NCBI RefSeq assembly: GCF_019801605.1
Contig: NZ_JAHVIT010000011.1
Coordinates: forward strand, 1-64,000
Direction of reading: 5' to 3'
DNA: 64,000 nt
Source: Maritimibacter alkaliphilus
Lineage (GTDB): Bacteria; Pseudomonadota; Alphaproteobacteria; Rhodobacterales; Rhodobacteraceae
A program made the translations under genes and the position numbers. The notes beneath the pieces were generated by a model. It made no database searches, was not told the origin of the DNA, and worked only from the letters and a program-made list of their open reading frames with translations. Position 1 is the first letter of the stretch. The number at the start of each line of letters is the position of its first letter. Below, piece by piece: positions 1-64,000 of this stretch.

Positions 1-378
1 CTCGAATTCCGTTCCGCCTTAACCGCCGCAGCTTCCGCCGCCGCGCCGTCCAGCGCCCCGTCAGCGCCTCAGCGCCGCCGGTGAAGGGGCTTTTACGGAG
101 AGTGACGGAGACCCGCAAGCACTTTTTTCAAAAAACATCGCCGACGCCCGAAAAAACTTCACATTCGCCCGCCAGGACAGCAGGCCCGGCACGCGGGGGG
201 CCTTGTTTTGCTGGGGTTTCACCCCGAAGACCGGTCAAACACCCGAAAGGGGGCGTTTTTCCGGCCCGGACGCGGACCCCGCGTCACCTTGGTCGCGCGG
301 GGCCGCCAGGCAGTCGGGAGCCCCGGATTTCGCCCCGTTTCGCCCCCCGACGACTCGGCCGACGACTCGCGGCGCCTC
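1..378. other. Left-edge region, mostly non-coding
   Basis: One frame is open from base 1 on the plus strand and stops at 82-84. It would encode an Ala/Pro/Ser/Arg-rich tail of 27 residues and could be the end of a gene entering from the left, but composition alone does not prove it. The rest to 378 holds no convincing gene. Bases 124-136 are a run of six T, a C and six A. I see no promoter or repeat that I can defend. Confidence 0.3.
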
Positions 379-1197
379 TCAGAGCAGTGGGAATCCCATC
401 GCCTGCAGCTGTTCCTTCAGCTTGTCGCGGCCCGAGAGGTACTCCGCACTGGCATAGCGGTCGGCATTGCGTTCGGAGAAGGTGACCGGCGGACGGCCCT
501 GCCCGGCCTCGTGACGGGCGAAGACCGTGTCATAGGCGGCCATGATCTCGGCCTCGGCGGCCTCGTCGCGGTTGTAGGTCTCCTCGTGCAGGACCACGGA
601 CTGCGGCAGGCGGGGGCGGACACCGGTGACGGGCGGCGTCTCGTAGCCGAGCGTCAGGCCGAAGATCACCACGGCGCGCGGCGGCAGGTTCAGCAGCTTG
701 GCCAGCCGGGCGGGTTCATTGCGCAGATTGCCGACGTAGCAGCTGCCGACGCCGAGGGATTCCGCCGCCAGCACCATGTTCTGCGCGACGATGGCACAGT
801 CGCAGGTCGCGGCCAGCAGGTTGTCCATGTAGGGCAGCGTGAAGAGATCGACCCCGGTGCGTTCGCCGATCCGGGCCGCGCGGGAGTGGTCGGCCACGAA
901 GCACAGGATCACCGGCGCGGTGGCGAGGAAGGGCTGGCGCCCCATCTCGGCCAGCTCGGCCTTGCGGGCGGGGTCGCGCACCGCGACGATGCTGATCGCC
1001 TGCATGTTGGAGGAGGAGGCCCCGGACTGGCCCGCGGCCAGCAGCGTCTCCAGCATCCCCTCGGGCAGGGGCCGGTCGGCGTAGCTGCGCACCGAGCGGT
1101 GCGACATCATCTGCTCCATCACGGCGGTGGCCTCGGTCAGCGGCGTGGCGGGCATCAGCCCGCCGTAACGGGTCTCGACATCTTTCTGGAAGGTCAT
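379..1197 (-). CDS. NfsA-type FMN nitroreductase family protein
   Basis: Probable flavin-dependent NAD(P)H oxidoreductase of the oxygen-insensitive nitroreductase family. The N-terminal HRSVRSY motif (about residue 33), the SSSNMQ stretch that follows and the late FGLTLGYE segment match the NfsA branch. The frame is open further upstream, but the ATG at 1197 is preferred: it follows a weak purine-rich site (AGAAGA) and puts the HRSVR motif at the usual distance from the start. Length 272 aa is slightly above the family norm of about 240-250. It lies 135 bp beyond flhB in the same direction and has no evident flagellar role. The physiological substrate cannot be read from sequence. Confidence 0.82.
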   Translation of the reverse strand: MTFQKDVETRYGGLMPATPLTEATAVMEQMMSHRSVRSYADRPLPEGMLETLLAAGQSGASSSNMQAISIVAVRDPARKAELAEMGRQPFLATAPVILCFVADHSRAARIGERTGVDLFTLPYMDNLLAATCDCAIVAQNMVLAAESLGVGSCYVGNLRNEPARLAKLLNLPPRAVVIFGLTLGYETPPVTGVRPRLPQSVVLHEETYNRDEAAEAEIMAAYDTVFARHEAGQGRPPVTFSERNADRYASAEYLSGRDKLKEQLQAMGFPLL

Positions 1198-1332
1198 GGG
1201 GTCTTCTGTCCTGGGGCTCTTGTCGGGCCGGACCGTAGGAGCGGCCCCCGGGGATGACAAGGCGAGCCCCCTGCCCCGCAGGCCCGCAGCACTGCGATTG
1301 CCGGGTTAAGCGGCAGTGCGGCTCCGCCCGGC

Positions 1333-2457
1333 TCAGTCGAAGCGCAGGCTGGAGCCTTCCGGCGGGCGGCGGTCCACGTTCTGCTTCAGGTCGAAGAGGA
1401 AGCCGATGATCTCCGCCACCGCCTGCCAGTGCTCCAGCGGGATCTGCTCGTCGATCTCGGCCACGGCGAAGAGCGCACGCGCCAGCGGCTTGTTCTCGAC
1501 GATCGGCACCTCGTGCTCCAGCGCCAGCTTCCGGATCTGCCCGGCCATCAGGTCGGCGCCCTTGGCGACGCAGACCGGGGCGATGTCGGTGCCCTGTTCA
1601 TAGCGCAGCGCCACGGCGAAATGTGTCGGGTTGGTCAGGATCACGGTGGCAGTGGGCACGGCGGTCTTGATCCGCTGCTTGGCCCGCTTGCGGCGCTGCT
1701 GCATCCGCTTGGCCTTGATCAGGGGATCGCCCTCGTTCTCCTTGTGCTCTTCCTTCACCTCCTGGACCGTCATGCGCTGCTTCTGCATCCAGCGGTGCCG
1801 CTTCCACAGCACGTCGATGACCGAGAGCACGGCGAGGAAGATCGTCACGATGATCAGCAACAGCGCCACCTGCCGGCCGATGTAGCCCAGCAGGGTTTCC
1901 GGCAGCAGGCCTTCGCCCTGCCAGATGTGGCGCACCGCGCGGGTGCCGACCCAGACCGCGACAGAGCCGACGAAGAGCACCTTGGCCACGGATTTCAGGA
2001 ACTCGACCAGGGCATCCACGGAGAAGATGCGCTTGAACCCGGCCAGCGGGTTGATCTTGGAGAGCTTGGGCTTGATCCGCTCGACGGCGACCACCGTCTC
2101 GCCCTGCACCAGCACGCCGAAGATCGCCGTGGTCACCAGCAGCACCAGCACCGGGCCCAGCACGATGCCGAGGCTCCGGGCCAGCGTCCATGTCACCTGC
2201 CCCACGTCGCGCAGGCCGGCGTGGTCCTCGCCGATCTCGACGGTGCCGGCGATGCGGAAGATGTTGCCAAGGACCCCGGCGAGGTTCGGCCCCAGCTGCG
2301 GCAGCAGGAACAGGGTGATGATCGCGAGCGACAGCACCCCCATGAGGATCCCCGGCTCGCGCGAGGAGGGCACGTCGCCCTGTTGCCGTGCCTTGCGCAG
2401 CTTTCGGAGCGTCGGCTCCTCCGTGCGGTTCTCCTTGTCGGTATCCTGCTCTGCCAT
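1333..2457 (-). CDS. flhB: Flagellar export gate protein FlhB
   Basis: Inner-membrane component of the flagellar type III export gate that switches substrate specificity from rod/hook to filament. The 374-aa protein has a charged N-terminus, four hydrophobic segments between about residues 35 and 222, and a cytoplasmic domain with the autocleavage motif NPTH at 276-279. It is last in a tightly packed leftward operon that starts with flgB; fliR ends 10 bp upstream. The partner that triggers the switch, FliK, is encoded at 50.8-52.5 kb. Length and motif are normal for the family. Confidence 0.97.
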   Translation of the reverse strand: MAEQDTDKENRTEEPTLRKLRKARQQGDVPSSREPGILMGVLSLAIITLFLLPQLGPNLAGVLGNIFRIAGTVEIGEDHAGLRDVGQVTWTLARSLGIVLGPVLVLLVTTAIFGVLVQGETVVAVERIKPKLSKINPLAGFKRIFSVDALVEFLKSVAKVLFVGSVAVWVGTRAVRHIWQGEGLLPETLLGYIGRQVALLLIIVTIFLAVLSVIDVLWKRHRWMQKQRMTVQEVKEEHKENEGDPLIKAKRMQQRRKRAKQRIKTAVPTATVILTNPTHFAVALRYEQGTDIAPVCVAKGADLMAGQIRKLALEHEVPIVENKPLARALFAVAEIDEQIPLEHWQAVAEIIGFLFDLKQNVDRRPPEGSSLRFD

Positions 2458-2467
2458 CGCGCCGCCC

Positions 2468-3223
2468 TCAGAAGACCATGCCGTTCAGCCAGTCGGCGAG
2501 GCGGTCGTGGACGACATGAAGCATCATCGGGCTGGCCATGACCAGAACGAAGAGCCCCGAGGCAATGAGGACCGGCGCCGCGATGAAGAAGACCGGCAGC
2601 GTGGGCATCATCCGGTTGGCGAGGCCGAAGCCCACGTTCAGTACCAGCGACATGACGAAGAAGGGCGCGGCGATCATCGCCCCGATGTAGAAGCTCATGC
2701 CCCCCGCCCGCAGGATCTGCTGCGCCATGTCACCGGGCATCAGCCCGCCCAGGGGAAACACCTCGTAGGAGCGCATCAGCGCGTCGATGATCAGGTAGTG
2801 CAGGTCGCTGGCAAAGATCAGCGCCGCCCCCGCCATCAGCAGCGCCGAGGCGATCAGGGTCGAGCCCTGGAACGATCCCAGCTCGTTCGAGAAGGCGTTG
2901 GCGAGGCCCGAGGTCAGGCCCACCTGGTAGCCCGCGAACTGGATCGCCGACATGATGATCCGCGCGGTCATCCCGATCCAGATGCCGATGGTCAGCTCCA
3001 GCCCGATGGCGAACAGCAATTGCAGCACGTTGGCGAACTCGGTGTCGGGCACGTCCACCGCCGGGCGCAACGCGACCGAGACGACCAGCCCGAAGGCCAG
3101 CCGCACCCGCACCGGGATCAGCGCCTCGCCGAAGCCCGGCATGAACATGAAGGTGGACCCAAGACGCGCAAAGACGAGCACGAAGCCCGTCACCTGCGCC
3201 GTCAGGAAGGCCGTCAGGTCCAT
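2468..3223 (-). CDS. fliR: Flagellar export gate protein FliR
   Basis: Membrane subunit of the FliPQR export pore. The 251-aa protein is almost wholly hydrophobic, with a MPGFGEALIP segment near residue 28 and a C-terminal MLHVVHDRL stretch typical of FliR. The start ATG at 3223 lies four bases after the flhA stop, so translation is probably coupled. FliQ is upstream in the same operon, while fliP is in the separate fliF operon at 32.8 kb. No truncation or unusual residue seen. Confidence 0.96.
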   Translation of the reverse strand: MDLTAFLTAQVTGFVLVFARLGSTFMFMPGFGEALIPVRVRLAFGLVVSVALRPAVDVPDTEFANVLQLLFAIGLELTIGIWIGMTARIIMSAIQFAGYQVGLTSGLANAFSNELGSFQGSTLIASALLMAGAALIFASDLHYLIIDALMRSYEVFPLGGLMPGDMAQQILRAGGMSFYIGAMIAAPFFVMSLVLNVGFGLANRMMPTLPVFFIAAPVLIASGLFVLVMASPMMLHVVHDRLADWLNGMVF

Positions 3224-3227
3224 GGCG

Positions 3228-5333
3228 TCAGTCCCCGATGGTGCCGACGGTGCGGATCTGCGCCTTGCGGTGGATCTCGGCGTGGGCGATCACCGGGGTG
3301 CGCGGGCTGACCCGCTCCAGCATCGAGCGCACGAAGGTGCGCACGTCGGGCGGCACCATGATCGCGGGCCATTCGTCCTTCGAGGCATGCTTCTGGATCA
3401 CCTGCCGGGCCTGAAGCACGAATTCCTGCACCCGCTGCGGGGACATCAGGAAATTCCGGTCGTCGCCGTTGATCCGCACCGCGTCGATGAATTCCTTCTC
3501 CCAGCTGCCCGAGAGGTTGATGGCGGAGATATAGCCGCTCTGATCGGTGAGCGAGTTGCAGATCTGGCTGGCCAGCTTGCGCCGCACATGTTCCGTGACG
3601 GTGACGATGTTCGGGTTCTTGCGCCCGACCTCGGCAATCGCCTCGATGATCAGCGGCAGGTTCCGGATCGAGACATGTTCCTTCAGCAGCTGCTGCAGCA
3701 CCTGCTGCACCGTGATCACCGGAGAGCCGCCGATCTCGTTCGCCAGCTTCTGGTACTCCCGGTCGAGGTTGTTGATCAGGCCCTGCGTCGCGCCGTAGGT
3801 CAGCAGCTCCGGCATGTGTTCCTTGATCACCTCGGTCAGGTGGGTGGTGATGACGCTCTCGGGATCGACCACGGTATAGCCCTGCCGCTCGGCCTCCTGC
3901 GCATGGGCCCGGTCGACCCAGACCGCGTCGAGGCCAAAGGTCGGGTCCTTGCACTTCTCCCCCGGCAGGGCGATCGGCGCCTCGGCGGGGTTGATCACCA
4001 TCATGCCGTGCGGGCGCACCTCGCCCCGGGCCACGTCCACGCCCTGCACCCGGATCGCATAGCTGGTGGAGGGCAGCGCCGCCTCGTCCTTGATCCGCAC
4101 CGAGGGCAGGACAAAGCCGTATTCGCGCGCGAAGAGCGACCGGAGCGAGCGGATCTTGCCCGGCAGGGCGGCGTCGGGCGCATTGATCAGCGGCACCAGC
4201 GCCGCGCCCATCTCAAGGCGCAGATCGTCCAGCTTCATGGTCTCCTTGATGTCGTCCTCGGGCTTGGCCGCGCCCGCCCGCTCGGCCGCAACCGCGTCGC
4301 GGACCTTCTTGTCCTCCGCCGCCTTCGCCCGGCGCTGCATGGTCCAGCCCAGCCCCGCCATCAGCCCGGTCAGCAGCACGAAGATCGGCATCGGGAAACC
4401 CGGCAGAAGCCCGATCCCCAAAAGCAGCGCCGAGGCCATGTAAAGCGCCTTGGGGAACTTCGACAGCTGACCCAGAACCGCTTCGTTCGCCGCGCCCTCT
4501 GTGCCGCCCTTGGTCACCAGCAGGCCCGCGGCCAGCGAGACGACCAGCGCGGGGATCTGGCTCACCAGCCCGTCGCCGATGGTCAGCACCGTGTAGAAAT
4601 CCGCCGCCGCCCCGACGGTCAGCCCGTGTTGCAGCACGCCGATCAGGATGCCGCCGATCACGTTGACCAGCGTGATGATGATCCCCGCCACCGCGTCGCC
4701 GCGCACGAATTTCGACGCACCGTCCATCGCGCCGAAGAAGCCGCTCTCGTCCTCCAGCTCCTTGCGGCGGCGGCGGGCTTCTTCCTCGTCGATCATGCCC
4801 GCGCCAAGGTCGGCGTCGATCGCCATCTGCTTGCCCGGCATCGCGTCGAGCGAGAACCGCGCCGCGACTTCCGCGATCCGGGTGGAGCCCTTGGTGATCA
4901 CCACGAAGTTGATCACCACGAGGATGGTGAAGATCACGATCCCGATGACGTAGTTGCCGCCCACGATGAACCGCGAGAAGCCCTCGATCACGCCGCCCGC
5001 CGCGCCGGGCCCGGTGTGGCCCTCGCTCAGGATCAGCCGGGTCGAGGCGACGTTCAGCGACAGCCGCAGCATGGTCACCACCAGCAGCAGCGTCGGGAAG
5101 GAGTTGAACTCCAGCGGCTTCGGGATCCACAGCGCCACCATCAGGATCAGCACCGACAGCGACAGCGAGATCGCCAGCCCCAGGTCCAGCAGCACCGGCG
5201 GCAGCGGGATGAAGAGCATCAGCAGCACCAGCGTCACGCCGATGGCAAAGCCGATGTCGTGATTGGCCAGCGAACGGGTCACCCACTCCGGGAGGGCGAA
5301 GGGCTTGGCCTTGGCGGTGGCTGTCTTGCTCAT
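3228..5333 (-). CDS. flhA: Flagellar export gate protein FlhA
   Basis: Largest subunit of the export gate; its cytoplasmic ring docks chaperone-substrate complexes and takes part in proton-driven export. The 701-aa length is standard. The N-terminal half has about eight membrane spans and the conserved FHIPEP-family signature region (MPGKQMAIDADL, about residue 190). A charged linker near 330-365 leads into the large cytoplasmic domain. It starts two bases after the transglycosylase stop and is followed by fliR. The antisense strand has a long open frame (878 codons), which is a composition artefact. Confidence 0.97.
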   Translation of the reverse strand: MSKTATAKAKPFALPEWVTRSLANHDIGFAIGVTLVLLMLFIPLPPVLLDLGLAISLSLSVLILMVALWIPKPLEFNSFPTLLLVVTMLRLSLNVASTRLILSEGHTGPGAAGGVIEGFSRFIVGGNYVIGIVIFTILVVINFVVITKGSTRIAEVAARFSLDAMPGKQMAIDADLGAGMIDEEEARRRRKELEDESGFFGAMDGASKFVRGDAVAGIIITLVNVIGGILIGVLQHGLTVGAAADFYTVLTIGDGLVSQIPALVVSLAAGLLVTKGGTEGAANEAVLGQLSKFPKALYMASALLLGIGLLPGFPMPIFVLLTGLMAGLGWTMQRRAKAAEDKKVRDAVAAERAGAAKPEDDIKETMKLDDLRLEMGAALVPLINAPDAALPGKIRSLRSLFAREYGFVLPSVRIKDEAALPSTSYAIRVQGVDVARGEVRPHGMMVINPAEAPIALPGEKCKDPTFGLDAVWVDRAHAQEAERQGYTVVDPESVITTHLTEVIKEHMPELLTYGATQGLINNLDREYQKLANEIGGSPVITVQQVLQQLLKEHVSIRNLPLIIEAIAEVGRKNPNIVTVTEHVRRKLASQICNSLTDQSGYISAINLSGSWEKEFIDAVRINGDDRNFLMSPQRVQEFVLQARQVIQKHASKDEWPAIMVPPDVRTFVRSMLERVSPRTPVIAHAEIHRKAQIRTVGTIGD

Positions 5334-5334
5334 C

Positions 5335-6111
5335 TCAGAACATGGCCTCGAAGTTCGGCAGGATGGGCTGCATCTCGCGCGAGGAATAGAGCGTCCAGCG
5401 CCCCTCCCCTTCCGTCATCTGCCCGGACCAGAAGGCGCCCGCCTGCAGCGGCGCGGGGGTCGGGGCGGCTTCGGCCAGCTGGATATCGGTGCCCGAGGCC
5501 ATGGCGCGGAACTCGGCGATGCGCTCGTTGGCGACGGTCACGTTGCGGCGCAGCGAGGTCAGGTAGATCTCGCGCTTCTCCGGCGTGAAGGAATGGTAGG
5601 AGCCGGCGGCCGTCACCCAGTCACCGGTCTTCTCGTAGAGAGACTTCAGGAAGCGGGCGGCATAGTCCACGTTGGTGGCCGGGTCGAAGCCCTCCGCCGG
5701 GCTGCGAAACGCCTCCGGGTGCCAGTGCAGGTTGATCTGCATGCAGCCCACGTCGATGGATTTCACGCCCTGCCGCTTCTGGTCCGCGACCCAGTTCAGC
5801 GCCTCGTTGCGGCTGCCGAAGACCCGCCCGGTGCCTTCCGCGTTCACGGCCCAGGGCCAGACGGTGAAATGCCCGTCGCGCCGCAGCCCCGCCTCCTGCA
5901 GGCCAATGCCCAGCAGGATGTTTTCCGGAATGCCGTGGCGCAGCTGCGCCTTCAGGATCTCGCGCACGCAGACGCCGGTGTCCTCCACCACGGCCTGCCG
6001 CTGCATCCGCGGGCGTTCCGTCGGGGTGTAGAACCCCGACCAGCCGTCAGCCGCAAGCGCGGGCACGGCCAGCAGCGCGGCAAGCGCGGCCAGAAGGCCC
6101 CGCGCCCTCAT
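5335..6111 (-). CDS. Flagellar-operon lytic transglycosylase (SLT domain)
   Basis: Predicted periplasmic peptidoglycan-cleaving enzyme that would open the wall for the rod. Residues 1-21 form a signal peptide ending in ALA-AD. The SLT fold follows, with the likely catalytic Glu73 in GLQEAGL and the substrate-groove motif GCMQIN at 122-127. The 258-aa gene lies between fliQ (ATGA overlap at 6108-6111) and flhA. Rhodobacter sphaeroides is known to use a separate SltF for this step because its FlgJ lacks a muramidase domain. The FlgJ-type protein here (37.9 kb) is likewise only the rod-binding part, so this gene is the probable SltF equivalent. Confidence 0.88.
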   Translation of the reverse strand: MRARGLLAALAALLAVPALAADGWSGFYTPTERPRMQRQAVVEDTGVCVREILKAQLRHGIPENILLGIGLQEAGLRRDGHFTVWPWAVNAEGTGRVFGSRNEALNWVADQKRQGVKSIDVGCMQINLHWHPEAFRSPAEGFDPATNVDYAARFLKSLYEKTGDWVTAAGSYHSFTPEKREIYLTSLRRNVTVANERIAEFRAMASGTDIQLAEAAPTPAPLQAGAFWSGQMTEGEGRWTLYSSREMQPILPNFEAMF

Positions 6112-6377
6112 ACGCCCCCGCTGACGATCAGATCGAAGATCCGGTCCGAGAAGCGCAGCAGCACGTTGTAGATGAAGGGAGTCGCCGCCAGCAGCGTGAT
6201 GATGATCGCCGCGATCTTCGGCACGAAGGTCAGCGTCATCTCCTGAATCTGGGTCAGCGCCTGGAAGAAGGCGATGCCGAGCCCCACCAGCAGGGCCACG
6301 ATCATGACCGGAGCGGCGCCGTAGAGCACCGTCAGGAACATCTCCGACAGGATGTCGTAAGTATCGCCCTCGGTCAC
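6108..6377 (-). CDS. fliQ: Flagellar export gate protein FliQ
   Basis: Small 89-aa membrane protein with two hydrophobic helices, part of the FliPQR pore. The QALTQIQEMTLTFVPK segment (about residues 40-55) between the helices is the hallmark of the family. Its stop overlaps the start of the transglycosylase gene and it follows fliE by 22 bases. Confidence 0.96.
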   Translation of the reverse strand: MTEGDTYDILSEMFLTVLYGAAPVMIVALLVGLGIAFFQALTQIQEMTLTFVPKIAAIIITLLAATPFIYNVLLRFSDRIFDLIVSGGV

Positions 6378-6399
6378 GTCCGCCCCCAGTCCGGCCGCG

Positions 6400-6729
6400 T
6401 TACAGCGGCATGTTCATGATGTCGCGGTAGGCATCCACCAGCTTGTCGCGCACCGCCACGGCGGTCTGCACGGTGGTTTCCAGCGCAACCGTCGCCTCGA
6501 CCACCTCCTGCGTGGTCACCTTGTCCTGCACCCCCGCCACGGCGACGCGATCCGCCTCGCGCGCGGTGCCGATCGCCTCTTCCGTCGCCTGCCGCAGCAT
6601 GTCGGCAAAACTGGTGCCGCCATCCTCCCCCGTGCCCTGGTCGAGCACGTTCTTCTCGGCATGGATCTGCAGCGAGTTCTGGTAGGCACCGCGGACCGCG
6701 GCAGAGGAAATCAGGGTCGTATCAGCCAT
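6400..6729 (-). CDS. fliE: MS-ring/rod adapter FliE
   Basis: FliE joins the rod to the MS ring and is an early export substrate. The 109-aa protein ends with the conserved region (VVEATVALETTVQTAVAVRD, then LVDAYRDIMNMPL). The N-terminal 45 residues are Gly/Thr-rich and variable. It sits six bases after flgC in the rod/export operon. Length is normal. Confidence 0.94.
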   Translation of the reverse strand: MADTTLISSAAVRGAYQNSLQIHAEKNVLDQGTGEDGGTSFADMLRQATEEAIGTAREADRVAVAGVQDKVTTQEVVEATVALETTVQTAVAVRDKLVDAYRDIMNMPL

Positions 6730-6735
6730 TCACGC

Positions 6736-7146
6736 TCACTCCAGCAGGTCGAGGATCTGGCTGCGCATCCGGCGCCCGGCCTCGAACATGTTCATATTCG
6801 CTTCGTAACTGCGCGCCGCCTCGCGCATGTTCGCCATCTCCATCACCGTGTTCACGTTGGAGATCTTGACGTAGCCGTTCTCGTCCGCCGCCGGATGCGA
6901 GGGATCGTAGCTCAGCTCGAATTCCGACATGTCGCGCCCGATGTCCGAGACATCGACCTTCGACACGCCGGTCTCGCGATCCACGGCCTCCTCGAAGGAG
7001 ATCGTCTTGCGGCGATAGGGCTCCGCCCCCGGCGAGGAGCCCAGCGAGTTGGCGTTGGCCACATTCTCGGAGACGACCTTCAGCCGCTCGCCCTGCGCGC
7101 GCATGCCCGAGGCCGCAACCGTGGTGATGGACTTCAATGGATCCAT
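6736..7146 (-). CDS. flgC: Proximal rod protein FlgC
   Basis: Rod protein of 136 aa. The N-terminal ASGMRAQGERLKVVSENVAN segment (about residues 12-31) and the C-terminal NMREAARSYEANMNMFEAGR are the paired helices that rod and hook proteins use to polymerise. It lies 10 bases after flgB in the same operon. Confidence 0.96.
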   Translation of the reverse strand: MDPLKSITTVAASGMRAQGERLKVVSENVANANSLGSSPGAEPYRRKTISFEEAVDRETGVSKVDVSDIGRDMSEFELSYDPSHPAADENGYVKISNVNTVMEMANMREAARSYEANMNMFEAGRRMRSQILDLLE

Positions 7147-7156
7147 GAAAAGCCTC

Positions 7157-7555
7157 TTAACGAATGCCGGTCACGGCCAGCGTCAGCAGGTCATGACCTT
7201 TCTTGTAAAGCTGGGCCGCCATCCGGTAGCTCTCGCTCACCTCGTTGGCCTTGATCGCCTGCTGCTCCAGCACGACGGTGTTGCCGTCCATGCCGGTCTC
7301 CCAGGCGCTCTCGTCCGCAGCGGTGCGGACCCCGCCGGAGGGCGCGGTGCCGGAAATGTGGTTCGCATTGGTCACGACGACGCCGGTCGACTGCCGCGTG
7401 CGGCCCATCGCTTCCTCGAACCCCACGACCTCGCGCGCCTTGTACTCAGGCGTGTTCGCGTTCGCGATGTTCTCGGAAATCACCGTCTGCCGCGCGGACA
7501 GCCACTTCATCCGCTCGGACGCGATCCGGAAAAATGACATATCCTGAAGTTTCAA
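7157..7555 (-). CDS. flgB: Proximal rod protein FlgB, probable TTG start
   Basis: First gene of the leftward rod/export operon. The protein contains the rod motif RQTVISENIANANTPEY (about residues 22-38). The longest frame starts with TTG at 7555, preceded by AAGGAAA at good spacing. The next ATG, at 7540, has only a poorly placed CAGG. Starting at the TTG gives the family-typical distance of about 15 residues to the RMKWLS segment, so TTG is preferred. FliF also appears to use TTG. 132 aa is normal for FlgB. Confidence 0.94.
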   Translation of the reverse strand: MKLQDMSFFRIASERMKWLSARQTVISENIANANTPEYKAREVVGFEEAMGRTRQSTGVVVTNANHISGTAPSGGVRTAADESAWETGMDGNTVVLEQQAIKANEVSESYRMAAQLYKKGHDLLTLAVTGIR

Positions 7556-7622
7556 AGGCGGTTTCCTTTTCGTTCAACCAAGGATAGCATGTATAAATCG
7601 GCTTTTCTACGGGATAAGGCTT
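7556..7622. promoter_or_regulatory. Divergent flgB / fliI promoter region
   Basis: Only 67 bp separate the flgB and fliI starts, so both promoters must lie here or reach into the genes. The middle is AT-rich (ATGTATAAATCGG near 7590, then GGGATAAGG just before fliI). I could not fix -35/-10 boxes with confidence, and the TATACTTGA motif seen at other flagellar promoters is absent. Confidence 0.4.
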
Positions 7623-8999
7623 ATGCAGACCCCGTTTTCTGAACTATCTACGTTTGCACGTAACCTTGATGCAACAAGAATAGTCGGTGAGGTCAAGGCC
7701 ATCCTCGGTCTTTCCCTCACCGTGACAGGACTTGAGCGCGTCATGGGCATCGGGCAGCGCTGCGTCGTGCAGGGCCGCCACGGCCCCGTGCTGGGCGAGG
7801 TCGTCGGCATCGACGAACAGGGCACCCATGTCCTGCCCTTCGGCACGTGGCACGGCGTCACCACCGGGAACGAGGTCACCTTCTCCCCGCAGGGCGAGAT
7901 GATCCGCCCGCACCACGCCTGGGTCGGCCGGGTGATCAACGCGCTCGGCGAACCGGTGGACCGCAAGGGCCCCCTGCACGAGGGCGACAATCCCCGCAAG
8001 GTCAAGGCCGGGCCCCCGCCCGCCTTCGATCGCCGCCGCGTCGGGCGCCGTCTCGAAACCGGCATCAAGATCTTCGACGTCTTCACGCCGCTCTGCCGTG
8101 GTCAGCGGATGGGCGTCTTCTCCGGCTCCGGCGTCGGGAAATCGACGCTCATGGCCATGCTGGCCCGCAACGCCGATGCCGACGTGATCGTCGTGGGGCT
8201 GATCGGCGAACGGGGCCGCGAGGTCATGGACTTCATCGAGGAAGACCTCGGCCCCGAGGGCATGGCGCGCTCCGTCGTCGTGGTCTCCACCGGGGACGAG
8301 CCGCCCCTGATGCGCCGCCAGGCCGCCTGGACGGCCACCGCCGTTGCCGAATACTTCCGCGACCAGGGCCTGCAGGTCCTGCTGCTCATGGACAGCGTCA
8401 CCCGCTTCGCCATGGCACAGCGCGAGATCGGCCTCTCGGGGGGCGAGCCGCCGACCTCCAAGGGCTACCCGCCCACGGTCTTCGCGGAACTGCCGCAGCT
8501 GATGGAACGCGCGGGCCCGGGGACCGAGGGCACCGGCGACATCACCGCGATCTACACCGTCCTCGTGGACGGCGACGACATGAACGAACCGGTGGCCGAC
8601 TCGGTGCGCGGGATCATGGACGGCCACGTCGTCCTCGCCCGCCGCATCGCCGAGCGGGGCCGCTTCCCCGCCGTGGACCTGCATCAGAGCATCTCGCGGA
8701 TGCTGCCCGACTGCCACTCCGAGGCCGAATACGCCGTGCTGCAGGCCGCGCGCCGGACGCTGGCGAAATACGCCGACATGGAAGAGCTGATCCGGCTTGG
8801 CGCCTACCGCAAGGGCTCCGACGCGGACATCGACGCGGCGATCAAGTTCTACGATCCGGTCGAAAGCTTCCTCAGCCAGCGGAAGCACCAGACGATGATC
8901 GCGGACGAGACCTTCGCGCATATCTACCAGCTGCTGCTGGACGCCGGAGTGAAGGTGGAACTGCCGCAACCCCAGACGGCGGTGCAACGGGCTGGGTGA
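7623..8999 (+). CDS. fliI: Flagellar export ATPase FliI
   Basis: Soluble ATPase that powers and orders protein delivery to the export gate, working with FliH (31.8 kb) and FliJ (62.3 kb). The 458-aa protein has a Walker A GSGVGKST at 168-175, the Walker B region LLMDSVTRFA, and the SGGEPPTSKGYPP segment diagnostic for the FliI/F1-beta family. It is transcribed alone, away from the flgB operon. Its downstream side is the 9-27 kb non-flagellar insert, so it is cut off from the rest of the flagellar genes. Confidence 0.97.
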   Translation: MQTPFSELSTFARNLDATRIVGEVKAILGLSLTVTGLERVMGIGQRCVVQGRHGPVLGEVVGIDEQGTHVLPFGTWHGVTTGNEVTFSPQGEMIRPHHAWVGRVINALGEPVDRKGPLHEGDNPRKVKAGPPPAFDRRRVGRRLETGIKIFDVFTPLCRGQRMGVFSGSGVGKSTLMAMLARNADADVIVVGLIGERGREVMDFIEEDLGPEGMARSVVVVSTGDEPPLMRRQAAWTATAVAEYFRDQGLQVLLLMDSVTRFAMAQREIGLSGGEPPTSKGYPPTVFAELPQLMERAGPGTEGTGDITAIYTVLVDGDDMNEPVADSVRGIMDGHVVLARRIAERGRFPAVDLHQSISRMLPDCHSEAEYAVLQAARRTLAKYADMEELIRLGAYRKGSDADIDAAIKFYDPVESFLSQRKHQTMIADETFAHIYQLLLDAGVKVELPQPQTAVQRAG

Positions 9000-9163
9000 G
9001 GGAGACGGCCAAAGACTGCGGGGCCTGCGTCGCCCAACGGTCGCAACAACAGCGGTTCCCCGGCCCGACATGACCACGAAGGGCAGTGCCGCCCCATCAG
9101 GGCGGGTCGTCCCCCTTTCGCCCTCACCTCCGGCCAGCTCTCACCACGAAGGGCTGAGCTGAC

Positions 9164-9231
9164 CCGCGGGGTGGCGCACTTGCGCCGCCCCATGGGGGCG
9201 GGTCGGCGCAGCCCGGCCCGAGGCCGGGCGG
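9164..9231. repeat. Dispersed GC-rich repeat, copy A
   Basis: About 68 bp, roughly 90% identical by eye to 14416-14484. Both contain CCGCGGGGTGGCGCA, then GCCCCATGGGGGCGGGTCGG, then a GCCCGG...CCGGGC hairpin. Read in reverse, each copy yields the same short spurious peptide frame (GRAAPTRPHGAA). Both copies lie between genes. It looks like a non-coding repetitive element that can fold, not an insertion sequence, since there is no transposase or target duplication. Confidence 0.7.
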
Positions 9232-9250
9232 AACACCCCAGAGAGCTCAA

Positions 9251-9278
9251 AGCAAAAAGCGCCCCTCAACGGAGCGCT
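9251..9278 (-). terminator. Rho-independent terminator of repA
   Basis: On the minus strand, AGCGCTCC and GGGGCGCT (9278-9271 and 9265-9258) pair with one mismatch around a 5-base loop. They are followed by TTTTTGCTTT. The position, 42 bases past the repA stop, fits. Confidence 0.75.
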
Positions 9279-9319
9279 CCAATCATCCATCCAGTCTCGG
9301 CCGGGCCCCCTGCCCCGCC

Positions 9320-10006
9320 TCAGCACACCACCCGCAAATCCGAGATCGTCGGGTCCACCCGCCGCAGCGCCACCCGCAGCCGTTCCCGCAGATGGGTCGT
9401 CACATAGCTTGCGATGAAGGACGACGGCGCGGCCAGGATCACCGTGCCGCCCTCGCGGTCCACCTCGGTCAGCCCGTGGAACCATGCGCCGTAGGTCGAG
9501 GCATCCTCGCCATGCAGGATCGCCTGCGCCTGTCCCCAGACCGATCCGCCCTCCTCGGGCACGACCTTGCGCAGCGGCACCACGTTCGTCGCCGTCTCCT
9601 CGCCCGCCGGGATCGAAGCATTCGGATCGAGCCGCTGGACGAAATCCTCGCCGATCAGCGCCCAGGCCGGGCGGGTGTCTTCCAGCATCCGCTCGAAGTC
9701 AATCCCATAGGTGCTGATCCGTCCGCGGGCGCCGCGGGTCTTCTGCACCAGCCAGCCTCGGCCGCGCAGCTTCGCCATCTCGCGTTTCACCGTACGCTCG
9801 TCCACGGACCACAGCCGGGCGATCTCCCGCTGGCCCATGGACAGCTCGTCGCGCTGCCAGTTGTAGCGCGTGGTGATCAGCGCCATCATCCGCATGATCT
9901 GTCTCTGCGCGACCTTGTCCTGCGACAGGCCAAGCGCCATCAGGGCAGATAGGATATCGTATTTACGCGAGGCCGCTGCACGACCAGTCGCTCGGGCAAG
10001 TTGCAT
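9320..10006 (-). CDS. repA: DnaA-like plasmid replication initiator
   Basis: Replicase of the DnaA-like plasmid class described in Rhodobacterales. The 228-aa protein has an N-terminal winged-helix part (about 30-105, with SVDERTVKREMAKLRGRGWL as the probable recognition region). It ends with a segment (about 158-228) that resembles DnaA domain I: W-x(n)-L, then TYGAWFHGLTEVDREGG, then APSSFIASYV. There is no AAA+ ATPase domain, so it is not chromosomal DnaA. It faces away from parAB across a 550-bp candidate origin. This gene is the main reason for calling the window extrachromosomal; the compatibility subgroup cannot be told by eye. Confidence 0.85.
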   Translation of the reverse strand: MQLARATGRAAASRKYDILSALMALGLSQDKVAQRQIMRMMALITTRYNWQRDELSMGQREIARLWSVDERTVKREMAKLRGRGWLVQKTRGARGRISTYGIDFERMLEDTRPAWALIGEDFVQRLDPNASIPAGEETATNVVPLRKVVPEEGGSVWGQAQAILHGEDASTYGAWFHGLTEVDREGGTVILAAPSSFIASYVTTHLRERLRVALRRVDPTISDLRVVC

Positions 10007-10558
10007 CCCGCGTCTCCTGTCCCGGTGATCCTCGTCCGAGGATGCGTCGGTGATGTTTCGTGTTGCGCCGGGAAGGAAGGGTCCCTGTCAGGGAAGACTG
10101 CCCGGGTCTGTGGCCTCTGATCGGGGAGAGTTTTCTGCGAACTCGACGCTAATTCCGATCATGCATCTATTTGCGTCCGATTGGCTGATCCTGTCAAGCG
10201 AGCAACTCGCCCTTCCCAGAACCATTTCGAAGAAATCGGTATCAATTGGTATAGGGTGACAGCCTATGTGTCCCCTATTCAGGCACTTTTGTCCCCCAAT
10301 ATGCAGCAGAGGCCCCCGTGGTGTCCCCCTAGATCTGGGGTCGCCCCCAAGGTCCGACTCACAGATTCGGAGGGAATCACCGGGAATCACTCACGATTCG
10401 ATTCGCCTTGCTGCACAGGGGTTGAGGGGCCCTGCCCTTCCCTGCGGGGAAGATCTCACAGATCCCGATCCGGGGGAACTTCCCTTTTGCGTTTTTCGGG
10501 AAATCAGCGTAATTCGAAAGCGAGCATTAATTTACGTCCTGATAAACAGAGGCCGAGC
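10007..10558. other. Candidate origin and repA/parA control region
   Basis: This 552-bp gap lies between divergent repA and parA and is AT-richer than its flanks. It holds short phased repeats: GGTAT at 10239 and 10249; TGTCCCC at 10269, 10290 and 10322; GGGAATCAC at 10372 and 10382. It also holds one variant of the 16-bp palindrome (10437-10452). No canonical DnaA box (TTATNCACA) was found here. Origin function is inferred from position; longer open frames across it have no family resemblance. Confidence 0.55.
10437..10452. other. Candidate parS palindrome, copy 1 (variant)
   Basis: CTTCCCTGCGGGGAAG, one mismatch from the perfect palindrome CTTCCCCGCGGGGAAG that recurs through the parAB region. 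It lies 107 bp upstream of parA. Confidence 0.55.
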
Positions 10559-11854
10559 ATGTACACCCACGAAGACCTCGCACAGCTGCAGGCGCAGTCC
10601 CTCAAGATGCAGGGCTGGATCCGCCAGCAGACCTTCAGCCCCGAGAGCCGCAAGACCCTGCGCCGCTTCTCCTCCTGGGAGGTGTCCGAGCTGATCCTGC
10701 GCATCAACCAGTCGACCTTCCGCGGCCGGCTCGCCGCCGATCCCTCCCTGCCCTCCGGCGAGGTCGAGGCCGAGGGCCGGCAGCGCTGGTACACGCTCGA
10801 AGAGATCAACGAGCTGCGCCGCCGCATGAAGATCAACCGCAAGAGCCTGATGCCGCCCCGCCCCGCCGGCAAGCGCGCGTTCCGCGCCGCGGTCGCCAAC
10901 TTCAAGGGCGGCGCCGGCAAGTCCACCGTCGCGCTGCACTTCGCTCATGCCGCAGCCCTCGACGGCTACCGCGTGCTGCTGGTGGACTTCGACCCGCAGG
11001 CCACGCTCTCCCACTCCATGGGTCTCACCGACGTGGCCGAGGATTACACCGTCTGGGGCATCATGGCCCGCGACCTGATCCGCGAGACCGACCGCCAGAA
11101 CGCGGCCCTCGTCGGGGCCGAGAGTGGCACCGCCCTGCCCGCCCGCAAGATCCCCGCCTCGATCCGCGACATGGGTCTCGACGAGCTGCGCCACCACGAC
11201 TTCATCAAGCAGACCTCCTGGTCCACGATCGACATCATCCCTTCCTGCGCCAACGCCGCCTTCGTCGAGTTCGCCTCGGCCCAGTACCGGCACCTGAACC
11301 CGGAGTGGACCTTCTTCGCCGCCGTGTCGCGCTACCTCGATGGCCTCGGCGACGACGACTATGACCTCATCATCTTCGACTGCCCGCCGGCCATCGGCTA
11401 CCAGTCCATGAACGCGGTCTTCGCCGCCGACGCGCTCTACATCCCCTCCGGCCCGGGCTACTGGGAATACGACAGTACCACCTCCTTCATCGGCCAGCTC
11501 TCCGAGGCGCTCGAGGACCTCGCCCATGGCTTCGGCGAAAACTTCCCCGCGGGGAAGATCGCCCTGCCCAAGGCCTTCGCCGACATCCGCTTCCTGATGA
11601 CGCGCTACGAGCCCGGCAACGACCTGCACCGCGCGATGCTGGAGGCCTTCCGCAAGGTCTTCGGTGATCATGTGACGCAGAACCCGATCGAGATGACCCG
11701 CGCCGTCGAGCAGTCCGGCCGCTTCCTCAGCTCGGTCTACGAGATCGACTACCGCGACATGACCCGCGAAACATGGCGCCGCGCCCGGGAGAGTTTCGAC
11801 CGTGCCTATGGCGAGTTCCGCGACAACATCATCGCCAACTGGGACAAGGTCTGA
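10559..11854 (+). CDS. parA: Plasmid partition ATPase ParA
   Basis: ParA-type Walker ATPase that positions and segregates the replicon together with ParB. The open frame begins far upstream in the control region, but the ATG at 10559 follows AGAGG and gives a normal 431-aa protein. Residues 77-92 (RWYTLEEINELRRRM) look like a helix-turn-helix, as in plasmid ParAs that also repress their own operon. The deviant Walker A is KGGAGKST (116-123), and DFDPQATLS follows. The palindrome at 11542-11557 lies inside the gene and encodes FPAGK. parB follows 11 bases later. Confidence 0.95.
   Translation: MYTHEDLAQLQAQSLKMQGWIRQQTFSPESRKTLRRFSSWEVSELILRINQSTFRGRLAADPSLPSGEVEAEGRQRWYTLEEINELRRRMKINRKSLMPPRPAGKRAFRAAVANFKGGAGKSTVALHFAHAAALDGYRVLLVDFDPQATLSHSMGLTDVAEDYTVWGIMARDLIRETDRQNAALVGAESGTALPARKIPASIRDMGLDELRHHDFIKQTSWSTIDIIPSCANAAFVEFASAQYRHLNPEWTFFAAVSRYLDGLGDDDYDLIIFDCPPAIGYQSMNAVFAADALYIPSGPGYWEYDSTTSFIGQLSEALEDLAHGFGENFPAGKIALPKAFADIRFLMTRYEPGNDLHRAMLEAFRKVFGDHVTQNPIEMTRAVEQSGRFLSSVYEIDYRDMTRETWRRARESFDRAYGEFRDNIIANWDKV
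11542..11557. other. Candidate parS palindrome, copy 2 (inside parA)
   Basis: Perfect 16-bp palindrome CTTCCCCGCGGGGAAG within the parA coding sequence. Confidence 0.65.
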
Positions 11855-11865
11855 AGGAGAGAGCC

Positions 11866-13056
11866 ATGAGCCGCAAACGCCGCATCTTCGACATCTCCAT
11901 GCCGGTGGAGGACAGCACCCCCTCCCCCGCGCCCGCCCCTGAACCGGCCCCTGCCCCCGAACCGGAGGCCAAGGCCGAGCCGGATCCGCAGACCTTCCCC
12001 GCGGGGAAGGACGCCCCCGCTGAGGCCCCCCGCGCCCCCCGGCGCGGCCCCATGGCCACGGCCATCGGCGAGACCGCCGACAGCCTGCGCGAGCGCCGCG
12101 AGGTCGAGGCCCGGATCCGTGCCGAGAACGATCGCCTCGCCCATGAGCACGTCCGCCTCAAGCGTCTCGGCCTCGTGGTCGACCTGCTGCCGCTGGATGC
12201 GATCCACACCTCCAAGCTGGTCCGCGACCGTGCCGCCGGGCCGGACGAGGAACTGGGCGAGCTGCGCGACTCGATCCGCGCCCTCGGCCTCTCGAACCCG
12301 ATCCGGGTCGAGGAGGCGGAGGACGGCCGTTACGAACTGATTCAAGGCTTCCGCCGTCTCAGCGCCTACCGCGCCCTGCTGGAGGAAACCGGCGACGAAA
12401 GCTACGCCACGATCCCCGCCGCGATCACGCCGAAGGGCGAGGGGCTCGACGCGCTCTATCGCCGGATGGTGGACGAGAACCTCGTGCGCAAGGACATCTC
12501 CTTTGCCGAGATGGCGCAGCTGGCGATCGACTATGCCGCCGACCCCGAGACCGCCACCAGCGACGCCGACAAGGCCGTGGCCGAGCTCTTCAAGTCCGCC
12601 GGCTACCAGAAGCGCAGCTACATCCGGAGCTTCATCCGGGTGATCGCGGCCATCGGTCCGCAGCTGCAATTCGCGCCTGAAATTCCCCGCGCCCTCGGCC
12701 TCGCGCTCGCCGCGCGGCTGGACGAGGTCGAAGGGCTGTCGGGCGCCATCACCGAGGCACTCGGCCCGCTCGACAACCGGTCGGTCAAGGAGGAGCTGGA
12801 GGTGCTGCGCCGCTTCGCCGGGCTGACCGCGCCCGTTGAGGGCCATGTGCCGCCCGCCCGTGCCGGGGGCGCCACGCCCAAACCCGCGGCCTCGGGCAAG
12901 GCCAAGACCAGCTTCCAGTTCGACCGCCGCGAGGGCCGGGCGAAATGCACCGCCGCCAACGGGCGGCTGGAGCTGCGGCTGGACCGGGACTTCTCCACCA
13001 TCGACCGGCGCAAGCTGGAACAGGCGGTGCGCAAGATGCTCGACCAGCTCGACTGA
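11866..13056 (+). CDS. parB: Plasmid partition protein ParB
   Basis: Centromere-binding partner of ParA. The ATG at 11866 follows GAAGGAGAGAGCC and gives 396 aa. Residues 15-60 are Pro/Ala/Glu-rich and variable. The ParB/Srx-type CTP-binding core is at about 100-190 (IRALGLSNPIRVEE, then ELIQGFRRLSAYRAL), and the helix-turn-helix part follows (MAQLAIDYA, SYIRSFIRVIAAIGP). The palindrome at 11994-12009 lies inside the gene, in the variable region, and again encodes FPAGK. The operon ends at the terminator at 13111. Confidence 0.95.
   Translation: MSRKRRIFDISMPVEDSTPSPAPAPEPAPAPEPEAKAEPDPQTFPAGKDAPAEAPRAPRRGPMATAIGETADSLRERREVEARIRAENDRLAHEHVRLKRLGLVVDLLPLDAIHTSKLVRDRAAGPDEELGELRDSIRALGLSNPIRVEEAEDGRYELIQGFRRLSAYRALLEETGDESYATIPAAITPKGEGLDALYRRMVDENLVRKDISFAEMAQLAIDYAADPETATSDADKAVAELFKSAGYQKRSYIRSFIRVIAAIGPQLQFAPEIPRALGLALAARLDEVEGLSGAITEALGPLDNRSVKEELEVLRRFAGLTAPVEGHVPPARAGGATPKPAASGKAKTSFQFDRREGRAKCTAANGRLELRLDRDFSTIDRRKLEQAVRKMLDQLD
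11994..12009. other. Candidate parS palindrome, copy 3 (inside parB)
   Basis: Perfect CTTCCCCGCGGGGAAG inside the variable 5' part of parB, with palindrome-extending bases (ACC on the left, G on the right). Confidence 0.65.
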
Positions 13057-13060
13057 GCGT

Positions 13061-13076
13061 CTTCCCCGCGGGGAAG
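13061..13076. other. Candidate parS palindrome, copy 4
   Basis: Perfect CTTCCCCGCGGGGAAG, beginning five bases after the parB stop. Confidence 0.65.
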
Positions 13077-13110
13077 ATCGGCGGTCAAATAGACCCTGAT
13101 AAGGGCTTTA

Positions 13111-13142
13111 GAGACCCCTCCGGCGCGGAGGGGTCTCTTTCG
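13111..13142 (+). terminator. Rho-independent terminator of parAB
   Basis: A 12-bp perfect stem (13111-13122 with 13126-13137, GAGACCCCTCCG and its complement) with a 3-base loop is followed by TTTCGTTC. It lies about 55 bases after parB. Confidence 0.85.
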
Positions 13143-13227
13143 TTCGGGGCGCCGGGCTGAGGCGGGAGGCCCTCGCGGCTGCGGAGAGCGCTCTTGCGTT
13201 TGAGGCACCCGACCCGGCCGGGAAGAC

Positions 13228-13243
13228 CTTCCCCACGGGGAAG
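13228..13243. other. Candidate parS palindrome, copy 5 (variant)
   Basis: CTTCCCCACGGGGAAG, one central mismatch from the consensus. It is flanked by GAC on the left and GTT on the right, so the extended arm is mostly kept. Confidence 0.6.
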
Positions 13244-13381
13244 GTTCCGGCCGGCTGGGGCCTCGGGCTGGGGGTCGGTGAGCCGACGTCGGCGCCCGAA
13301 AGGGGCGACAGCCGGGGGCCGTGCCATGCAGGGTGCGGTCCCTTCGGTTGGCGAGACAGCACCCTGCGTCGCTGCTTCCCC

Positions 13382-13403
13382 GACCTTCCCCGCGGGGAAG
13401 GTC
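13382..13403. other. Candidate parS palindrome, copy 6 (22-bp perfect)
   Basis: The 16-bp core CTTCCCCGCGGGGAAG (13385-13400) is extended by GAC on the left and GTC on the right, making a perfect 22-bp inverted repeat. This is the longest copy of the family. Confidence 0.7.
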
Positions 13404-13448
13404 AGCCCCGGGGATGGCGGGCGCTTAACATAATACGAATCGTGGGCT

Positions 13449-14069
13449 TCAGGGCGATCCCGGCGCCCGGGGCACCTGCCAGCCGCGCCAGTGGCTGACG
13501 ATCCGGAACAGCGCGCAGAGCAACACGCCCGCAACGCTGGTCCAGAAGTCCGGCAGGTCCAGCGCCCGGCCCACCACGACGACCCCCGCGCCCAGCAGGG
13601 CTGCGAGGGCATAGATGTCCTCGCGCAGCACCCGGGGCACCTCGGTCACGAGCACATCGCGCAGGGCGCCGCCGCCCACCGCCGCCACCACGCCGAGCAG
13701 CATCGCCGACAGCGGATCGAGCCCGTAGAGCAGCGCCTTGCGGCAGCTGGCCACGGCAAAGAGCCCGAGGCCGAGCGCGTCGAGCACCATGACGGGCCGG
13801 CGCATCTTCTCGATCAGCCGGTGCCCGAAGAAGACCACCACGGCCGAGGCGAGCGCGGTGTAGAGGTAGCGCGTGTCATGCAGCGCCGCCGGCGGCGTGG
13901 CGCCCAGCATCAGGTCGCGCACCATGCCGCCCGCCAGTGCGGTGCAGATCGCCAGCACCGCGATGCCGAACAGGTCGAGCTGCCGGCGCACGGCAAGCAT
14001 CGCGCCCGAGAGCCCGAAGACGAAAGTGCCGAGGAGGTCGAGCGAGAGCCCGACGGGAATGCTGCTCAT
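13449..14069 (-). CDS. TRIC-type (UPF0126) membrane channel protein
   Basis: Integral membrane protein of 206 aa with about seven hydrophobic segments. It has the internal duplication typical of the bacterial TRIC/YadS family: GGMVRDLMLG (about 47-56) and GGALRDVLV (about 131-139) are the paired Gly-rich pore motifs. Family members conduct monovalent cations; substrates in bacteria are not settled. It stands alone between the partition module and a repeat-rich gap. Confidence 0.85.
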   Translation of the reverse strand: MSSIPVGLSLDLLGTFVFGLSGAMLAVRRQLDLFGIAVLAICTALAGGMVRDLMLGATPPAALHDTRYLYTALASAVVVFFGHRLIEKMRRPVMVLDALGLGLFAVASCRKALLYGLDPLSAMLLGVVAAVGGGALRDVLVTEVPRVLREDIYALAALLGAGVVVVGRALDLPDFWTSVAGVLLCALFRIVSHWRGWQVPRAPGSP

Positions 14070-14415
14070 GAAGGCCCCGCGCTGAAAGGACTCACTCTTC
14101 TAAAGGGCGCGGAGGCTGTTGGGAAGCGGGGCAGGGGGGCGACGTTGGGGCGCGGGGCGAATTGGGAGGCGGGCAGGGGCATGGCCTGCGGGCGCGCGGC
14201 GACCTGCGATAGGGGCATGACGTGCCGGCGCGGGGGGACCTCTATTGGGGCGCGTTCGGGTGTCTCGTGTATCGACGCCGGCCGGCTTTGGCGGCCTCAC
14301 GGGTGAGCGGCGTTCCGTCCTGTCAGCCTCGCGGTATCGGACTGGCCGGACAGCAGGGGCCCCTGCGGCACCCGCCTGCGGACCGTGGTTGGGAAACGCG
14401 GAGGGCGGCAGAGAT

Positions 14416-14484
14416 CCGCGGGGTGGCGCATTAGCGCTGCCCCATGGGGGCGGGTCGGCGCTGCCCGGCCTGACGCCCGGGCGG
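14416..14484. repeat. Dispersed GC-rich repeat, copy B
   Basis: Second copy of the element at 9164-9231, same orientation, roughly 90% identical by eye. The shared cores are CCGCGGGGTGGCGCA and GCCCCATGGGGGCGGGTCGG. Confidence 0.7.
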
Positions 14485-14521
14485 GGGGTGGATGGAGGGC
14501 GATGCGCCTTGGCGCATGCAA

Positions 14522-14546
14522 AACGCCACCCGCGATGGGTGGCGTT
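14522..14546 (-). terminator. Stem-loop downstream of the phosphoesterase gene
   Basis: A 10-bp perfect stem (AACGCCACCC, 14522-14531, with 14537-14546) and 5-base loop. On the minus strand it is followed by TTGC, a weak U-tract. It could end transcription of the metallophosphoesterase gene after it crosses the heptamer array. Confidence 0.5.
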
Positions 14547-14566
14547 CGTCAGGACCGTCTGTGTTG

Positions 14567-14661
14567 CTCAGCTCTCAGCTCTCAGCTCTCAGCTCTCAGC
14601 TCTCAGCTCTCAGCTCTCAGCTCTCAGCTCTCAGCTCTCAGCTCTCAGCTCTCAGCTCTCA
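14567..14661. repeat. Heptanucleotide tandem repeat (CTCAGCT)n
   Basis: Thirteen perfect copies of CTCAGCT (14567-14657) plus a partial CTCA. A 7-base unit shifts frame at each copy, so it cannot be selected coding sequence. No copy has diverged, which suggests recent expansion by slippage. It lies 48 bases past the stop of the phosphoesterase gene, in its probable 3' untranslated region. Confidence 0.95.
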
Positions 14662-14708
14662 CTTCGTTGGGGCAGGGCCGGACGAGCTGTCCGCCCCGCG
14701 CGGTCAGG

Positions 14709-15518
14709 TCACGGACCGGCGCAGAAGGTCGCCGGGGCGATCGTCTGGGCATCGAGGGTGTCGACGCCGTGGCAGGAGAGCAGGTCTTCGGTCAGCGTGA
14801 TGACGGCATAGTTCGGCACGCCTGCGACCCAGTCGGGCGCGGGGTTGAGGAAGTCCTGCCGGAACTGGTGGGTACAGCCACGGCCCGCGGTGAAGCCGAT
14901 CCCGTCGCGCGTGGTGCCGGTCAGCGGGATGTGGATGTGGCCGAAGAAGATGTGCCGCACGCCGCCGGGATGGGCGCGGAGGATCTCCATCAGCACATCT
15001 GCGTCATGCATCCCGATGTTGTTGAAATGCGCCATGCCGTGCGCCACCGGCGGGTGGTGGATGAAGACGGTCAGCGGGCTCTCGGGGCAGGTGGCGAGTG
15101 TCTCGCGCAGCCAGTCGGCCCGCTCGGGGCAGAAGCGGCCACCGATCTCGGTGGTCGAGTTGCTGTCGAGGAAGAGTAGCCGGTCGTCGGAGCCGGGCAC
15201 CTCCATCATCGACTGGATGTAGCCGTGGCTGTCGACCGGGTGCTGCGGGAAGGCGGCGCGGAAATTGTCGCGGGCATCGTGGTTGCCGAGCAGCAGCCGC
15301 ACCGGCATCGGCAGGTCGGCGAGCAGCGCGTCCAGCTGGGCATAGGCCACCGGGTTGCCGTCCTGCGTCAGGTCGCCGGTGAGGACGACGAGGTCAGCAT
15401 CCGGGTGCGTATGTTTGACGTCGTCGAGCACCCGCCTGAGCCGCGCGGAGGGGTCGAGACCATAGAGCGTCTCGCCCGCGGGCACGAGGTGGGTGTCGGT
15501 GATGTGGATGATCTTCAT
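14709..15518 (-). CDS. GpdQ/CpdA-type metallophosphoesterase
   Basis: Predicted two-metal phosphodiesterase of 269 aa. The full motif set is present: DTH near residue 8, GDLTQDG near 48, GNHD near 79, HHPPVAHG near 153 and GHIHI near 194. The GETLYG and LLFLDSNS segments resemble glycerophosphodiesterase GpdQ, and cyclic-nucleotide phosphodiesterases share the fold. It faces away from a glycerol-3-phosphate-type ABC importer across 232 bp that holds a Pho-box-like site. This makes release of glycerophosphate or head groups from phospholipid a better guess than cAMP breakdown. No signal peptide, so cytoplasmic. Confidence 0.83.
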   Translation of the reverse strand: MKIIHITDTHLVPAGETLYGLDPSARLRRVLDDVKHTHPDADLVVLTGDLTQDGNPVAYAQLDALLADLPMPVRLLLGNHDARDNFRAAFPQHPVDSHGYIQSMMEVPGSDDRLLFLDSNSTTEIGGRFCPERADWLRETLATCPESPLTVFIHHPPVAHGMAHFNNIGMHDADVLMEILRAHPGGVRHIFFGHIHIPLTGTTRDGIGFTAGRGCTHQFRQDFLNPAPDWVAGVPNYAVITLTEDLLSCHGVDTLDAQTIAPATFCAGP

Positions 15519-15605
15519 GAGGGGTCTCCGTTGATGGAGCGCGCCATAGGGCGCCTGCGTAACGGCTTTGCGACGGGGAGGGTGCAGGGGGCGAACTTCA
15601 TGGAG

Positions 15606-15623
15606 CTGTCATGCAACCGCCAT
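15606..15623 (+). promoter_or_regulatory. Pho-box-like site upstream of the ABC operon
   Basis: CTGTCATGCAACCGCCAT. The first 7-mer is a perfect PhoB half-site (CTGTCAT), the spacer is the usual 4 bases, and the second 7-mer matches at five of seven positions. It lies 128 bp before the binding-protein gene, between divergent genes that both suit phosphate scavenging. Confidence 0.55.
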
Positions 15624-15750
15624 CGAAGCTTTGGAAAACCGTCGCCGTTCCGTCGTGCTTTCCCGGCTAGTGAGCCGCTCATGAGCCGGGCCTCCCCCGG
15701 ATCAGCGGTATCCAAGGCCTCCTCCGGCCCCCGTCACAAAGGAACGACCC

Positions 15751-17028
15751 ATGACCTCGAAGTTCACCCTGGCCGTGGTGGCCACGCTGGCGCTTGCCGG
15801 CACCGCCCACGCCAAGACCCAGATCACCTGCCTGACCAACGCCGGCCACCTGAGCCGCCAGCACCAGCCGCTGGCCGAGATGTTCAACGCGATGCAGGAC
15901 GAGGTCGAGGTGACCTATGCCGCGCCGGCGCAGAACTACTCGGACACGCACCTGAAGCTGATGCGCGCCTCGGCCACCAACACGCTGCCCGATTGCGCCT
16001 TCGAGGCCTACAACCAGCTGCCCTCGCTGGCCCGTGCCATGGCGCAGCGCGGCCAGATCGCCGACCTGTCCACCCTGATGGACAAGGAAGAGGCCGGCTG
16101 GAAGGACGCGAACTACTCCGAGCAGATGCTGGGCCTGGGCAAGGTTGATGGCGTGCAATATGGCATGCCTTTCAACGCCTCGGTCGTGCAGTGGTACGTC
16201 AACGCCGACCTGCTGAAGCAGGCGGGCGTCGAGGTCGAAGATTTCCCCACCGACTGGGACGGCGTGCTGGAGCTGGCCGCCAAGGTCGACGCACTGGGGG
16301 ACGACATCGACGGCATGTCCTTCGCCGTGGACCAGTGGGGCGATGACTGGATGTTCCAGGTGCTGATCGCCCAGCAGGGCGGCCAGATGCTGACCGACGC
16401 GGGCGATGAAGTGGCCTTCGATCAGGACGAGCGCAGCCTCAAGGCGATGCAACTGGCCCGCCGCATGGTGACCGAGGGCGGTTACGACCCGCGCACCGAC
16501 ATCGACACCCAACTGACGGCCTTCACCTCGGGCAAGATGGGCTTCTACGCGAACTCCCCCGCCTCGGCCAAGCTGATGCAGGAACGCGTGGGCGAGGGCT
16601 TTGACCTGCGCTCGGTCAAGTTCACCGTCTGGGACGACGCCAACGGCACCCTGCCCACCGGCGGCAACGCGGGCATCATCACCACGCAGGACCCCGAGAA
16701 ACAGGCGGCTGTCTGGGAATACCTGAAGTTCCTGACCGGCCCCAAGGGTCAGGAGCTGACCGCGAAGAACACCGGCTACCTGCCGACCAACGTGATGTCG
16801 CTCGAGGACGAGTACCTCGGCGCCTACTACAAGGCCGAGCCCTACTTCGCCACGCCGTCGAGCCAGTACGAGCGCGCCGGCGCATGGTGGGGCTACCCGG
16901 GCACCCAATCCGAGAAGATCTGGCGTGACCAGCGGTCGGTCTTCCGCGCGGTGATGCTGGGCGAGACCTCGCCCGAGGATGGTGCGGCTGAGGTCAAGGA
17001 CATCGCCGAGACCCTGATGCAGCGCTGA
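15751..17028 (+). CDS. ABC transporter substrate-binding protein (UgpB-like)
   Basis: Periplasmic binding protein of the family-1 carbohydrate/glycerol-phosphate cluster, 425 aa. Residues 1-21 form a signal peptide ending AHA. The NADLLKQAGVE segment (near 150) and the late TGGNAGIIT and AKNTGYLPT segments are typical of UgpB and related proteins. It is first in an operon with an ATPase and two permeases. The Pho-box-like site and the divergent phosphodiesterase favour sn-glycerol-3-phosphate or glycerophosphodiesters as ligand; sugar uptake is the alternative. Confidence 0.85.
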   Translation: MTSKFTLAVVATLALAGTAHAKTQITCLTNAGHLSRQHQPLAEMFNAMQDEVEVTYAAPAQNYSDTHLKLMRASATNTLPDCAFEAYNQLPSLARAMAQRGQIADLSTLMDKEEAGWKDANYSEQMLGLGKVDGVQYGMPFNASVVQWYVNADLLKQAGVEVEDFPTDWDGVLELAAKVDALGDDIDGMSFAVDQWGDDWMFQVLIAQQGGQMLTDAGDEVAFDQDERSLKAMQLARRMVTEGGYDPRTDIDTQLTAFTSGKMGFYANSPASAKLMQERVGEGFDLRSVKFTVWDDANGTLPTGGNAGIITTQDPEKQAAVWEYLKFLTGPKGQELTAKNTGYLPTNVMSLEDEYLGAYYKAEPYFATPSSQYERAGAWWGYPGTQSEKIWRDQRSVFRAVMLGETSPEDGAAEVKDIAETLMQR

Positions 17029-17046
17029 TCGCGCAGAACATCCACA

Positions 17047-17082
17047 AGGCGGGGGCCTGTCATGGGCCCCCGCCTGCATTTT
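17047..17082 (+). terminator. Intercistronic stem-loop after the binding-protein gene
   Basis: A perfect 11-bp stem (17047-17057 with 17065-17075) with a 7-base loop, followed by GCATTTTG. Placed between binding protein and ATPase, it probably acts as a partial terminator or 3' RNA stabiliser that keeps binding-protein mRNA in excess. Confidence 0.75.
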
Positions 17083-17096
17083 GACAGGTTCAGGAT

Positions 17097-18278
17097 ATGG
17101 CACGGCTCACCCTCACCGACATCAAGAAATCCTTTGGCGAAACGCAGGTCCTGAAAGGGATCAGCCTCGATGTGCAGGATGGCGAGTTCCTGTCTCTCGT
17201 GGGTGCGTCGGGCTGCGGGAAATCGACCCTGTTACGGATCATTTCGGGTCTGGAGGCCGCCGACAGCGGGCGCATCGAGATCGACGGCGTAGCGGTGGAT
17301 CAGGCCACGCCCAAGGCGCGCAACGTGGCGCTGGTGTTTCAGGATTACGCCCTCTACCCGCATATGAGCGTGGCCCAGAACATGGCGATGCCGCTGGTCA
17401 TGGGCCGCCTGCCGATGCGGGCGCGGCTGCCGGGGGCCAAGTGGCTGACCCCGGGCCATGCCCAGACCCGGCGCGACATCGCCGCAAAGGTGCAGCAGGT
17501 GGCCGAACAGCTGCGCATCGCGCATCTGCTGGACCGGCGTCCCGCCGCCTTGTCGGGCGGTCAGCGGCAGCGGGTGGCCCTTGGCCGGGCACTGGTGCGG
17601 GATCCCAGCCTCTTCCTGATGGATGAGCCGCTGTCGAACCTCGACGCCAAGCTGCGGGTCGAAGTGCGCCGCGAGATCGTCGAGCTGCACCGCAAGTCGG
17701 GCCTGACCTTCGTCTACGTGACCCATGACCAGGTCGAGGCGATGACCATGTCGGACCGGGTGGCGCTGTTGCAGGAGGGGCACCTGCTGCAGGTGGGGCC
17801 TCCGGGGACGCTTTACGGCGATCCGGCCTCGGTCGATGTGGCGCGGTTCATCGGCTCGCCCGAGATCAACCTGCTGCCGGTGCGCGCGGCGGGGCAGGGG
17901 CTACAGCTTGCGGGGCAGGTTCTGCCCGTCGCCAGCGGCCAGCCTGCGGGGCGTGACATGATGCTGGGCATCCGGCCTGAGGCGATGCGCCTTGCCGGAA
18001 CGGACGGGGCAGGGGGCCCGGCGTTCGAACTGGAGGTGCTGCGCCACGGGGTCGAGGACCTTGGCGGCGAGTTGGTGGTGCATGGCGCATTGGCCCATGC
18101 GCCCGACATGACCCTGCGCCTGCGGGTGCAGAAGGGCCCGGACGCCGCCGTGCCGCTGCATCTGCCCGAGCGTTTCACCGCCGAAGTGCCCATGGCGGCG
18201 CTGCTGCTGTTCGGGGCGGACGGGCAGCGCGTGGCACTGGGGCAGGGGGCTGCGGCCCCGGTGGAGGTGCCGGCATGA
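17097..18278 (+). CDS. ABC transporter ATP-binding protein (UgpC/MalK type)
   Basis: Nucleotide-binding subunit of 393 aa: Walker A GASGCGKST (36-44), signature LSGGQRQR (about 151), Walker B LFLMDEPLSNLD, then the H-loop in FVYVTHD. The C-terminal ~120 residues form the OB-type regulatory domain of the MalK/UgpC branch. An insert of about 20 residues (LPMRARLPGAKWLTPGHAQT) between Walker A and the signature is longer than in standard members. The stop overlaps the next start (ATGA). Confidence 0.92.
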   Translation: MARLTLTDIKKSFGETQVLKGISLDVQDGEFLSLVGASGCGKSTLLRIISGLEAADSGRIEIDGVAVDQATPKARNVALVFQDYALYPHMSVAQNMAMPLVMGRLPMRARLPGAKWLTPGHAQTRRDIAAKVQQVAEQLRIAHLLDRRPAALSGGQRQRVALGRALVRDPSLFLMDEPLSNLDAKLRVEVRREIVELHRKSGLTFVYVTHDQVEAMTMSDRVALLQEGHLLQVGPPGTLYGDPASVDVARFIGSPEINLLPVRAAGQGLQLAGQVLPVASGQPAGRDMMLGIRPEAMRLAGTDGAGGPAFELEVLRHGVEDLGGELVVHGALAHAPDMTLRLRVQKGPDAAVPLHLPERFTAEVPMAALLLFGADGQRVALGQGAAAPVEVPA

Positions 18279-19162
18279 GCGCGCTTGCCACCCTCAAGCG
18301 GCGGCAAAGCCGTCTTGCCTATGCCTTTGTCGCGCCCGCTGTGCTGCTGATCCTGCTGATCTACATCGGGCCGATGATCGCTGTCGTTCTGGCCTCGCTG
18401 ACCGATTACACGCTGATCAGCGATTACTGGGAGTGGGTCGGTTTCGACAATTATATCAAGATGTTCGGCGACGCGCAGTTCGGCAACGCGCTGCGCAATA
18501 CGGCGGTCTATGCGGCGGTCTTCCTGCCCTGTGCCTTCGTGATCCCGCTGTGGCTGGCGATCTCGATCCAGAAGCGCAAGCGGTTCCGCTCGTTCTTCGA
18601 GATCCTCTACTTCATGCCTGTGACCTCGACCCTGACGGCGATGGCGCTGGTCTGGTCGGCGCTGATGGACAGCCGGCAGGGCATCCTGAACGAATGGCTG
18701 GGCAATATCGGCATCGGCCCGGTGAACTTCCTCGGCTCGCCGGAGGTGGTGCTGTTCTCGCTGGCGGGGATCTCGCTGTGGGCGATCATCGGCTTCAACA
18801 TGGTGCTGTTCATCGCCGGGCTGACGGCGATCCCGCGCAGCCTCTATGACGCGGCGCGGATCGACGGGGCGGATCACCCGGTGGACGAGTTCCTGCGGGT
18901 GACATGGCCTGCGCTTGCGCCGACCTCGGTCTTCGTGGCGGTCACCTCGTCGATCACGGCGTTCAAGCTCTTCGACACGGTGGCGATCCTGACGCAGGGC
19001 CAGCCGGCCCATGCCTCGGAAGTCTTCCTCTACCTGACGTTCCTTGAAGGGTTCGAGTATTTCAACATGGGCTATGCGGCGGCGCTGTCGGTCTTCTTCC
19101 TCGGCGTGATCTTCGTCTTCGCGCTGATCCAGACCCTGATGGCCGACAGGGCCGCGCAGTGA
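18275..19162 (+). CDS. ABC transporter permease (UgpA/MalF type)
   Basis: Inner-membrane permease, 295 aa, six predicted spans. The EAA-loop segment SLYDAARIDGADHPVDEFLRV-type sequence (about 189-209) contacts the ATPase. ATGA overlap with the preceding gene shows a single transcript. Substrate as for the binding protein. Confidence 0.9.
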   Translation: MSALATLKRRQSRLAYAFVAPAVLLILLIYIGPMIAVVLASLTDYTLISDYWEWVGFDNYIKMFGDAQFGNALRNTAVYAAVFLPCAFVIPLWLAISIQKRKRFRSFFEILYFMPVTSTLTAMALVWSALMDSRQGILNEWLGNIGIGPVNFLGSPEVVLFSLAGISLWAIIGFNMVLFIAGLTAIPRSLYDAARIDGADHPVDEFLRVTWPALAPTSVFVAVTSSITAFKLFDTVAILTQGQPAHASEVFLYLTFLEGFEYFNMGYAAALSVFFLGVIFVFALIQTLMADRAAQ

Positions 19163-19173
19163 GGGCTGACGAC

Positions 19174-20058
19174 ATGAGCGATCTGACACATACCCCCGCC
19201 GTTTCCCTGAGTGACCGCATCATGGGCGCGCTGTCGCGCGTCACGCCGGGCCGGATCATCGTCACGCTGTTGCTTCTGCTGGGCGCATGGCTGATGGTGT
19301 TTCCCTTCCTGTGGATGCTGTCGTCGAGCCTGAAACCGACGTCCGAGGTCTTCGACAGCGATTTCACCCTCTGGCCCAAGACCTTCGCGGGTTGGCAGAA
19401 CTACTACGACGTGCTGGTGACGCAGCCCTACCTTCGCTACCTGACCAACAGCATGATCGTCTGCGTCGGTATCCTCGTGGTGCAGCTGGCGACGGCGGTG
19501 CCTGCGGCCTATGCTCTGGCCAAGTTGAAGTTCCGGGGATCGACCATACTGCTGGGTACGGTGATTGCCTGCCTGACGGTGCCGATCAACGTGACGTCGA
19601 TCCCGATCTACCTTGGGCTGGTGAAGGCGGGGCTTCTCGACACCTACCTGTCGATGATGTTCCCCTTCCTCGTGTCGGTCTTCGCGATCTTCCTGTTCCG
19701 CCAGTTCTTCCGCGCCTATCCGGATTCGATCATTCAGGCGGCCCGGGTGGACGGGTTCACGGAAATCGAGATCGTGCTGCGGCTGATCCTGCCGGCGGCG
19801 GTGCCGGCGGCGGCGGCCTTCTCGGTCTTTTCCTTCGTGTCGCACTGGAACGATCTCTACTGGCCGCTGATCGTGGTGCAGAGCCAGGAGAAGATGACCG
19901 CGACCCTGTCGATGATGCAGTACCGCTCGACCTTCGACATCAATTATGGCCGGACCTTTGCGGCGGCGACCGTGGTGACGGTGCCAATGCTGCTGGTCTT
20001 CCTCTTCGCCCGGCGCGCCTTCGTGCGGGGGATCACCATGTCGGGTGTGAAAGGGTAG
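19174..20058 (+). CDS. ABC transporter permease (UgpE/MalG type)
   Basis: Second permease subunit. The frame also offers a GTG at 19159 overlapping the previous stop, but the ATG at 19174 has GAGGG upstream and is preferred (294 aa). Six hydrophobic spans; the EAA loop is QAARVDGFTEIEI. The C-terminus RRAFVRGITMSGVKG closely follows the UgpE/MalG pattern. Last gene of the importer operon; it ends five bases from the convergent methyltransferase gene. Confidence 0.9.
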   Translation: MSDLTHTPAVSLSDRIMGALSRVTPGRIIVTLLLLLGAWLMVFPFLWMLSSSLKPTSEVFDSDFTLWPKTFAGWQNYYDVLVTQPYLRYLTNSMIVCVGILVVQLATAVPAAYALAKLKFRGSTILLGTVIACLTVPINVTSIPIYLGLVKAGLLDTYLSMMFPFLVSVFAIFLFRQFFRAYPDSIIQAARVDGFTEIEIVLRLILPAAVPAAAAFSVFSFVSHWNDLYWPLIVVQSQEKMTATLSMMQYRSTFDINYGRTFAAATVVTVPMLLVFLFARRAFVRGITMSGVKG

Positions 20059-20063
20059 GGGTC

Positions 20064-20852
20064 TCAGGCGTGGGCCGTGATCACGTGCGAGACGTGGGGA
20101 AACCGGATCGCCTTGCCGTCGAAGAGCGGCCCGAGCCCTGAGAGGAAGCTTTCGAAACAGCGCTGCCGCCCGTCCTCCGAGAGGCGGGCGAGCTTGTCGC
20201 CGGTGTGCATCCCGCCAAGCGCGCCCTCCGCGTAGGCGCGCCCGTCCGGATGGGACAGCTTGAGCGAGACCTTGTCGATCGAGATGTCGTGGAATCCGGC
20301 GACGGTGAAGGCGTCGCGGACCTCCCCGGCGTCGGAGAGATGGCAGATGTTGCGGACTGCCTGCGCCGCGGCATCGCCCACGTGCATCTGGAGGGCATCG
20401 GCCTGCGCGGTGAGGAGCGGGTTCTCGTGCAGCGCGGTGGAGACGCAGAAGGCGACCGATGCACCGGGTTTGAGGACGCGGCGCAATTCCGTCAGGGCGG
20501 CGACGCGATCCGGGAAGAACTGGAGCGCCTGCTGGCAATAGGCCACGTCGAAGCTGTGATCCGGGAAGGGCAGGGCGGCGGCATCGGCCTCGACCCAGCG
20601 GGCGTCGATCCCGGCCTGCGCCGCCTTGCGGCTGGCGACGGCGAGCATTCCGGCGCTCATGTCCGCGCCTGTCAGGCTGGCGGGGCGGACGCCGGTTTCC
20701 GCGATGGTGCGGGTGACGGCGCCGGTGCCGCAGGCAACGTCGAGGATGGCCTGACCGTCCTGCGGGGGCACGCGGCGGAGCAATTCCTGCGCCCAGGGGC
20801 GGAAGATCACGGGGACCATGACCGCGTCATAGCGTTCGGCAAAATCTGTCAT
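20064..20852 (-). CDS. Class I SAM-dependent methyltransferase
   Basis: Methyltransferase-11/UbiE-like protein, 262 aa from the ATG at 20852, which follows an AGGAGGG site. The SAM-binding motif is ILDVACGTGAVT (about 35-46). The later motifs LPFPDHSFDVAYCQQALQFF and LRRVLKPGA are standard for the family. The substrate is not evident. It is convergent with the importer operon and not clearly part of it, although lipid methylation would suit a phosphate-stress region; that link is speculation. Confidence 0.8.
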   Translation of the reverse strand: MTDFAERYDAVMVPVIFRPWAQELLRRVPPQDGQAILDVACGTGAVTRTIAETGVRPASLTGADMSAGMLAVASRKAAQAGIDARWVEADAAALPFPDHSFDVAYCQQALQFFPDRVAALTELRRVLKPGASVAFCVSTALHENPLLTAQADALQMHVGDAAAQAVRNICHLSDAGEVRDAFTVAGFHDISIDKVSLKLSHPDGRAYAEGALGGMHTGDKLARLSEDGRQRCFESFLSGLGPLFDGKAIRFPHVSHVITAHA

Positions 20853-20947
20853 CACGTGGCCCTCCTGCCAACGTGTGCAAGGGCCGGAGTATATCACGTT
20901 TCGTGGATTTTGGCGCGGGACGGGTGCAGCCCCGCGCCGGGTGGGGG

Positions 20948-22342
20948 TCAGCCCTGCGTGAAGCCGCGCGAGATATGTTCGCCGTGGCCCTTGGTATCCT
21001 GCAGCGCGCCGTCGCGGACCACGGTCCTGCCGCGCACCATGGTGGTGACGGGCCAGCCGGTGATCTCCATCCCCTCGTAGGGGGTGTAATCGGCGCCGTC
21101 CTGCAGCATCGCGTGGGTCAGTGTCTGGCGTTTCTCGGGATCCCAGAGCGCGAGATCGGCATCCGCGCCGATGGCGATGGTGCCCTTGCGCGGGTAAAGG
21201 CCATAGGTCTTGGCGTGGTTCGTGGCGGTCAGGGCCACGAAGCGGTTGATGTCGATCCGGCCCTTCACGACGCCCTCGGAGAAGAGGATCGGCAGGCGCG
21301 CGCCGACGCCGGGGATGCCGTTGGGCACCCAGCGGAAGGAGGTGCGGCCCTTGGGGAAGAGCTTGCCCGCCGGATCGTTATAGCGGAACGGGCTGTGATC
21401 CGAGGAATAGACGTTGAACACGCCCTGTTGCAGCCCCTCCCAGCAGGCCTGCTGGCTGTCGCGGTCACGGGGCGGCGGGGAGCAGACGTATTTCGCCCCC
21501 TCCATGTTCAGCCCGTCGAGGTCATCTTCGGTCAGGACGAGGTACTGCGGGCAGGTTTCGCCCCGGATGTTGAGGCCCCGGGACTGGGCGCGGCGGATCT
21601 CTTCCATCGCCTCGCGGTTGGAGACATGGACGACCATCAGGGGAATGTCCGACAGCTCGGCCAGCGAGATCGCGCGGTGGGTCGCCTCGCGCTCCACCAC
21701 GATCGGCCGCGAGGTGGCGTGGTGGCGCGGCGCGGTCTTGCCCGCGGCCTCCAGCTGCTCGGTCATGAAGCGGATCATGTCGTAATTCTCGGCGTGGACC
21801 ATGACGAGGGCGCCGGTGTCGCGGGCCACGGCCATGACCTTGAGCATTTCCATGTCGGTCAGGGCCATGCCTTCGTAGGTCATGAAGACCTTGAAGGAGG
21901 TATAGCCGTCCGCCACGAGCGCGGGCAGTTCCTGCCCCAGAACGGAGGGCGTGGGATCGGTGATGATCAGGTGGAACGAGACGTCGGTGTAGCAGGCGCC
22001 CTCGGCCTTGGCGTGATAGTCGGTGACCGCCTGTCGCAGGCTGTCGCCGCGTTCCTGCAGGCAGAAGGGCAGGAGCATCGTGTTGCCGCCGATCACGGCG
22101 GAGCGGGTGGCACTTTCGAAATCATCCGCCATGACGATCCCCGCGCCCGAGGGCTGGGAGATATGCACGTGGCTGTCGATCCCGCCGGGCAGCACCCAGA
22201 GGCCCGAGGCGTCGATCACCTCCTCCGCCTCGCCCAGATCATGGCCGAGGGCCACGATCTTGCCGTCGCGGATCGCGATGTCGCTGTCGAAAGTGTCGCT
22301 GGCGGTCGAGACGCGGCCGCCGCGGATGATCGTGTCGTACAT
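20948..22342 (-). CDS. Dihydropyrimidinase/hydantoinase-family amidohydrolase
   Basis: Metal-dependent cyclic amidase, 464 aa. GGIDSHVHISQPSG (about 54-67) carries the HxH metal ligands. The lysine in YTSFKVFMTYEG (about 150) is the expected carboxylated bridge. MVHAEN and VVHVSN supply further His ligands, and SSDHSPF the catalytic Asp. SD AGGAG precedes the ATG. It follows a GntR regulator and an arylmalonate-decarboxylase-like enzyme, so ring opening of a hydantoin or dihydropyrimidine followed by decarboxylation or isomerisation is plausible; the substrate is unknown. Confidence 0.88.
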   Translation of the reverse strand: MYDTIIRGGRVSTASDTFDSDIAIRDGKIVALGHDLGEAEEVIDASGLWVLPGGIDSHVHISQPSGAGIVMADDFESATRSAVIGGNTMLLPFCLQERGDSLRQAVTDYHAKAEGACYTDVSFHLIITDPTPSVLGQELPALVADGYTSFKVFMTYEGMALTDMEMLKVMAVARDTGALVMVHAENYDMIRFMTEQLEAAGKTAPRHHATSRPIVVEREATHRAISLAELSDIPLMVVHVSNREAMEEIRRAQSRGLNIRGETCPQYLVLTEDDLDGLNMEGAKYVCSPPPRDRDSQQACWEGLQQGVFNVYSSDHSPFRYNDPAGKLFPKGRTSFRWVPNGIPGVGARLPILFSEGVVKGRIDINRFVALTATNHAKTYGLYPRKGTIAIGADADLALWDPEKRQTLTHAMLQDGADYTPYEGMEITGWPVTTMVRGRTVVRDGALQDTKGHGEHISRGFTQG

Positions 22343-22383
22343 GTCGGGCTCCTGTCCGATGGGCTGTCCGGGGGTCCGGGGTG

Positions 22384-23082
22384 TCAGCCGGGCTGGTCGA
22401 GCTGGGCCACGGCGCGTTGCATCGCGTCGCAGGTCTTCTGGTTGTGCGCCTCAAGCCGTGCGGCAAGGTCGAGCGGTGTGCGGGCGCGCAGGGCAATCAT
22501 GATCTGTTCGTGTTCGGCAAAGGATTCCTCGATCCGCGAGAAGCTGTCGTTCACGAGGAAGCGGAAGCGCCAGATCTTCTGTTGCAGGATGTCGTAGCTC
22601 TGCATCAGCTCGGCGTTGCGGGTCGCCTCGGCGAGGCCGCGGTGGAAATCGTAGTTGAGCTGCGTGTACGTGGCGAGGTTTCCGGACGCCAGCGTATCGT
22701 TCAGAGAAAGGTGCAAGGTGGAAAGGCGGGAGAGCTCCGCCTCGGTTGCGCGTTCGGCCGCGGTCAGGCCGATGAGCCGTTCGAGCGCGCCCTTGAGTTC
22801 GAAGATCGGGGCGATCTGGTCCGGGTCGAGCGGGGCGAGGATCGCGCCGCGGTTCGGGCGCAGCTGGATGAACCCCTCGGAGGCCAGCACCTTTAGCGCC
22901 TCGCGCAGCGGCGTGCGGGAGACGCCGAACCGCTGGCAAAGCTCTGCCTCGGGGATGCGCTGACCGGCGGCAAGGCCGCCCTCGATCAGCAGGTTGCGGA
23001 TGTTGGCGACCAGCGTCTGGTGCAGCGTGCCGGCCTCGGTCTGGGTCTCATTCTGGGTCTCGATCTTGTCCTGTGCCTCCAT
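22384..23082 (-). CDS. GntR-family regulator with FCD domain
   Basis: Transcription regulator of 232 aa. The N-terminal winged helix (about 20-85) contains ELCQRFGVSRTPLREALKVL, the FadR-type recognition helix. The C-terminal helical FCD ligand domain (about 95-220) keeps the metal-binding pattern (NYDFHRGLAEATRN, EHEQIMIAL). Start choice: the ATG at 23082 follows AAAGG; an earlier ATG at 23133 overlaps the upstream stop (ATGA) and would add 17 residues. It lies inside the catabolic operon and presumably controls it and the divergent TRAP genes. Confidence 0.88.
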   Translation of the reverse strand: MEAQDKIETQNETQTEAGTLHQTLVANIRNLLIEGGLAAGQRIPEAELCQRFGVSRTPLREALKVLASEGFIQLRPNRGAILAPLDPDQIAPIFELKGALERLIGLTAAERATEAELSRLSTLHLSLNDTLASGNLATYTQLNYDFHRGLAEATRNAELMQSYDILQQKIWRFRFLVNDSFSRIEESFAEHEQIMIALRARTPLDLAARLEAHNQKTCDAMQRAVAQLDQPG

Positions 23083-23129
23083 CCGCGGGCCTTTCGTCGT
23101 CGTGGTCAGGTCGGGTGTCATCCCGGGGC

Positions 23130-23873
23130 TCATTGCCGGAACATCATGCCGAATTCGGCCAGCGGCTCCATGGGAATATCGAGCGCGTCGAGGGTGCCCC
23201 AGAGGGTGAAGGCGACGGAGTCGAGCACCGGAATCCCCAGCTCCGCTTCCAGCCCGGCGGCAACGACGGGGCCGCGCATGTTGGTGCAGAGGATCACGAT
23301 GGCATCGGGTTTCGCGGTGGCGACCTCGCGGCACATGGCGGCGATCCGGTCTTCCTCGACCCTGGCGAAGGAGAAATTGTCGCTGAGCCCCGCGTGGCGT
23401 TCGGCCACCGTCTCGATCCCGAGGGCGGCGTAATTGGCGATGATGCGGTCCTGCACGTCCTGCGTATAGGGCGTGACGAGGGCGATCTTCGCCGCGCCGA
23501 ACTCGCCGAGCAATTTGTTGAGCGCAAGGACGGCGGTGGTGGCGGGCTTGCCGGTGTGGGCGCTGATCGTCTCGCAGAGGGTTTCGTCCGTCTGGAAGCC
23601 GAGCCAGCTGGCCGAGGTGCCGTTCCACGCGATGAGATCGGGCCGCGCGTCGTTCAGCAGGTCCGCGGCGGCGAGGATGGGCGCGAGGGAGAACTGATCG
23701 TCCGAGCCCTCGTCGAGCGCGATGCGCGTTACCCGGAACCGCCCGTAATGCACCGAGACCTGCGGGAAGAGCGGCCATGCGAGGTGGTTCGTATAGGGCT
23801 CCACCACCGTGTTGGAGGAGGGCGTGAGCATGCCGATCAGCTTCGGACGGGGCAGGGCAGGGCGATTTTGCAT
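23130..23873 (-). CDS. Arylmalonate-decarboxylase-like Asp/Glu racemase superfamily enzyme
   Basis: 247-aa enzyme of the Asp/Glu/hydantoin racemase superfamily. SSNTVVEP (19-26) and the C-terminal nucleophile in ILCTNMRG (Cys196) are present. The first catalytic Cys of racemases and maleate isomerases is replaced by Gly85 in WNGTSASW. That single-Cys arrangement (Gly then Cys) is what arylmalonate decarboxylase has, so a decarboxylase is more likely than a racemase. It is first in the leftward catabolic operon. Substrate inferred only in outline (a malonate-type acid). Confidence 0.72.
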   Translation of the reverse strand: MQNRPALPRPKLIGMLTPSSNTVVEPYTNHLAWPLFPQVSVHYGRFRVTRIALDEGSDDQFSLAPILAAADLLNDARPDLIAWNGTSASWLGFQTDETLCETISAHTGKPATTAVLALNKLLGEFGAAKIALVTPYTQDVQDRIIANYAALGIETVAERHAGLSDNFSFARVEEDRIAAMCREVATAKPDAIVILCTNMRGPVVAAGLEAELGIPVLDSVAFTLWGTLDALDIPMEPLAEFGMMFRQ

Positions 23874-24179
23874 TCAGAATTCCGGTTATTCATGGGCGCC
23901 GACAGAGGCCTGACAGGGTTTCACAAGGCTTCAGCGGGCTGGACCTGAGCCGAGTGTTGCGGCCTCAGGGGAGAGAATCGCAAGCTATTTCCGCGATTGG
24001 ATACAATTCTGAGACAGGATACGGGCATATTTTAAGCGTTTTGCCTCGATTTCCGATGATTGAGGTGGCAGCTGGCGAAGAATCCGCATTTTCCGCACCC
24101 CGGGTCATGATCGCGTTTGCCGGGTTACCTGCGATCTGCAAGCGTCAGAGGCGAAATGAATTCAAAAACGGGGAGCCCC
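23874..24179. promoter_or_regulatory. Divergent control region of catabolic and TRAP operons
   Basis: This 306-bp gap separates the leftward decarboxylase-like gene from dctP. TTGGATACAA at 23997-24006 is one base from the perfect palindrome TTGTATACAA, a form common among FCD-type GntR operators, so it is the best candidate site for the neighbouring regulator. The surrounding sequence is AT-richer (GGATACGGGCATATTTTAAG follows). The dctP ribosome site GGGGAG lies at 24170-24175. Confidence 0.5.
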
Positions 24180-25223
24180 ATGCGCAATTTCATCAAGACC
24201 TCGCTGTTGTCCGCAGCGCTGATCACCACCGCCGGCATCGCCGCGGCCCAGACCGACCTGCGGGTCGCGGGCAACTTTTCCCAGAACCGGAAGCACATCG
24301 CCATCGAGCAGGCCTTCTTCGAGAACCTGAAGGGCGAGTCCGGTGTCGACGTGGCCGTGAACTACAACCCGATGGACGTGGTGGGCGTGAAGGCCCCCGA
24401 CGCGCTGCGGATGCTGCGCTCGGGCGCGTTCGACATCATGTCGGTGCAGATCGGCATGGCCTCGCGCGATGATCCGTTCTTCGAGGGGGTCGACCTGATC
24501 GGCGTGGCCACCGACATGACCAAGCTGCGCGAAGTGGTCGACGCCTACCGCGATGTCTTCGACAAGCGCCTGCAGGAGAAGTTCAACGCCAAGGTGCTGA
24601 CCCTCTGGCCGTTCGGCCCGCAGGTCTTCTACTGCAATGCCGAGATCAAGAGCCTTGCCGATCTGGACGGCCTCAAGATCCGCTCGTTCACCCCGTCCAT
24701 GTCCGCGATGCTGGAATCGCTCGGCGCGACGCCGGTGACGCTGCAGTTCTCGGAAGTCTACCCGGCGCTCCAGCGCGGCGTGGCCTCCTGCGGCGTGACC
24801 TCGCCCACCTCGGGCAATACCGGCAACTGGCCGGAAGTCACCACCCACCAGCTGCCGCTGTCGGTTTCGGGCGGGGTGCAGGGCCACTTCATCAACCTCG
24901 ACACCTGGAACAGCTTCTCGGACGAGCAGAAGGCCGAGCTGGAAACCGCGTTCAAGGGGCTCGAGACCTCGCTGTGGGATCTCGCGATCAACACCAACGG
25001 CGACGCGCTGGACTGCAACGTGGGCGCGGACAGCTGCACCGACCACAAGAAGTTCGACATGACGCTGGTCGAGATCAACGACGAGGACGTGGCGAAGATC
25101 AAGGAAATCGCCCAGACCGTCGTGCTGCCGATGTGGAAGGACACCTGCAACGCGGTGGACCCGAACTGCTCGGCCACGTGGAACGAGACCGCGGGCAAGG
25201 CTGCCGGCCTGACCATCGAGTGA
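24180..25223 (+). CDS. dctP: TRAP transporter substrate-binding protein DctP
   Basis: Periplasmic solute receptor. Of several in-frame starts, the ATG at 24180 is chosen: GGGGAG precedes it and it gives a clean signal peptide (residues 1-23, ending IAAAQ). 347 aa. The late segment LQRGVASCGVTSPTSGNTGNW-type region (about 195-215) carries the family carboxylate-binding neighbourhood. It has several cysteines (YCNAE, ASCGV, LDCNVGADSC, DTCNAVDPNC), more than most DctP proteins, so disulfides are likely. The ligand is unknown but is probably the substrate of the divergent hydantoinase/decarboxylase cluster. Confidence 0.88.
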   Translation: MRNFIKTSLLSAALITTAGIAAAQTDLRVAGNFSQNRKHIAIEQAFFENLKGESGVDVAVNYNPMDVVGVKAPDALRMLRSGAFDIMSVQIGMASRDDPFFEGVDLIGVATDMTKLREVVDAYRDVFDKRLQEKFNAKVLTLWPFGPQVFYCNAEIKSLADLDGLKIRSFTPSMSAMLESLGATPVTLQFSEVYPALQRGVASCGVTSPTSGNTGNWPEVTTHQLPLSVSGGVQGHFINLDTWNSFSDEQKAELETAFKGLETSLWDLAINTNGDALDCNVGADSCTDHKKFDMTLVEINDEDVAKIKEIAQTVVLPMWKDTCNAVDPNCSATWNETAGKAAGLTIE

Positions 25224-25244
25224 GCCTGAGCGCCACGTGACACG

Positions 25245-25270
25245 GCGGGGCTGCCTTCGGGCGGCCCCGC
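25245..25270 (+). terminator. Intercistronic UUCG stem-loop after dctP
   Basis: An 11-bp stem with one G-U pair (25245-25255 with 25260-25270) capped by a TTCG tetraloop. As in the Ugp-like operon, the hairpin directly follows the binding-protein gene and probably keeps its mRNA level above that of the membrane subunits. No T-run follows, so 3' protection is more likely than full termination. Confidence 0.65.
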
Positions 25271-25321
25271 AGATCTGACAGGCGCGGCGCGTGTCGCCGG
25301 GCCGAAGGGAAGGGACAGGGA

Positions 25322-25918
25322 ATGTCGACCGAGTCAAAGGTGACGCGTGCCTTGCTGCCGCTGTCGCGGATCATGGCGCTGATCGCGGGGTATGCGCTGT
25401 TGGGGCTGAGCCTGCTGATCGCGCTGGAAATCCTGCTGCGGCGGTTCGCGAACATGTCCCTTCAGGGCAGCGACGAGATGGGCGGCTACGTGCTGGCGAT
25501 CCTCGCGGCCTTCGGGTTTTCCTACGCGCTGCTGGAGCGCGCGCACACGCGGGTCGAAATCCTCGTGGAGCGGGTGCCGGGCCGGATGGCGGCGGCGCTG
25601 AACCTGCTGGCCTTGGTGGGCATCATGGTGATGGCGCTCTTCATCGCGTGGCGCGGGTGGGCGGCGCTGGCCGAGAGTATCGCGTACAAGTCGCTGTCCG
25701 GCACGCCGCTGATGACGCCGCTGTGGATGCCGCAATCGGTCTGGGTGGCGGGGCTGCTGTTCTTTGCCCTCGTCTCGACCATCGTGACGCTGCACGCGGC
25801 CTATCTGTTCGTCACCAACTGGCCGCTGGTGAACCGCCTGTACGGCATCAAGAGCCTTGAGGAAATCATGGACGAGGAACAGGTCGACGGATCGACCCGC
25901 CGGGAGCGCAAGGCATGA
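25322..25918 (+). CDS. dctQ: TRAP transporter small permease DctQ
   Basis: Small membrane subunit, 198 aa, four hydrophobic helices. The family pattern EILLRRFANMSLQGSDEMGGYVLA-type region (about 39-60) marks the end of helix 1 and the start of helix 2. SD AGGGA precedes the ATG. The stop overlaps the dctM start (ATGA). Confidence 0.9.
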   Translation: MSTESKVTRALLPLSRIMALIAGYALLGLSLLIALEILLRRFANMSLQGSDEMGGYVLAILAAFGFSYALLERAHTRVEILVERVPGRMAAALNLLALVGIMVMALFIAWRGWAALAESIAYKSLSGTPLMTPLWMPQSVWVAGLLFFALVSTIVTLHAAYLFVTNWPLVNRLYGIKSLEEIMDEEQVDGSTRRERKA

Positions 25919-27216
25919 TCGGGGTCGGAGGCGCCGTTCTCGGCTTCGTCATGATGCTGACCATGATGCTGATCGGCCTGCCGGTGGCGGTGGCGATGTT
26001 CCTGACCGCGCTGATCGGGGCCTGGACCCTGATGGGCTGGCCGGTGCTGACCACTTTCGGCAGCCAGATGTGGAGCGGTCAGAACGATTTCATCCTGACG
26101 GCGATCCCGCTCTTCGTCTTCCTGGGCGAGATCCTCGTGCGCTCGGGCGTGGCGGAGGGGCTATACCGGTCGCTGTCGGACTGGCTGCGGCGGCTGCCGG
26201 GCGGGCTGCTGCATTCGAACATCGGGGCGAGCACCTTCTTCGCCGCGGTTTCGGGATCGTCCGTGGCGACAGCGGCGACGATCGGGAACGTGGCGCTGCC
26301 GATCCTCGCGGAGCGGAAGTATGATGAGCGCCTGACCGCGGGCACGATTGCCGCGGGCGCGACGCTGGGGATCCTGATCCCGCCCTCGATCAACATGATC
26401 ATCTACGGCTCGATGACGAACACCTCCATCGGGCAGCTCTTTGCCGCCGGTCTGGTGCCGGGCCTCCTGCTGACGGGCTGTTTCATGGCGCTGATCATCG
26501 GGATCGCGCTGGTGAAGCCCGGCGTGGCGGGCCCGGTGATGCCCGCGCGGCCGTGGAACGAGAAGCTGCGCAACCTGCTGGATGTTCTGCCGCCGCTGGT
26601 GATCTTTGTCGTGGTGATGGGCGTGATCTATGCCGGGTGGGCGACGCCCACGGAATCCGCCGCCATCGGCGTGGTCGCGGCGCTGGCCGTGGCGCTGGTG
26701 CGGCGCAAGCTGACCCTGCCGCTGTTGCACGAGGCGATGATCTCGACCGTGCGGATCTCCTCGATGATCCTGCTGATCATGGTGGGCGCGCAGTTCCTGA
26801 ACTTCGTCATCGGGATGCTGGGCATTCCGCAGGCACTGACCCGGGCCGTGGCGAACACCGGCGCGGGGCCGCTGGGGATCCTGCTGCTGCTGATGCTGTT
26901 CTACCTCGTGCTCGGCTGCTTCATGGAGACGCTGTCGATGATGATCGCGACGCTGCCGGTGGTCTTCCCGCTGGTGCTGCACATGGGGATCGACCCGGTG
27001 TGGTTCGGCATCTTCCTGGTGCTGATGATGGAGATCGGGCTGATCACGCCGCCGATCGGCATGAACCTCTACATCGTGCAGGGGGTGCGGATGCGGGGCT
27101 CCATCATGGACGTGATCTGGGGTGCGCTGCCCTTCGTCCTGCTGATGCTGGCCTTCACGCTGCTGCTGATCGCCTGGCCGTCGATGGTGCTGTGGCTGCC
27201 GGGGCTGCTGTTCTGA
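25915..27216 (+). CDS. dctM: TRAP transporter large permease DctM
   Basis: Sodium-coupled transport subunit, 433 aa, about twelve spans. GSSVATAATIGNVALP (about 115-130) and LGILIPPSINMIIYG (about 149-163) are the conserved substrate- and ion-site regions of DctM; ITPPIGMNLY appears near the C-terminus. Completes the TRAP operon, which ends at the stem-loop at 27264. Confidence 0.93.
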   Translation: MIGVGGAVLGFVMMLTMMLIGLPVAVAMFLTALIGAWTLMGWPVLTTFGSQMWSGQNDFILTAIPLFVFLGEILVRSGVAEGLYRSLSDWLRRLPGGLLHSNIGASTFFAAVSGSSVATAATIGNVALPILAERKYDERLTAGTIAAGATLGILIPPSINMIIYGSMTNTSIGQLFAAGLVPGLLLTGCFMALIIGIALVKPGVAGPVMPARPWNEKLRNLLDVLPPLVIFVVVMGVIYAGWATPTESAAIGVVAALAVALVRRKLTLPLLHEAMISTVRISSMILLIMVGAQFLNFVIGMLGIPQALTRAVANTGAGPLGILLLLMLFYLVLGCFMETLSMMIATLPVVFPLVLHMGIDPVWFGIFLVLMMEIGLITPPIGMNLYIVQGVRMRGSIMDVIWGALPFVLLMLAFTLLLIAWPSMVLWLPGLLF

Positions 27217-27263
27217 GCGGTACGGTAATAGAATTTACATAATTCGGGTTACGCGAAAAAAGA

Positions 27264-27297
27264 AGACGGCCGCCAGGGTGGGTGTTGGCGGCCGTCT
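27264..27297. terminator. Bidirectional terminator between dctM and motE
   Basis: A perfect 12-bp stem (27264-27275 with 27286-27297) with a 10-base loop. On the minus strand it is followed by TCTTTTTTCG, a good U-tract for the motE operon; on the plus strand by CTCGTTCC for dctM. It marks the border between the inserted metabolic block and the second flagellar block. Confidence 0.88.
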
Positions 27298-27321
27298 CTC
27301 GTTCCCCGGGCTTGGGGTCGA

Positions 27322-27972
27322 TCAGAGTTTGAGGTTGTCGAGTCTCTGATCTCCGGGGAGTTTCGAACGTTCCATGATGATGCGCGAAATCGCCCGCGCC
27401 CGCGTGGGGTTGAGCGCGGCGAGGATCGGCGCGGCGTCCCGTTCGTTCATCGTGCCGAGAACCATGACCGAGACCTCGATGTCGAGTTCGTCCATGATCA
27501 GGGCGGCTTCCTTGGGTTTCATGTTGGAGTAGAGCGCCACGAGGCGATCCACGTCCGAGGTATGGGCGGCCTGCGCCCGGTCGAGCATGGCCACGACCTC
27601 GGTCTTGAGGTCGCCCAACTGGGTCCGTTCCTGCGCGAGCGCCTCGCCCGCGAGGTCCAGTTCCGAGGCGCGCTGTGCCAGCTGGTCCTTCTGGGCCTCA
27701 AGCAGTTCACGTTCCTCGCGGATCGCGCGCAGCATGTCCTCGGGCACCCCGCAGGAGGTGTCGAGCGCGGCCTGGATCTGCTGCTTCTCGGCGACCGGCG
27801 CCTCTGCGGGCGGCGTGGCGGGCCCCGCGGCCGAGGCGCGCGAGACGAAGAGCATGTCCACCGGGGTCGCGGGCAACGCCGCGGGATCGGTGGTCAGCGT
27901 CATGCCGGCCTTCACCACGCCGGTGAGCGCGAGGGCGGCGATGATGACCGCGAAGGGACGGGGCTGCCACAT
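27322..27972 (-). CDS. motE: MotE-like flagellar protein (MgtE-N-like domain)
   Basis: 216-aa protein with an N-terminal hydrophobic segment (about 7-23), a long acidic/Gln-rich coiled coil (about 80-150) and a C-terminal helical domain (VALYSNMKPKEAALIMDEL, then NERDAAPILAALNPTRARAIS) like the MgtE N-domain shared by FliG-middle-like proteins. In Sinorhizobium, MotE is the periplasmic chaperone for the motor protein MotC. Here it is last in the fliL-fliM operon. Assignment rests on domain order and location. Confidence 0.78.
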   Translation of the reverse strand: MWQPRPFAVIIAALALTGVVKAGMTLTTDPAALPATPVDMLFVSRASAAGPATPPAEAPVAEKQQIQAALDTSCGVPEDMLRAIREERELLEAQKDQLAQRASELDLAGEALAQERTQLGDLKTEVVAMLDRAQAAHTSDVDRLVALYSNMKPKEAALIMDELDIEVSVMVLGTMNERDAAPILAALNPTRARAISRIIMERSKLPGDQRLDNLKL

Positions 27973-27975
27973 GGA

Positions 27976-28338
27976 TCAGGCGCCCCGCTGCGCGGTCTCG
28001 AAGAAGCCGCGGACGAGGTCCGACTTGCCGCGCAGCCGGGCGACGCCGGTGGGCGCGCGCTGCGGATCGCGGACCGAGCGGAAGGAGAGCGTGGCCGGTT
28101 CGCTGCGGGCCTCGGGGGCGGCGGCGGCGCGGCGCGGCTCGGCAATGTCCGAGGCCATGGTCTTCATCTGGGTGACCGACTTCTCGGACCGGTCCACGGC
28201 CTCGGAGAAGTGGGTGACCAGCGGCTGCATCTCGCGCAGTGCGGCCATCAGCATGCGCACCCGGCGGTCGACCAGGAAGGCATAGATCAGCGTGCCGGCC
28301 AGCAAGGCCAGGATAAGCATATCAATCAGAAACGACAT
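27976..28338 (-). CDS. Flagellar-operon membrane protein (DUF6468-like)
   Basis: 120-aa protein with one N-terminal transmembrane helix (about 2-20) and a cytoplasmic tail containing RRVRMLMAALREMQPLV and SEKSVTQMKTM, predicted helical. A GTG at 28350 is possible, but the ATG at 28338 has GAGGGTGGG upstream. The start overlaps the fliM stop, showing co-translation. It looks like a DUF6468-type protein found in alphaproteobacterial flagellar operons. Role unknown; anchoring or C-ring assembly is a guess from position. Confidence 0.65.
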   Translation of the reverse strand: MSFLIDMLILALLAGTLIYAFLVDRRVRMLMAALREMQPLVTHFSEAVDRSEKSVTQMKTMASDIAEPRRAAAAPEARSEPATLSFRSVRDPQRAPTGVARLRGKSDLVRGFFETAQRGA

Positions 28339-29290
28339 CGGAGAACCCACCCTCTTTCATGTCTTTGGCATTGTCGAAATCCTCGGTCACGCGCAGCGCG
28401 ACCGACCCGTTCTTGCGCCGGCCCATGGCGGCCCGGAACATCTTCTTGCCGGAGCACGTCACCGTCACCTCATGTTCGGAGTCGATGCCCAGGTCGAGGA
28501 CCTGCCCGCGCTTCCACTGCAGCACGGAGGTCAGCGGCAGCACCGGTTCGTGCAGGACCGCGGCAAGTGTCACGCTGGTGTCGGCGATCTGGTCCGTCAG
28601 CAGGGCCCGCCAGGCGTCATCCCCCCCAAGCTGTCCGCCCCGGAAGGCCTGCGCCAGCGTGGGGCGGACCTTGTCGATGGCGGTATTCGGGATGACGAAG
28701 GAGAGTTTGCCGACGCGTTCGTCGAGCGTGACCTTGTAAGTGACGCGCACGCAGGGGCTGCCCGGCGGTGCGAGGACCAACGTATGGGGGTTGCCCTCCA
28801 TGTGGTCGATGGAAAATTCGTTGTCGCTGAGCTGCGAGAAGGCGGTCGAGAGTTCGCGCAGAATGACCTCGCAGACGTTGGTTCCCAGCCGCCGCTCGAT
28901 CGCGGTGAAGCTGCGGGGCGTCCAGTCGCTGCCCTTCACGGTGCGCCCGCCCAGCATGATCTCCAGCGCGGTGAAGAGCAGGTCGGGGTCGAGCACCGTC
29001 GCGATCTCGCTCTCCCACTCGGAGGCCTGGGTGATCGCCACCAGCCCGTTGGCCGAGAGCCCTTCGAGCGCCTCGGCATAGGGCATGTAGTCGAAGCTCT
29101 CCAGTTCCGCATCCGCCAGCACGCCGCAATAGCTCTTCAGCGCCGGGCCGAGGGACAGGGCGAAACGGTCGAAGATCACCTCGAGCAGCGGCAGCCGCTC
29201 GTAGGAGAGCTTGGCCATCTGGATGATCTGCTCCTCGATGGGCGCGCCGTTCAGCTCTTCGGGAGGGGTGGGACGGGTTATCTCAGCCAT
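28322..29290 (-). CDS. fliM: Flagellar C-ring switch protein FliM
   Basis: Switch-complex protein, 322 aa. The middle domain carries LSFVIPNTAID (about 205) and the C-terminal SpoA-like domain begins near 235 (VTLAAVLHEPVLPLTSVLQW). The N-terminus lacks an obvious CheY-P-binding EIDALL-type peptide, which fits the absence of chemotaxis genes from the window. It lies three bases after fliL. Confidence 0.9.
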   Translation of the reverse strand: MAEITRPTPPEELNGAPIEEQIIQMAKLSYERLPLLEVIFDRFALSLGPALKSYCGVLADAELESFDYMPYAEALEGLSANGLVAITQASEWESEIATVLDPDLLFTALEIMLGGRTVKGSDWTPRSFTAIERRLGTNVCEVILRELSTAFSQLSDNEFSIDHMEGNPHTLVLAPPGSPCVRVTYKVTLDERVGKLSFVIPNTAIDKVRPTLAQAFRGGQLGGDDAWRALLTDQIADTSVTLAAVLHEPVLPLTSVLQWKRGQVLDLGIDSEHEVTVTCSGKKMFRAAMGRRKNGSVALRVTEDFDNAKDMKEGGFSDVVSD

Positions 29291-29293
29291 GGC

Positions 29294-29890
29294 TCACTGC
29301 ACGATCAGGTCGGAGACGAGGAGTTCCTGCGGGGCGTCGCTGCCGGTGACGGCACGGGCGCGGCGCAGGAGTTCGGTCTTGAGGGTGGTCAGCCCGTAGG
29401 TGCCCTGGAGGTCGGCCTCGTTGAGCTGGCGCAGGTAGTCCTGGAAGCTGTCGCGCAGATAGAGCTTGCGCGCCTCGACGTCGTCGGCCCCCGGAAGGGC
29501 GGTGTCATAGACGAGGGCGAGGTTGAGCTTGAGGAAGCGCGTGGTGCGGCGCCCGGTGGCGGTGGTCGAGGTGATGTTGACGATGATCTCCTTGAAGGGC
29601 GTCACCGTCATCTCGTCGCCGGGCATCGCGGTGCCGTGGCCGCCTTCGCTGCCGCCGTGTCCGTCCCCGGCAGGTTCGGCTGCCGCGTGGTCCTCGGCGG
29701 GGGTCTCTTCAGGCTCCGGCAGGTCCTCGCCCTGGATGAAGGCCAGGAAGGTCGCGGGGCCCATGGAGATCGCCATGCCGCCGCCGATGCCGAGAATACA
29801 GAGCAGAAGCAGAAGGATAGGCATACCGATCCGGCGGCCAAGAGACCGCTTTGCGGGTGCCCCTCCGGACGAGTCTTGCGCCTCTGCCAT
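29294..29890 (-). CDS. fliL: Flagellar basal body-associated protein FliL
   Basis: Single-pass membrane protein near the stator. The longest frame begins at 29983, but the ATG at 29890 puts a short charged N-terminus before the helix (about 23-45) and is preferred, giving 198 aa. An acidic/His-Gly linker (60-90) leads to the periplasmic domain (FKEIIVNITSTT, RTTRFLKLNLALVYD, ending ELLVSDLIVQ), a complete FliL C-domain. First gene of the leftward fliL-fliM operon. A second, shorter FliL-like protein is encoded at 49.5 kb. Confidence 0.9.
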   Translation of the reverse strand: MAEAQDSSGGAPAKRSLGRRIGMPILLLLLCILGIGGGMAISMGPATFLAFIQGEDLPEPEETPAEDHAAAEPAGDGHGGSEGGHGTAMPGDEMTVTPFKEIIVNITSTTATGRRTTRFLKLNLALVYDTALPGADDVEARKLYLRDSFQDYLRQLNEADLQGTYGLTTLKTELLRRARAVTGSDAPQELLVSDLIVQ

Positions 29891-30037
29891 TTCATGTGCC
29901 CGTTTCAAGTATACCTGTTGATTACAATGCGGATTAATCCACGCCAAGGCAAGCATAAATTGCAAACTGTGCTTGCGCGGCAAGGATTAATCCGGTTAAA
30001 TCTGGGTAAAGGCAGGTAGCTGCGCCGGGGGTAGGGT
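29891..30037. promoter_or_regulatory. Divergent fliL / fliF control region with palindrome pair
   Basis: Two identical 10-bp perfect palindromes, GGATTAATCC, lie at 29931-29940 and 29984-29993, 53 bp apart (about five helical turns). TCAAGTATA at 29905-29913 matches the motif at the flgI/regulator and motA promoters. The region separates the two largest basal-body operons and is the likely joint control point. Confidence 0.6.
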
Positions 30038-31762
30038 TTGGGACCGTTTTTCGACAATCTGCTGTCGCTTGGACGTGGGCGTCTGATCGCGCTTGGCGCG
30101 ACGGGTGTCGGCATCGTCTTTGCACTGTTCTTCGGGTTGAGCATGGTGATGCGCCCCGAGTACGTGCCGCTCTATAGCAACCTCTCCCCTGCCGCGGCCA
30201 GCCGGCTGCTGGATACGCTTGAGAGTGCGGGCTTCAAGGTCGAGCTCGAGGCCGCCGGTTCCACCGTTTCCGTGGCGCGCGAGGATATCCCCCGTGCGCG
30301 TATGGCGCTTGCGGAACAAGGACTTCTGGACGAAGGCACCCCGGGCTGGGAGATTTTCGACCAGTCCTCCGGGCTCGGCATGAACACCTTCATGCAGCGG
30401 GTGAACCGCCTGCGCGCCATGGAGGGCGAGCTGGCCCGCTCGATCCAGACCATCGACGGGATCGCCGCCGCGCGGGTCCACCTTGTGCTGCCCGAGCGCG
30501 AGGCGTTTTCGCGCGAGACGGCGGAGCCCTCTGCCTCGGTCATCGTGCGCGGTGCAGGCAGTGCCGAGATCGGCCGCCGCGAAGGGCAATCGATTCGCGC
30601 CCTGGTTGCGTCGGCCGTCCCGGGCATGGCGCCGGGACGGGTGACTGTTCTTTCGGCGAGTGGTGAGACTATCCTTGCCGAGGATGGCGACAGCACCGCT
30701 GAAGTGACCTTGCAGAGCGTGCGTGCCGCCATAGAGGAGCGGATGTCGCGCAACATCCAGTCGATCCTGACGGCACGGGTCGGGGCGGGCAATGCGCGGG
30801 TCAACGTGAACGTGGACCTGACCACCGAACGGCAGGTGATCCGCCAGCAGAGCTACGATCCCTCGCAGCGGGTGGTCCGCTCGACCGAGACCCGCGAGGA
30901 GAACACCGAGGACACCCGCAACGCGCAGGGCGAGGTCGGCGTTCTCGACAACCTGCCGGGCGGGCTTCAGAACGGCCCCGGCGGCGGCCAGCCCCAGAAC
31001 AGCAATTCGAGTGCCTCGACCAACGAGATCGTCAACTACGAGATCGGCAACACCTCGAGCGAGGTGGTGCGCGAGCCGGGCGACATCAACCGGATCTCAG
31101 TCGCGGTGCTGGTGAACGGCATCTACAACGTGGGCGACGACGGCGCGGTGGCCTACGAGGAGCGCAGCGCGGACGAGTTGGAGCGGCTGACCCAGCTGGT
31201 GCAATCGGCGGTGGGCTTCGACAGCGAGCGCGGCGACACGGTGCAGGTCGATAGCCTTCGGTTCATGGATTACTCCATGGACGTGGGCGAACCGGTGGGC
31301 CAGTCCATCGGGCAGGTGCTGACCGAGAACCTGATGTCGATCCTGCGGGGTCTCTTTGCCCTGGGTGTCGTGGCGGCGGTGATGGCCTTCGGCGTGATGC
31401 CCCTGCTGCGGCGGATGACCAGCGAAGGCGGCGACATGCCCGCGCTTGCCGGTGCGGCGGCGGGTGGCGGTGCCCTTGCCCTCGCGGGGGGCGAGGGCCA
31501 GATGCCCGCGGAACAGGCCGCCGCCCTGCCCGCGGCACAGCGCAGCGCGGCCCCGGCCCTGTCGGGCCCGGCACAGGCGGCGGGCGGGCAGACGACCCAC
31601 ACCGGCACGATCCTCGGTCCCGACGATGGCGACATGGTCCAGCTGGGCCCGGTCAGCGGCGGGATCAAGAAGGGCTGGATCGAGAGCGTCGGCGCCCTGG
31701 TCGAGAACGAACCGGACGAGTCCCTGCGGGTCATCCAAAGCTGGCTGGCGGAGGAGCTCTAG
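30038..31762 (+). CDS. fliF: MS-ring protein FliF, TTG start
   Basis: MS-ring subunit, 574 aa. An in-frame TAG lies six bases before the TTG at 30038, and the first ATG comes only after the N-terminal transmembrane helix (about 15-37). So a non-ATG start is required, and the TTG preceded by GGGGGTAGGG is the best one. Ring-building domains follow (YVPLYSNLSP, the LEAAGSTVSVAREDIPRARMAL region, VNRLRAMEGELARSIQTI). A second transmembrane helix is near 430, and the C-terminal FliG-binding tail ends in VIQSWLAEEL. First gene of the rightward fliF-fliH-fliN-fliP-fliG run. Confidence 0.94.
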   Translation: MGPFFDNLLSLGRGRLIALGATGVGIVFALFFGLSMVMRPEYVPLYSNLSPAAASRLLDTLESAGFKVELEAAGSTVSVAREDIPRARMALAEQGLLDEGTPGWEIFDQSSGLGMNTFMQRVNRLRAMEGELARSIQTIDGIAAARVHLVLPEREAFSRETAEPSASVIVRGAGSAEIGRREGQSIRALVASAVPGMAPGRVTVLSASGETILAEDGDSTAEVTLQSVRAAIEERMSRNIQSILTARVGAGNARVNVNVDLTTERQVIRQQSYDPSQRVVRSTETREENTEDTRNAQGEVGVLDNLPGGLQNGPGGGQPQNSNSSASTNEIVNYEIGNTSSEVVREPGDINRISVAVLVNGIYNVGDDGAVAYEERSADELERLTQLVQSAVGFDSERGDTVQVDSLRFMDYSMDVGEPVGQSIGQVLTENLMSILRGLFALGVVAAVMAFGVMPLLRRMTSEGGDMPALAGAAAGGGALALAGGEGQMPAEQAAALPAAQRSAAPALSGPAQAAGGQTTHTGTILGPDDGDMVQLGPVSGGIKKGWIESVGALVENEPDESLRVIQSWLAEEL

Positions 31763-31765
31763 ATC

Positions 31766-32440
31766 ATGCGCTTCGCCTTCGAGCGGGACTTCGACCTTGA
31801 ACGTGCGATGGAGGCAAAGCGCGCGGCCCGGGCCGCGCTTGCCACGTTCACGGAGGCCGAGTTGCGCCAGGCGGAAGCCGAGGCGCGCGCCGAAGGCTAT
31901 GCGGATGGCCGGATCGCGGGCCGGGCCGAGGCCTCTTCGGCCGCCGACCTTGCGGACGTGCGGGCGCAGATGGAGGCGGTGAACCAGATCGTGCCGCGTC
32001 TCGACGTGCTGCTGAAGGAAGCGGACAAGCACCGCGCCGACCTGGAGAGCCAGGTGCTGGACTTCACGCTGTCGGTCTTCGAGAAGGTGGCGCCGGACGC
32101 GATGCAGACCCTGTCCCTGCCCCGGGTCCGCACCGAGGTGAAGCAGGCCATCGGCATGGCGCTTGGCGCCGCCGGCCTGCGGATTGTGCTACCCAAGGGC
32201 TCGCTCGACCTGATCGGCGAGGACCTGTCGAAGGCGGTGCACGAGATCGGCTATGCCGGTCGCGTCGAATTCTCCTACGACCCGGCGCTCGGCGCCGGGG
32301 ATGCCCGCGTCGAGTGGGACAACGGCTTCATGGATTTCTCCTTCAACGCGGTCTGCGACCGCATTCACGATGCGCTGAAGGCGGCGGCAGATGCCGCCCT
32401 CGCGCGGACCTCATCAGAGCGGAGTGACGCACATGGCTGA
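31766..32440 (+). CDS. fliH: FliH-like export ATPase regulator
   Basis: 224-aa protein placed where FliH is expected. An N-terminal Ala/Glu/Arg-rich helix (about 15-60, with AEARAEGYADGR in the place of the FliH GxxxG-type repeat) is followed by a C-terminal domain (LDFTLSVFEKVAP, VLPKGSLDLIGEDL, DPALGAGDARVEWDNG) of FliH/V-ATPase-E type. Starts four bases after fliF and overlaps fliN by eight bases. Confidence 0.85.
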   Translation: MRFAFERDFDLERAMEAKRAARAALATFTEAELRQAEAEARAEGYADGRIAGRAEASSAADLADVRAQMEAVNQIVPRLDVLLKEADKHRADLESQVLDFTLSVFEKVAPDAMQTLSLPRVRTEVKQAIGMALGAAGLRIVLPKGSLDLIGEDLSKAVHEIGYAGRVEFSYDPALGAGDARVEWDNGFMDFSFNAVCDRIHDALKAAADAALARTSSERSDAHG

Positions 32441-32810
32441 GAACGACGAACCGGCAGGCCCCGGCAAGGACGAGGTCTTTCCGCAGGTGGACGAAGGCGG
32501 CGAGACGCTGGCCATCGAGGACATGATCGACCCGGACAAGCGCGACGGCGGCAAGGGCCGCAACATCGACGCGATGTTCAACGTCGGGCTGAACGTGCAG
32601 ATCGTGCTGGGCCACAGCCGGATGCCGATCTCGCAGCTGCTGAAGCTGTCGCGCGGGTCGGTCATCGAGCTGGACAAGAAGATCGGCGAGCCGGTGGACG
32701 TGGTGATCAACGACCGCCTCGTGGCGCGCGGTGATCTGGTGAAACTGTCGGGCGACCGGCTGGGGGTATCCCTGACCGAGATCGTCAAGGACTACATCTC
32801 GGACAAGTGA
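32433..32810 (+). CDS. fliN: C-ring protein FliN
   Basis: 125-aa SpoA-domain protein. The ATG at 32433, inside the end of fliH, has GGAG upstream; the longer frame has no support. An acidic N-terminus (1-45) precedes the domain: FNVGLNVQIVLGHSRMPISQ, then LLKLSRGSVIELDKKIGEPV, then GDRLGVSLTEIV. Completes the FliG/FliM/FliN switch. Confidence 0.95.
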   Translation: MAENDEPAGPGKDEVFPQVDEGGETLAIEDMIDPDKRDGGKGRNIDAMFNVGLNVQIVLGHSRMPISQLLKLSRGSVIELDKKIGEPVDVVINDRLVARGDLVKLSGDRLGVSLTEIVKDYISDK

Positions 32811-32814
32811 CCCG

Positions 32815-33633
32815 ATGCTGCGCCGCCCCCTGCCCCTCTGCCTGACCCTGCTGGCCGCGCTTGCGCTGTGGCCCGGGCTGGCGCATGCGCAGGACGGCGG
32901 TTTGCTGGGCGCGATTTCCGAGACGCTGAGCCAGGCGCAGCCGGGCACGGACGAGACGGCGACCCTGTCGGGCCGGATCATCCAGCTGGTCGCGCTGATG
33001 ACCGTGCTCTCGATCGCGCCGGGCCTCTTGGTGGTGATGACGAGCTTCACCCGCTTCATCATCGTCTTCTCGATGCTGCGCACCGCGCTTGGCCTGAACC
33101 AGACGCCGCCGAACATGGTGCTGTCGGCGATGGCGCTGTTCATGACCTTCTATGTCATGCAGCCGGTGTTCAACGACGCCTACGAACAGGGCGTGCAGCC
33201 GCTGATGGAGAACTCCATCACCGAGGAACAGGCGATCGGCCGGATCGGCGACCCGTTCAAGCGGTTCATGTATGCCAACACGCGCGACAAGGACCTGCTG
33301 CTGTTCATGGACATCGCCGCGCGGTCGGATGAGAGCGACGTGGTGCCCCAGCTGCCCGAGAGCGTGGACCAGGTCGGCTGGCGCGAGCTGGTGCCGGCCT
33401 TCATGATGTCGGAACTGCGGCGGGCCTTCTCGATCGGGTTCCTGATCTACCTGCCCTTCGTGGCGCTGGACCTGATCGTGGCCTCGGTGCTCATGTCGGC
33501 GGGCATGATGATGCTGCCGCCGGTCATGATCTCGCTGCCGTTCAAGGTGATTTTCTTTGTGCTGATCGACGGCTGGTACATGCTGGCCGGGTCGTTGATG
33601 GAAGGATACCTGCCCATGGCGGGCGGTGGCTGA
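32815..33633 (+). CDS. fliP: Export gate protein FliP
   Basis: Pore-forming gate subunit, 272 aa, with a cleavable signal peptide (1-25, ending AHA) as is usual for FliP. LLVVMTSFTRFIIVFSMLRTALGLNQ-type region (about 63-88) and the late VLMSAGMMMLPPVMISLPFK-type region are the family signatures. No fliO gene is seen nearby or elsewhere in the window. Confidence 0.96.
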   Translation: MLRRPLPLCLTLLAALALWPGLAHAQDGGLLGAISETLSQAQPGTDETATLSGRIIQLVALMTVLSIAPGLLVVMTSFTRFIIVFSMLRTALGLNQTPPNMVLSAMALFMTFYVMQPVFNDAYEQGVQPLMENSITEEQAIGRIGDPFKRFMYANTRDKDLLLFMDIAARSDESDVVPQLPESVDQVGWRELVPAFMMSELRRAFSIGFLIYLPFVALDLIVASVLMSAGMMMLPPVMISLPFKVIFFVLIDGWYMLAGSLMEGYLPMAGGG

Positions 33634-33645
33634 GGAGTAGGGACG

Positions 33646-34710
33646 ATGAAAGCGACGACGATGACCAAGACCTCCGTCCCCGGCCGCGTTGCGGATGCGG
33701 GCGTGCGGCGGCGCAAGCTGAAGGGCCCGGAGAAGGCCGCGATCCTCTTCCTCTGCCTCGGCGAGAAGCGCGGCTCGGACCTGATGCAGAAGCTGGACGA
33801 GACCGATATCCAGAAGCTGACCCGCGCGATGTCGGGTCTCGGCTCCGTCTCCGCGCCGCAGGTCGAGGAGGTGATGACCGAGTTTACCGAGAGCATCACC
33901 AACGGCAGCGGCGTCGTCGGCTCCTTCGCCATCGCCGAGAGCATGCTGCGCAACTTGCTGCCCGGCGATCAGGCCGATGCGATCCTCAAGGACATCCGCG
34001 GCCCGCTGAAGGAGCGCGATCTCTGGGCGCGGTTCAGCGCGCTGAACGAGAACGTCATCGCCAACTACCTGAAGGGCGAGCACGAGCAGACCGCCGCCGC
34101 GATCCTGTCGAACGTGAAACCCGACGTGGCCGCCAAGGTGCTGCCGCTGCTGGGTGTCGAGCGGATGGAAGGCATCATCGAGCGGATGATCAAGATGGAG
34201 GCGGTGCCGCATCACATGATGCAGCAGCTGGAAGAGGCGCTGACCACCGATATCGCGGCGGCCTCCTCGCAGCCGACGGCCTCGGAGCTTCAGCAGCGTA
34301 TGGCGGACCTCTTCAACAAGCTGGACCGCGACGCCTTCGACCGGATCGCACCGGGGCTGGAAGAGCGCGCCGCCGACATGTTCAACGCGATCAAGCAGAA
34401 GATGTTCACCTTCGAGGACCTGGTGAAGCTGGATGCCATGGGGCTGGCCCGCGTGATGCGCGGCGTGCCGGGCAACACGCTGCCGATGGCGCTGCGCGGG
34501 GCCTCGAAGGAGGTGCGCGATCACTTCCTCAACGTGCTGCCGGGCCGGTCGCGCGACATGCTGCTGGACGAGATGAACTCCATGGGGCCGGTCCGTGGCC
34601 GCGACGTGCGCGAGGCGCAGACGGTCATGGTGGATTACGCCAAGGAGCTGGCCGAGGAAGAGGTCATCCGCCTGCCGATGGACGAGGAAGAGGACGAGCT
34701 GATCACCTGA
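33646..34710 (+). CDS. fliG: C-ring switch protein FliG
   Basis: Torque-transmitting rotor protein, 354 aa. GAGGAGTAGGG precedes the ATG. An N-terminal FliF-binding domain (KGPEKAAILFLCLGE, about 25-39) is followed by middle armadillo motifs (EHEQTAAAILSNVKPDVAAKVL-type, about 145-166). The C-terminal motor domain holds FNAIKQKMFTFEDLVKLD and the charged helix EVRDHFLNVLPGRSRDMLLDEM-type region. Ends the fliF operon; converges with the DUF1217 gene. Confidence 0.94.
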   Translation: MKATTMTKTSVPGRVADAGVRRRKLKGPEKAAILFLCLGEKRGSDLMQKLDETDIQKLTRAMSGLGSVSAPQVEEVMTEFTESITNGSGVVGSFAIAESMLRNLLPGDQADAILKDIRGPLKERDLWARFSALNENVIANYLKGEHEQTAAAILSNVKPDVAAKVLPLLGVERMEGIIERMIKMEAVPHHMMQQLEEALTTDIAAASSQPTASELQQRMADLFNKLDRDAFDRIAPGLEERAADMFNAIKQKMFTFEDLVKLDAMGLARVMRGVPGNTLPMALRGASKEVRDHFLNVLPGRSRDMLLDEMNSMGPVRGRDVREAQTVMVDYAKELAEEEVIRLPMDEEEDELIT

Positions 34711-34731
34711 TCGGCGCGTCCCCGCGTCCCG

Positions 34732-35556
34732 TTACTCGTAGCCGGTGGAGGGGTAGATCACCGACATGTCGATGGTCACGGGCACGAACTGCCCGTCGGA
34801 GGACAGCGAGTTCACGGCGCTGCTCATCAGGGTGACGGCGGCGCTGTTCGCGGTGGCGGTCCCGTCTTGCACGTCCTTGATGATCGCGTAGCGGCGGATC
34901 AGCTTTTCCAGCTCCTCCGGGTCCTTCAGGTCTTCGAGGTCGAACTTGTCCTCGAGGATGCCGGCCTGCTTGTCCACGTCGAGGGCCGACATGTCGGACG
35001 GCAGGTTCAGCACAGTATAGATGAAATCCGTCAGGTTGGCGTCGGCCAGCAGGTCGTAGTAGCTCTCGATCCCGTCGGCCTTGTTGCGCAGCTCCAGCAC
35101 GGTGCCGAGCGTCTCGTTCTGGTCGGCGTATTCGTTGGTGTAGATCTGCTCGACATACTTGTCGACCATGGCCTGCTGCCACTCGGGGTCGATGGTGTTG
35201 GTGTTCACCGTGCCGCCCTCGGTGAAGCCCATGGCCTCGTAGAGCGCGGTGAACCGGCTGTCGGTCAGCTTGTTGACGAGCGCGTCGTCGTCCTCTTCGT
35301 CGCCGGAGAGGATTTTCTTCACCATCGCCTTGCCGAAGATTTCGTCCTCGAGGTCGTAGGCCTTCATGACGAAGGAATAGACCTCGTAGTTGTCCACGAG
35401 GTCATCGACGGTCTCGATGCTGGCCACCTGTTCGAGGAAGCTGTCGATCGCCCGGGAATGCAGCCCGCTCGACGTCAGGACCGTCTTCTGCGACGTCTCG
35501 GTGGCATCGGCCAGCCGGAGCGCGTTGTAGGTGCTCATCCCGGAAACGGAAATCAT
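34732..35556 (-). CDS. DUF1217 flagellar-cluster protein
   Basis: 274-aa acidic, mostly helical protein of the DUF1217 family, members of which sit in alphaproteobacterial flagellar clusters. The start ATG at 35556 overlaps the flbT stop (ATGA), so it is co-translated with flbT and flaF. The repeated DxxFIYTVLNLP / SFVMKAYDLEDEIFGKAMVKK-type modules suggest an internal duplication. The N-terminal SGMSTYNALRLAD and C-terminal SSAVNSLSSDG resemble ends of exported hook/filament proteins, so it may itself be exported; unproven. Confidence 0.72.
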   Translation of the reverse strand: MISVSGMSTYNALRLADATETSQKTVLTSSGLHSRAIDSFLEQVASIETVDDLVDNYEVYSFVMKAYDLEDEIFGKAMVKKILSGDEEDDDALVNKLTDSRFTALYEAMGFTEGGTVNTNTIDPEWQQAMVDKYVEQIYTNEYADQNETLGTVLELRNKADGIESYYDLLADANLTDFIYTVLNLPSDMSALDVDKQAGILEDKFDLEDLKDPEELEKLIRRYAIIKDVQDGTATANSAAVTLMSSAVNSLSSDGQFVPVTIDMSVIYPSTGYE

Positions 35557-36038
35557 GACGTGGTCTCTTCCGCGGCGATGGACAGGGCGGCCTCTGCCTC
35601 TTTCCTCTCCGCGTCCCGTTCCGGGGGCGCGGCCTTGGCGCGTTCGGCCGAGGCGAGGTGGTTCAGCAGTTCTTCTTCGTAGCGCAGGACGGGGCGCAGG
35701 GCGCGCATCGCCTTGTAGTAGTCCATCTTCGACACCTCGTTGGCGGCCTCGAAGATATTGCCGACGTTGGGCGGGCCGAAGACGGTGGCGAGGGCCGCCA
35801 GCTGCTTCTGGATCGCGGGCACCAGCTTTTCGCGCAGGTCCGCGCGGATCAGCGCCGTCTGGATCAGGAAATAGGCTTTCCGTACGGGGGTGGATGCGGC
35901 CTCCCCGTCCAGCAGGTCGTGCTGGCGCACGACATCGGCATGGGTTTCGATCACGATGGAATGCCGGCGCCCCGAATTGCGGATGGAGCACCCGTTGACG
36001 ATGACCCGTTCGTAAGGTTTCAGCGTCAGTTTCAGCAC
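35553..36038 (-). CDS. flbT: Flagellin mRNA regulator FlbT, probable GTG start
   Basis: Post-transcriptional regulator of flagellin. The frame extends to 36074, but the GTG at 36038 (AAAGG upstream) gives VLKLTLKPYERVIVNGCSIRN, the FlbT N-terminus, with 161 aa. In Caulobacter FlbT binds the flagellin 5' leader and lowers translation until the hook is complete. The start lies five bases after the flaF stop. Flagellin is encoded just upstream. Confidence 0.9.
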   Translation of the reverse strand: MLKLTLKPYERVIVNGCSIRNSGRRHSIVIETHADVVRQHDLLDGEAASTPVRKAYFLIQTALIRADLREKLVPAIQKQLAALATVFGPPNVGNIFEAANEVSKMDYYKAMRALRPVLRYEEELLNHLASAERAKAAPPERDAERKEAEAALSIAAEETTS

Positions 36039-36042
36039 GGGA

Positions 36043-36441
36043 TCAGCCTTTCGGTCCGGGCGCCTCGCCGGCAAGGCCGGCCACGATATGACGGTTCACG
36101 GTCGCGAGGTCCCCGACCCCGGCGCCGCCGCCCATCACGACGGAGGTCTGCCGCTCGACCCAGAGCGCCAGCGACAGCAGGGTCGCGCGTAGCTCGGCCG
36201 GCAGGGCATTGCCCGGCGAGGCGAGGTCGTTTTTCAGGGCAGTCCACATTTTCTGGTTGTCTGTCAGGACCTTATGCAGACCATCTTGCAGCAGTTGCAG
36301 GCGGCCGGCGCGGTCTTCGGCACCATCGTAGGCGACAGCGTAGTTTTCCAGCTGGCCTGTCAGGCGCGCAAGAATGCGACGTTCGATCTGGCGCGGAGAT
36401 TCCGACTCCCGGATCGTGCGTTTGTAGGCGGCTATACTCAT
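36043..36441 (-). CDS. flaF: Flagellin accessory protein FlaF
   Basis: 132-aa helical protein: ENYAVAYDG at about 32-40 and LALWVERQTSVVM at about 91-103 are FlaF features. FlaF assists flagellin production or secretion and acts opposite to FlbT. GAGGACAG precedes the ATG. First gene of flaF-flbT-DUF1217, downstream of flagellin. Confidence 0.9.
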   Translation of the reverse strand: MSIAAYKRTIRESESPRQIERRILARLTGQLENYAVAYDGAEDRAGRLQLLQDGLHKVLTDNQKMWTALKNDLASPGNALPAELRATLLSLALWVERQTSVVMGGGAGVGDLATVNRHIVAGLAGEAPGPKG

Positions 36442-36516
36442 TTTCTGTCCTCAACCCCCGGAGCTTCTTCCGGGCCCTTTGACTTGCGGCCCTCTGCCGG
36501 GGCCTTTGGGAGTTGA

Positions 36517-36536
36517 ACGGGGCCCGAGGGCCCCGT
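36517..36536 (-). terminator. Stem-loop after the flagellin gene
   Basis: ACGGGGCCC and its complement GGGCCCCGT (36517-36525, 36528-36536) make a tight GC hairpin 22 bases after the flagellin stop. On the minus strand TCAACTCCC follows, without a U-run. It may stabilise flagellin mRNA and reduce read-through into flaF. Confidence 0.6.
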
Positions 36537-36558
36537 CCTATGTCCAGCCTACCAGAGA

Positions 36559-37395
36559 TTACTGGAAGAGGCTCAGGATATTTTGAGGCGAAGAGTTCGC
36601 GATGGAGAGCGATTGCGTCGCCAGCTGTTGCTGGACCTGCAGCGCTTGCAGGCGCGCTGCTTCGCTTTCCATGTCTGCATCGACCATCGAGCCGACACCG
36701 CTGTCGATCACGTTGGTCAGCTCGCCGAGGAAGTCCTTTTGGGTCTCGATCGAGTTTTCCGCGATGCCAAGAGCGGTTGCGGCGCCGATTGCGGCGTCGA
36801 GAGCGGATTCCGCGGCCTGCAGGGCGGCTTCCTGAAGAGCTGCCGTGGAGGCAGAGGTCAGGTCGATTGCCGACAGGGACGACAGGATCGCGCCCAGGTC
36901 TTGCTCCTGGAACGAGATGGTCGTGGTGGTGACCGAACCGGCCGCGGAGCGGCTGATACCGGTGACAACAGTCACGGTTGCGGTGCTGTCCACGAGGCTG
37001 GTGCCGTTGAATGTCGCCTGGCTGATCGTGGTGGTGATCCGCTCGACCAGTGCATTCAGTTCGTCCTGAACGTCAGCACGCACTTCGGAGGTGCCGCCTT
37101 GTGCGAAGGCAACACGTTCGGCGAAGTCGCTGGCCAGGTCATTCACGGTCTCGGCGCCCAGGCGGGCGGTCGAAACGGCGTTCATGGTCGAGGTCAGTGC
37201 TTCGTCGATCGCCGAATACATCGACGAGTCGCCCTTCATCGTCTCGGAGATCGAGAAGTATGCGGCGTTGTCCTTGCCCGACGAGATCTTGAGACCAGTC
37301 GAGATCCGGTCCTGAGTGCTGTCGAGGTCGTTGTTGATCTGACGAAGAGTGGACAGCGCGTTCATTGCGCTGTTGTTCGTAAGAATGGAAGACAT
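36559..37395 (-). CDS. fliC: Flagellin (filament subunit)
   Basis: Filament protein, 278 aa. The N-terminal SILTNNSAMNALSTLRQINN and SGKDNAAYFSISETMKGD, and the C-terminal DMESEAARLQALQVQQQLA ending ILSLFQ, are the conserved D0/D1 helices. The central D2/D3 region is short and rich in Thr, Ser and Val (about 150-180), offering many O-glycosylation candidates, which matters because of the glycosyltransferase island at 56.6-61 kb. GGAG precedes the ATG. It is the only flagellin in the window. Confidence 0.96.
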   Translation of the reverse strand: MSSILTNNSAMNALSTLRQINNDLDSTQDRISTGLKISSGKDNAAYFSISETMKGDSSMYSAIDEALTSTMNAVSTARLGAETVNDLASDFAERVAFAQGGTSEVRADVQDELNALVERITTTISQATFNGTSLVDSTATVTVVTGISRSAAGSVTTTTISFQEQDLGAILSSLSAIDLTSASTAALQEAALQAAESALDAAIGAATALGIAENSIETQKDFLGELTNVIDSGVGSMVDADMESEAARLQALQVQQQLATQSLSIANSSPQNILSLFQ

Positions 37396-37502
37396 TCTAT
37401 GCTCCGTTATTCTTATATAGTCGTATCCGTCTTTCTGACGAAAACGGGCCTGCCCGTGACTATGGAATTTGAAGCATAAAGTTAAAAAGTGGTAACGATA
37501 TT
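37396..37502 (-). promoter_or_regulatory. Flagellin leader and promoter region
   Basis: 107 AT-rich bases upstream of flagellin, probably containing promoter and 5' leader. The GGGCAGGCCC inverted repeat (about 37446-37455) could form a leader hairpin and would be a candidate FlbT target. I found no sigma-28 or sigma-54 consensus and no TATACTTGA motif. Confidence 0.4.
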
Positions 37503-37901
37503 TTAGATGGTCTGATCGACCTGTGTTGCAGCGGCAACAACTTCTTGGCGAGTCGTGCCCGAAGAGCCATACAATCCGTTGAGCGACTGCCGCTCGCGCA
37601 GGCGCGACAGCTCCTTGGCGATCTCGCCGGTGGCGTGCGTCATACGCTCCAGAATGGCCAGATCGCTGCGAATAAGGTCCTGCAAGGTCCGGAACTTATC
37701 CCGCAGACGCTCGGCGGCGGCGCCCTCCTCCTGCGCGGCCTTTTCCAGGGCGGGCGAAGCCTCCTGCAGGCGCTCCAGCAAGGCTGCTTTTTTGGGAAAC
37801 AGTTTGTTGACCTCTTCGAGGCGGCCGGCGCCGATCGCGGCGATCTCGTCCCTCAGAAGCTTGGTCAACTGGTCGATGATGTCGTGATTTTCTCGGCTCA
37901 T
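37503..37901 (-). CDS. flgN: FlgN-like export chaperone
   Basis: 132-aa coiled-coil protein starting at the ATG at 37901 (the longer frame overlaps flgJ and is not real). LTKLLRDEIAAIGAGRLEEVNKLFPKKAAL-type helices and a C-terminal NGLYGSSG fit the FlgN chaperone of FlgK/FlgL, both encoded here. It overlaps the flgJ stop by four bases and is last in the flgI operon. The name rests on shape and position. Confidence 0.72.
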   Translation of the reverse strand: MSRENHDIIDQLTKLLRDEIAAIGAGRLEEVNKLFPKKAALLERLQEASPALEKAAQEEGAAAERLRDKFRTLQDLIRSDLAILERMTHATGEIAKELSRLRERQSLNGLYGSSGTTRQEVVAAATQVDQTI

Positions 37902-38227
37902 GATGAAGTCTCCTCGCTCTGGCTGGTGCCGGTCTGGTAGGCGGAGATACTGGTCTGAATGCTTTGCGCGATGCCGGTTCGGCCCTGCTGGGCGATCTGG
38001 TCCGCGACGGCCTGCGCCATGAAGGAGCGCCACATCTCGGCGGTCTCGCCGCCGGCGAAGGCACCCATGTCGACGCTCTTGAGCATCTCGTCGACCGCCT
38101 GGCTGAGGAACATCGCCTCGAACTCCTGCGCGGCGCGCTGCCCGTCGCGGATTTCCTTCAGCTGCGGGCCGACCTCGGAGGTCTTGCCCTTCGTGACCGT
38201 CTGGAACGTCGTCTCGGGAAGCTCCAT
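37898..38227 (-). CDS. flgJ: Rod-binding protein (FlgJ N-terminal type)
   Basis: 109-aa protein corresponding only to the rod-binding half of FlgJ: AAQEFEAMFLSQAVDEMLKS (about 32-51), then MWRSFMAQAVADQIAQQG (about 65-82). No muramidase domain is attached, so wall cleavage must come from the transglycosylase at 5.3 kb. Its first base is also the last base of the flgI stop. Confidence 0.92.
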   Translation of the reverse strand: MELPETTFQTVTKGKTSEVGPQLKEIRDGQRAAQEFEAMFLSQAVDEMLKSVDMGAFAGGETAEMWRSFMAQAVADQIAQQGRTGIAQSIQTSISAYQTGTSQSEETSS

Positions 38228-39342
38228 CAGATGATCTCCAGGTCTGCGTGCAGGGCGCCCGCGGCCTTGATCGCCTGCAGGATCGAAATCGTCTGCGTGG
38301 CGGTGACGCCGATCGCGTTGAGCCCGTCCACCAGCCTTTGCAGGCTGACATCCCCGTCGAGGATGGTGAAGTTCGCGGGTTCCTGATCCACCCCGACGGT
38401 GGTCTGGGGCACGACGACGGTGTTGCCGCCGATGGTGATCGGCTCGGGTTGGCTGACTTCCAGGTCCTCGCGGACCATCACCGTCAGCCCGCCCTGCGAG
38501 ACGGCAACCTGATCGATGCGGACGTTCTGGCCGATGACGATGGTCCCGGAGCGGGCGTCGATCACCACCTTGGCGACGCTGTCGGGCTGAACCATGAGGT
38601 TTTCCACGTCGGACATCAGGCCGGCGACATCCGTCTTGTCATAGCCGCTGACCTCGACCGTCGTCGGGTCGAGCGCAGTGGCGGAGTTCGGTCCGAGCGC
38701 ATCGTTGATCGCATCGGCGACGCGCTGCGCGGTGGTGAAATCCGGGGTCCGCAGCGCGATGCGGATGCTCTTCATGCTGGCGAGGCGGAAGTCGATCTCG
38801 TTCTCGACCGTGGCACCGTTCTCGATCCGGGCAACGGTGGGCACGCCTTCGACGATGGAGGCGTTGATGCCCTGCGCGGCATAGCCGGCCACCGCGATCG
38901 GGCCCTGCGCCACTGCGTAGACCTCGCCATCCGCGCCGGAGAGCGGGGTCACGATCAGCGTGCCGCCGCGCAGCGAGGTGGCGTCCCCGAGGGACGAGAC
39001 CACCACGTCGATGGTGGAGCCGCGCCGCGCGAAGGGCGGCAGCATGGCGGTGACCATCACGGCGGCGGTATTGGCCGTCTTGATGTTGTCCTCGCTCAGG
39101 TTGCCGACGCCGAGGCGCTCCAGCATGCCTTCGATGCTTTTCTGGGTGAAGGGGCTGTTGCGCAGGCTGTCGCCGGTGCCGTTGAGGCCCACGACAAGGC
39201 CATAGCCCACCAGTTGGTTTTCCCGCACACCCTCGAAGGTCGCGATGTCCTTGATCCGGACCTGCGCGCTTGCGGCCATCGGCGCGAGGGCCATGGCAAG
39301 GGCGGCAAGCAGGGTCGTCAGGGTGGAGGTGATGCGGTGCAC
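38227..39342 (-). CDS. flgI: Periplasmic P-ring protein FlgI, probable GTG start
   Basis: P-ring subunit. The open frame reaches 39411 (a TTG), but the GTG at 39342 gives a textbook signal peptide (VHRITSTLTTLLAALAMA to AASA) and 371 aa, the usual length; CGGGA lies 8-9 bases upstream. GLVVGLNGTGDSLRNSPFTQ-type and NTAAVMVTAMLPPFARRG-type segments are diagnostic. The stop overlaps flgJ. Confidence 0.92.
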   Translation of the reverse strand: MHRITSTLTTLLAALAMALAPMAASAQVRIKDIATFEGVRENQLVGYGLVVGLNGTGDSLRNSPFTQKSIEGMLERLGVGNLSEDNIKTANTAAVMVTAMLPPFARRGSTIDVVVSSLGDATSLRGGTLIVTPLSGADGEVYAVAQGPIAVAGYAAQGINASIVEGVPTVARIENGATVENEIDFRLASMKSIRIALRTPDFTTAQRVADAINDALGPNSATALDPTTVEVSGYDKTDVAGLMSDVENLMVQPDSVAKVVIDARSGTIVIGQNVRIDQVAVSQGGLTVMVREDLEVSQPEPITIGGNTVVVPQTTVGVDQEPANFTILDGDVSLQRLVDGLNAIGVTATQTISILQAIKAAGALHADLEII

Positions 39343-39407
39343 GCGGAAATCCCGAAAGGAATAAAGGGCCTGTTCTTGCTGATTAAACACCAAAATGGCC
39401 GGTTTGC

Positions 39408-39454
39408 TCAAGTATAGATTTATACATGCGAAGAATATTGCTCACTATACTTGA
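39408..39454. promoter_or_regulatory. Mirror-image promoter motif between flgI and the regulator gene
   Basis: TCAAGTATAG (39408-39417) and CTATACTTGA (39445-39454) form a perfect 10-bp inverted repeat separated by 27 bp, each arm reading toward its own gene. The same TATACTTGA core is found at 29905-29913 and 61046-61054. CTTGA could be a -35-like element or an operator arm. Confidence 0.6.
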
Positions 39455-39519
39455 CTGATCATGAATATTTTTACAAGATGAACAGGATAACGGCCCTGTG
39501 AGGGCAGATCGGGGACGCA

Positions 39520-40266
39520 ATGCATCTGTATCTCTACGAACCGCGGCTGGAACGTCGCCAGGGTTTGATAGACGAGCTGAATTCAGCGCGTATCCATCCC
39601 GTGACCATCGGGGCCGAGTTCTTCATGGGCGACCTGACGATGCTGAGCCGGGAGGGAAGCGAGGCCCGCCCCTTCCTTCTGGCCGATCTGCCCGACACGC
39701 CCGAGATCGTGGCGCGGATGCGTGCCGCGGGGGCCCGCAACCCGGTTCTGGTGCTGCGCGACTTCCGCAACTCGCGCGCGGCGGCCAAGATGCTGGACCT
39801 CGGCGCCGACGACGACCTGGTGGTGCCGGTGAAGGCGATCGAACTGCGCTCGCGGATCAATGCCATCACCCGTCGCAGCCACGGCCACACCGCCGAAAGC
39901 GTGACCATCGGCGAGGTGACCGCCTATTTCGACGGGCGCGATCCGGAGGTCGCCGGCCAGCGGATCAAGCTCTCGCGCCGGGAACATGCGATCTTCCAGC
40001 AGTTGGCGCTGAACGCCTGCAAGGTGATCTCCAAGGCGGCGATCTACGATGCGGTCTACGGGATGGCGGACGAGCAGCCGTTCGACAAGGTGATCGACGT
40101 CTACATCTGCAAGATCCGCAAGAAGATCGACACCGCCGCGCCCTCCGGCCACCAGTACATCGAGACGGTGCATGGCCGGGGCTACAAGCTGGCCCCCGCA
40201 GAAGGCGACGAGACGCTGTCGCTGCCACCCGCTGTCGCGGCGGTGCAGGAGGCCCGTGCCTCCTGA
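39520..40266 (+). CDS. CtrA/FtcR-type regulator with degenerate receiver
   Basis: 248-aa OmpR/CtrA-like protein. The C-terminal winged helix (about 145-230) is very close to CtrA: LSRREHAIFQQLALN, then AIYDAVYGMADEQPFDKVIDVYIC-type, then GRGYKLAP. The N-terminal receiver keeps the fold (LGADDDLVVPV) but YEPR replaces the acidic pocket and VPV replaces the conserved Lys-Pro, so phosphorylation is doubtful. Rhizobiales use related orphan regulators (FtcR, Rem) for flagellar genes. It stands between flgI and flgL with its own mirror-image promoter motif. Confidence 0.85.
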   Translation: MHLYLYEPRLERRQGLIDELNSARIHPVTIGAEFFMGDLTMLSREGSEARPFLLADLPDTPEIVARMRAAGARNPVLVLRDFRNSRAAAKMLDLGADDDLVVPVKAIELRSRINAITRRSHGHTAESVTIGEVTAYFDGRDPEVAGQRIKLSRREHAIFQQLALNACKVISKAAIYDAVYGMADEQPFDKVIDVYICKIRKKIDTAAPSGHQYIETVHGRGYKLAPAEGDETLSLPPAVAAVQEARAS

Positions 40267-40275
40267 CCGGGTGCG

Positions 40276-41355
40276 TTACATGTAGTTGAGGAAGCTGAGC
40301 GAGTTCATCAGGGAGGTGACCTGATAGCTGGCCTGTAGCTGGGTCTGAAGCGTGGTCAGCCGGGTCGCCGCCTCGTATTCATCGACGCCTTCCAGATCGA
40401 GGATCTGGGAATTGTAGAGATCGATCCGCGACTCCTGCGTCTCGATCATCGTGGCGACGCGGTTCTGCTGGCCGCCCAGTTCGGTCTCCAGCTCCAGCAC
40501 CCCCGACACGCCGGCCGAGATCATGTCGACCGCCTTGGTCATCCAGGCCTCGTAGGCGTCTTCGTCGTCGATGGCCGCCGGGTCTGTGGTGGCGATCATC
40601 GCGAGGCCCTGCATCAGCTGGGTGAAGGCGCGGTCGTTGGCCTGCACGCCATAGCTGATCTCGGTCCCGGTATCGATCCGGGCCGTGAGGCGGTCATTGG
40701 GTGCGCCGGTCTCGTCCAGCAGGTCGGTGCCGTTGTAGAAGGTCGTCTCGTAGCCGCTGGTCCCGGCGGAGGCGTCGCTGGAGAAGACGGCATCCAGCTG
40801 CGCGATCATCGCCTCGGCCTCGGCCGTGGTGGTCGGCCCGGTGCCGACGATGCCCGACATCACGTCGGCGGGCGACAGGCCCGAGGCCGCGTTCACCTGG
40901 TCCCAGGCCTGCAGGCTGGTGGTGTCGGTCGCTGTGCCGGAGAAGAGCGCGGCGCCCTGATAGGTGGTGTTCGCGGTGGCGACCAGCTGACCTTGGGTCG
41001 TTTTGGCCAGCATCTGCAGCGTCTCGACCGTGCTGCCCTTGGAGTCGCGGTTGACGATCGCGGCATCGAGGAACTCCTGCGCGGTCTCGCGCAGCGCGCC
41101 GAGGGCATCGGCGGTCACTTCCATGCGGTTCGCCAGCAGGGTGTTGCTGTCCACGAAGGATTCCGCTGTCGCCATCTGGCTGCGCAGGGTCAGCGACTGC
41201 GCCGACCGGGCGCCAAGCTCGCCGTAGACATCCTGCAGCAGGCCGGTGGTGACCTCGTATTCCGCCTTCATCAACTGGTTGGTGAGGTCCGTCACCGTCT
41301 GGCGGCGCAGCAGGTTGCTGCCATAGGTGGAGACACTGTTCGAAATGCTGATCAT
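40276..41355 (-). CDS. flgL: Hook-filament junction protein FlgL
   Basis: 359-aa flagellin-like junction protein. N-terminal SNSVSTYGSNLLRRQTVTDL and C-terminal DEYEAATRLTTLQTQLQASY are the conserved terminal helices; the end NSLSFLNYM parallels flagellin. Last gene of flgE-flgK-flgL and convergent with the regulator gene. Confidence 0.92.
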   Translation of the reverse strand: MISISNSVSTYGSNLLRRQTVTDLTNQLMKAEYEVTTGLLQDVYGELGARSAQSLTLRSQMATAESFVDSNTLLANRMEVTADALGALRETAQEFLDAAIVNRDSKGSTVETLQMLAKTTQGQLVATANTTYQGAALFSGTATDTTSLQAWDQVNAASGLSPADVMSGIVGTGPTTTAEAEAMIAQLDAVFSSDASAGTSGYETTFYNGTDLLDETGAPNDRLTARIDTGTEISYGVQANDRAFTQLMQGLAMIATTDPAAIDDEDAYEAWMTKAVDMISAGVSGVLELETELGGQQNRVATMIETQESRIDLYNSQILDLEGVDEYEAATRLTTLQTQLQASYQVTSLMNSLSFLNYM

Positions 41356-41372
41356 CGGCCGGACTCCTGGTC

Positions 41373-42788
41373 TCAGACGGCTTCGAGAAGCGCGTCGATC
41401 ATCGCGGTCAGCGTGGTCAGAACCTGGGAGTTGGCCGCATAGGCCTGCTGGATCGCGGTCAGCTGGATCAACTCGTTGTCGAGGTTGACGCCCTGGATGT
41501 TCTGCCTGCTGGTTTCCAGTGTCGTTGCACTGGCGCTCAGAGACTCGAGATCGCTTTCTGCGCTCGACAGCGTTGTCTGCTGTGACGTCGTCAGGGCGAC
41601 GACGAAGTCCGTGAGTGTGGCGGTTTCGCCGAGTCCCGCTTCTGCGGAGAAATTCATATCGCCCTCGAGGAGGTCGATGTTGGAATTGATCAGCCCGGCC
41701 TCGCCCGCGACGGTGCCCACGGTGTCGGCGCCGATGCCGTCGCGCAGCCGCCAGAGCGAGCCGCCCTCTTCGGGCAGCACGGCACTGTTGACGCTGATGC
41801 GCCCCGCCAGACCGGTGAGATCGGCGGCATCATAGGCCGCGCCCGCATCGGTGAAGAGACCCGGCTCGCCCGCGTCCAGCGTGTCGTCGAGCGCGGTGAA
41901 GCCCTCGATCAGCGCGCGGGCGACCTCGTCCAGCTGGTTCTGGAAGGTGGGCAGCGTGGTGTTCTGAAGCTCGAACAGGCCGGCAAGGCGGCCCTCGTCG
42001 AAGCCGCGCACGCCGGTGGCGCGTGGGGTGATCTCGATCGCGCCGGCGGTCAGCGTGCCGGCCTCGGCGTCATGGGCCAGCGTCGCGACCTCGGTGCCCT
42101 TGAGCAGCTCGGTCCCGCCGGAGGTCATCAGGGTGATCTGGCCGTCGCTCTCGGTCGTGACGCGGATGTCCATGCGCCCGGCGAGGCTGTCGAGCACCCC
42201 GTCGCGCTGATCCAGCAGGGTCGCCCGCCGTTCGGTATCGCCGGTTTCCTTCTGGATCGCGGCGTTCAGCTTGGCGAGTTGATCGAGCTCGGCATTTGCC
42301 TCCGAGACTTCGGCGGTGATGGTATCCTGATTGGTCTTCTGGGTGCTTTCGAGGGTCGAGGACAGCGTGTTGAGCTGGTCCGCGACCGCTTCGGCGGCAG
42401 AGGTGACGGCCCGCTGGCGCGAGCTGTCCGAGGGATCGGAGGCCAGCAGCACGAGGCTGGACTGGAACTCGGTCAGCAGCGCGCCGAGCCCGCTTTCATC
42501 GTCGGTGCTGCCCAGAACGGTGCCGTAGATTTCCAACCCGGAGGAGATCGCCTCCTGCGTGCCCACGGCGGAATACTCGCGCCGGACCATGGCGGTCAGC
42601 GTGGCATTGACACTGCGGGTCACGCCGGTGACGGCCACATCCCCCAGCGTCGACGTCGTGGTCTGGACGTTGCGGGTGGCGTAGCCGTCGGTGGTGGCGT
42701 TGGCGATGTTGGTCGAGGTGACCTCGGCCCAGGTTGCGGTGGCCATCAGGCCGCTGCGGCTGGTCGCGAACGCGTTGGTGATACTCAC
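41373..42788 (-). CDS. flgK: Hook-filament junction protein FlgK
   Basis: 471-aa hook-associated protein 1, somewhat shorter than enterobacterial FlgK (about 547). N-terminal ATWAEVTSTNIANATTDGYA and C-terminal LDNELIQLTAIQQAYAANSQ are the rod/hook family helices. Lies 25 bases after flgE. Confidence 0.93.
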   Translation of the reverse strand: MSITNAFATSRSGLMATATWAEVTSTNIANATTDGYATRNVQTTTSTLGDVAVTGVTRSVNATLTAMVRREYSAVGTQEAISSGLEIYGTVLGSTDDESGLGALLTEFQSSLVLLASDPSDSSRQRAVTSAAEAVADQLNTLSSTLESTQKTNQDTITAEVSEANAELDQLAKLNAAIQKETGDTERRATLLDQRDGVLDSLAGRMDIRVTTESDGQITLMTSGGTELLKGTEVATLAHDAEAGTLTAGAIEITPRATGVRGFDEGRLAGLFELQNTTLPTFQNQLDEVARALIEGFTALDDTLDAGEPGLFTDAGAAYDAADLTGLAGRISVNSAVLPEEGGSLWRLRDGIGADTVGTVAGEAGLINSNIDLLEGDMNFSAEAGLGETATLTDFVVALTTSQQTTLSSAESDLESLSASATTLETSRQNIQGVNLDNELIQLTAIQQAYAANSQVLTTLTAMIDALLEAV

Positions 42789-42813
42789 TGGTCAGTCCTT
42801 GCCGGTTGGGGCG

Positions 42814-44118
42814 TTACCGCTTCAGGTTCACGGTTTCGTTCAGCATCTCGTCGACGGTGGTGATGATCTTGGCGTTCGAGGAGTAGGCGCGCTGGATCTG
42901 GATCAGGTCCGTCAGCTCTTCGGCGATGTCCACGTTGGAGGCTTCCAGCGTGTTGGAGACGATCGTCCCCGCGCTGCCGGTCCCCGCCGAGGAGAGCTTC
43001 ACCGAGCCGGAGTTCAGCGAGAGCACGAAGGCGTTGTTGTCGGTGGTCGTCAGCCCGTTGGGGTTGTCCACCTCGGCCAGCGGGATGTTGTAGAGCGCAC
43101 GGCGCACGCCGGTGTCGTAGACACCGTAGATGTCGCCGCTGTCGCTGATCTCGATCCGCGAGAGGTTGCCGGTCTCGGCGCCGTCGGCGGTGCTGCTCAG
43201 GCCGGTGTAATCGCCCGAGAACTGGGTCAGCCCGGTCAGGCTGTCCGGCGCGCCGAGGCTGATGTCGATGGTTTGCGGCGTGGTGGCGTTGTCGAGCGTG
43301 ACGGACATGACGCCGGTCACCGGGTCCACGGCGAAGGCCGCCGGGGCGACCGCGGTGGAGGTGACGTTGGTGTAGGAGGCCACGGAGCCGGCGGTGTCGC
43401 CGCTGTCGTTGAAGGCGACGGTGACGCTGCCGAGTTCCGTGCCGTCGTTGTCCGACACGGTCACTTCCCAGGTGTTGTCGGTCGCGGTCGGCTGCCACGA
43501 GAAGGTCAGGCGCTCTGCCTCGCCCAGCTGGGTGTAGTATTCGACCGACGTCACGTAGGGCGAGCCGGGTTCATCCAGCCCGGTGTCCTGCGAGGGCAGG
43601 TTGCCGGTGATGCCGATCTCGGCCGTGGCTTCACCCTGGATGGCGACGTCGGAGACGTTGATCGCCTCGAGGTCGTTGAACGAGGTCCGGTCCACGGCGC
43701 CGAGGTCACCGGTGTCGTCGTAGGCATAGCCGGAGAGGTAGAGGCCCGCCGCGTTCACGAGGTAGCCGTCCTCGTCGATGGTGAAGGACCCGGCGCGGGT
43801 CAGCATGTAGTCGTCGCCCGCGGGATCGGTGTTGTCCGAGACCACGAAGAAGCCGCTGCCGCTGATGCCGAGGTCGGTGGCGCTGTCGGTGGTGTTGAGC
43901 GAACCGGCCGAGTCGACCATGGTCCGCACCTCGGCGCGCACGCCCGACGCGGCCTCGCCGCCGGAGCTGCTGGTGGTCGTGGTGGTGATCATCTGCGCGA
44001 AGCTGCGGCGGTAGCCGTCGGTGCTCGCGTTGGCGATGTTGTAGGAGACCCGCGAAACGGCGGTGGAGTTTGCGAGCAGGCCGCTGACGCCGGACTGCAT
44101 TGCATTGGACATACTCAT
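42814..44118 (-). CDS. flgE: Flagellar hook protein FlgE
   Basis: Hook subunit, 434 aa from the ATG at 44118 (AGAGAGG upstream; the longer frame adds 13 unlikely residues). N-terminal SVSRVSYNIANASTDGYRRS, central Thr/Gly/Asp-rich domain, C-terminal VDIAEELTDLIQIQRAYSSN. The QMITTTTTSSSGGEA stretch (about 40-54) is a low-complexity loop. First gene of the flgE-flgK-flgL operon. Confidence 0.94.
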   Translation of the reverse strand: MSMSNAMQSGVSGLLANSTAVSRVSYNIANASTDGYRRSFAQMITTTTTSSSGGEAASGVRAEVRTMVDSAGSLNTTDSATDLGISGSGFFVVSDNTDPAGDDYMLTRAGSFTIDEDGYLVNAAGLYLSGYAYDDTGDLGAVDRTSFNDLEAINVSDVAIQGEATAEIGITGNLPSQDTGLDEPGSPYVTSVEYYTQLGEAERLTFSWQPTATDNTWEVTVSDNDGTELGSVTVAFNDSGDTAGSVASYTNVTSTAVAPAAFAVDPVTGVMSVTLDNATTPQTIDISLGAPDSLTGLTQFSGDYTGLSSTADGAETGNLSRIEISDSGDIYGVYDTGVRRALYNIPLAEVDNPNGLTTTDNNAFVLSLNSGSVKLSSAGTGSAGTIVSNTLEASNVDIAEELTDLIQIQRAYSSNAKIITTVDEMLNETVNLKR

Positions 44119-44207
44119 TTTCGGGGCCTCTCTCTGTGCTTTCTGCCTCGACCTCACCTTGCAAGATAGCAGGCCGACTTTTCTTCCCGGTTAAAGAATT
44201 GGTAATT

Positions 44208-44224
44208 TTCTCCTCAGAGGAGAA
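44208..44224. promoter_or_regulatory. 17-bp inverted repeat upstream of flgE
   Basis: TTCTCCTC A GAGGAGAA, perfect arms of 8 bp around a single base. With only one base between the arms it suits a dimeric DNA-binding protein better than an RNA hairpin. It lies 90 bp upstream of the flgE start and beyond the 3' end of the TPR gene. Confidence 0.45.
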
Positions 44225-44324
44225 TCTTGCAATTCTTGGGCGGGCTGGTGGTCAGTCAATGCGCAGATCCTTGGGCGGGTGTTGCGCGATGCTGGCCGGT
44301 GGTGCCCTGCGGCTGGCGCGGGCG

Positions 44325-46268
44325 TCAATTCGTGGCGCGGTTGAGCACGTCGAAGCGGTCCAGCGCCGTGGTGGCCCGGTTCACGCGGTTCTCGACCGTT
44401 TCGGTGCGCAGCGGCAGCAGGTCGGGCGCGGCCTCGGTCAGCGCGGCGGCGATCTCCGACCAGAGCGGGTGGCCCGCGAGGTCGGGATAGGCCTCGGCCA
44501 GGGCGCGGGTGCCGTCGAGATCACCGGTGCGATAGGTCGCCAGCACGAAGTTCAGCGTATCCGCCCCGCTGACCTGTTGCGGGAAATCGTCGTGCAACTG
44601 CTGGTAGGTCTGGCGCGCCTCGGCCCAGCGACCGCCGGCAAAGAGCGCCTCGCCCTTGATGCGCAGGTAGGTGGCGGAGGGGTTCTGAACATGGGTGTCC
44701 AGCACCGCCACCGTCTTTCCGGTGGCAGCGAAGATCTGCGCCTTGAGCATGTTCAGCCGGTCGAGGCGCGCCGCGTCCTCCAGCGAGAGCCCGTGTTCGA
44801 CCACCGCCAGTGACAGGTCATACTGGCCACCCTGAAGCAGCACCTCGGCCCGCTTCAGTTCGAGATCCGCCAGCCGGCCGGGATCGGGGTCAAGCACGCC
44901 TAGGTCCTGCCCGACGGCAAGGTAGTCGCGGGTGGTCTCGTATTCCTGCGCTGCGATCAGCGTCGCGCCGAGGCTTGCGAAGTGGTCGGCGTAGGACTCG
45001 GTCTGGAGGTCGTAGCCGGGGCTGAAGCGGAACAGTGGCGCGAGGCGGCGGTGCGCCTCCATGAATTTCGACAGGGTCAGGGTGCCCGCGGTGCCGTCGG
45101 CGTAAAGCGTGGCCAGCAGGCTGCGCGACTGCTGCCGGGCCAGGGCGGCCTGCGCGGTGTCGGGCAGCCGGGTCATCAGGTCGCCGAGCGTCGTCAGCGC
45201 CGCGACCCGGTCGCCAAGCTGCAACTGCAGGTCCGAGAGCCGTTGCAGCAGCGCCGCCGCATGGGCGTCGCCCTGCCAGAGGTAGCGCGCCTGCTCCATC
45301 AGCACGCGCGCGTCTTCGAGCGGCAGCGTCTGGGTGGCGAGGCCGAGGTCGATCAGCGCCATCCGCGCCCGGTGCGCCCAGAGATCATTGCCTTCGGAGG
45401 CCTTGGCGTAGCTGTCGAAGGCGGCGACGAAATCCTCGTCGAGCTCGGCCGTCTGGCCCATCAGGAAAGTCAGCGCGCTGCCGTCCTTCAGGCTCGCGTG
45501 GTGCTGGAACTCCGCGGCGAGGTCGCGGGCGTTCTCCCACTGGCCGGTGCGGATCGCCGTTTCCAGCAGGCCGGGCAGCACGATTTCGCGGAACGGCGCG
45601 GCAAAGCCGTGCAAACGCCGCTGTGCCGCGGCGAGATCGACACCCGCCGCCGCGTAATCTTCGCGCCGGATCGCCTCCAGCGCCTTGAAGAGCGGCTGAT
45701 CGGGCCAGCCGGCATGGGCCGGGTCCAGCAGGGCGCGCGCGTCATGGGGCAGTGCGGGGACATACGGGTCGATCAGGTCGAGCGCCAGCAACTGCGCCGC
45801 GCGGCGCGCATCATGGCCGGGCGCCAGCCGGGCGGGCAGCCCCTCCAGCAGCGAGCGGCCCTCGGGCGCCATGGCATGCGCGACATAGAAATCGCCAAGC
45901 GCCAGCACGGCGTTGGTGGCCTCGTCGGCGGTGTCGGCGGCGGACAGCCGCTGCATCAGGGCGCGGCGATCGCGCAGGAAACCCTCGCGCGCATAGGTCG
46001 TCAGGCGAAAGGCGGGTGGCAGCACCAGCGGCTCGGACTCGGCGGCCCCGGTGGCGGGTGCGGGCATGTCCTGCGATGTCTCGGGCGCCTCGGTTCCGGC
46101 CTCCGCGTGGAGGTCGATGTGGATCTCCGCCTCGGCGGCAGGCGCCTCATGTGCGGGATCAGCCGCAAGCAGCGCACCCGGAACCAGCGCCATGGCGGCG
46201 GCAAAGGTTAAGGATATGCAAACATTGCAGCTCAAGCCAGGCGAACTTTCCATGAAAGTACTTGCCAT
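44325..46268 (-). CDS. Periplasmic TPR-rich protein, possible MotC analogue
   Basis: 647-aa protein with a probable signal peptide (about 1-35) and an acidic Ala/Glu-rich segment (37-75). The rest is helical-repeat sequence (for example ALGDFYVAHAMAPEGRSLLE, GGQYDLSLAVVEHGLSLEDA, GRWAEARQTYQQL). I cannot assign it to a named family with certainty. Rhizobial MotC is a periplasmic helical motor protein of about 430 aa that needs MotE, and motE is present here, so a MotC-like role is a reasonable hypothesis. It is divergent from flgF. Confidence 0.65.
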   Translation of the reverse strand: MASTFMESSPGLSCNVCISLTFAAAMALVPGALLAADPAHEAPAAEAEIHIDLHAEAGTEAPETSQDMPAPATGAAESEPLVLPPAFRLTTYAREGFLRDRRALMQRLSAADTADEATNAVLALGDFYVAHAMAPEGRSLLEGLPARLAPGHDARRAAQLLALDLIDPYVPALPHDARALLDPAHAGWPDQPLFKALEAIRREDYAAAGVDLAAAQRRLHGFAAPFREIVLPGLLETAIRTGQWENARDLAAEFQHHASLKDGSALTFLMGQTAELDEDFVAAFDSYAKASEGNDLWAHRARMALIDLGLATQTLPLEDARVLMEQARYLWQGDAHAAALLQRLSDLQLQLGDRVAALTTLGDLMTRLPDTAQAALARQQSRSLLATLYADGTAGTLTLSKFMEAHRRLAPLFRFSPGYDLQTESYADHFASLGATLIAAQEYETTRDYLAVGQDLGVLDPDPGRLADLELKRAEVLLQGGQYDLSLAVVEHGLSLEDAARLDRLNMLKAQIFAATGKTVAVLDTHVQNPSATYLRIKGEALFAGGRWAEARQTYQQLHDDFPQQVSGADTLNFVLATYRTGDLDGTRALAEAYPDLAGHPLWSEIAAALTEAAPDLLPLRTETVENRVNRATTALDRFDVLNRATN

Positions 46269-46273
46269 ATGAT

Positions 46274-46319
46274 AGAATAAGCCACAGAATAAGCAAGTAG
46301 AGATGTTCCTACTTCATCG
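46274..46319. promoter_or_regulatory. Divergent control region with repeated 9-mer
   Basis: AGAATAAGC occurs at 46274-46282 and 46286-46294 (12-bp period). It is followed by AAGTAG...CTACTT, a 6-bp inverted repeat beginning at 46295. These lie between the TPR gene and flgF. The CAAGTAGAG core resembles the TCAAGTATA motif of other flagellar promoters. Confidence 0.45.
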
Positions 46320-46357
46320 CCATTTGGCAAGGTCACAAGCAGAGGCTTCGGTGCGAC

Positions 46358-47116
46358 ATGGATAACTCAACGTACGTTGCGCTATCTCTGGCACAGGCCA
46401 TGCGGCGCGACATGGACGTGACAGCGAACAACATCGCGAACGCGAACACCTCCGGCTTCAAGACCGAGCGGATCGTCTTCGACAGCGTGCTGTTCAAGGA
46501 CGCGGGCCTCGACGTGCGGGACACGACGAACTTCGTGCTCGACCGGGGATCCTACCTCGACGAGTCCCAGGGCGCGATCACCAACACCGGCAACCCGCTG
46601 GACTTCGCGCTCGAGGGCGACGGCTGGTTCGCCTACGAGACGCAGGACGGCCGCACCGCCTATGGCCGGGACGGGCGTTTCACGCTGGATGCGCAGGGCA
46701 ACCTCGTGACGCTGAGCGGCGCGCAGGTGCTGGACGTGGGCGGTGGCAACATCGCCATCCCGCCCGACGCGGGCCAGCTGGTCGTGTCGCGTGACGGGTC
46801 GATCTCGACCCTTGCGGGGGATGCGTTGGGGCAACTCGGCGTGTTCAACCTGCCAGACCTGCAGGCCTACGAGCGGATCGGGAACAACATGCTGGCCGCG
46901 CCCGAGGGCGAAGCCGGCGCGGGCCTCATGCCAGCCGAGCTGGATGAGACCACGCAGATCGTGCAGGGCTCGATCGAGAACAGCAACGTCCAGCCCGTGG
47001 TCGAGATGACCCGGATGATCCAGGTCCAGCAGGCCTATGACCGGGCGATCAAGCTGATGAACACCGAGGACGATCTGCGCAAGGACATGCTGCAGCGTCT
47101 CGGACGGATCACGTAA
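46358..47116 (+). CDS. flgF: Proximal rod protein FlgF
   Basis: 252-aa rod protein: N-terminal AQAMRRDMDVTANNIANANT, C-terminal SNVQPVVEMTRMIQVQQAYD. FALEGDGWFAYETQDG and YGRDGRFTLDAQGNLVT mark the FlgF/FlgG core. First gene of flgF-flgG-flgA-flgH. Confidence 0.94.
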   Translation: MDNSTYVALSLAQAMRRDMDVTANNIANANTSGFKTERIVFDSVLFKDAGLDVRDTTNFVLDRGSYLDESQGAITNTGNPLDFALEGDGWFAYETQDGRTAYGRDGRFTLDAQGNLVTLSGAQVLDVGGGNIAIPPDAGQLVVSRDGSISTLAGDALGQLGVFNLPDLQAYERIGNNMLAAPEGEAGAGLMPAELDETTQIVQGSIENSNVQPVVEMTRMIQVQQAYDRAIKLMNTEDDLRKDMLQRLGRIT

Positions 47117-47137
47117 CGGCGCAAAGGGAACCTCCTC

Positions 47138-47923
47138 ATGAAAGCACTTGGTATCGCCGCGACGGGCATGCTGGCCCAGCAGACCAACGTCGACGTGATC
47201 TCGAACAACATCGCGAACGCCAACACCACCGGCTTCAAGTCGAGCCGCGCCGCGTTTCAGGACCTGATCTACGAGAGCCTTGAACGCGAGGGCGCACTGA
47301 CCGCTGAGGATGGCAGCTCGCGGCCGACGGGCGTCGACATCGGGCTCGGCGTGCAGACCGCGGGCACCGTGCGGCTGAACACGCAGGGCGGCCTCGTGGG
47401 GACCGAGAACCAGACCGACGTCGCCATCGACGGCAAGGGGTTCTTCGTGGTCAACCTGCCCGACGGCAACCAGGCCTATACCCGCGACGGCGCCTTCCAG
47501 CTCTCCGCCGAGGGCGAGCTGGTGAACTTCCAGGGCTTCCAGATCGACCCGGGCGTCGTGGTGCCGGACAACACCGTCTCGATCTCGATCAGCGCCACGG
47601 GCACCGTGTCGGCCTATGTCGAGGATGATCCCGTGCCGGTGGAACTGGGCCAACTGACCATGGCGACCTTCGTCAACGAGGGCGGCATGAAGGCCATGGG
47701 CAACAACATGATGATGGCCACCGTCGCCTCGGGTGATCCGGTGCTGGGGAATGCCGGTGATGCGGGCTATGGCCTGCTGCACCAGGGCTACCTCGAACAG
47801 TCGAACGTGAACATCATCCAGCAGATCACCGATCTGATCTCGGCGCAGCGGGCCTACGAGATGAACTCGAAGGCGATCGAGACCGCCGACCAGATGCTCT
47901 CCACGGCGAACCAGATCAAATGA
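47138..47923 (+). CDS. flgG: Distal rod protein FlgG
   Basis: 261 aa, standard length. N-terminal ALGIAATGMLAQQTNVDVIS, then LQTAGTVRLNTQGG-type and C-terminal SNVNIIQQITDLISAQRAYE. ATGA overlap with flgA shows co-translation. Confidence 0.96.
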   Translation: MKALGIAATGMLAQQTNVDVISNNIANANTTGFKSSRAAFQDLIYESLEREGALTAEDGSSRPTGVDIGLGVQTAGTVRLNTQGGLVGTENQTDVAIDGKGFFVVNLPDGNQAYTRDGAFQLSAEGELVNFQGFQIDPGVVVPDNTVSISISATGTVSAYVEDDPVPVELGQLTMATFVNEGGMKAMGNNMMMATVASGDPVLGNAGDAGYGLLHQGYLEQSNVNIIQQITDLISAQRAYEMNSKAIETADQMLSTANQIK

Positions 47924-48615
47924 CCCGCCTGCTCGCCGCCCTCCTCCTCTCGCTCGCCGCCGCTCCGGCGATGGCTGCGACCACCGGGGCCGAACCGGTG
48001 GCGCAGGTCGCCACCGCCGACCTGTCCGAGCTGGTCGAGGAAAAGGCGCGCGACACCTACGGCCCGACCTTCCCGTCGAACGGCCGCATCACGATCTCCT
48101 TCCAGACCGACAAGCCCGAGAATGCGGTCATGTTCTCCGGCTTCTGGATGGATACCTCGACCGGGCAGTTCGTCGCCGATGTGGTGCGCACCAACGGTCC
48201 CGTCGTGCGGATCGCCGGCCTCGCCATCGTCATGGTCGACGTGCCTGTGCCTGCCCGCCGCATGATGCCGGACGAGATCCTCCGCCCCGGCGACCTGCAA
48301 ACGATCGAGATGCCCTTCGCCCGCGTCGGCACCTTCGCCGTCACCGATATTGCCGAGCTCGAAGGCATGCAGGTGCGCCGGATGCTGCCGCAGGGCCGCC
48401 CGGTGATGGTCCAGTCGGTCATGCAGCCGCTGGTCGTCGGCCGCGGCGACAAGGTCTCGATCCGCTACACTGACGGCAAGCTGGCGCTGTCCGCCCCCGG
48501 CCGCGCGCTTCAGGACGCCCACCGCGGGCAGGAACTGCGCATCGTCAATCTCGTGTCCAACACCTCGCTGACCGGCACTGCCACCGGCGAGGGCATCGTG
48601 GAGGTCACCCGATGA
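47920..48615 (+). CDS. flgA: P-ring chaperone FlgA
   Basis: 231-aa periplasmic protein with signal peptide (1-19, ending AMA). The C-terminal SAF-like domain holds ARRMMPDEILRPGDLQTIEM-type, LEGMQVRRMLPQGRPV and the ending VNLVSNTSLTGTATGEGIVEV-type segment, as expected for the FlgI assembly chaperone. Overlaps flgG and flgH by four bases each. Confidence 0.92.
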   Translation: MTRLLAALLLSLAAAPAMAATTGAEPVAQVATADLSELVEEKARDTYGPTFPSNGRITISFQTDKPENAVMFSGFWMDTSTGQFVADVVRTNGPVVRIAGLAIVMVDVPVPARRMMPDEILRPGDLQTIEMPFARVGTFAVTDIAELEGMQVRRMLPQGRPVMVQSVMQPLVVGRGDKVSIRYTDGKLALSAPGRALQDAHRGQELRIVNLVSNTSLTGTATGEGIVEVTR

Positions 48616-49370
48616 AATCCGTCCCCCTTACCCTCGTCGCCCTCACCGGCCTGCTGGCCGGCTGCGGCACCTCGCCCTTCAACCGCGACCCGGAGGTTTC
48701 CTCGATCGGGTTCAGCGCCGGCGACATGGCCGAGACCTCGACCGTCTCGGTCCCCATGCCCCCGGCCGACCCGCCGCGCATCATGGAGCGCGCCGAGGGC
48801 GCCTCGCTCTGGCAGCGCGGCAGCGACGGCTTCTTCGCGGATCAGCGGGCCTCACGGGTGGGCGACATCCTGACCATCATGATCGAGATCGAGGACGAGG
48901 CGAGCCTGCGGAACGCCACCGAGCGCGAGCGCGAGGGCGGCGGCTCCATCGGCTTCCCGTCGTTCTTCGGCTATGGCACCCAGATCGACAAGATCCTGCC
49001 CGGCGTCGACGAAAGCGACCTGCCGAGCGGCGACAACATCGTCGATATCACCTCCGGAACCAGCGCTTCGGGCAGCGGGACGATCGACCGGAACGAATCC
49101 ATCAGCCTGAAGGTGGCCGCGCTTGTCGTGCAGATGCTGCCGAACGGAAATATGGTTGTCGCGGGGCGCCAGGAGGTGAAGGTCAACCAGGAGTTGCGCG
49201 AGCTCCGGGTTGCCGGGATCATCCGTCCGCAGGACGTTCAGATGGATAACACCATAGATTATGACAAGATCGCCGAGGCGCGCATCACATATGGTGGTCG
49301 TGGCCAGCTGACGCGGCAGACGCAGCGCAGTTACGGCGAGGACGCAATGGACATCATCCTGCCGTATTAA
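48612..49370 (+). CDS. flgH: Outer-membrane L-ring lipoprotein FlgH
   Basis: 252-aa lipoprotein: signal sequence with lipobox LLAGC (Cys near residue 18). SLWQRGSDGFFADQRASRVG-type and GDILTIMIEIEDEASLRNAT-type segments and the C-terminal VAGIIRPQDVQMDNTIDYDK are FlgH hallmarks. Completes the L ring. Confidence 0.95.
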   Translation: MKSVPLTLVALTGLLAGCGTSPFNRDPEVSSIGFSAGDMAETSTVSVPMPPADPPRIMERAEGASLWQRGSDGFFADQRASRVGDILTIMIEIEDEASLRNATEREREGGGSIGFPSFFGYGTQIDKILPGVDESDLPSGDNIVDITSGTSASGSGTIDRNESISLKVAALVVQMLPNGNMVVAGRQEVKVNQELRELRVAGIIRPQDVQMDNTIDYDKIAEARITYGGRGQLTRQTQRSYGEDAMDIILPY

Positions 49371-49455
49371 ATCCGGGTATCGCCCCAATCGCACGGAATT
49401 TTCGCCGGATTCGCCTCCCATAACGGATCGGGAGTGAACGAATAAGAGCGGTGCG

Positions 49456-50127
49456 ATGAAGAAATCCCTTTTGATGATGGCCGCCGTGCCGGTCCTGAGC
49501 CTTGGCGCGGGATACGGCATCGGCATGGTCATGAAGCCTAAGCCAGCCGAGGCGGCCCTCTCCGTCGAGGATGACGGCCACGCCGACCCGGCTGCGCAGG
49601 ACGAGGGCCACGGATCCGTGCCGGCGGACAGCCATGGCGCCAAGCCCGCTGCGGACCACGCGGCAGACCCCGGCGTGCACGGCAAGGTTCAGGACACCCC
49701 CCACGAGGCCCTGCGGGCCACGGAGGAGCACGCCGACGCCGGTGTGACCATGACCGACGGCAAGCCGCGCCAGCCCTCGCTGAGCAAGGCACGCATGGTC
49801 ACGGATCCGAAGGTCGTGACCCTCGGCAAGATGACGATCCCGGTCTACAAGCCCGCCAGCGTGACCTACGTGGTTGCCGATTTCGGCATCGCCATGTCGG
49901 ATCCGCAGATGGCCACGAAATACCGCATCGCCGAGAACGCGACGCGGCTGCGGGATGCGATCCTCACCTCGATGATGGCGGCGGCGGAAGGCCCGATCCT
50001 GGCCGGCTCCGCGATCGACAGCGACAAGCTGGCGGCGCGGCTGAAGGAAGATCTCCAGCCGCAGTTCGCCTCGGTCGAGGATGTGCTGTTCCTCACCCTC
50101 TTCAAGCAGGATGTGCCGCGCAGCTGA
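49456..50127 (+). CDS. FliL-like protein, second copy
   Basis: 223-aa protein with an N-terminal membrane helix (about 4-24), a long His/Ala/Asp-rich linker (35-100) and a C-terminal domain whose pattern (VTYVVADFGIAMSDPQ, ENATRLRDAILTSMM, LKEDLQPQFASVEDVLFLTL) follows FliL, ending in the family-like FKQD. It is shorter and more diverged than the fliL at 29.3 kb. It follows flgH by 85 bases in the same direction. A stator-associated partner of FliL is the natural guess. Confidence 0.6.
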   Translation: MKKSLLMMAAVPVLSLGAGYGIGMVMKPKPAEAALSVEDDGHADPAAQDEGHGSVPADSHGAKPAADHAADPGVHGKVQDTPHEALRATEEHADAGVTMTDGKPRQPSLSKARMVTDPKVVTLGKMTIPVYKPASVTYVVADFGIAMSDPQMATKYRIAENATRLRDAILTSMMAAAEGPILAGSAIDSDKLAARLKEDLQPQFASVEDVLFLTLFKQDVPRS

Positions 50128-50142
50128 CCTGCGCCGCACCGC

Positions 50143-50808
50143 TCACTCCATGGCGAGGATATTGGCCGAAGTATTGGTCTCGCCACTGCGCAGCAGCAGC
50201 TGCGACAGGCCGTTGGTATAGGTGATGCCCTCGACGCCCGTGGTGGCGTAGGTCGCCGCCCCGACACTTTCGCCCGCCGCATCCTCGGCCACGATCTGCA
50301 CCGTGAACGTGTCGTCCGGCACCGGCAGGCCGGTGCTGTCGGTCCCGTCCCAGGTCACGCCGGTCATCGTTCCGGCGGCCGTGTCGAGCCCGGTGAACTC
50401 CTTCACGAGCGTCCCGTCCGAGGCATAGACCTGCGCGCTCACCGTGGCGGCGGTGTCTTCCAACTCGTAGAAGAAGCTTGCCTCGCTGTCGATCAGCTCG
50501 ACCTGGTCGGTGGCGATGGTGACCTCGTGGCCCACGAAGCTGAGATCGTTCAGCACCGCCGCGGTGGCCACCTGCCCGCCGATATTCTCCAGATGAGCGT
50601 TGGTGATGATCTGCTGCTCGACCGAGGAGAGCTGCGCCAGCTGGCTGACGAAGGTCGAACTGTCCATCGGTTCCAGCGGGTCCTGGTTCGCGACCTGCGC
50701 CGTCAGCAGCTGGAGGAAGCTGTTGTAGTCGCTCGACAGCGTGTTCATCGAGGAGGTCGCCGTGGCGGTCGATGCGGTGGCGGCGGTGATCGCCGTTTCG
50801 ATGGTCAT
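50143..50808 (-). CDS. flgD: Hook-cap protein FlgD
   Basis: 221-aa hook scaffold. The conserved N-terminal signature is SDYNSFLQLLTAQVANQDPLEPMDSSTFVSQLAQLSSVEQ (about 25-65). The C-terminal FlgD Ig/tudor part contains TMTGVTWDGTDSTGLPVPDD. Convergent with the FliL-like gene and 16 bases after fliK. Confidence 0.95.
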   Translation of the reverse strand: MTIETAITAATASTATATSSMNTLSSDYNSFLQLLTAQVANQDPLEPMDSSTFVSQLAQLSSVEQQIITNAHLENIGGQVATAAVLNDLSFVGHEVTIATDQVELIDSEASFFYELEDTAATVSAQVYASDGTLVKEFTGLDTAAGTMTGVTWDGTDSTGLPVPDDTFTVQIVAEDAAGESVGAATYATTGVEGITYTNGLSQLLLRSGETNTSANILAME

Positions 50809-50824
50809 GGGCGCGTCTCCGGTG

Positions 50825-52510
50825 TCAGGTCAGGATATCCACGCGGCCCGGGCCGAGCGTGGGGGTGTAAGCTGTGGGGGCGCTGTCCTCGACGGTCTCT
50901 TCCGTTTCGGTCATGCGCCCGGTGAGGGGCTGGCCGGGGCCGTCCGGGGCAAAGCCCTGCCCGCGGCTCTCGCCCTGGCCGTAGTCTTCGAGGTTCAGGC
51001 TGCCGCCGCCCATCTGCACGCCACTGTCGCGCAGCAGGTTGGTCAGCAGCTCCCGGTCGGCGCGCAGGGCGCTCAGCACCTGCGGATTGTCCGAGCGCAG
51101 CGTGATGTTCAGGTCGCCGTCCTTGGTCGGGCTCAACTCGACCTGGATGCGGCCGAGGTCCTGCGTGCGCACCTCGATGCGGGTGCTGCCGTCCTGCAGC
51201 ACCTGGCCGCGCAGGGCCTGCGCCACGGTTGAGGTGACCTGCGTGTAGCTCTGCATCGGCGCGGGCGTCTGGACCCGGTCGGCGGCAAGCATCTCGGTCC
51301 CCATGGGGGCCAGCCGGTTCAGTAACGCGCCGAAGCTGTCGGCGCCCTGCACGGGCTGCATCAGCAGCGGGGTATCGGGGCTGTCGCTGTCCTTGGCCGT
51401 CTCCAGCGTGGCGGCGCCCGCGGGCGTCGCGGCGGTCACGGCAAGCGTGGCCTCGCCCTTCGCGATGGCATCGAGGGCAAGTTCCGTATCGGCAGCCGCG
51501 GCCTCCTCCGACGTGCCCTCGACCGTGGCGCCGTCGCGCAGCATCGCGGCGTATCCGCCCTGCCGACCCGCCCCGCTGGCAGGCCCCGTCACGGGGCGCA
51601 GCAGGGCTTCGAGCGTGGGCAGATCAGGCACCGCACGGGCGGATGCCGTGGCGGGTTGTGCCTCCGGCTCGCTTGCGGCGGTGGACTGCCGTGCCTGTGC
51701 GGCGGTGGCAGTCGCAGGTGCTGAGATGCCTGCGAAGGTCTGAGCCTCCGCGGTCATTTCGGTGCGAGCAGACGCGGTTGTCTCGGCCTGCGCGGGCAAG
51801 GCGCCCGCCTCCGTGGTGACAGCCGCGGTGGGGGCCTCGGAGGTCCGCGCCGGGGCCGTCGGGTCCGATGCCGCGGAAGACAGGGGTGCAGGGGATTCAG
51901 CCGCAGAGGAGGTCTCTGCGCTCTCGTCCACCACCGGGGGGGCGCCTGCCTCACCCGCTGCCGGCGCGCCATCGGCATCAAGGGTCTCCATGCCCTCCGC
52001 GTCCAGGCTCTCCGGTGCAATACTTGCCGCGACGGCCTGCGGCAGGCCCGCGAGCTCCGGCAGCGCGGCCATCACTGCGGCGACATCCACGCTGCCGTCC
52101 TCCGCGAGAAAGGCCGCGGGATCGAGGCCCTCACGGGCCGCGGCAAAGGTGGCGGCGTGCTGCGTGCCCGCCTCGGCGTCATAGGCCTCCAGCGCCGTGC
52201 CGATGCGCTCAAGGACCGCGTCGCGCTGTTCTGTCGCCGTTTCGGTCCCGGTGGAGGGCTCGGCGCCCTCGCCTGCCGGGGTGTCCGCGTAGGAAAGGAT
52301 ATCGCTCAGAGCGGCCCGCAGGTCGGACTCGGCGGTGGTGTCCTCGGGCGTCTCCTCGGCGGCGGGGGCGTCCAGATCGGCGCCCTCGGTGCGCGCGGCC
52401 ACGGCCGACAGCAGCGCGGCGAAGCGCGCGCCGCCCTCGGTCAGCGCGCCCTGTACGGGGCCGCCCGTCGGTGCCATCTTGAAATCCGAAACCCGGACAC
52501 TCTCTACCAT
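50825..52510 (-). CDS. fliK: Hook-length control protein FliK
   Basis: 561-aa molecular ruler. The first 400 residues are Ala/Glu/Thr/Pro-rich, low complexity and probably disordered. The conserved C-terminal domain (about 430-525) contains TRIEVRTQDLGRIQVELSPT and LSALRADRELLTNLLRDSG. It precedes flgD and follows the sigma-factor gene by 13 bases. FlhB, its switch partner, is at 1.3 kb. Confidence 0.92.
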   Translation of the reverse strand: MVESVRVSDFKMAPTGGPVQGALTEGGARFAALLSAVAARTEGADLDAPAAEETPEDTTAESDLRAALSDILSYADTPAGEGAEPSTGTETATEQRDAVLERIGTALEAYDAEAGTQHAATFAAAREGLDPAAFLAEDGSVDVAAVMAALPELAGLPQAVAASIAPESLDAEGMETLDADGAPAAGEAGAPPVVDESAETSSAAESPAPLSSAASDPTAPARTSEAPTAAVTTEAGALPAQAETTASARTEMTAEAQTFAGISAPATATAAQARQSTAASEPEAQPATASARAVPDLPTLEALLRPVTGPASGAGRQGGYAAMLRDGATVEGTSEEAAAADTELALDAIAKGEATLAVTAATPAGAATLETAKDSDSPDTPLLMQPVQGADSFGALLNRLAPMGTEMLAADRVQTPAPMQSYTQVTSTVAQALRGQVLQDGSTRIEVRTQDLGRIQVELSPTKDGDLNITLRSDNPQVLSALRADRELLTNLLRDSGVQMGGGSLNLEDYGQGESRGQGFAPDGPGQPLTGRMTETEETVEDSAPTAYTPTLGPGRVDILT

Positions 52511-52523
52511 CGTCTTGTTATCC

Positions 52524-53273
52524 TTATTGTACCGTCGCGAGGCTCACGCCCTGCGCGACGAGGCGCTGCCGCAACCGCAGCAACGCCCTCTTCTCCAGCT
52601 GCCGGAGCCGGTCCTTGCGGATCTGCAGCGCCTCGGCGAGGTCATCGACCCTGTCCGGCACGGGCTGCAGCTTGCGGCGGCGGATAATCTCCGCCTCCAG
52701 CGGTTCGAGGGTCGACATCGCCTCTGCCAGGGCCCGCACCTGCGAGGCCTCCGACGAGCGGGCCGAGGCGATCTCCTCGGGGGTCATGTCGGGGCTGATC
52801 AGCAGGTCGGCGGCAGTGGCGCCATCATCGCGCATCGGCGCGTCCAGCGTCATCGTCCCGGACATCGCGAGCTGCGCAAAGGAGGCATCCTCGCCGCTCA
52901 GCCGCCCCGCACGCGCGTCGAGATAGGTCCGCGGCGGGACGTCGATCACCGTCTTGATCCGGGCGAGCGCGGTGGAGATACCGTTCATCACCCACCACGC
53001 GGAATAGGTCGAGAAGCGGACGTTCTGGGTGCGGTCGAAGGCGTCGGCGGCCTTCAGCAGCCCGATCAGCCCCTCGGAGGCGAGGTCTTCCAGATGGTCG
53101 GGGTTGTCGGTCCAGCGTGCGGCCTGGCTCCAGGCCTGCCGGGCATGGGACCGCAGCAGGAGTTCCAGCGCCCGCTGGTCCCTTTCATCCTGCCACTTGC
53201 AGATTGCCTCGCGTTCCTCGTCAACGGCAAGAAGAGGTTCCCGCAGGGCCGCCTTGTAGCTGATCGACAACAT
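52524..53273 (-). CDS. Sigma-70-family factor in the flagellar cluster
   Basis: 249-aa alternative sigma factor from the ATG at 53273 (the longer frame starts at a GTG and adds an unlikely Cys/Arg-rich leader). Region 2 includes LEDLASEGLIGLLKAADAFD and RFSTYSAWWVMNGISTALAR (about 75-115). Region 4 includes LEPLEAEIIRRRKL and LAEALQIRKDRLRQLEKRAL. It resembles RpoH, but the RpoH box (QRKLFFNLR) is replaced by VIDVPPRTYLDAR, so heat-shock function is not supported. As the first gene before fliK-flgD it may direct late flagellar promoters in place of FliA. Confidence 0.82.
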   Translation of the reverse strand: MLSISYKAALREPLLAVDEEREAICKWQDERDQRALELLLRSHARQAWSQAARWTDNPDHLEDLASEGLIGLLKAADAFDRTQNVRFSTYSAWWVMNGISTALARIKTVIDVPPRTYLDARAGRLSGEDASFAQLAMSGTMTLDAPMRDDGATAADLLISPDMTPEEIASARSSEASQVRALAEAMSTLEPLEAEIIRRRKLQPVPDRVDDLAEALQIRKDRLRQLEKRALLRLRQRLVAQGVSLATVQ

Positions 53274-53359
53274 TATTCTGTGCCCGGCTGCTCTTGTTCG
53301 GCAAGAACAGGTAAGCACAAATCAGCGATAGCCGAAAGTTATGTTTGATTTAGAAAAGG

Positions 53360-53387
53360 TTAAATGCGGCGAATTGGCGGCATTTAA
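53360..53387 (-). terminator. Terminator overlapping the stop of the 53.4-kb gene
   Basis: TTAAATGC (53360-53367) and GCATTTAA (53380-53387) form an 8-bp perfect stem with an inner partly paired loop. On the minus strand CCTTTTCTAAATC follows. The hairpin includes the stop codon. Confidence 0.65.
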
Positions 53388-54163
53388 TCTTCGGTGGTGC
53401 GCCGTTCGCCCAGTCTGGTGGCCTTTGTCCGCGTCTGGTCGAGCTGTGCGAGCACCGCGCGACGGGTGCGCCCCAGCCAGTCTTCCAGCGGGCGGGTGCC
53501 GCCGCTGAACGCCATGAGCGAAGCAGGAATGCGGGCGTGGGCCGGGGCATCGAAGCTGGCGTCGAGGGACTTGAGATAAGCCCGGAGCTCGATCCCGGCG
53601 AGGCAGTCGGAGCGCAGGAAGAGGCCGCTGACCTCGGCACAGCTGCTGCGGGCGCCGGACCAGTAGGTCCCGAGCGCACAGACGAGGCCGGCCCGGAACG
53701 AACGCGGGTGCAGGCCAAGATGTTGCAGGCCCGAGGCCTCGGCAAGGCGGTCATAGGCGGCGGCCATGGTGTAGAGCGCGGCGGTCTCCCGCTCCAGCGG
53801 GAAGGCCCCGAGACGGATCACCGTCAGCAGCACCTCGCCCACCACGAAGCCCATGTCATAGGACAGGTCCTCGTCGTTGACCGGGCTTTCCAGCATGTCG
53901 GCATCGGTGAGCACGATCAGCGCACCCATGGGCACGTCGACGCCAAGCTCCTCGACGATCACGTCCCCCAGCGGCAGCGCAGGCATGACCTCGATATCAT
54001 CGGTGACGACGGTGGCGCGGTCGATGCCCTCGCTGGCCGTCAGCACCACGGCGTGGATCGGCAGAAGGGACTTCAGCATCCGCCGGAAGCGCAGCGCGCC
54101 CGTCCCCTGAGCAGGGTTGATCTTGCCCTGCCAGACCAGTTCTAGAAGTCGCGCCCCATGCAT
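53384..54163 (-). CDS. Uncharacterised protein between sigma and motB genes
   Basis: 259-aa protein I do not recognise. It has no signal peptide or clear membrane helix. The N-terminal half is acidic with a VVTDDIEVMPALPLGDVIVE segment. A short Cys-containing part (LVCALGTYWSGARSSCAEVSG-type, near 170-190) and a basic C-terminus (LGRTRRAVLAQLDQTRTKAT) follow. It is flanked by the sigma-factor and motB genes with its own terminator, so it is probably a single-gene unit of the motility regulon. Function unknown. Confidence 0.7.
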   Translation of the reverse strand: MHGARLLELVWQGKINPAQGTGALRFRRMLKSLLPIHAVVLTASEGIDRATVVTDDIEVMPALPLGDVIVEELGVDVPMGALIVLTDADMLESPVNDEDLSYDMGFVVGEVLLTVIRLGAFPLERETAALYTMAAAYDRLAEASGLQHLGLHPRSFRAGLVCALGTYWSGARSSCAEVSGLFLRSDCLAGIELRAYLKSLDASFDAPAHARIPASLMAFSGGTRPLEDWLGRTRRAVLAQLDQTRTKATRLGERRTTED

Positions 54164-54530
54164 GATTGCAGCCTTTCGTCACCCCACCTTGACCATACCC
54201 TGCCGTCCCGTTTCGGGGAAGTTAAAAACGGCTTAAAGATACTATATGCGGGGTTTCAATATGGGACAGAAACTACATCCCGTAGCTGTGCACAAGTATT
54301 GGGAGACGCAGCGGCGGCGTGCTCGCAAGGCAGCATAAGCGCCGCCTTAGCGGGTATCCGCCTGTGGGTAATTCTGTGGATAACGCGCCTGCCCCCCCCG
54401 AATCCGGGGGTGGCAAAAATGATGCAAGAGAGCGTCACCAACCGGCGTCGAGGCGTTCGAAACCGGGCCCTGGCCTCCTGCGCCGCCCATGGGGCGGGGC
54501 TGGGGCACGGCTACCAGATATGGGGGCGAA
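54164..54530. other. Gene-free region with DnaA-box cluster
   Basis: This 367-bp gap has no gene. The left part is AT-rich (AAGTTAAAAACGGCTTAAAG, about 54219). Three DnaA-box-like 9-mers follow (54287, 54363, 54375), then an eight-C run with a GGGGG complement (about 54391-54410) that can form a hairpin. Near 54485-54500 a CCGCCC...GGGCGG hairpin lies just past the motB stop and may end motB transcription. Confidence 0.6.
54287..54383 (-). other. Cluster of three DnaA-box-like sites
   Basis: Reading the plus strand: TGTGCACAA (54287-54295), TGTGGGTAA (54363-54371) and TGTGGATAA (54375-54383). The last is a perfect complement of TTATCCACA; the other two differ from TTATNCACA by one base. All three have the same orientation. 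They could bind host DnaA, either as part of a second origin or as a regulatory or titration site. Confidence 0.55.
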
Positions 54531-55532
54531 TCACTGCGGCTGAAGCGCCGGGTCGGGGTAAAGCAGCTGGATCGAGATGCGGCGGTTCTGTGCCGCCCGC
54601 GGGTCCTCGGGGATCAGCGGATCGGTATCGGCAAGGCCGGTGATCCGGGTGATCCGCGCCGGGCTGACACCGGTGTCGATCAGGACGCGGCGGGTGGCAT
54701 TGGCGCGATCGGCCGACAGCTCCCAGTTGCCGTAGCCAAGCTGCCGGGTGAAGGGCAGCGCATCCGTATGGCCGGTGATGGCGAGGTTCTGGGTCAGGTC
54801 GCCGACCGCCTCGCCGACGATGCGGATCAGGTCGCGGGTCCGGGTCTCGACCCGCGACGAGCCGAGCGCGAACATCGACTGGCCGTCCTGATCGACGATG
54901 TCGATGTTGAGCCCCTCGGGCGTGCGCTCGAAGCGGATGTTGGACTGAAGGTCGACCAGTTCGGGCGCATCCTTGACCGCGTTGGCGATCTCCTGCTCCA
55001 GAGCATCCAGTTCGAAGGTGCGGATTTCCTGCTGCCGGGCAAGCTCGCCGGGGATGCCGATACCGTCCTGGATCGATTCCGCCGAGGGCACGCCCTGCTG
55101 CGGATCGCGTTCGTTGCCGGGCAGCACCTCGCCCTCCGGCACCACCTCGTATTCCACGACGGTGTCGTTGGCTTCCTCGCGCAGCCGGCTGTCGAAGACG
55201 GCAAGCGGGTTTTCCTGGCCGAAGGAGGGCAGCTGGATCTCGCTCTGGGGGCCATCGGTGCCGGACATGACGCCATCCGCCCCGAGCACCTGCCCGTCGA
55301 GCATCCCCTCGCCCCGGCCACCGGCCTCGCTCAGCGACGGGGTGAAGTAATCCGCCAGGCCGCGCAGCTTCTCCTCGTCGGAGGCCGCGAGGATCCAGAG
55401 CAGCAGGAAGAAGGCCATCATCGCGGTCATGAAGTCCGCGTAGGCCACCTTCCAGCCGCCACCGTGGTGATCGTGGTGGCCGTCATCCTCAATACGCTTG
55501 ATGATGATCGGCTGTTCCGCGTTACCCGCCAT
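54531..55532 (-). CDS. motB: Stator protein MotB
   Basis: 333-aa stator subunit. A His/Gly-rich N-terminus (15-26) precedes VAYADFMTAMMAFFLLLWIL, where Asp33 is the ion-carrying residue. A long periplasmic linker (60-200) leads to the OmpA-type peptidoglycan-binding domain: ITGHTDALPF, NWELSADRANATRRVLIDTG-type, QNRRISIQLL. The linker is longer than in enteric MotB. Paired MotA is at 61.1 kb, not adjacent. mucR lies 27 bases upstream on the same strand. Confidence 0.95.
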   Translation of the reverse strand: MAGNAEQPIIIKRIEDDGHHDHHGGGWKVAYADFMTAMMAFFLLLWILAASDEEKLRGLADYFTPSLSEAGGRGEGMLDGQVLGADGVMSGTDGPQSEIQLPSFGQENPLAVFDSRLREEANDTVVEYEVVPEGEVLPGNERDPQQGVPSAESIQDGIGIPGELARQQEIRTFELDALEQEIANAVKDAPELVDLQSNIRFERTPEGLNIDIVDQDGQSMFALGSSRVETRTRDLIRIVGEAVGDLTQNLAITGHTDALPFTRQLGYGNWELSADRANATRRVLIDTGVSPARITRITGLADTDPLIPEDPRAAQNRRISIQLLYPDPALQPQ

Positions 55533-55559
55533 CTGCGATCCCCTGCACCTGTCGTGCTA

Positions 55560-56021
55560 TCAGTCGGCCTTCTGGCGCGATGCGGCGCCGCGGTCGGGCG
55601 CCTGGCGGGCGTATTTCCCGAACCCGGCCTGCTTGGCATAATCCGCCTTGCGCTTGGAATAGCTCGGCGCGACCAGCGGCATGTCTTCGGGCAGGTTGAA
55701 CATGGCGCGATACTCGGCCTCGGTCAGCCCGTGTTCCGAGCCTAGATGCCGCTTCAGCATCTTGAAGCCCTTGCCGCAGCACAGGCAGTAGACCTTGTCC
55801 TGGGTGATCGCCTGCTCCACCGGGATCGCGGGCGCAGTGGCCGCGGTGGCGGGGGTCGGCGAAGTCTCGTTCAGAAGGGCGGCCGCTTCGGCCTCGGGAT
55901 CGAGGGCCTGGGTCAGCCGGCCCACGAGGGCGATGATATCGTCTGCGCTCACGTCGGGACGCGAGGCATAGGCCGCCGCGATTTGCGCGATCATGCCCTG
56001 TTTGGTGTCTGACTCGCTCAT
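55560..56021 (-). CDS. mucR: MucR/Ros-family zinc-finger regulator
   Basis: 153-aa regulator from the ATG at 56021. The C-terminal prokaryotic zinc finger keeps all four ligands: CLCC (CxxC form) and KRHLGSEH (HxxxxH), followed by GLTEAEYRAMFNLPEDMPLV. MucR proteins are global regulators that in Rhizobiales and Caulobacterales control motility, surface polysaccharide and cell-cycle genes. Probably co-transcribed with motB. Confidence 0.88.
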   Translation of the reverse strand: MSESDTKQGMIAQIAAAYASRPDVSADDIIALVGRLTQALDPEAEAAALLNETSPTPATAATAPAIPVEQAITQDKVYCLCCGKGFKMLKRHLGSEHGLTEAEYRAMFNLPEDMPLVAPSYSKRKADYAKQAGFGKYARQAPDRGAASRQKAD

Positions 56022-56164
56022 CTGCTCGTATCGTCCCTGCTTCTGCAGGGCGCTCTCCGTATTCTTATCATTGCTCTGGGATACAACGCCGAGTCTTTGC
56101 TTCGGGTTGCCTGGTGGCAGGATTTCTTCCTGCAATTCTTACACACCAGAAGGATTCGTCCAAA

Positions 56165-56473
56165 CTACCTCTCTTCTGTCCGGCAGAAAAGTGCCGCGCG
56201 CCGCACGAGGTAGGACTCCGCCACCATCGGATAATCCCGCGGCAGCGCCCATTTGCGGCGGTATTCCTCGGGCGTCATCCGCAGCGTGTGGCGCAGATGG
56301 CGACGCAGCATCACCTGCCGCGTCCCCGTTTCAAGGCAGATCAGGAAATTCGGTGTCACGCTTTCACTGATCGGAACCGCAGGCACGGGCGCCTTGCCGC
56401 GCCGCATGTGGCGCATCAACCGTGCCAGAAGGGATCGTCCTGTGGGTCGCAAAGTCGTGGGCCCTGTCAACAT
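56165..56473 (-). CDS. MucR-like protein with altered zinc ligands
   Basis: 102-aa relative of MucR/Ros. NFLICLETGTRQVMLRRHLR then MTPEEYRRKWALPRDYPMVA matches the family core, but the second Cys of the CxxC is Thr and the His spacing is HxxH. So the usual Cys2His2 site is incomplete, as in the zinc-independent Ml-type members. The first 40 residues are basic. Runs in the same direction as mucR but separated by 143 bp. A short regulator or a decaying copy are both possible. Confidence 0.75.
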   Translation of the reverse strand: MLTGPTTLRPTGRSLLARLMRHMRRGKAPVPAVPISESVTPNFLICLETGTRQVMLRRHLRHTLRMTPEEYRRKWALPRDYPMVAESYLVRRAALFCRTEER

Positions 56474-56596
56474 TCTTGTTCTTCCCCGGAACCCGACATC
56501 CCCAGGCTCCTGTTAGAAAGATATGACAAAGCGGTTAAGGCGGGTTGAAAGATCGGCGGCTTTTGTTGCGTTGAGCAGCATAATTCTTGATCCCCC

Positions 56597-58441
56597 CTAT
56601 GAATTACACGCCATGGTAGCAAGAGCACTTGCCCAATCACCGGCCTCTTGTTGCCGGTGCAAGGACAGAGTGCCGTACCACGGGTCCTTGGTCCCGGTAT
56701 CCCCCCAGTACCACATGCATTCCGACCCGGCGGGGATCAGCACATGGGCGTCGGGATGGCCAAGCGCCCCGCAGGCATGGGCGGTGGTGTTGTCGATGGT
56801 GATCACGCGGTCCACCGCGGCGATCTGCGCGAAGAAGGCAGCGAGGTCGGCCATCTGGTCCACTTCGCGGTCGTCAATGAAGGTGACATCGGGCCGGGCC
56901 TTGGCCGCCTCGGTCAGGGCCGCGCGGCAGTCGCCGTACTGCAGGTTCACCACCACGGCGCCCTCGGGCACCGCGGCCATCATCTCGACCAGCGGGAGAG
57001 AGCGGAGGTAGCCGATCAGGCTGCCGCTGTTCCATGCCATGCCGATCACCGGGGCGCCCTTGGCCCGGGCCGCGTATTTCTCGCGGAGCTTTGCCACCCG
57101 CGCCGGATCCGGGCGCAGGTACGGCCCGTGTTTCTCCGCCGGATCGCGCCCGTCGAGGTAGCGGCTGAGATCGCCCAGGAAGACCAGTTCACTCGGCCGC
57201 AGCTGCTGCGGGTTGGCGAGGAAGTCATCCTGCGGCTTGACCTTGAGGCCGAAGCTGTTGCCCTCCAGCGCCGCGACGAAGCGCGGATCCGTGACAAGGT
57301 TCAGCTCCGCCCCCTCCGCCAGCGGGGCGAGGTGCAGCAGCGAGAGCAGCGCCAGCTGGTCGCCGATGCCCTGTTCGCCCATCAGGTGCAGCCGGGGCTG
57401 CGAGAGCAGGTTTTCGGCCTCGGAATTCTCATAGGGGATGCGGTTGCGGCTGGTCTGCGGCAGACGCTGCGCATAGTGGGGGGCGCCCTTGGCATAGTGG
57501 CCGCCGCGATAGAGGAACACGCCATAGCCCTTGGCCACGTTGGCCTGCTCGCCGGTGATGTTGATCGCCTCGACATAGGCGTCGTCGGCGCGCTGCATCT
57601 CGCCCCTGTCTTGCCAGACGTTGGCGAGGATGCCGCGCGATTGGGCGAACATCGACGGATCCGTGAACTCATGACTTTCGGCCAGAGAGATCACGTCGTC
57701 ATAGCGGCGCTGGACCCGGCGCAGGATCAGCTGCAGGCCCACCACCTCGTCGCGGTTCTCGACATAGGGCAGCAGCTCGGTCGCCAGTGTCTCCGCCTCG
57801 TCGAAACGCAGGGTGTAGACGAGCGCGCGGAGTCGCCCGATGCGGTGCTTTTCGGGCTTGGGGTCGAGGTCATGGGCCGTCTCGTACCAGCGGGCCGCGC
57901 GGCCGGGTTCGTCGGCATCGGTCAGCAGCACCGCCAGCTTGTAGGCCATCTCGGCGCTCTTCAGCTTCGCGATCACGGGCTCCAGCACCTCGACGCATTT
58001 CAGGCGCCGCCCCAGCGGGGCCATCAACTCGGCGTAGAGGTTGGCCAGGCCCAGGTCGGTGCTGCCATTGGCGAACGCCTCGGCCATCCGGGCGACGGCC
58101 TCTTCGACCTCGGCCTGCAGCACATGGGCCTTGGCCTGCCCGGCAAGGACGAGCGCATTGCGCGGCGCCTTCTCGGCGGCCTTGCCGAAGAAGGCCAGTG
58201 CGGTCTTGCCCTCGCGCTTCTCCAGCGCCGCGCCGCCCATGATGATCCAGGCATGGATATTGCCCGGGTGGCTGCGGGTGATGGGCAACACCATCTGCAC
58301 CGCCTCCGCGATCTCGTGCCGGGCGAGCGCGTTGTAGGCCTGGTGCAACGTCAGGCTCTCCTCGCCCTTGATGCCATAGAGCTTGGCGGCCTTGGCGATC
58401 TGGGTCCGGCGTTCCTGGCGGGAGAGGGTCGGGGCTGGCAT
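56597..58441 (-). CDS. TPR-glycosyltransferase, FlmG-like
   Basis: 614-aa two-part protein. Residues about 25-330 are tetratricopeptide-like helical repeats. From about 345 a GT-B type glycosyltransferase part follows: GEQGIGDQ (355-362), GMAWNSGS (467-474), then ITIDNTTAH (547-555) and a nucleotide-sugar-site-like GSECMWYWG. The start at 58441 follows AGGAG and is one base after the upstream stop. Caulobacter FlmG has the same TPR-plus-transferase design and glycosylates flagellin. A flagellin target is therefore likely here; the sugar donor is unknown and no sugar-synthesis genes lie in the window. Confidence 0.78.
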   Translation of the reverse strand: MPAPTLSRQERRTQIAKAAKLYGIKGEESLTLHQAYNALARHEIAEAVQMVLPITRSHPGNIHAWIIMGGAALEKREGKTALAFFGKAAEKAPRNALVLAGQAKAHVLQAEVEEAVARMAEAFANGSTDLGLANLYAELMAPLGRRLKCVEVLEPVIAKLKSAEMAYKLAVLLTDADEPGRAARWYETAHDLDPKPEKHRIGRLRALVYTLRFDEAETLATELLPYVENRDEVVGLQLILRRVQRRYDDVISLAESHEFTDPSMFAQSRGILANVWQDRGEMQRADDAYVEAINITGEQANVAKGYGVFLYRGGHYAKGAPHYAQRLPQTSRNRIPYENSEAENLLSQPRLHLMGEQGIGDQLALLSLLHLAPLAEGAELNLVTDPRFVAALEGNSFGLKVKPQDDFLANPQQLRPSELVFLGDLSRYLDGRDPAEKHGPYLRPDPARVAKLREKYAARAKGAPVIGMAWNSGSLIGYLRSLPLVEMMAAVPEGAVVVNLQYGDCRAALTEAAKARPDVTFIDDREVDQMADLAAFFAQIAAVDRVITIDNTTAHACGALGHPDAHVLIPAGSECMWYWGDTGTKDPWYGTLSLHRQQEAGDWASALATMACNS

Positions 58442-58442
58442 G

Positions 58443-59789
58443 TCACTCCTTCGGCGCGGCGAAATAGTCGATCGTGTTGCGGTAGGGCGTGCTGTCGACG
58501 ACGCGGTAGCCCGCCTGCCGGCACCAGTTCTGGGCAAAGCGCATCATGTTCGGGCGCAGCACCTCGACCCAGATCAGCGGCTTGTCGCGGGCGATGAGGG
58601 CGGCGGCACCTTCCAGCACCTCCATCTCCATCCCCTCGGCGTCGATCTTGATGAAATCCACCGTCTCGGAGCCCATCAGCGCGTCGAGGGTCCGGGTCTC
58701 GACCCCGCCCTCGTCGGTGGGCACCAGCCGCGTCGCACCGAGGTTGTCGGCATTGTCGGTCTGGATGGTGAAATGCCCCTCCGAGGCCCCTGCCCCGAAG
58801 CCCATGCCCCGGGTATCGATGACACCGCCAAGGTCATTGGCGTCGATGTTCGATTGCAGGATGGTCAGCGCGGCCGGGTTCGGCTCCACCGGGTAGATCT
58901 TCTGCGCGCCCAGGTGCTTGGCGTACCAGACCACGTGATTGCCGATGTTCGCCCCCACCTCGACGATGCGCGGATTGGGCGTGGCCAACAGCCGGCGCAG
59001 CTTGTCGAGGCTGTCGGCCTCGAAGAATTCGCCACGCAGGTGGGCCATCTGGATCAGGTCGTTGGGATTGGTGATCCGCATCCGGGCACTGCCCTCGCCC
59101 TTCGGGTCGCGGACCTCGGACCAGACCGGCACCTCGGCCAACTGCGCGGCCCAGAGGCCGTCGACCACCCGCCGCCAGTCGGCCCCGGTGGCCGAGCGCG
59201 GCCCGGTGGAATGCTGCCCGCGCCGGTTGACGAAGAAGATCTCGGGCCGTTTGGCGCAAGAATAGCCCGCCCAGAGAGCGTAGTAGAACTTGAAGTCCTC
59301 GCCGGTATCCATGGTGGCATCAAAGCCGACCGCCGCGGCCGCCGTGGCCCGGATGAACCCACCGATCTGGATCGAGAGATAGGGTGGCACGGTCAGGAAA
59401 TCGGCCCGCGTGTCCAGCCGCTCCGGCTGGCCTTCGCGCAACTGCGGCTGGCCCGCCTCGTCGAACTCGCAGATCAGGCCCCAGACCGCTTCCAGCCCGG
59501 GCTCGGCGGCGATGATACGCCCGAACGCCTCGAAGGCATTGGGCGCCAGGACGTCGTCGGCATCGAGGAAATAGACCCAGTCGATCCCCTCGGCCACCGC
59601 CTCGGCAAGGGCATCGTTGCGGCGGTTGGAGCGCCCGTGCTGCCCCAGCGTGTCATCCATGACGAGGTGCCGGACCTCGCTGAACGGCCCCATGTCATAG
59701 TCCATCGCCCGGTGGATCGAGGGCGCACAGCTCTGCTCCATCAGATCCATGTGACCGGGCCCGACGGGGGTGATGATCGCGCAGCGCAT
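58443..59789 (-). CDS. GT2-like glycosyltransferase fused to FkbM methyltransferase
   Basis: 448-aa fusion. N-terminal half (1-200): GT-A type fold with the metal/nucleotide motif FLDADD (74-79) and a plausible late acceptor region DTGEDFKFY (161-169). C-terminal half (about 250-448): FkbM methyltransferase with EVGANIGNH (277-285), VEPNP (301-305) and KIDAEGME (381-388). FkbM enzymes O-methylate sugars. One chain could thus add and cap a sugar. It is translated directly before the TPR-glycosyltransferase (TGACATG junction). Confidence 0.82.
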   Translation of the reverse strand: MRCAIITPVGPGHMDLMEQSCAPSIHRAMDYDMGPFSEVRHLVMDDTLGQHGRSNRRNDALAEAVAEGIDWVYFLDADDVLAPNAFEAFGRIIAAEPGLEAVWGLICEFDEAGQPQLREGQPERLDTRADFLTVPPYLSIQIGGFIRATAAAAVGFDATMDTGEDFKFYYALWAGYSCAKRPEIFFVNRRGQHSTGPRSATGADWRRVVDGLWAAQLAEVPVWSEVRDPKGEGSARMRITNPNDLIQMAHLRGEFFEADSLDKLRRLLATPNPRIVEVGANIGNHVVWYAKHLGAQKIYPVEPNPAALTILQSNIDANDLGGVIDTRGMGFGAGASEGHFTIQTDNADNLGATRLVPTDEGGVETRTLDALMGSETVDFIKIDAEGMEMEVLEGAAALIARDKPLIWVEVLRPNMMRFAQNWCRQAGYRVVDSTPYRNTIDYFAAPKE

Positions 59790-59792
59790 CGG

Positions 59793-60998
59793 TCAGCGGG
59801 CCATGAAGGCGCGCAGGCTCTGCAGCGCCGCACCGGGCTGCTCGGCCTCGGCCATGAGGCCCGCGCGGTGCAGGTCCGGCTGCCAGGCCTTCACCATCGT
59901 GCCGGTGGCAAGCCCGATCCCTAGCACGGCGAGGATCGCGGCCCGGGCGGGGGTCAGCAGCCGGCGACGCGCCTTCAGCTCCTCGGCGGCGAGGGGCGCC
60001 CCGGGGGCGATGAAGATGCCCTGCGCCGTCACGGTGACCACGGCCCGGCAGGGCTGCACCCGGAAGCGCTGCGCCATGGCGGCGGGGAAGAGGTCCTGCG
60101 GCACGTCCAGCACCACGGTCTTGTCCTCGCGCCATTCCCCCAGCGTGAACCGGGGCAGGACGAAGCGCGAGAAGTCATCGCGGAACCCGACGTCCGAGAC
60201 ATGGATCGTCTTGGTGTTGATGCCCACCTTGCCCTCGCCCAGCGTGATGCGCACCCGGCCGTTCTGACCGACGATGCGCCCGGTGGCGAAATGGCATTCA
60301 CGCCGCTCGGGCGCGTCGGCGGGGGAATAGCCCACCGGCAGGAACACGGTCTTCTTGCGGCTGGCGGGCTCGACAGGGGGTTCCTTGGCCGCCGCCGGAC
60401 GCGGCGCCTCGGGCTTCGGCGGATCACGCCGCAGGAAGGAGCGGCGCAGCGGCGGCTCATCGCCAGCAGAGGCCCGACCGGATCCCTCGACCGACGCCCG
60501 GGCCGGCTTCTCCCCGGCCTCGCTCAGATGCAGGCGCGATCCGGCGCGGCGCGCGGGGGCGGGCTCAGGGTTCAGGGCTGGCGTCGGCGCAGGCGGCGGG
60601 GCTGCGGGCTCCGATCGGGCGGGGGCCGTCATCGTCGCCGGATCCAACCCCTCGTCCTTGGCGAAGCGGTAGTTGATCGCGTAATCCGTCGCCACTTCGA
60701 TCAGCTGGTCGGCATCCGCCAGCATGGCCAGCATCTTCTGCTCTTCCGAGAACAGGATCTTGCGGGTCGGATGGCCGGGCACCTCGGGCGTCACGGCAAA
60801 CTGTCCGGGCGAGCGGCGCAGCACGGCAGCCACCTTGCGCAGCACCGCGCGGCCCTCGTCCTTGTGGTAGACGATCATCTCGCAATCGCCGCTGTCCTCG
60901 AGACAGAAGGCGAGGTTCATGCCCTCCGGCCAGTCCCGCAGGGCCATCCGGATCGCGTCTTCCTCGAACAGATAGGCAAAGGCATCGATGCCGCTCAT
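59793..60998 (-). CDS. Uncharacterised membrane protein of the modification island
   Basis: 401-aa protein not recognised. It has an N-terminal folded domain (1-120, acidic, with MIVYHKDEGRAVLRKV), a Pro/Ala/Arg-rich linker (125-215), a beta-rich domain (about 217-335: CHFATGRIVGQNGRVRITLG, then TKTIHVSDVGF) and one transmembrane helix (351-370) near the C-terminus. It lies three bases before the GT2-FkbM gene, so all three are one operon. It could tether the modification enzymes at the membrane; this is inference from layout. Confidence 0.68.
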   Translation of the reverse strand: MSGIDAFAYLFEEDAIRMALRDWPEGMNLAFCLEDSGDCEMIVYHKDEGRAVLRKVAAVLRRSPGQFAVTPEVPGHPTRKILFSEEQKMLAMLADADQLIEVATDYAINYRFAKDEGLDPATMTAPARSEPAAPPPAPTPALNPEPAPARRAGSRLHLSEAGEKPARASVEGSGRASAGDEPPLRRSFLRRDPPKPEAPRPAAAKEPPVEPASRKKTVFLPVGYSPADAPERRECHFATGRIVGQNGRVRITLGEGKVGINTKTIHVSDVGFRDDFSRFVLPRFTLGEWREDKTVVLDVPQDLFPAAMAQRFRVQPCRAVVTVTAQGIFIAPGAPLAAEELKARRRLLTPARAAILAVLGIGLATGTMVKAWQPDLHRAGLMAEAEQPGAALQSLRAFMAR

Positions 60999-61045
60999 GT
61001 CTTCGTCCCGTCGCTCACAAAGAAACTATGGAACTATTCTTGTTT

Positions 61046-61054
61046 ATACTTGAT
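61046..61054 (+). promoter_or_regulatory. TATACTTGA motif upstream of motA
   Basis: TATACTTGA, same 9-mer as in the mirror pair at 39408-39454. CTTGATCAG occurs here (61050) and again near 61083, 33 bp apart. The site lies between the divergent modification operon and motA. Confidence 0.5.
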
Positions 61055-61113
61055 CAGAAGTCAATTATGCATATTCTTTTCCTTGATCAGTACCACCGAT
61101 GCGGGAAAAAGAA

Positions 61114-61980
61114 ATGACTCTGATCCTTGGCCTTGTCATGGTCTTCGGGCTGGTGTTCGGCGGCTTCATGCTGTCCGGCGGCAAGATGGATATCGTGCTG
61201 CACGCGCTGCCCTTCGAGGGAATGATGATCGGGGGGGCCGCGCTCGGTTCCTTCGTGATCGCCAACTCCTTCTCGACCATCAAGGCATCCGTCGTCGGCG
61301 TCATCAAGGTCCTGAAGGGATCGAAGTGGAAAGCTTCGGACTACCAGGGCCTGCTGAACCTGATGTACGAGCTGTCGCGCATCTACAAGCAGAAGGGCAT
61401 CCTTGCCCTCGACGATCATATCGAGAACCCGAGCGCCTCGGAAATTTTCCAGCGCTACCCCAAGATCCTCAAGGACCACTTCGCGACCGAGCTGATCACC
61501 GACAGCTTCCGCATGCTGTCCATGCAGTTCGATGACAAGTACCAGACCGAGGACGTCATCAACCGCAAGATCAAGAAGCACCACCACGAGGCCCTCGTGC
61601 CTGCCGGTGCGATCCAGACCATGGCCGACGGCCTGCCCGCCATCGGGATCGTCGCGGCCGTGCTCGGGGTGATCAAGACGATGTCCTCCATCGACCAGCC
61701 GCCCGAGGTTCTGGGTGCGATGATCGGTGGCGCGCTCGTCGGGACCTTCCTCGGCGTGTTCCTCGCCTATTGCATGGTGCAGCCCGTCTCGGGCCGGCTG
61801 AAGCAGATCGAGGAGGAGGATGGTGCCTTCTACATGATCATCCGCGATATCTTCGTGGCCATGGTCGCGGACCACCCGCCGAACATCTGCGTCGAGATCG
61901 GTCGCGGCTCGATCCCCACCCGGATGCAGCCCGATTTCTACGCCGTCGAAGCGGCCCAGAAGGAACTGCCCGCGGCATGA
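61114..61980 (+). CDS. motA: Stator protein MotA
   Basis: 288-aa membrane stator subunit. An ATG at 61099 is possible, but the ATG at 61114 gives the family N-terminus MTLILGLVMVFGLVFGGFML. The conserved core GLPAIGIVAAVLGVIKTMSS-type region (about 165-185) and ALVGTFLGVFLAYCMVQP (about 207-224) carry the third and fourth helices. First of a three-gene operon; the stop overlaps the next start (ATGA). Confidence 0.95.
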   Translation: MTLILGLVMVFGLVFGGFMLSGGKMDIVLHALPFEGMMIGGAALGSFVIANSFSTIKASVVGVIKVLKGSKWKASDYQGLLNLMYELSRIYKQKGILALDDHIENPSASEIFQRYPKILKDHFATELITDSFRMLSMQFDDKYQTEDVINRKIKKHHHEALVPAGAIQTMADGLPAIGIVAAVLGVIKTMSSIDQPPEVLGAMIGGALVGTFLGVFLAYCMVQPVSGRLKQIEEEDGAFYMIIRDIFVAMVADHPPNICVEIGRGSIPTRMQPDFYAVEAAQKELPAA

Positions 61981-62264
61981 CCCCGGCGCGTCCCTCCCTG
62001 CGCAGGCTCCTGGCCGCCGGTTTTGCGACGGCGGCCTTCTGCCTTGCGGCGGGCTCCAGCCCCGCCCCCAAGGCCGAGGCCGAACCGGAGTTTTCGCCAG
62101 CACAGGGGCTCAGCCCCTTCACCGTCACGCGCGGCGGTTCCATCACCGCCTTCCCGGCCGAGATCCTCGACAGGATGCGCGCCGCCCTCGTGGCGCGGTC
62201 CCAGCCGCCCATGACCGGACGCCCCGTGCCGCAGGATCCGCCGCCCGCCCCCGCCAGTCACTGA
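61977..62264 (+). CDS. Small exported protein between motA and fliJ
   Basis: 95-aa protein with a signal peptide (basic RRLL, then a hydrophobic stretch; cleavage near AAGSS). The mature part is short and Pro-rich with SPFTVTRGGSITAFPAEILDRMR as its only structured-looking segment. The start overlaps the motA stop, arguing for a motor-related job such as a periplasmic stator or wall factor. No family recognised. Confidence 0.72.
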   Translation: MTPARPSLRRLLAAGFATAAFCLAAGSSPAPKAEAEPEFSPAQGLSPFTVTRGGSITAFPAEILDRMRAALVARSQPPMTGRPVPQDPPPAPASH

Positions 62265-62273
62265 GCCCGCGCC

Positions 62274-62690
62274 ATGAACGGCCTCGAATCCGCCCTCCTC
62301 ACCATGGAACGCCTCCGGCGCCACGAGATCGAGGAGGAACTGCGCGAGCTCACCCTGCTGCGCGAGCGCATGGGGCGGCTGGAGGAGCAGAAGGCGGGCC
62401 TCACCCGGCGCCTGCGCGAGGAGACCCGGATCACCACGATCGAGGCCGCGCCCTACGTGATGAACTTCGTCCATTCCGTCCGCGAGGAGATCGCCCGGAT
62501 CGACGCCGAGATCGCCAAGCTCCAACCCCGGTTCCGCAAGCTGGAAGACAAGGTCTCTGCCGTGTTCCGCGAGATGAAGACCTATGAAACCGTGCGCATC
62601 CGCAACCTCACCCGACGCCTCAAGGAGGCGCGCCGGAAGGAGGATCAGGAGGCCGACGAAATGACCATCCTGCGCTGGAAACGCGACTGA
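62274..62690 (+). CDS. fliJ: FliJ-like coiled-coil protein
   Basis: 138-aa protein that is almost entirely coiled coil: RHEIEEELRELTLLRERMGR, then EIARIDAEIAKLQPRFRKLE. Size, composition and flagellar setting fit FliJ, the central stalk of the export ATPase. FliI and FliH are otherwise present without a FliJ. The sequence is too low in specific motifs for certainty. Confidence 0.68.
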   Translation: MNGLESALLTMERLRRHEIEEELRELTLLRERMGRLEEQKAGLTRRLREETRITTIEAAPYVMNFVHSVREEIARIDAEIAKLQPRFRKLEDKVSAVFREMKTYETVRIRNLTRRLKEARRKEDQEADEMTILRWKRD

Positions 62691-62778
62691 ACCCTGCACA
62701 AGACTGGCATTCTTCGGTCATCTGACCCATAAAGCGCGCTATCCCGGGTCAAATCCCCCACCTCTGCGCGAGCGTCCC

Positions 62779-63246
62779 ATGACCAAAGTCGACAGCCTCG
62801 ATCTGCGCCTTCTCAGCCTCCTGCAACGCGACGGCAGCCTCTCGCAGCGCGACCTCGCCGAACAGGCCGGCATGTCCCAGAACGCCTGCTGGCGCCGGCT
62901 CAAGCGGCTCAACGAGATCGGGCTGATCACCGGCACCCAAGCACAGATCAACCTTGTCGAACTGGGCTATGACCTGACGGTCCTGGTGATGATCCGCACC
63001 CGCCACCACTCCAAGGAATGGGCCGACAGCTTCTACCGCCATGTTGAGGCCCAGCCGGAGGTCTGTGATTTCTACCGGATCGGTGGTGACTGGGATTACA
63101 TGATCCGCGTCGTCACCCGCGGCGTCGCGCATTACGACCGCTTCTACCAGCAGCTCATCACCGGCTTCGACCTGCTCTCGGTCACGGGGCTCTTCGTGAT
63201 GGAATCCAAGATCCAGAACCGGCCGCTCGACCTCTCCGCGCTCTGA
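62779..63246 (+). CDS. Lrp/AsnC-family regulator
   Basis: 155-aa regulator. The N-terminal helix-turn-helix (about 6-55) includes LSLLQRDGSLSQRDLAEQAG and MSQNACWRRLKRLNEIGLI. The C-terminal RAM ligand domain (about 65-150) includes VCDFYRIGGDWDYMIRVV. Lrp-type proteins usually control an amino-acid gene next door, but none is in view. Confidence 0.92.
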   Translation: MTKVDSLDLRLLSLLQRDGSLSQRDLAEQAGMSQNACWRRLKRLNEIGLITGTQAQINLVELGYDLTVLVMIRTRHHSKEWADSFYRHVEAQPEVCDFYRIGGDWDYMIRVVTRGVAHYDRFYQQLITGFDLLSVTGLFVMESKIQNRPLDLSAL

Positions 63247-63602
63247 TCGCGTATCTGTGTCCTCGCACTGCTCGCGTCACCGTGAAGACACCGCGTCCGG
63301 AATTGTTCACAATAACGAACAATCTCCAGCCCTCTCGCGGATCACGTGCAATCCAGATGCCGTCAGGTGAGCTCACGGAAACTCTCATCTCTGTGATACC
63401 AAACCAATTTTCGTCTGAGACGCTTGGAACGAGGCCCCGAGCGCCGTCTTACTGCCTAGCTGTATTGATCAATTATATCGAACACTAAAGCCGATGCTTT
63501 CGCGCTAATAACGAACACTCCCGTAGCCTATTTCGCTTTCATCAAGACCCGATCGCCCCGGCGACGAGTCGCGAAGCAAAGAGACTATGAAGGACAAAGA
63601 AG
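63247..63602. other. Intergenic region with inverted repeat and repeated 11-mer
   Basis: This 356-bp AT-richer gap contains ATTGTTC (63302-63308) and GAACAAT (63317-63323), a 7-bp inverted repeat with an 8-base spacer. AATAACGAACA occurs at 63311-63321 and 63507-63517. The ribosome site GAAGGA before the next gene is near 63588. No gene seen. Confidence 0.5.
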
Positions 63603-63905
63603 ATGAAACTCGCTGCTCTTACCGCCGTAACCCTCCTCGCAGGTGCAACCGCAGCCGCCGCCCAAGGCCTCACGCCCTCCGCCCCCATCACCCGTGAGGT
63701 GCCCGCGGCCCAGATCTACGCCCCCCGCGAAGCCGCCGAGATCGGCACCCCCTTCGTGCCCGTGACCACTGGCGTCGTGAAAAGCACCCCAGCAGATGAG
63801 GTCTATTCCCCCGGTCGCATCCAGCGGACCGAGTACCGCGGCAAGCAATTGATCAGCCGTACGATCTTCCCGGCCGGCCCCGCTGACCGCTTCAACGATC
63901 GCTGA
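63603..63905 (+). CDS. Small exported protein of unknown function
   Basis: 100-aa protein with a signal peptide (1-20, ending AAAAQ). The mature part is about 80 residues with ITREVPAAQIYAPREAAEIG and VVKSTPADEVYSPGRIQR, where the PAxxxYxPxE/R pattern occurs twice, suggesting a short internal repeat. No Cys. Followed by a strong terminator, so a single-gene transcript. Family not recognised. Confidence 0.75.
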   Translation: MKLAALTAVTLLAGATAAAAQGLTPSAPITREVPAAQIYAPREAAEIGTPFVPVTTGVVKSTPADEVYSPGRIQRTEYRGKQLISRTIFPAGPADRFNDR

Positions 63906-63924
63906 GCGCCCAGTCATCTTGCTC

Positions 63925-63954
63925 AAAAGGCGCCTCCTCCTGGGGGCGCCTTTT
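63925..63954 (+). terminator. Rho-independent terminator
   Basis: AAAAGGCGCC (63925-63934) pairs with GGCGCCTTTT (63945-63954), loop of 10 bases, ending in four T. It is near-symmetric and could work in both directions. The last 46 bases of the window show nothing else. Confidence 0.88.
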
Positions 63955-64000
63955 GCATGCCGATCCTGATCAGTTAACGGGAAACGATATCTGATCCGTC

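Follow-up and report, generated by a model that had tools for sequence, protein, structure and literature searches.

A six-copy palindrome family across parAB as the probable ParB-bound centromere of a DnaA-like Rhodobacterales replicon

The window, a stretch of 64,000 nucleotides from the marine bacterium Maritimibacter alkaliphilus, carries the 16-mer palindrome CTTCCCCGCGGGGAAG in and around the partition genes parA and parB, which raises the question of which protein reads these sites and how those inside genes are kept. At a probability of about 0.93, the six palindromes are the dispersed ParB-bound centromere (parS) of a ParABS system on a DnaA-like Rhodobacterales replicon. A scan of the window shows four perfect copies (sites 2, 3, 4, and 6 in Table 1) and two with one mismatch (sites 1 and 5), in agreement with all six coordinates listed by an earlier sequence-only reading. 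As that reading also claimed, the copy farthest downstream extends to a perfect 22-bp inverted repeat, GACCTTCCCCGCGGGGAAGGTC, and the in-gene copies force the peptide FPAGK, at residues 329 to 333 of ParA and 44 to 48 of ParB. The decayed site at codon 64 of parA is additional to the six copies of that reading.

Table 1. Coordinates of the genes and palindromic sites at the parAB locus of the window
Feature	Position	Strand	Remarks
DnaA-like plasmid replicase, 228 aa	9320..10006	-	DnaA_N at C-terminal end; Pfam E 7.4e-6; divergent from parA
rep-parA intergenic region	10007..10558		Probable origin/promoter region, judged by position; holds site 1
parS-like site 1, CTTCCCTGCGGGGAAG	10437..10452		122 nt upstream of parA; one mismatch
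parA, 431 aa, Walker-type partition ATPase of RepA/SopA type	10559..11854	+	Pfam AAA_31 6e-26
Decayed site in parA, codon 64, CTGCCCTCCGGCGAGG	10748..10763		76/104 class I modules have this site
parS-like site 2 inside parA	11542..11557		Codon-328 address; encodes FPAGK
parB, 396 aa	11866..13056	+	Pfam ParB_N 7.4e-7; structure model and structural matches
parS-like site 3 inside parB	11994..12009		Codons 43-48, FPAGK
parS-like site 4	13061..13076		Four bases past parB stop codon
parS-like site 5, CTTCCCCACGGGGAAG	13228..13243		Mismatch confined to centre
parS-like site 6	13382..13403		Perfect 22-bp palindrome; 16-mer core 13385-13400

The guess that the replicon is DnaA-like is borne out by the Pfam DnaA_N match of the replicase, which lies beside parAB as is characteristic of DnaA-like plasmids. 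Relatives of this replicase on plasmids are annotated as "DnaA N-terminal domain-containing protein," and a homologue is found in 292 of 72,556 PLSDB plasmids at E values up to 1e-5. The operon and the replicase are located on a contig of 64,411 bp of the Pseudooceanicola type (C11); in a search for an end overlap that would close it as a circle, its first 20 to 200 bases were absent from the last 1,512. The RP-C family (PF03428) has no match on this contig, with the matches in the host genome lying only on C10, C4, and C6, and membership of the RepABC type was rejected since the repC replicase is absent from C11. The locus combines a Walker ATPase gene, a CTPase-type ParB with a helix-turn-helix, and clustered sites at the operon, the features of type I (ParA ATPase) ParABS systems. 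ParA shows matches to ParA/Soj chains in the PDB, to the NCBIfam model partition_RepA (3.5e-64, below the model cut-off, as is the match to the SopA model), and to CbiA (2.2e-17). ParB has an N terminus predicted to be disordered, followed in the structure model and its structural matches by a ParB CTPase-type fold and a helix-turn-helix. The rep-parA intergenic region also contains six GANTC motifs at 10356 to 10404.

In the host, the copies are confined to this locus. At up to three mismatches, the window contains 8 matches to the 16-mer, compared to a mean of 1.09 and a maximum of 5 in 100 dinucleotide shuffles. Throughout the host genome G000 (4,911,259 bases on 20 contigs), the six parAB copies are the only ones at up to one mismatch, and the reversed pattern gave 0 matches in the same scan. 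The sequence-only reading, which had seen no copies beyond the ∼3 kb and had named an even spread of the 16-mer across the genome as evidence against itself, is upheld on both points. Single perfect copies on three other contigs of the congener G001 are what a generic dispersed palindrome (a REP-like element, a terminator, or a restriction site) lying here by chance would lead one to expect, but such an origin is improbable in the extreme, given that 6 of the 6 copies in the host are at parAB and that relatives show the fixed addresses and class changes described below. Chance or a generic repeat was rejected on the shuffles, the genome scan, and these addresses. An RNA element was likewise discarded, as Rfam gave no match at the gathering threshold in the window.

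Comparison of related modules, which the sequence-only reading had proposed for DnaA-like replicons of other Rhodobacterales, shows the same in-gene positions. From 161 inputs, L101 and L217 were removed for want of a ParA-ParB pair, leaving 159, and five modules with identical parB were dropped, leaving 154, with near-copies such as the window and L024 retained; 145 modules, the window included, have an assignable palindrome. Sites recur at fixed addresses over these 145, most constantly near codon 328 of parA (135/145); 10 modules were without this site in one scan, one of them, L065, being cut by the contig end and having the site in another scan. At least one site lies within the parA-parB span in 144 of the 145. 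The modules hold 2 to 19 copies, several inside parA and parB, and since some loci are cut soon after parB, downstream counts are lower bounds.

These in-gene sites are conserved as DNA. With all modules pooled, they lie far above a synonymous-codon permutation null, whereas the window alone, with two in-gene sites observed against 0 to 2 under permutation, shows a weak excess. In the synonymy test (82 ParA and 82 ParB rows from 85 loci), the synonymous positions at the in-gene sites are the most constrained in these genes. This bears on the proposal that FPAGK and LPxGE are motifs conserved in the proteins, the in-gene palindromes then arising secondarily from that conservation and from codon bias. 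FPAGK is indeed nearly invariant across the ParB alignment, and at codon 64 of the window, an LPxGE-type peptide remains though the palindrome has decayed. The proposal is nevertheless very improbable in view of the synonymous constraint and the pooled permutation result; in addition, the two parA addresses, codons 64 and 328, use different reading frames of the same DNA, the parA peptide changes with palindrome class, and further copies are intergenic. An AlphaFold model of ParA has a mean pLDDT of 55.9 and falls below 50 at residues 66 to 80 and 318 to 351, so that residues 64 and 328 are not placeable.

The palindromes fall into four symmetric classes, with the arms TTCCCC, GTCCCC, TTACCC, and TTATCC, all of which use the codon-328 address. 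Scripted calls for the 154 modules gave 103 in class I, 23 in class II, 14 in class III, 3 in class IV, 7 in an outgroup set by hand, 3 with none, and 1 other; after site inspection, L028 was reassigned to class I and L207 to class II, while L096 and L166 were left without a class. The ParA peptide at codon 328 varies with class (FPAGK or FPTGK, VPAGT, LPTGK or LPAGK, and LSADK). Class is further associated with ParB residues 247 and 248 at the start of the second helix of the predicted helix-turn-helix, the predicted recognition helix, although purity within classes is partly built in because the same modules served for the class calls. The association comprises few independent changes, with one supported pair each and no significant sign test, and an independent-pair test was set aside as proof, the supported pairs being too few. 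Some observations count against the centromere reading. R247 is found together with class I sites in L220, which also has a class II relic in parA, and S248 occurs together with class I sites in L009, L028, and L043. The ParB of L096 is class-I-like, but its module has no site, and two one-mismatch copies lie 1.7 and 4.7 kb downstream. Class II flanks also carry sites, 17 in 53 kb (0.318/kb versus 1.219/kb near the module). L166 has class III at codon 64 and class IV at codon 328. The 285-kb L106, which by its size is the plasmid of L. methylohalidivorans given as DnaA-like I in PMC3910702, carries class II, and the window carries class I.

The same association weighs on the identity of the binding protein. 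ParA proteins as large as this one carry an N-terminal extension, which in other plasmids binds operators; the replicase gene adjoins, and the probable origin region contains one of the sites, all of which would suit sites of the DnaA-like replicase (an iteron-like origin) or of the N-terminal part of ParA. Binding by either of these in place of ParB is nonetheless unlikely, since palindrome class tracks the ParB residues at the recognition helix. Palindromes with a different sequence are found both upstream of parA and within parB in L116 (NC_018287.1, called RepB-I in PMC4148982) and in L118, whose gene is annotated "replication initiation protein," and L118 also has them directly downstream of parB. 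The L009 module retains sites in and after parB, although its annotated replicase measures only 94 aa and its gene table, which is incomplete, lists no parA.

The centromere reading is thus supported by confinement of the copies to parAB in the host, fixed addresses in relatives, DNA-level constraint inside the genes, and the association of class with ParB residues. From membership of the ParB-CTPase family and from position, we infer ParB binding, spreading, segregation, and autoregulation. A dimer of the parB product would bind each palindrome, with TTCCCCNNGGGGAA as the putative functional core, through its helix-turn-helix, load as a clamp, and then spread. ParB would gather the sites, including the two written into parA and parB, the former at the codon address common to relatives, into a single partition complex, to be positioned by the ParA ATPase. 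Through the site upstream of parA, ParB may also repress the operon; this stays at the level of inference because a sigma-70 scan of 10000 to 13450 gave 0 promoter-like sites, for which reason an overlap of the upstream site with a promoter was rejected.

In most related replicons, one site holds the same in-gene place, even if its sequence is altered. The wider proposal, to which we give even chances, is that this plasmid family has its centromere embedded at fixed codons of the partition genes and retains it there as the specificity of ParB switches: the codon-328 site would be rewritten symmetrically in each class in step with residues 247 and 248, the ParA peptide therefore following the DNA, and L220 and L166 would be caught in mid-switch. 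If true, embedding would join the centromere to the partition proteins as a single unit of inheritance, not easily broken up by recombination. In the family sample, with up to six candidates scored per genome, 0 of 295 genomes carry two close members of this ParB at a cut of E 1e-60 and 75 carry one, compared to ∼10 double carriers expected under independence by arithmetic that ignores kinship; this is the pattern expected of replicons that are incompatible with one another. By itself, the window carries a low-copy plasmid centromere of an ordinary kind. The comparison yields a natural series, four classes of palindrome sharing one address together with candidate specificity residues and two apparent intermediates, in which one can test how a DNA-binding protein changes in concert with its several dispersed sites; palindrome class also provides a simple DNA marker by which such replicons can be sorted.

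The exact 16-mer was not found in the published text searched, nor the palindrome 14-mer GTCCCCGCGGGGAC among the matches listed in a literature text search; TTCCCCGCGGGGAA appears once among the listed matches, in a paper on plant drought. These palindromes may well have been published before. In DnaA-like plasmids of Rhodobacterales, Petersen et al. 2011 (Mol Biol Evol) reportedly described a module of replicase and parAB, as in the window, whose conserved palindromes were put forward as anchors for partition. RepABC plasmids of the Rhodobacteraceae carry group-specific short palindromes as RepB-bound partition anchors, and two of the compatibility groups differ by one reciprocal base exchange (PMC5613091). 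Those palindromes are 14-mers, usually in two adjacent copies downstream of repC (PMC5613091), unlike the multicopy, partly in-gene arrangement on a contig without repC described here. In ParB and Noc, a few residues of the DNA-binding domain set the preference for single palindrome bases, and K171, S172, and R173 of Caulobacter ParB contact parS (PMC7383237); residues 247 and 248 correspond to K171 and S172 by alignment by eye on the glycine of the turn, and the present case differs in being a natural plasmid ParB series. Palindromic ParB sites in Pseudomonas aeruginosa also lie mostly in genes, with 9 of 10 chromosomal parS most likely within coding sequences (PMC4368675). The remark of the sequence-only reading that in-gene sites are unusual is weakened by this and by their near-universal presence in the related modules, while its observation that both genes hold sites stands. 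The kind of element is known: Rhodobacterales plasmids have documented palindromic partition anchors, and parS inside genes is no rarity (PMC4368675). The P. aeruginosa sites are chromosomal, and fixed parA or parB codons are not reported in the text consulted (PMC4368675); the four classes, the fixed codon addresses, and the link to ParB residues come from the present analysis, the interesting part being that the in-gene address stays fixed as the class changes.

The six copies of the 16-mer CTTCCCCGCGGGGAAG which the sequence-only reading had placed in the window (10437, 11542, 11994, 13061, 13228 and 13385) are present there, four exact and two with one mismatch, and together span the replicase, parA and parB. 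Their claimed confinement holds in a genome-wide scan, as these six are the only copies at up to one mismatch in the whole 4.91-Mb genome, and the copy that, as noticed, extends to a perfect 22-bp palindrome is the one at 13385. The window contains 8 matches to CTTCCCCGCGGGGAAG at up to three mismatches, compared with a mean of 1.09 in shuffles; this excess and the six sole copies in the genome show that the palindromes are not due to chance. The locus is located on a contig of 64,411 bp (C11), whose two ends showed no overlap that would indicate a circle, and the RepC-type replicases of the genome are found on other contigs. The closest ParB found, with 97% identity, is that of Pseudooceanicola nanhaiensis DP2Y115-3.

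Features of the replication and partition locus and its surroundings
Feature	Position	Strand	Remark
Flagellar genes adjoining the replication module	6400-8999		fliE, two rod-protein genes (flgC/flgB-like), FliI-type ATPase
DnaA-like replicase, divergent	9320-10006	minus	DnaA_N, 7.4e-6
GANTC cluster in the rep-parA gap	10356-10404		six motifs within 49 bp, densest cluster among the window's 65
parA	10559-11854
parB	11866-13056
GC-rich hairpin 3' of parB	13110-13139		AGAGACCCCTCC..GGAGGGGTCTCT, spotted by eye
CTCAGCT heptamer repeat	14567-14661		13.6 perfect copies; several frames are open and give a SALSSQL-type peptide

The position of the flagellar genes next to the replication module suggests that the replicon carries them. 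GANTC is the methylation word of CcrM; across 142 modules, it averages 2.6 to 2.9 copies in the 600 bp upstream of parA compared with 0.7 to 1.0 per 600 bp in parAB, with base composition uncontrolled. The hairpin, absent from the list of a terminator scan, is likely a terminator. Eight more ParB_N matches and four RepC matches on contigs C2, C4, C5, C6, C9, and C10 of the same genome make it probable that the cell houses several additional replicons of ParABS type or RepABC type.

Among 60 scanned genomes, including the window's own, the 16-mer is matched at up to one mismatch in nine. Clusters occur in seven of these, namely, six of the genus (own included; 22 scanned) and one of another genus (G031). 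Genomes G018 and G025 have a single match each, which is background, since 8 of the 60 genomes also give one or two matches to a reversed control pattern. The comparison of in-gene positions in relatives, suggested beforehand, covered 80 loci fetched by ParB and four plasmid regions at up to two mismatches; sites recur at set places in most loci: parA codon 64, parA codon 327/328, parB codon about 17 to 44, and soon 3' of the parB stop (mostly 4 to 31 nt). A subset has a site about 100 to 140 nt upstream of parA. The codon-64 palindrome is decayed in the window and three relatives (L024, L026, and L008), with the peptide LPSGE or LPGGE kept. The congener G001 harbors three single perfect 16-mers (L221 to L223) on contigs apart from that of its cluster, more than expected from composition by our own estimate, and no clear gene link was seen for these three. 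The Donghicola mangrovi locus L096 encodes a ParB with class I residues (see below) in a module without a site; two one-mismatch copies lie 1.7 and 4.7 kb downstream. Two members of this ParB family, L187 (G283:C1) and L217 (G079:C1), are encoded on contigs as large as 5.56 and 4.15 Mb, respectively, and may therefore be integrated in a chromosome.

With 16 further plasmid modules and 60 stretches from family genomes added, palindrome families were sought in 154 distinct modules without using the known word. Four classes were distinguished, two assignments being made by hand, and 7 outgroup and 2 unassigned modules fall outside them. The window belongs to class I.

Palindrome classes and site addresses (codons 322-334 at up to one arm mismatch; L065 is scored there as a miss, yet has a site in the locus scan)
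Class	Palindrome	Modules	parA codons 322-334	Peptide at codon 328	parA codon 64	Within 250 nt upstream of parA
I	TTCCCCNNGGGGAA	104/154	95/104	FPTGK 50, FPAGK 40, FPAGN 4, FPVGK 1	76/104	36/104
II	GTCCCCNNGGGGAC	24/154	23/24	VPAGT 23/23	0/24	24/24
III	TTACCCNNGGGTAA	14/154	14/14	LPTGK 8, LPAGK 2, LSAGK 2, LPMGK 1, LPTGN 1	3/14	11/14
IV	TTATCCNNGGATAA	3/154	3/3	LSADK 3/3	0/3	2/3

The ParA peptide at the codon-328 address thus varies with the palindrome class, and the other addresses are more variable. Perfect-arm sites of a foreign class number 1, 0, 1, and 2 in modules of classes I to IV, against 373, 122, 40, and 10 of their own, a rarity that is partly built in, since these modules also served for calling the class. 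Three more distant DnaA-like replicons (L113 to L115) have only a short array 3' of parB; in L116 and L118, different palindromes are found 5' of parA and within parB, and L118 has them directly 3' of parB as well. Across the four classes, a module contains between 2 and 19 copies. The Leisingera plasmid L106 and the Alloyangia plasmid L109 contain 16 and 19 class II copies in about 4.6 kb, many arrayed about 50 to 100 bp apart 3' of parB.

Constraint acts at the DNA level. Permutation of synonymous codons within genes leaves 48 class I in-gene sites (maximum, 56) compared with 282 observed; the corresponding values are 6.35 and 44 for class II, 0.2 and 27 for class III, and 0.15 and 5 for class IV. 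The window alone, with 2 sites against 0 to 2 permuted, is a weak test. Excess synonymous identity in 5-codon windows of 82 aligned genes each peaks at codons 328-332 (z = 4.3) and 63-67 (z = 3.96) among 408 ParA windows and at codons 43-47 (z = 5.38) among 318 ParB windows. One DNA word is read in two frames, as LPxGE at the codon-64 site and FPA/TGK at the codon-328 site. ParB residues 44-48 (FPAGK) form a nearly invariant block within residues 34-58, which are predicted to be disordered (pLDDT below 50).

The predicted ParB model (mean pLDDT, 72.9; pTM, 0.45) gives structural alignments to ParB, Noc-DNA, and KorB, as well as a weak one to SopB-DNA. Its second helix-turn-helix helix (residues 247-266) follows helix 234-241. 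By class after hand reassignment, R247 occurs in 24/24 class II ParBs, 1/104 of class I (L220), and 0/17 of classes III/IV, and Q248 occurs in 24/24, 101/104, and 0/17, respectively. In Caulobacter ParB, residues K171, S172, and R173 contact parS (PMC7383237), and an alignment by eye places residues 247/248 at K171/S172. A quick ParB tree built without columns 247/248 shows at least seven class changes. Fewer are forced by supported branches, and each residue has one supported independent pair, so the link of these residues to palindrome class is suggestive, not proven. Locus L207, uncalled at first, combines class II residues with GTCCCC sites; L220 and L166 have mixed classes and may be intermediates.

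Petersen et al. in 2011 reportedly proposed palindromes as partition anchors for DnaA-like plasmids. A literature search, with most subscription journals outside its coverage, found neither the present palindromes nor any fixed codon addresses described in the texts available to it. For RepABC plasmids of Rhodobacterales, palindromes are established as partition anchors (PMC5613091). The embedding in genes had been regarded as unusual, an assessment that is weakened, as in-gene parS as such is not unusual (PMC4368675). The palindrome set was rightly noticed and is of an ordinary kind, and its evolutionary pattern is worth pursuing.
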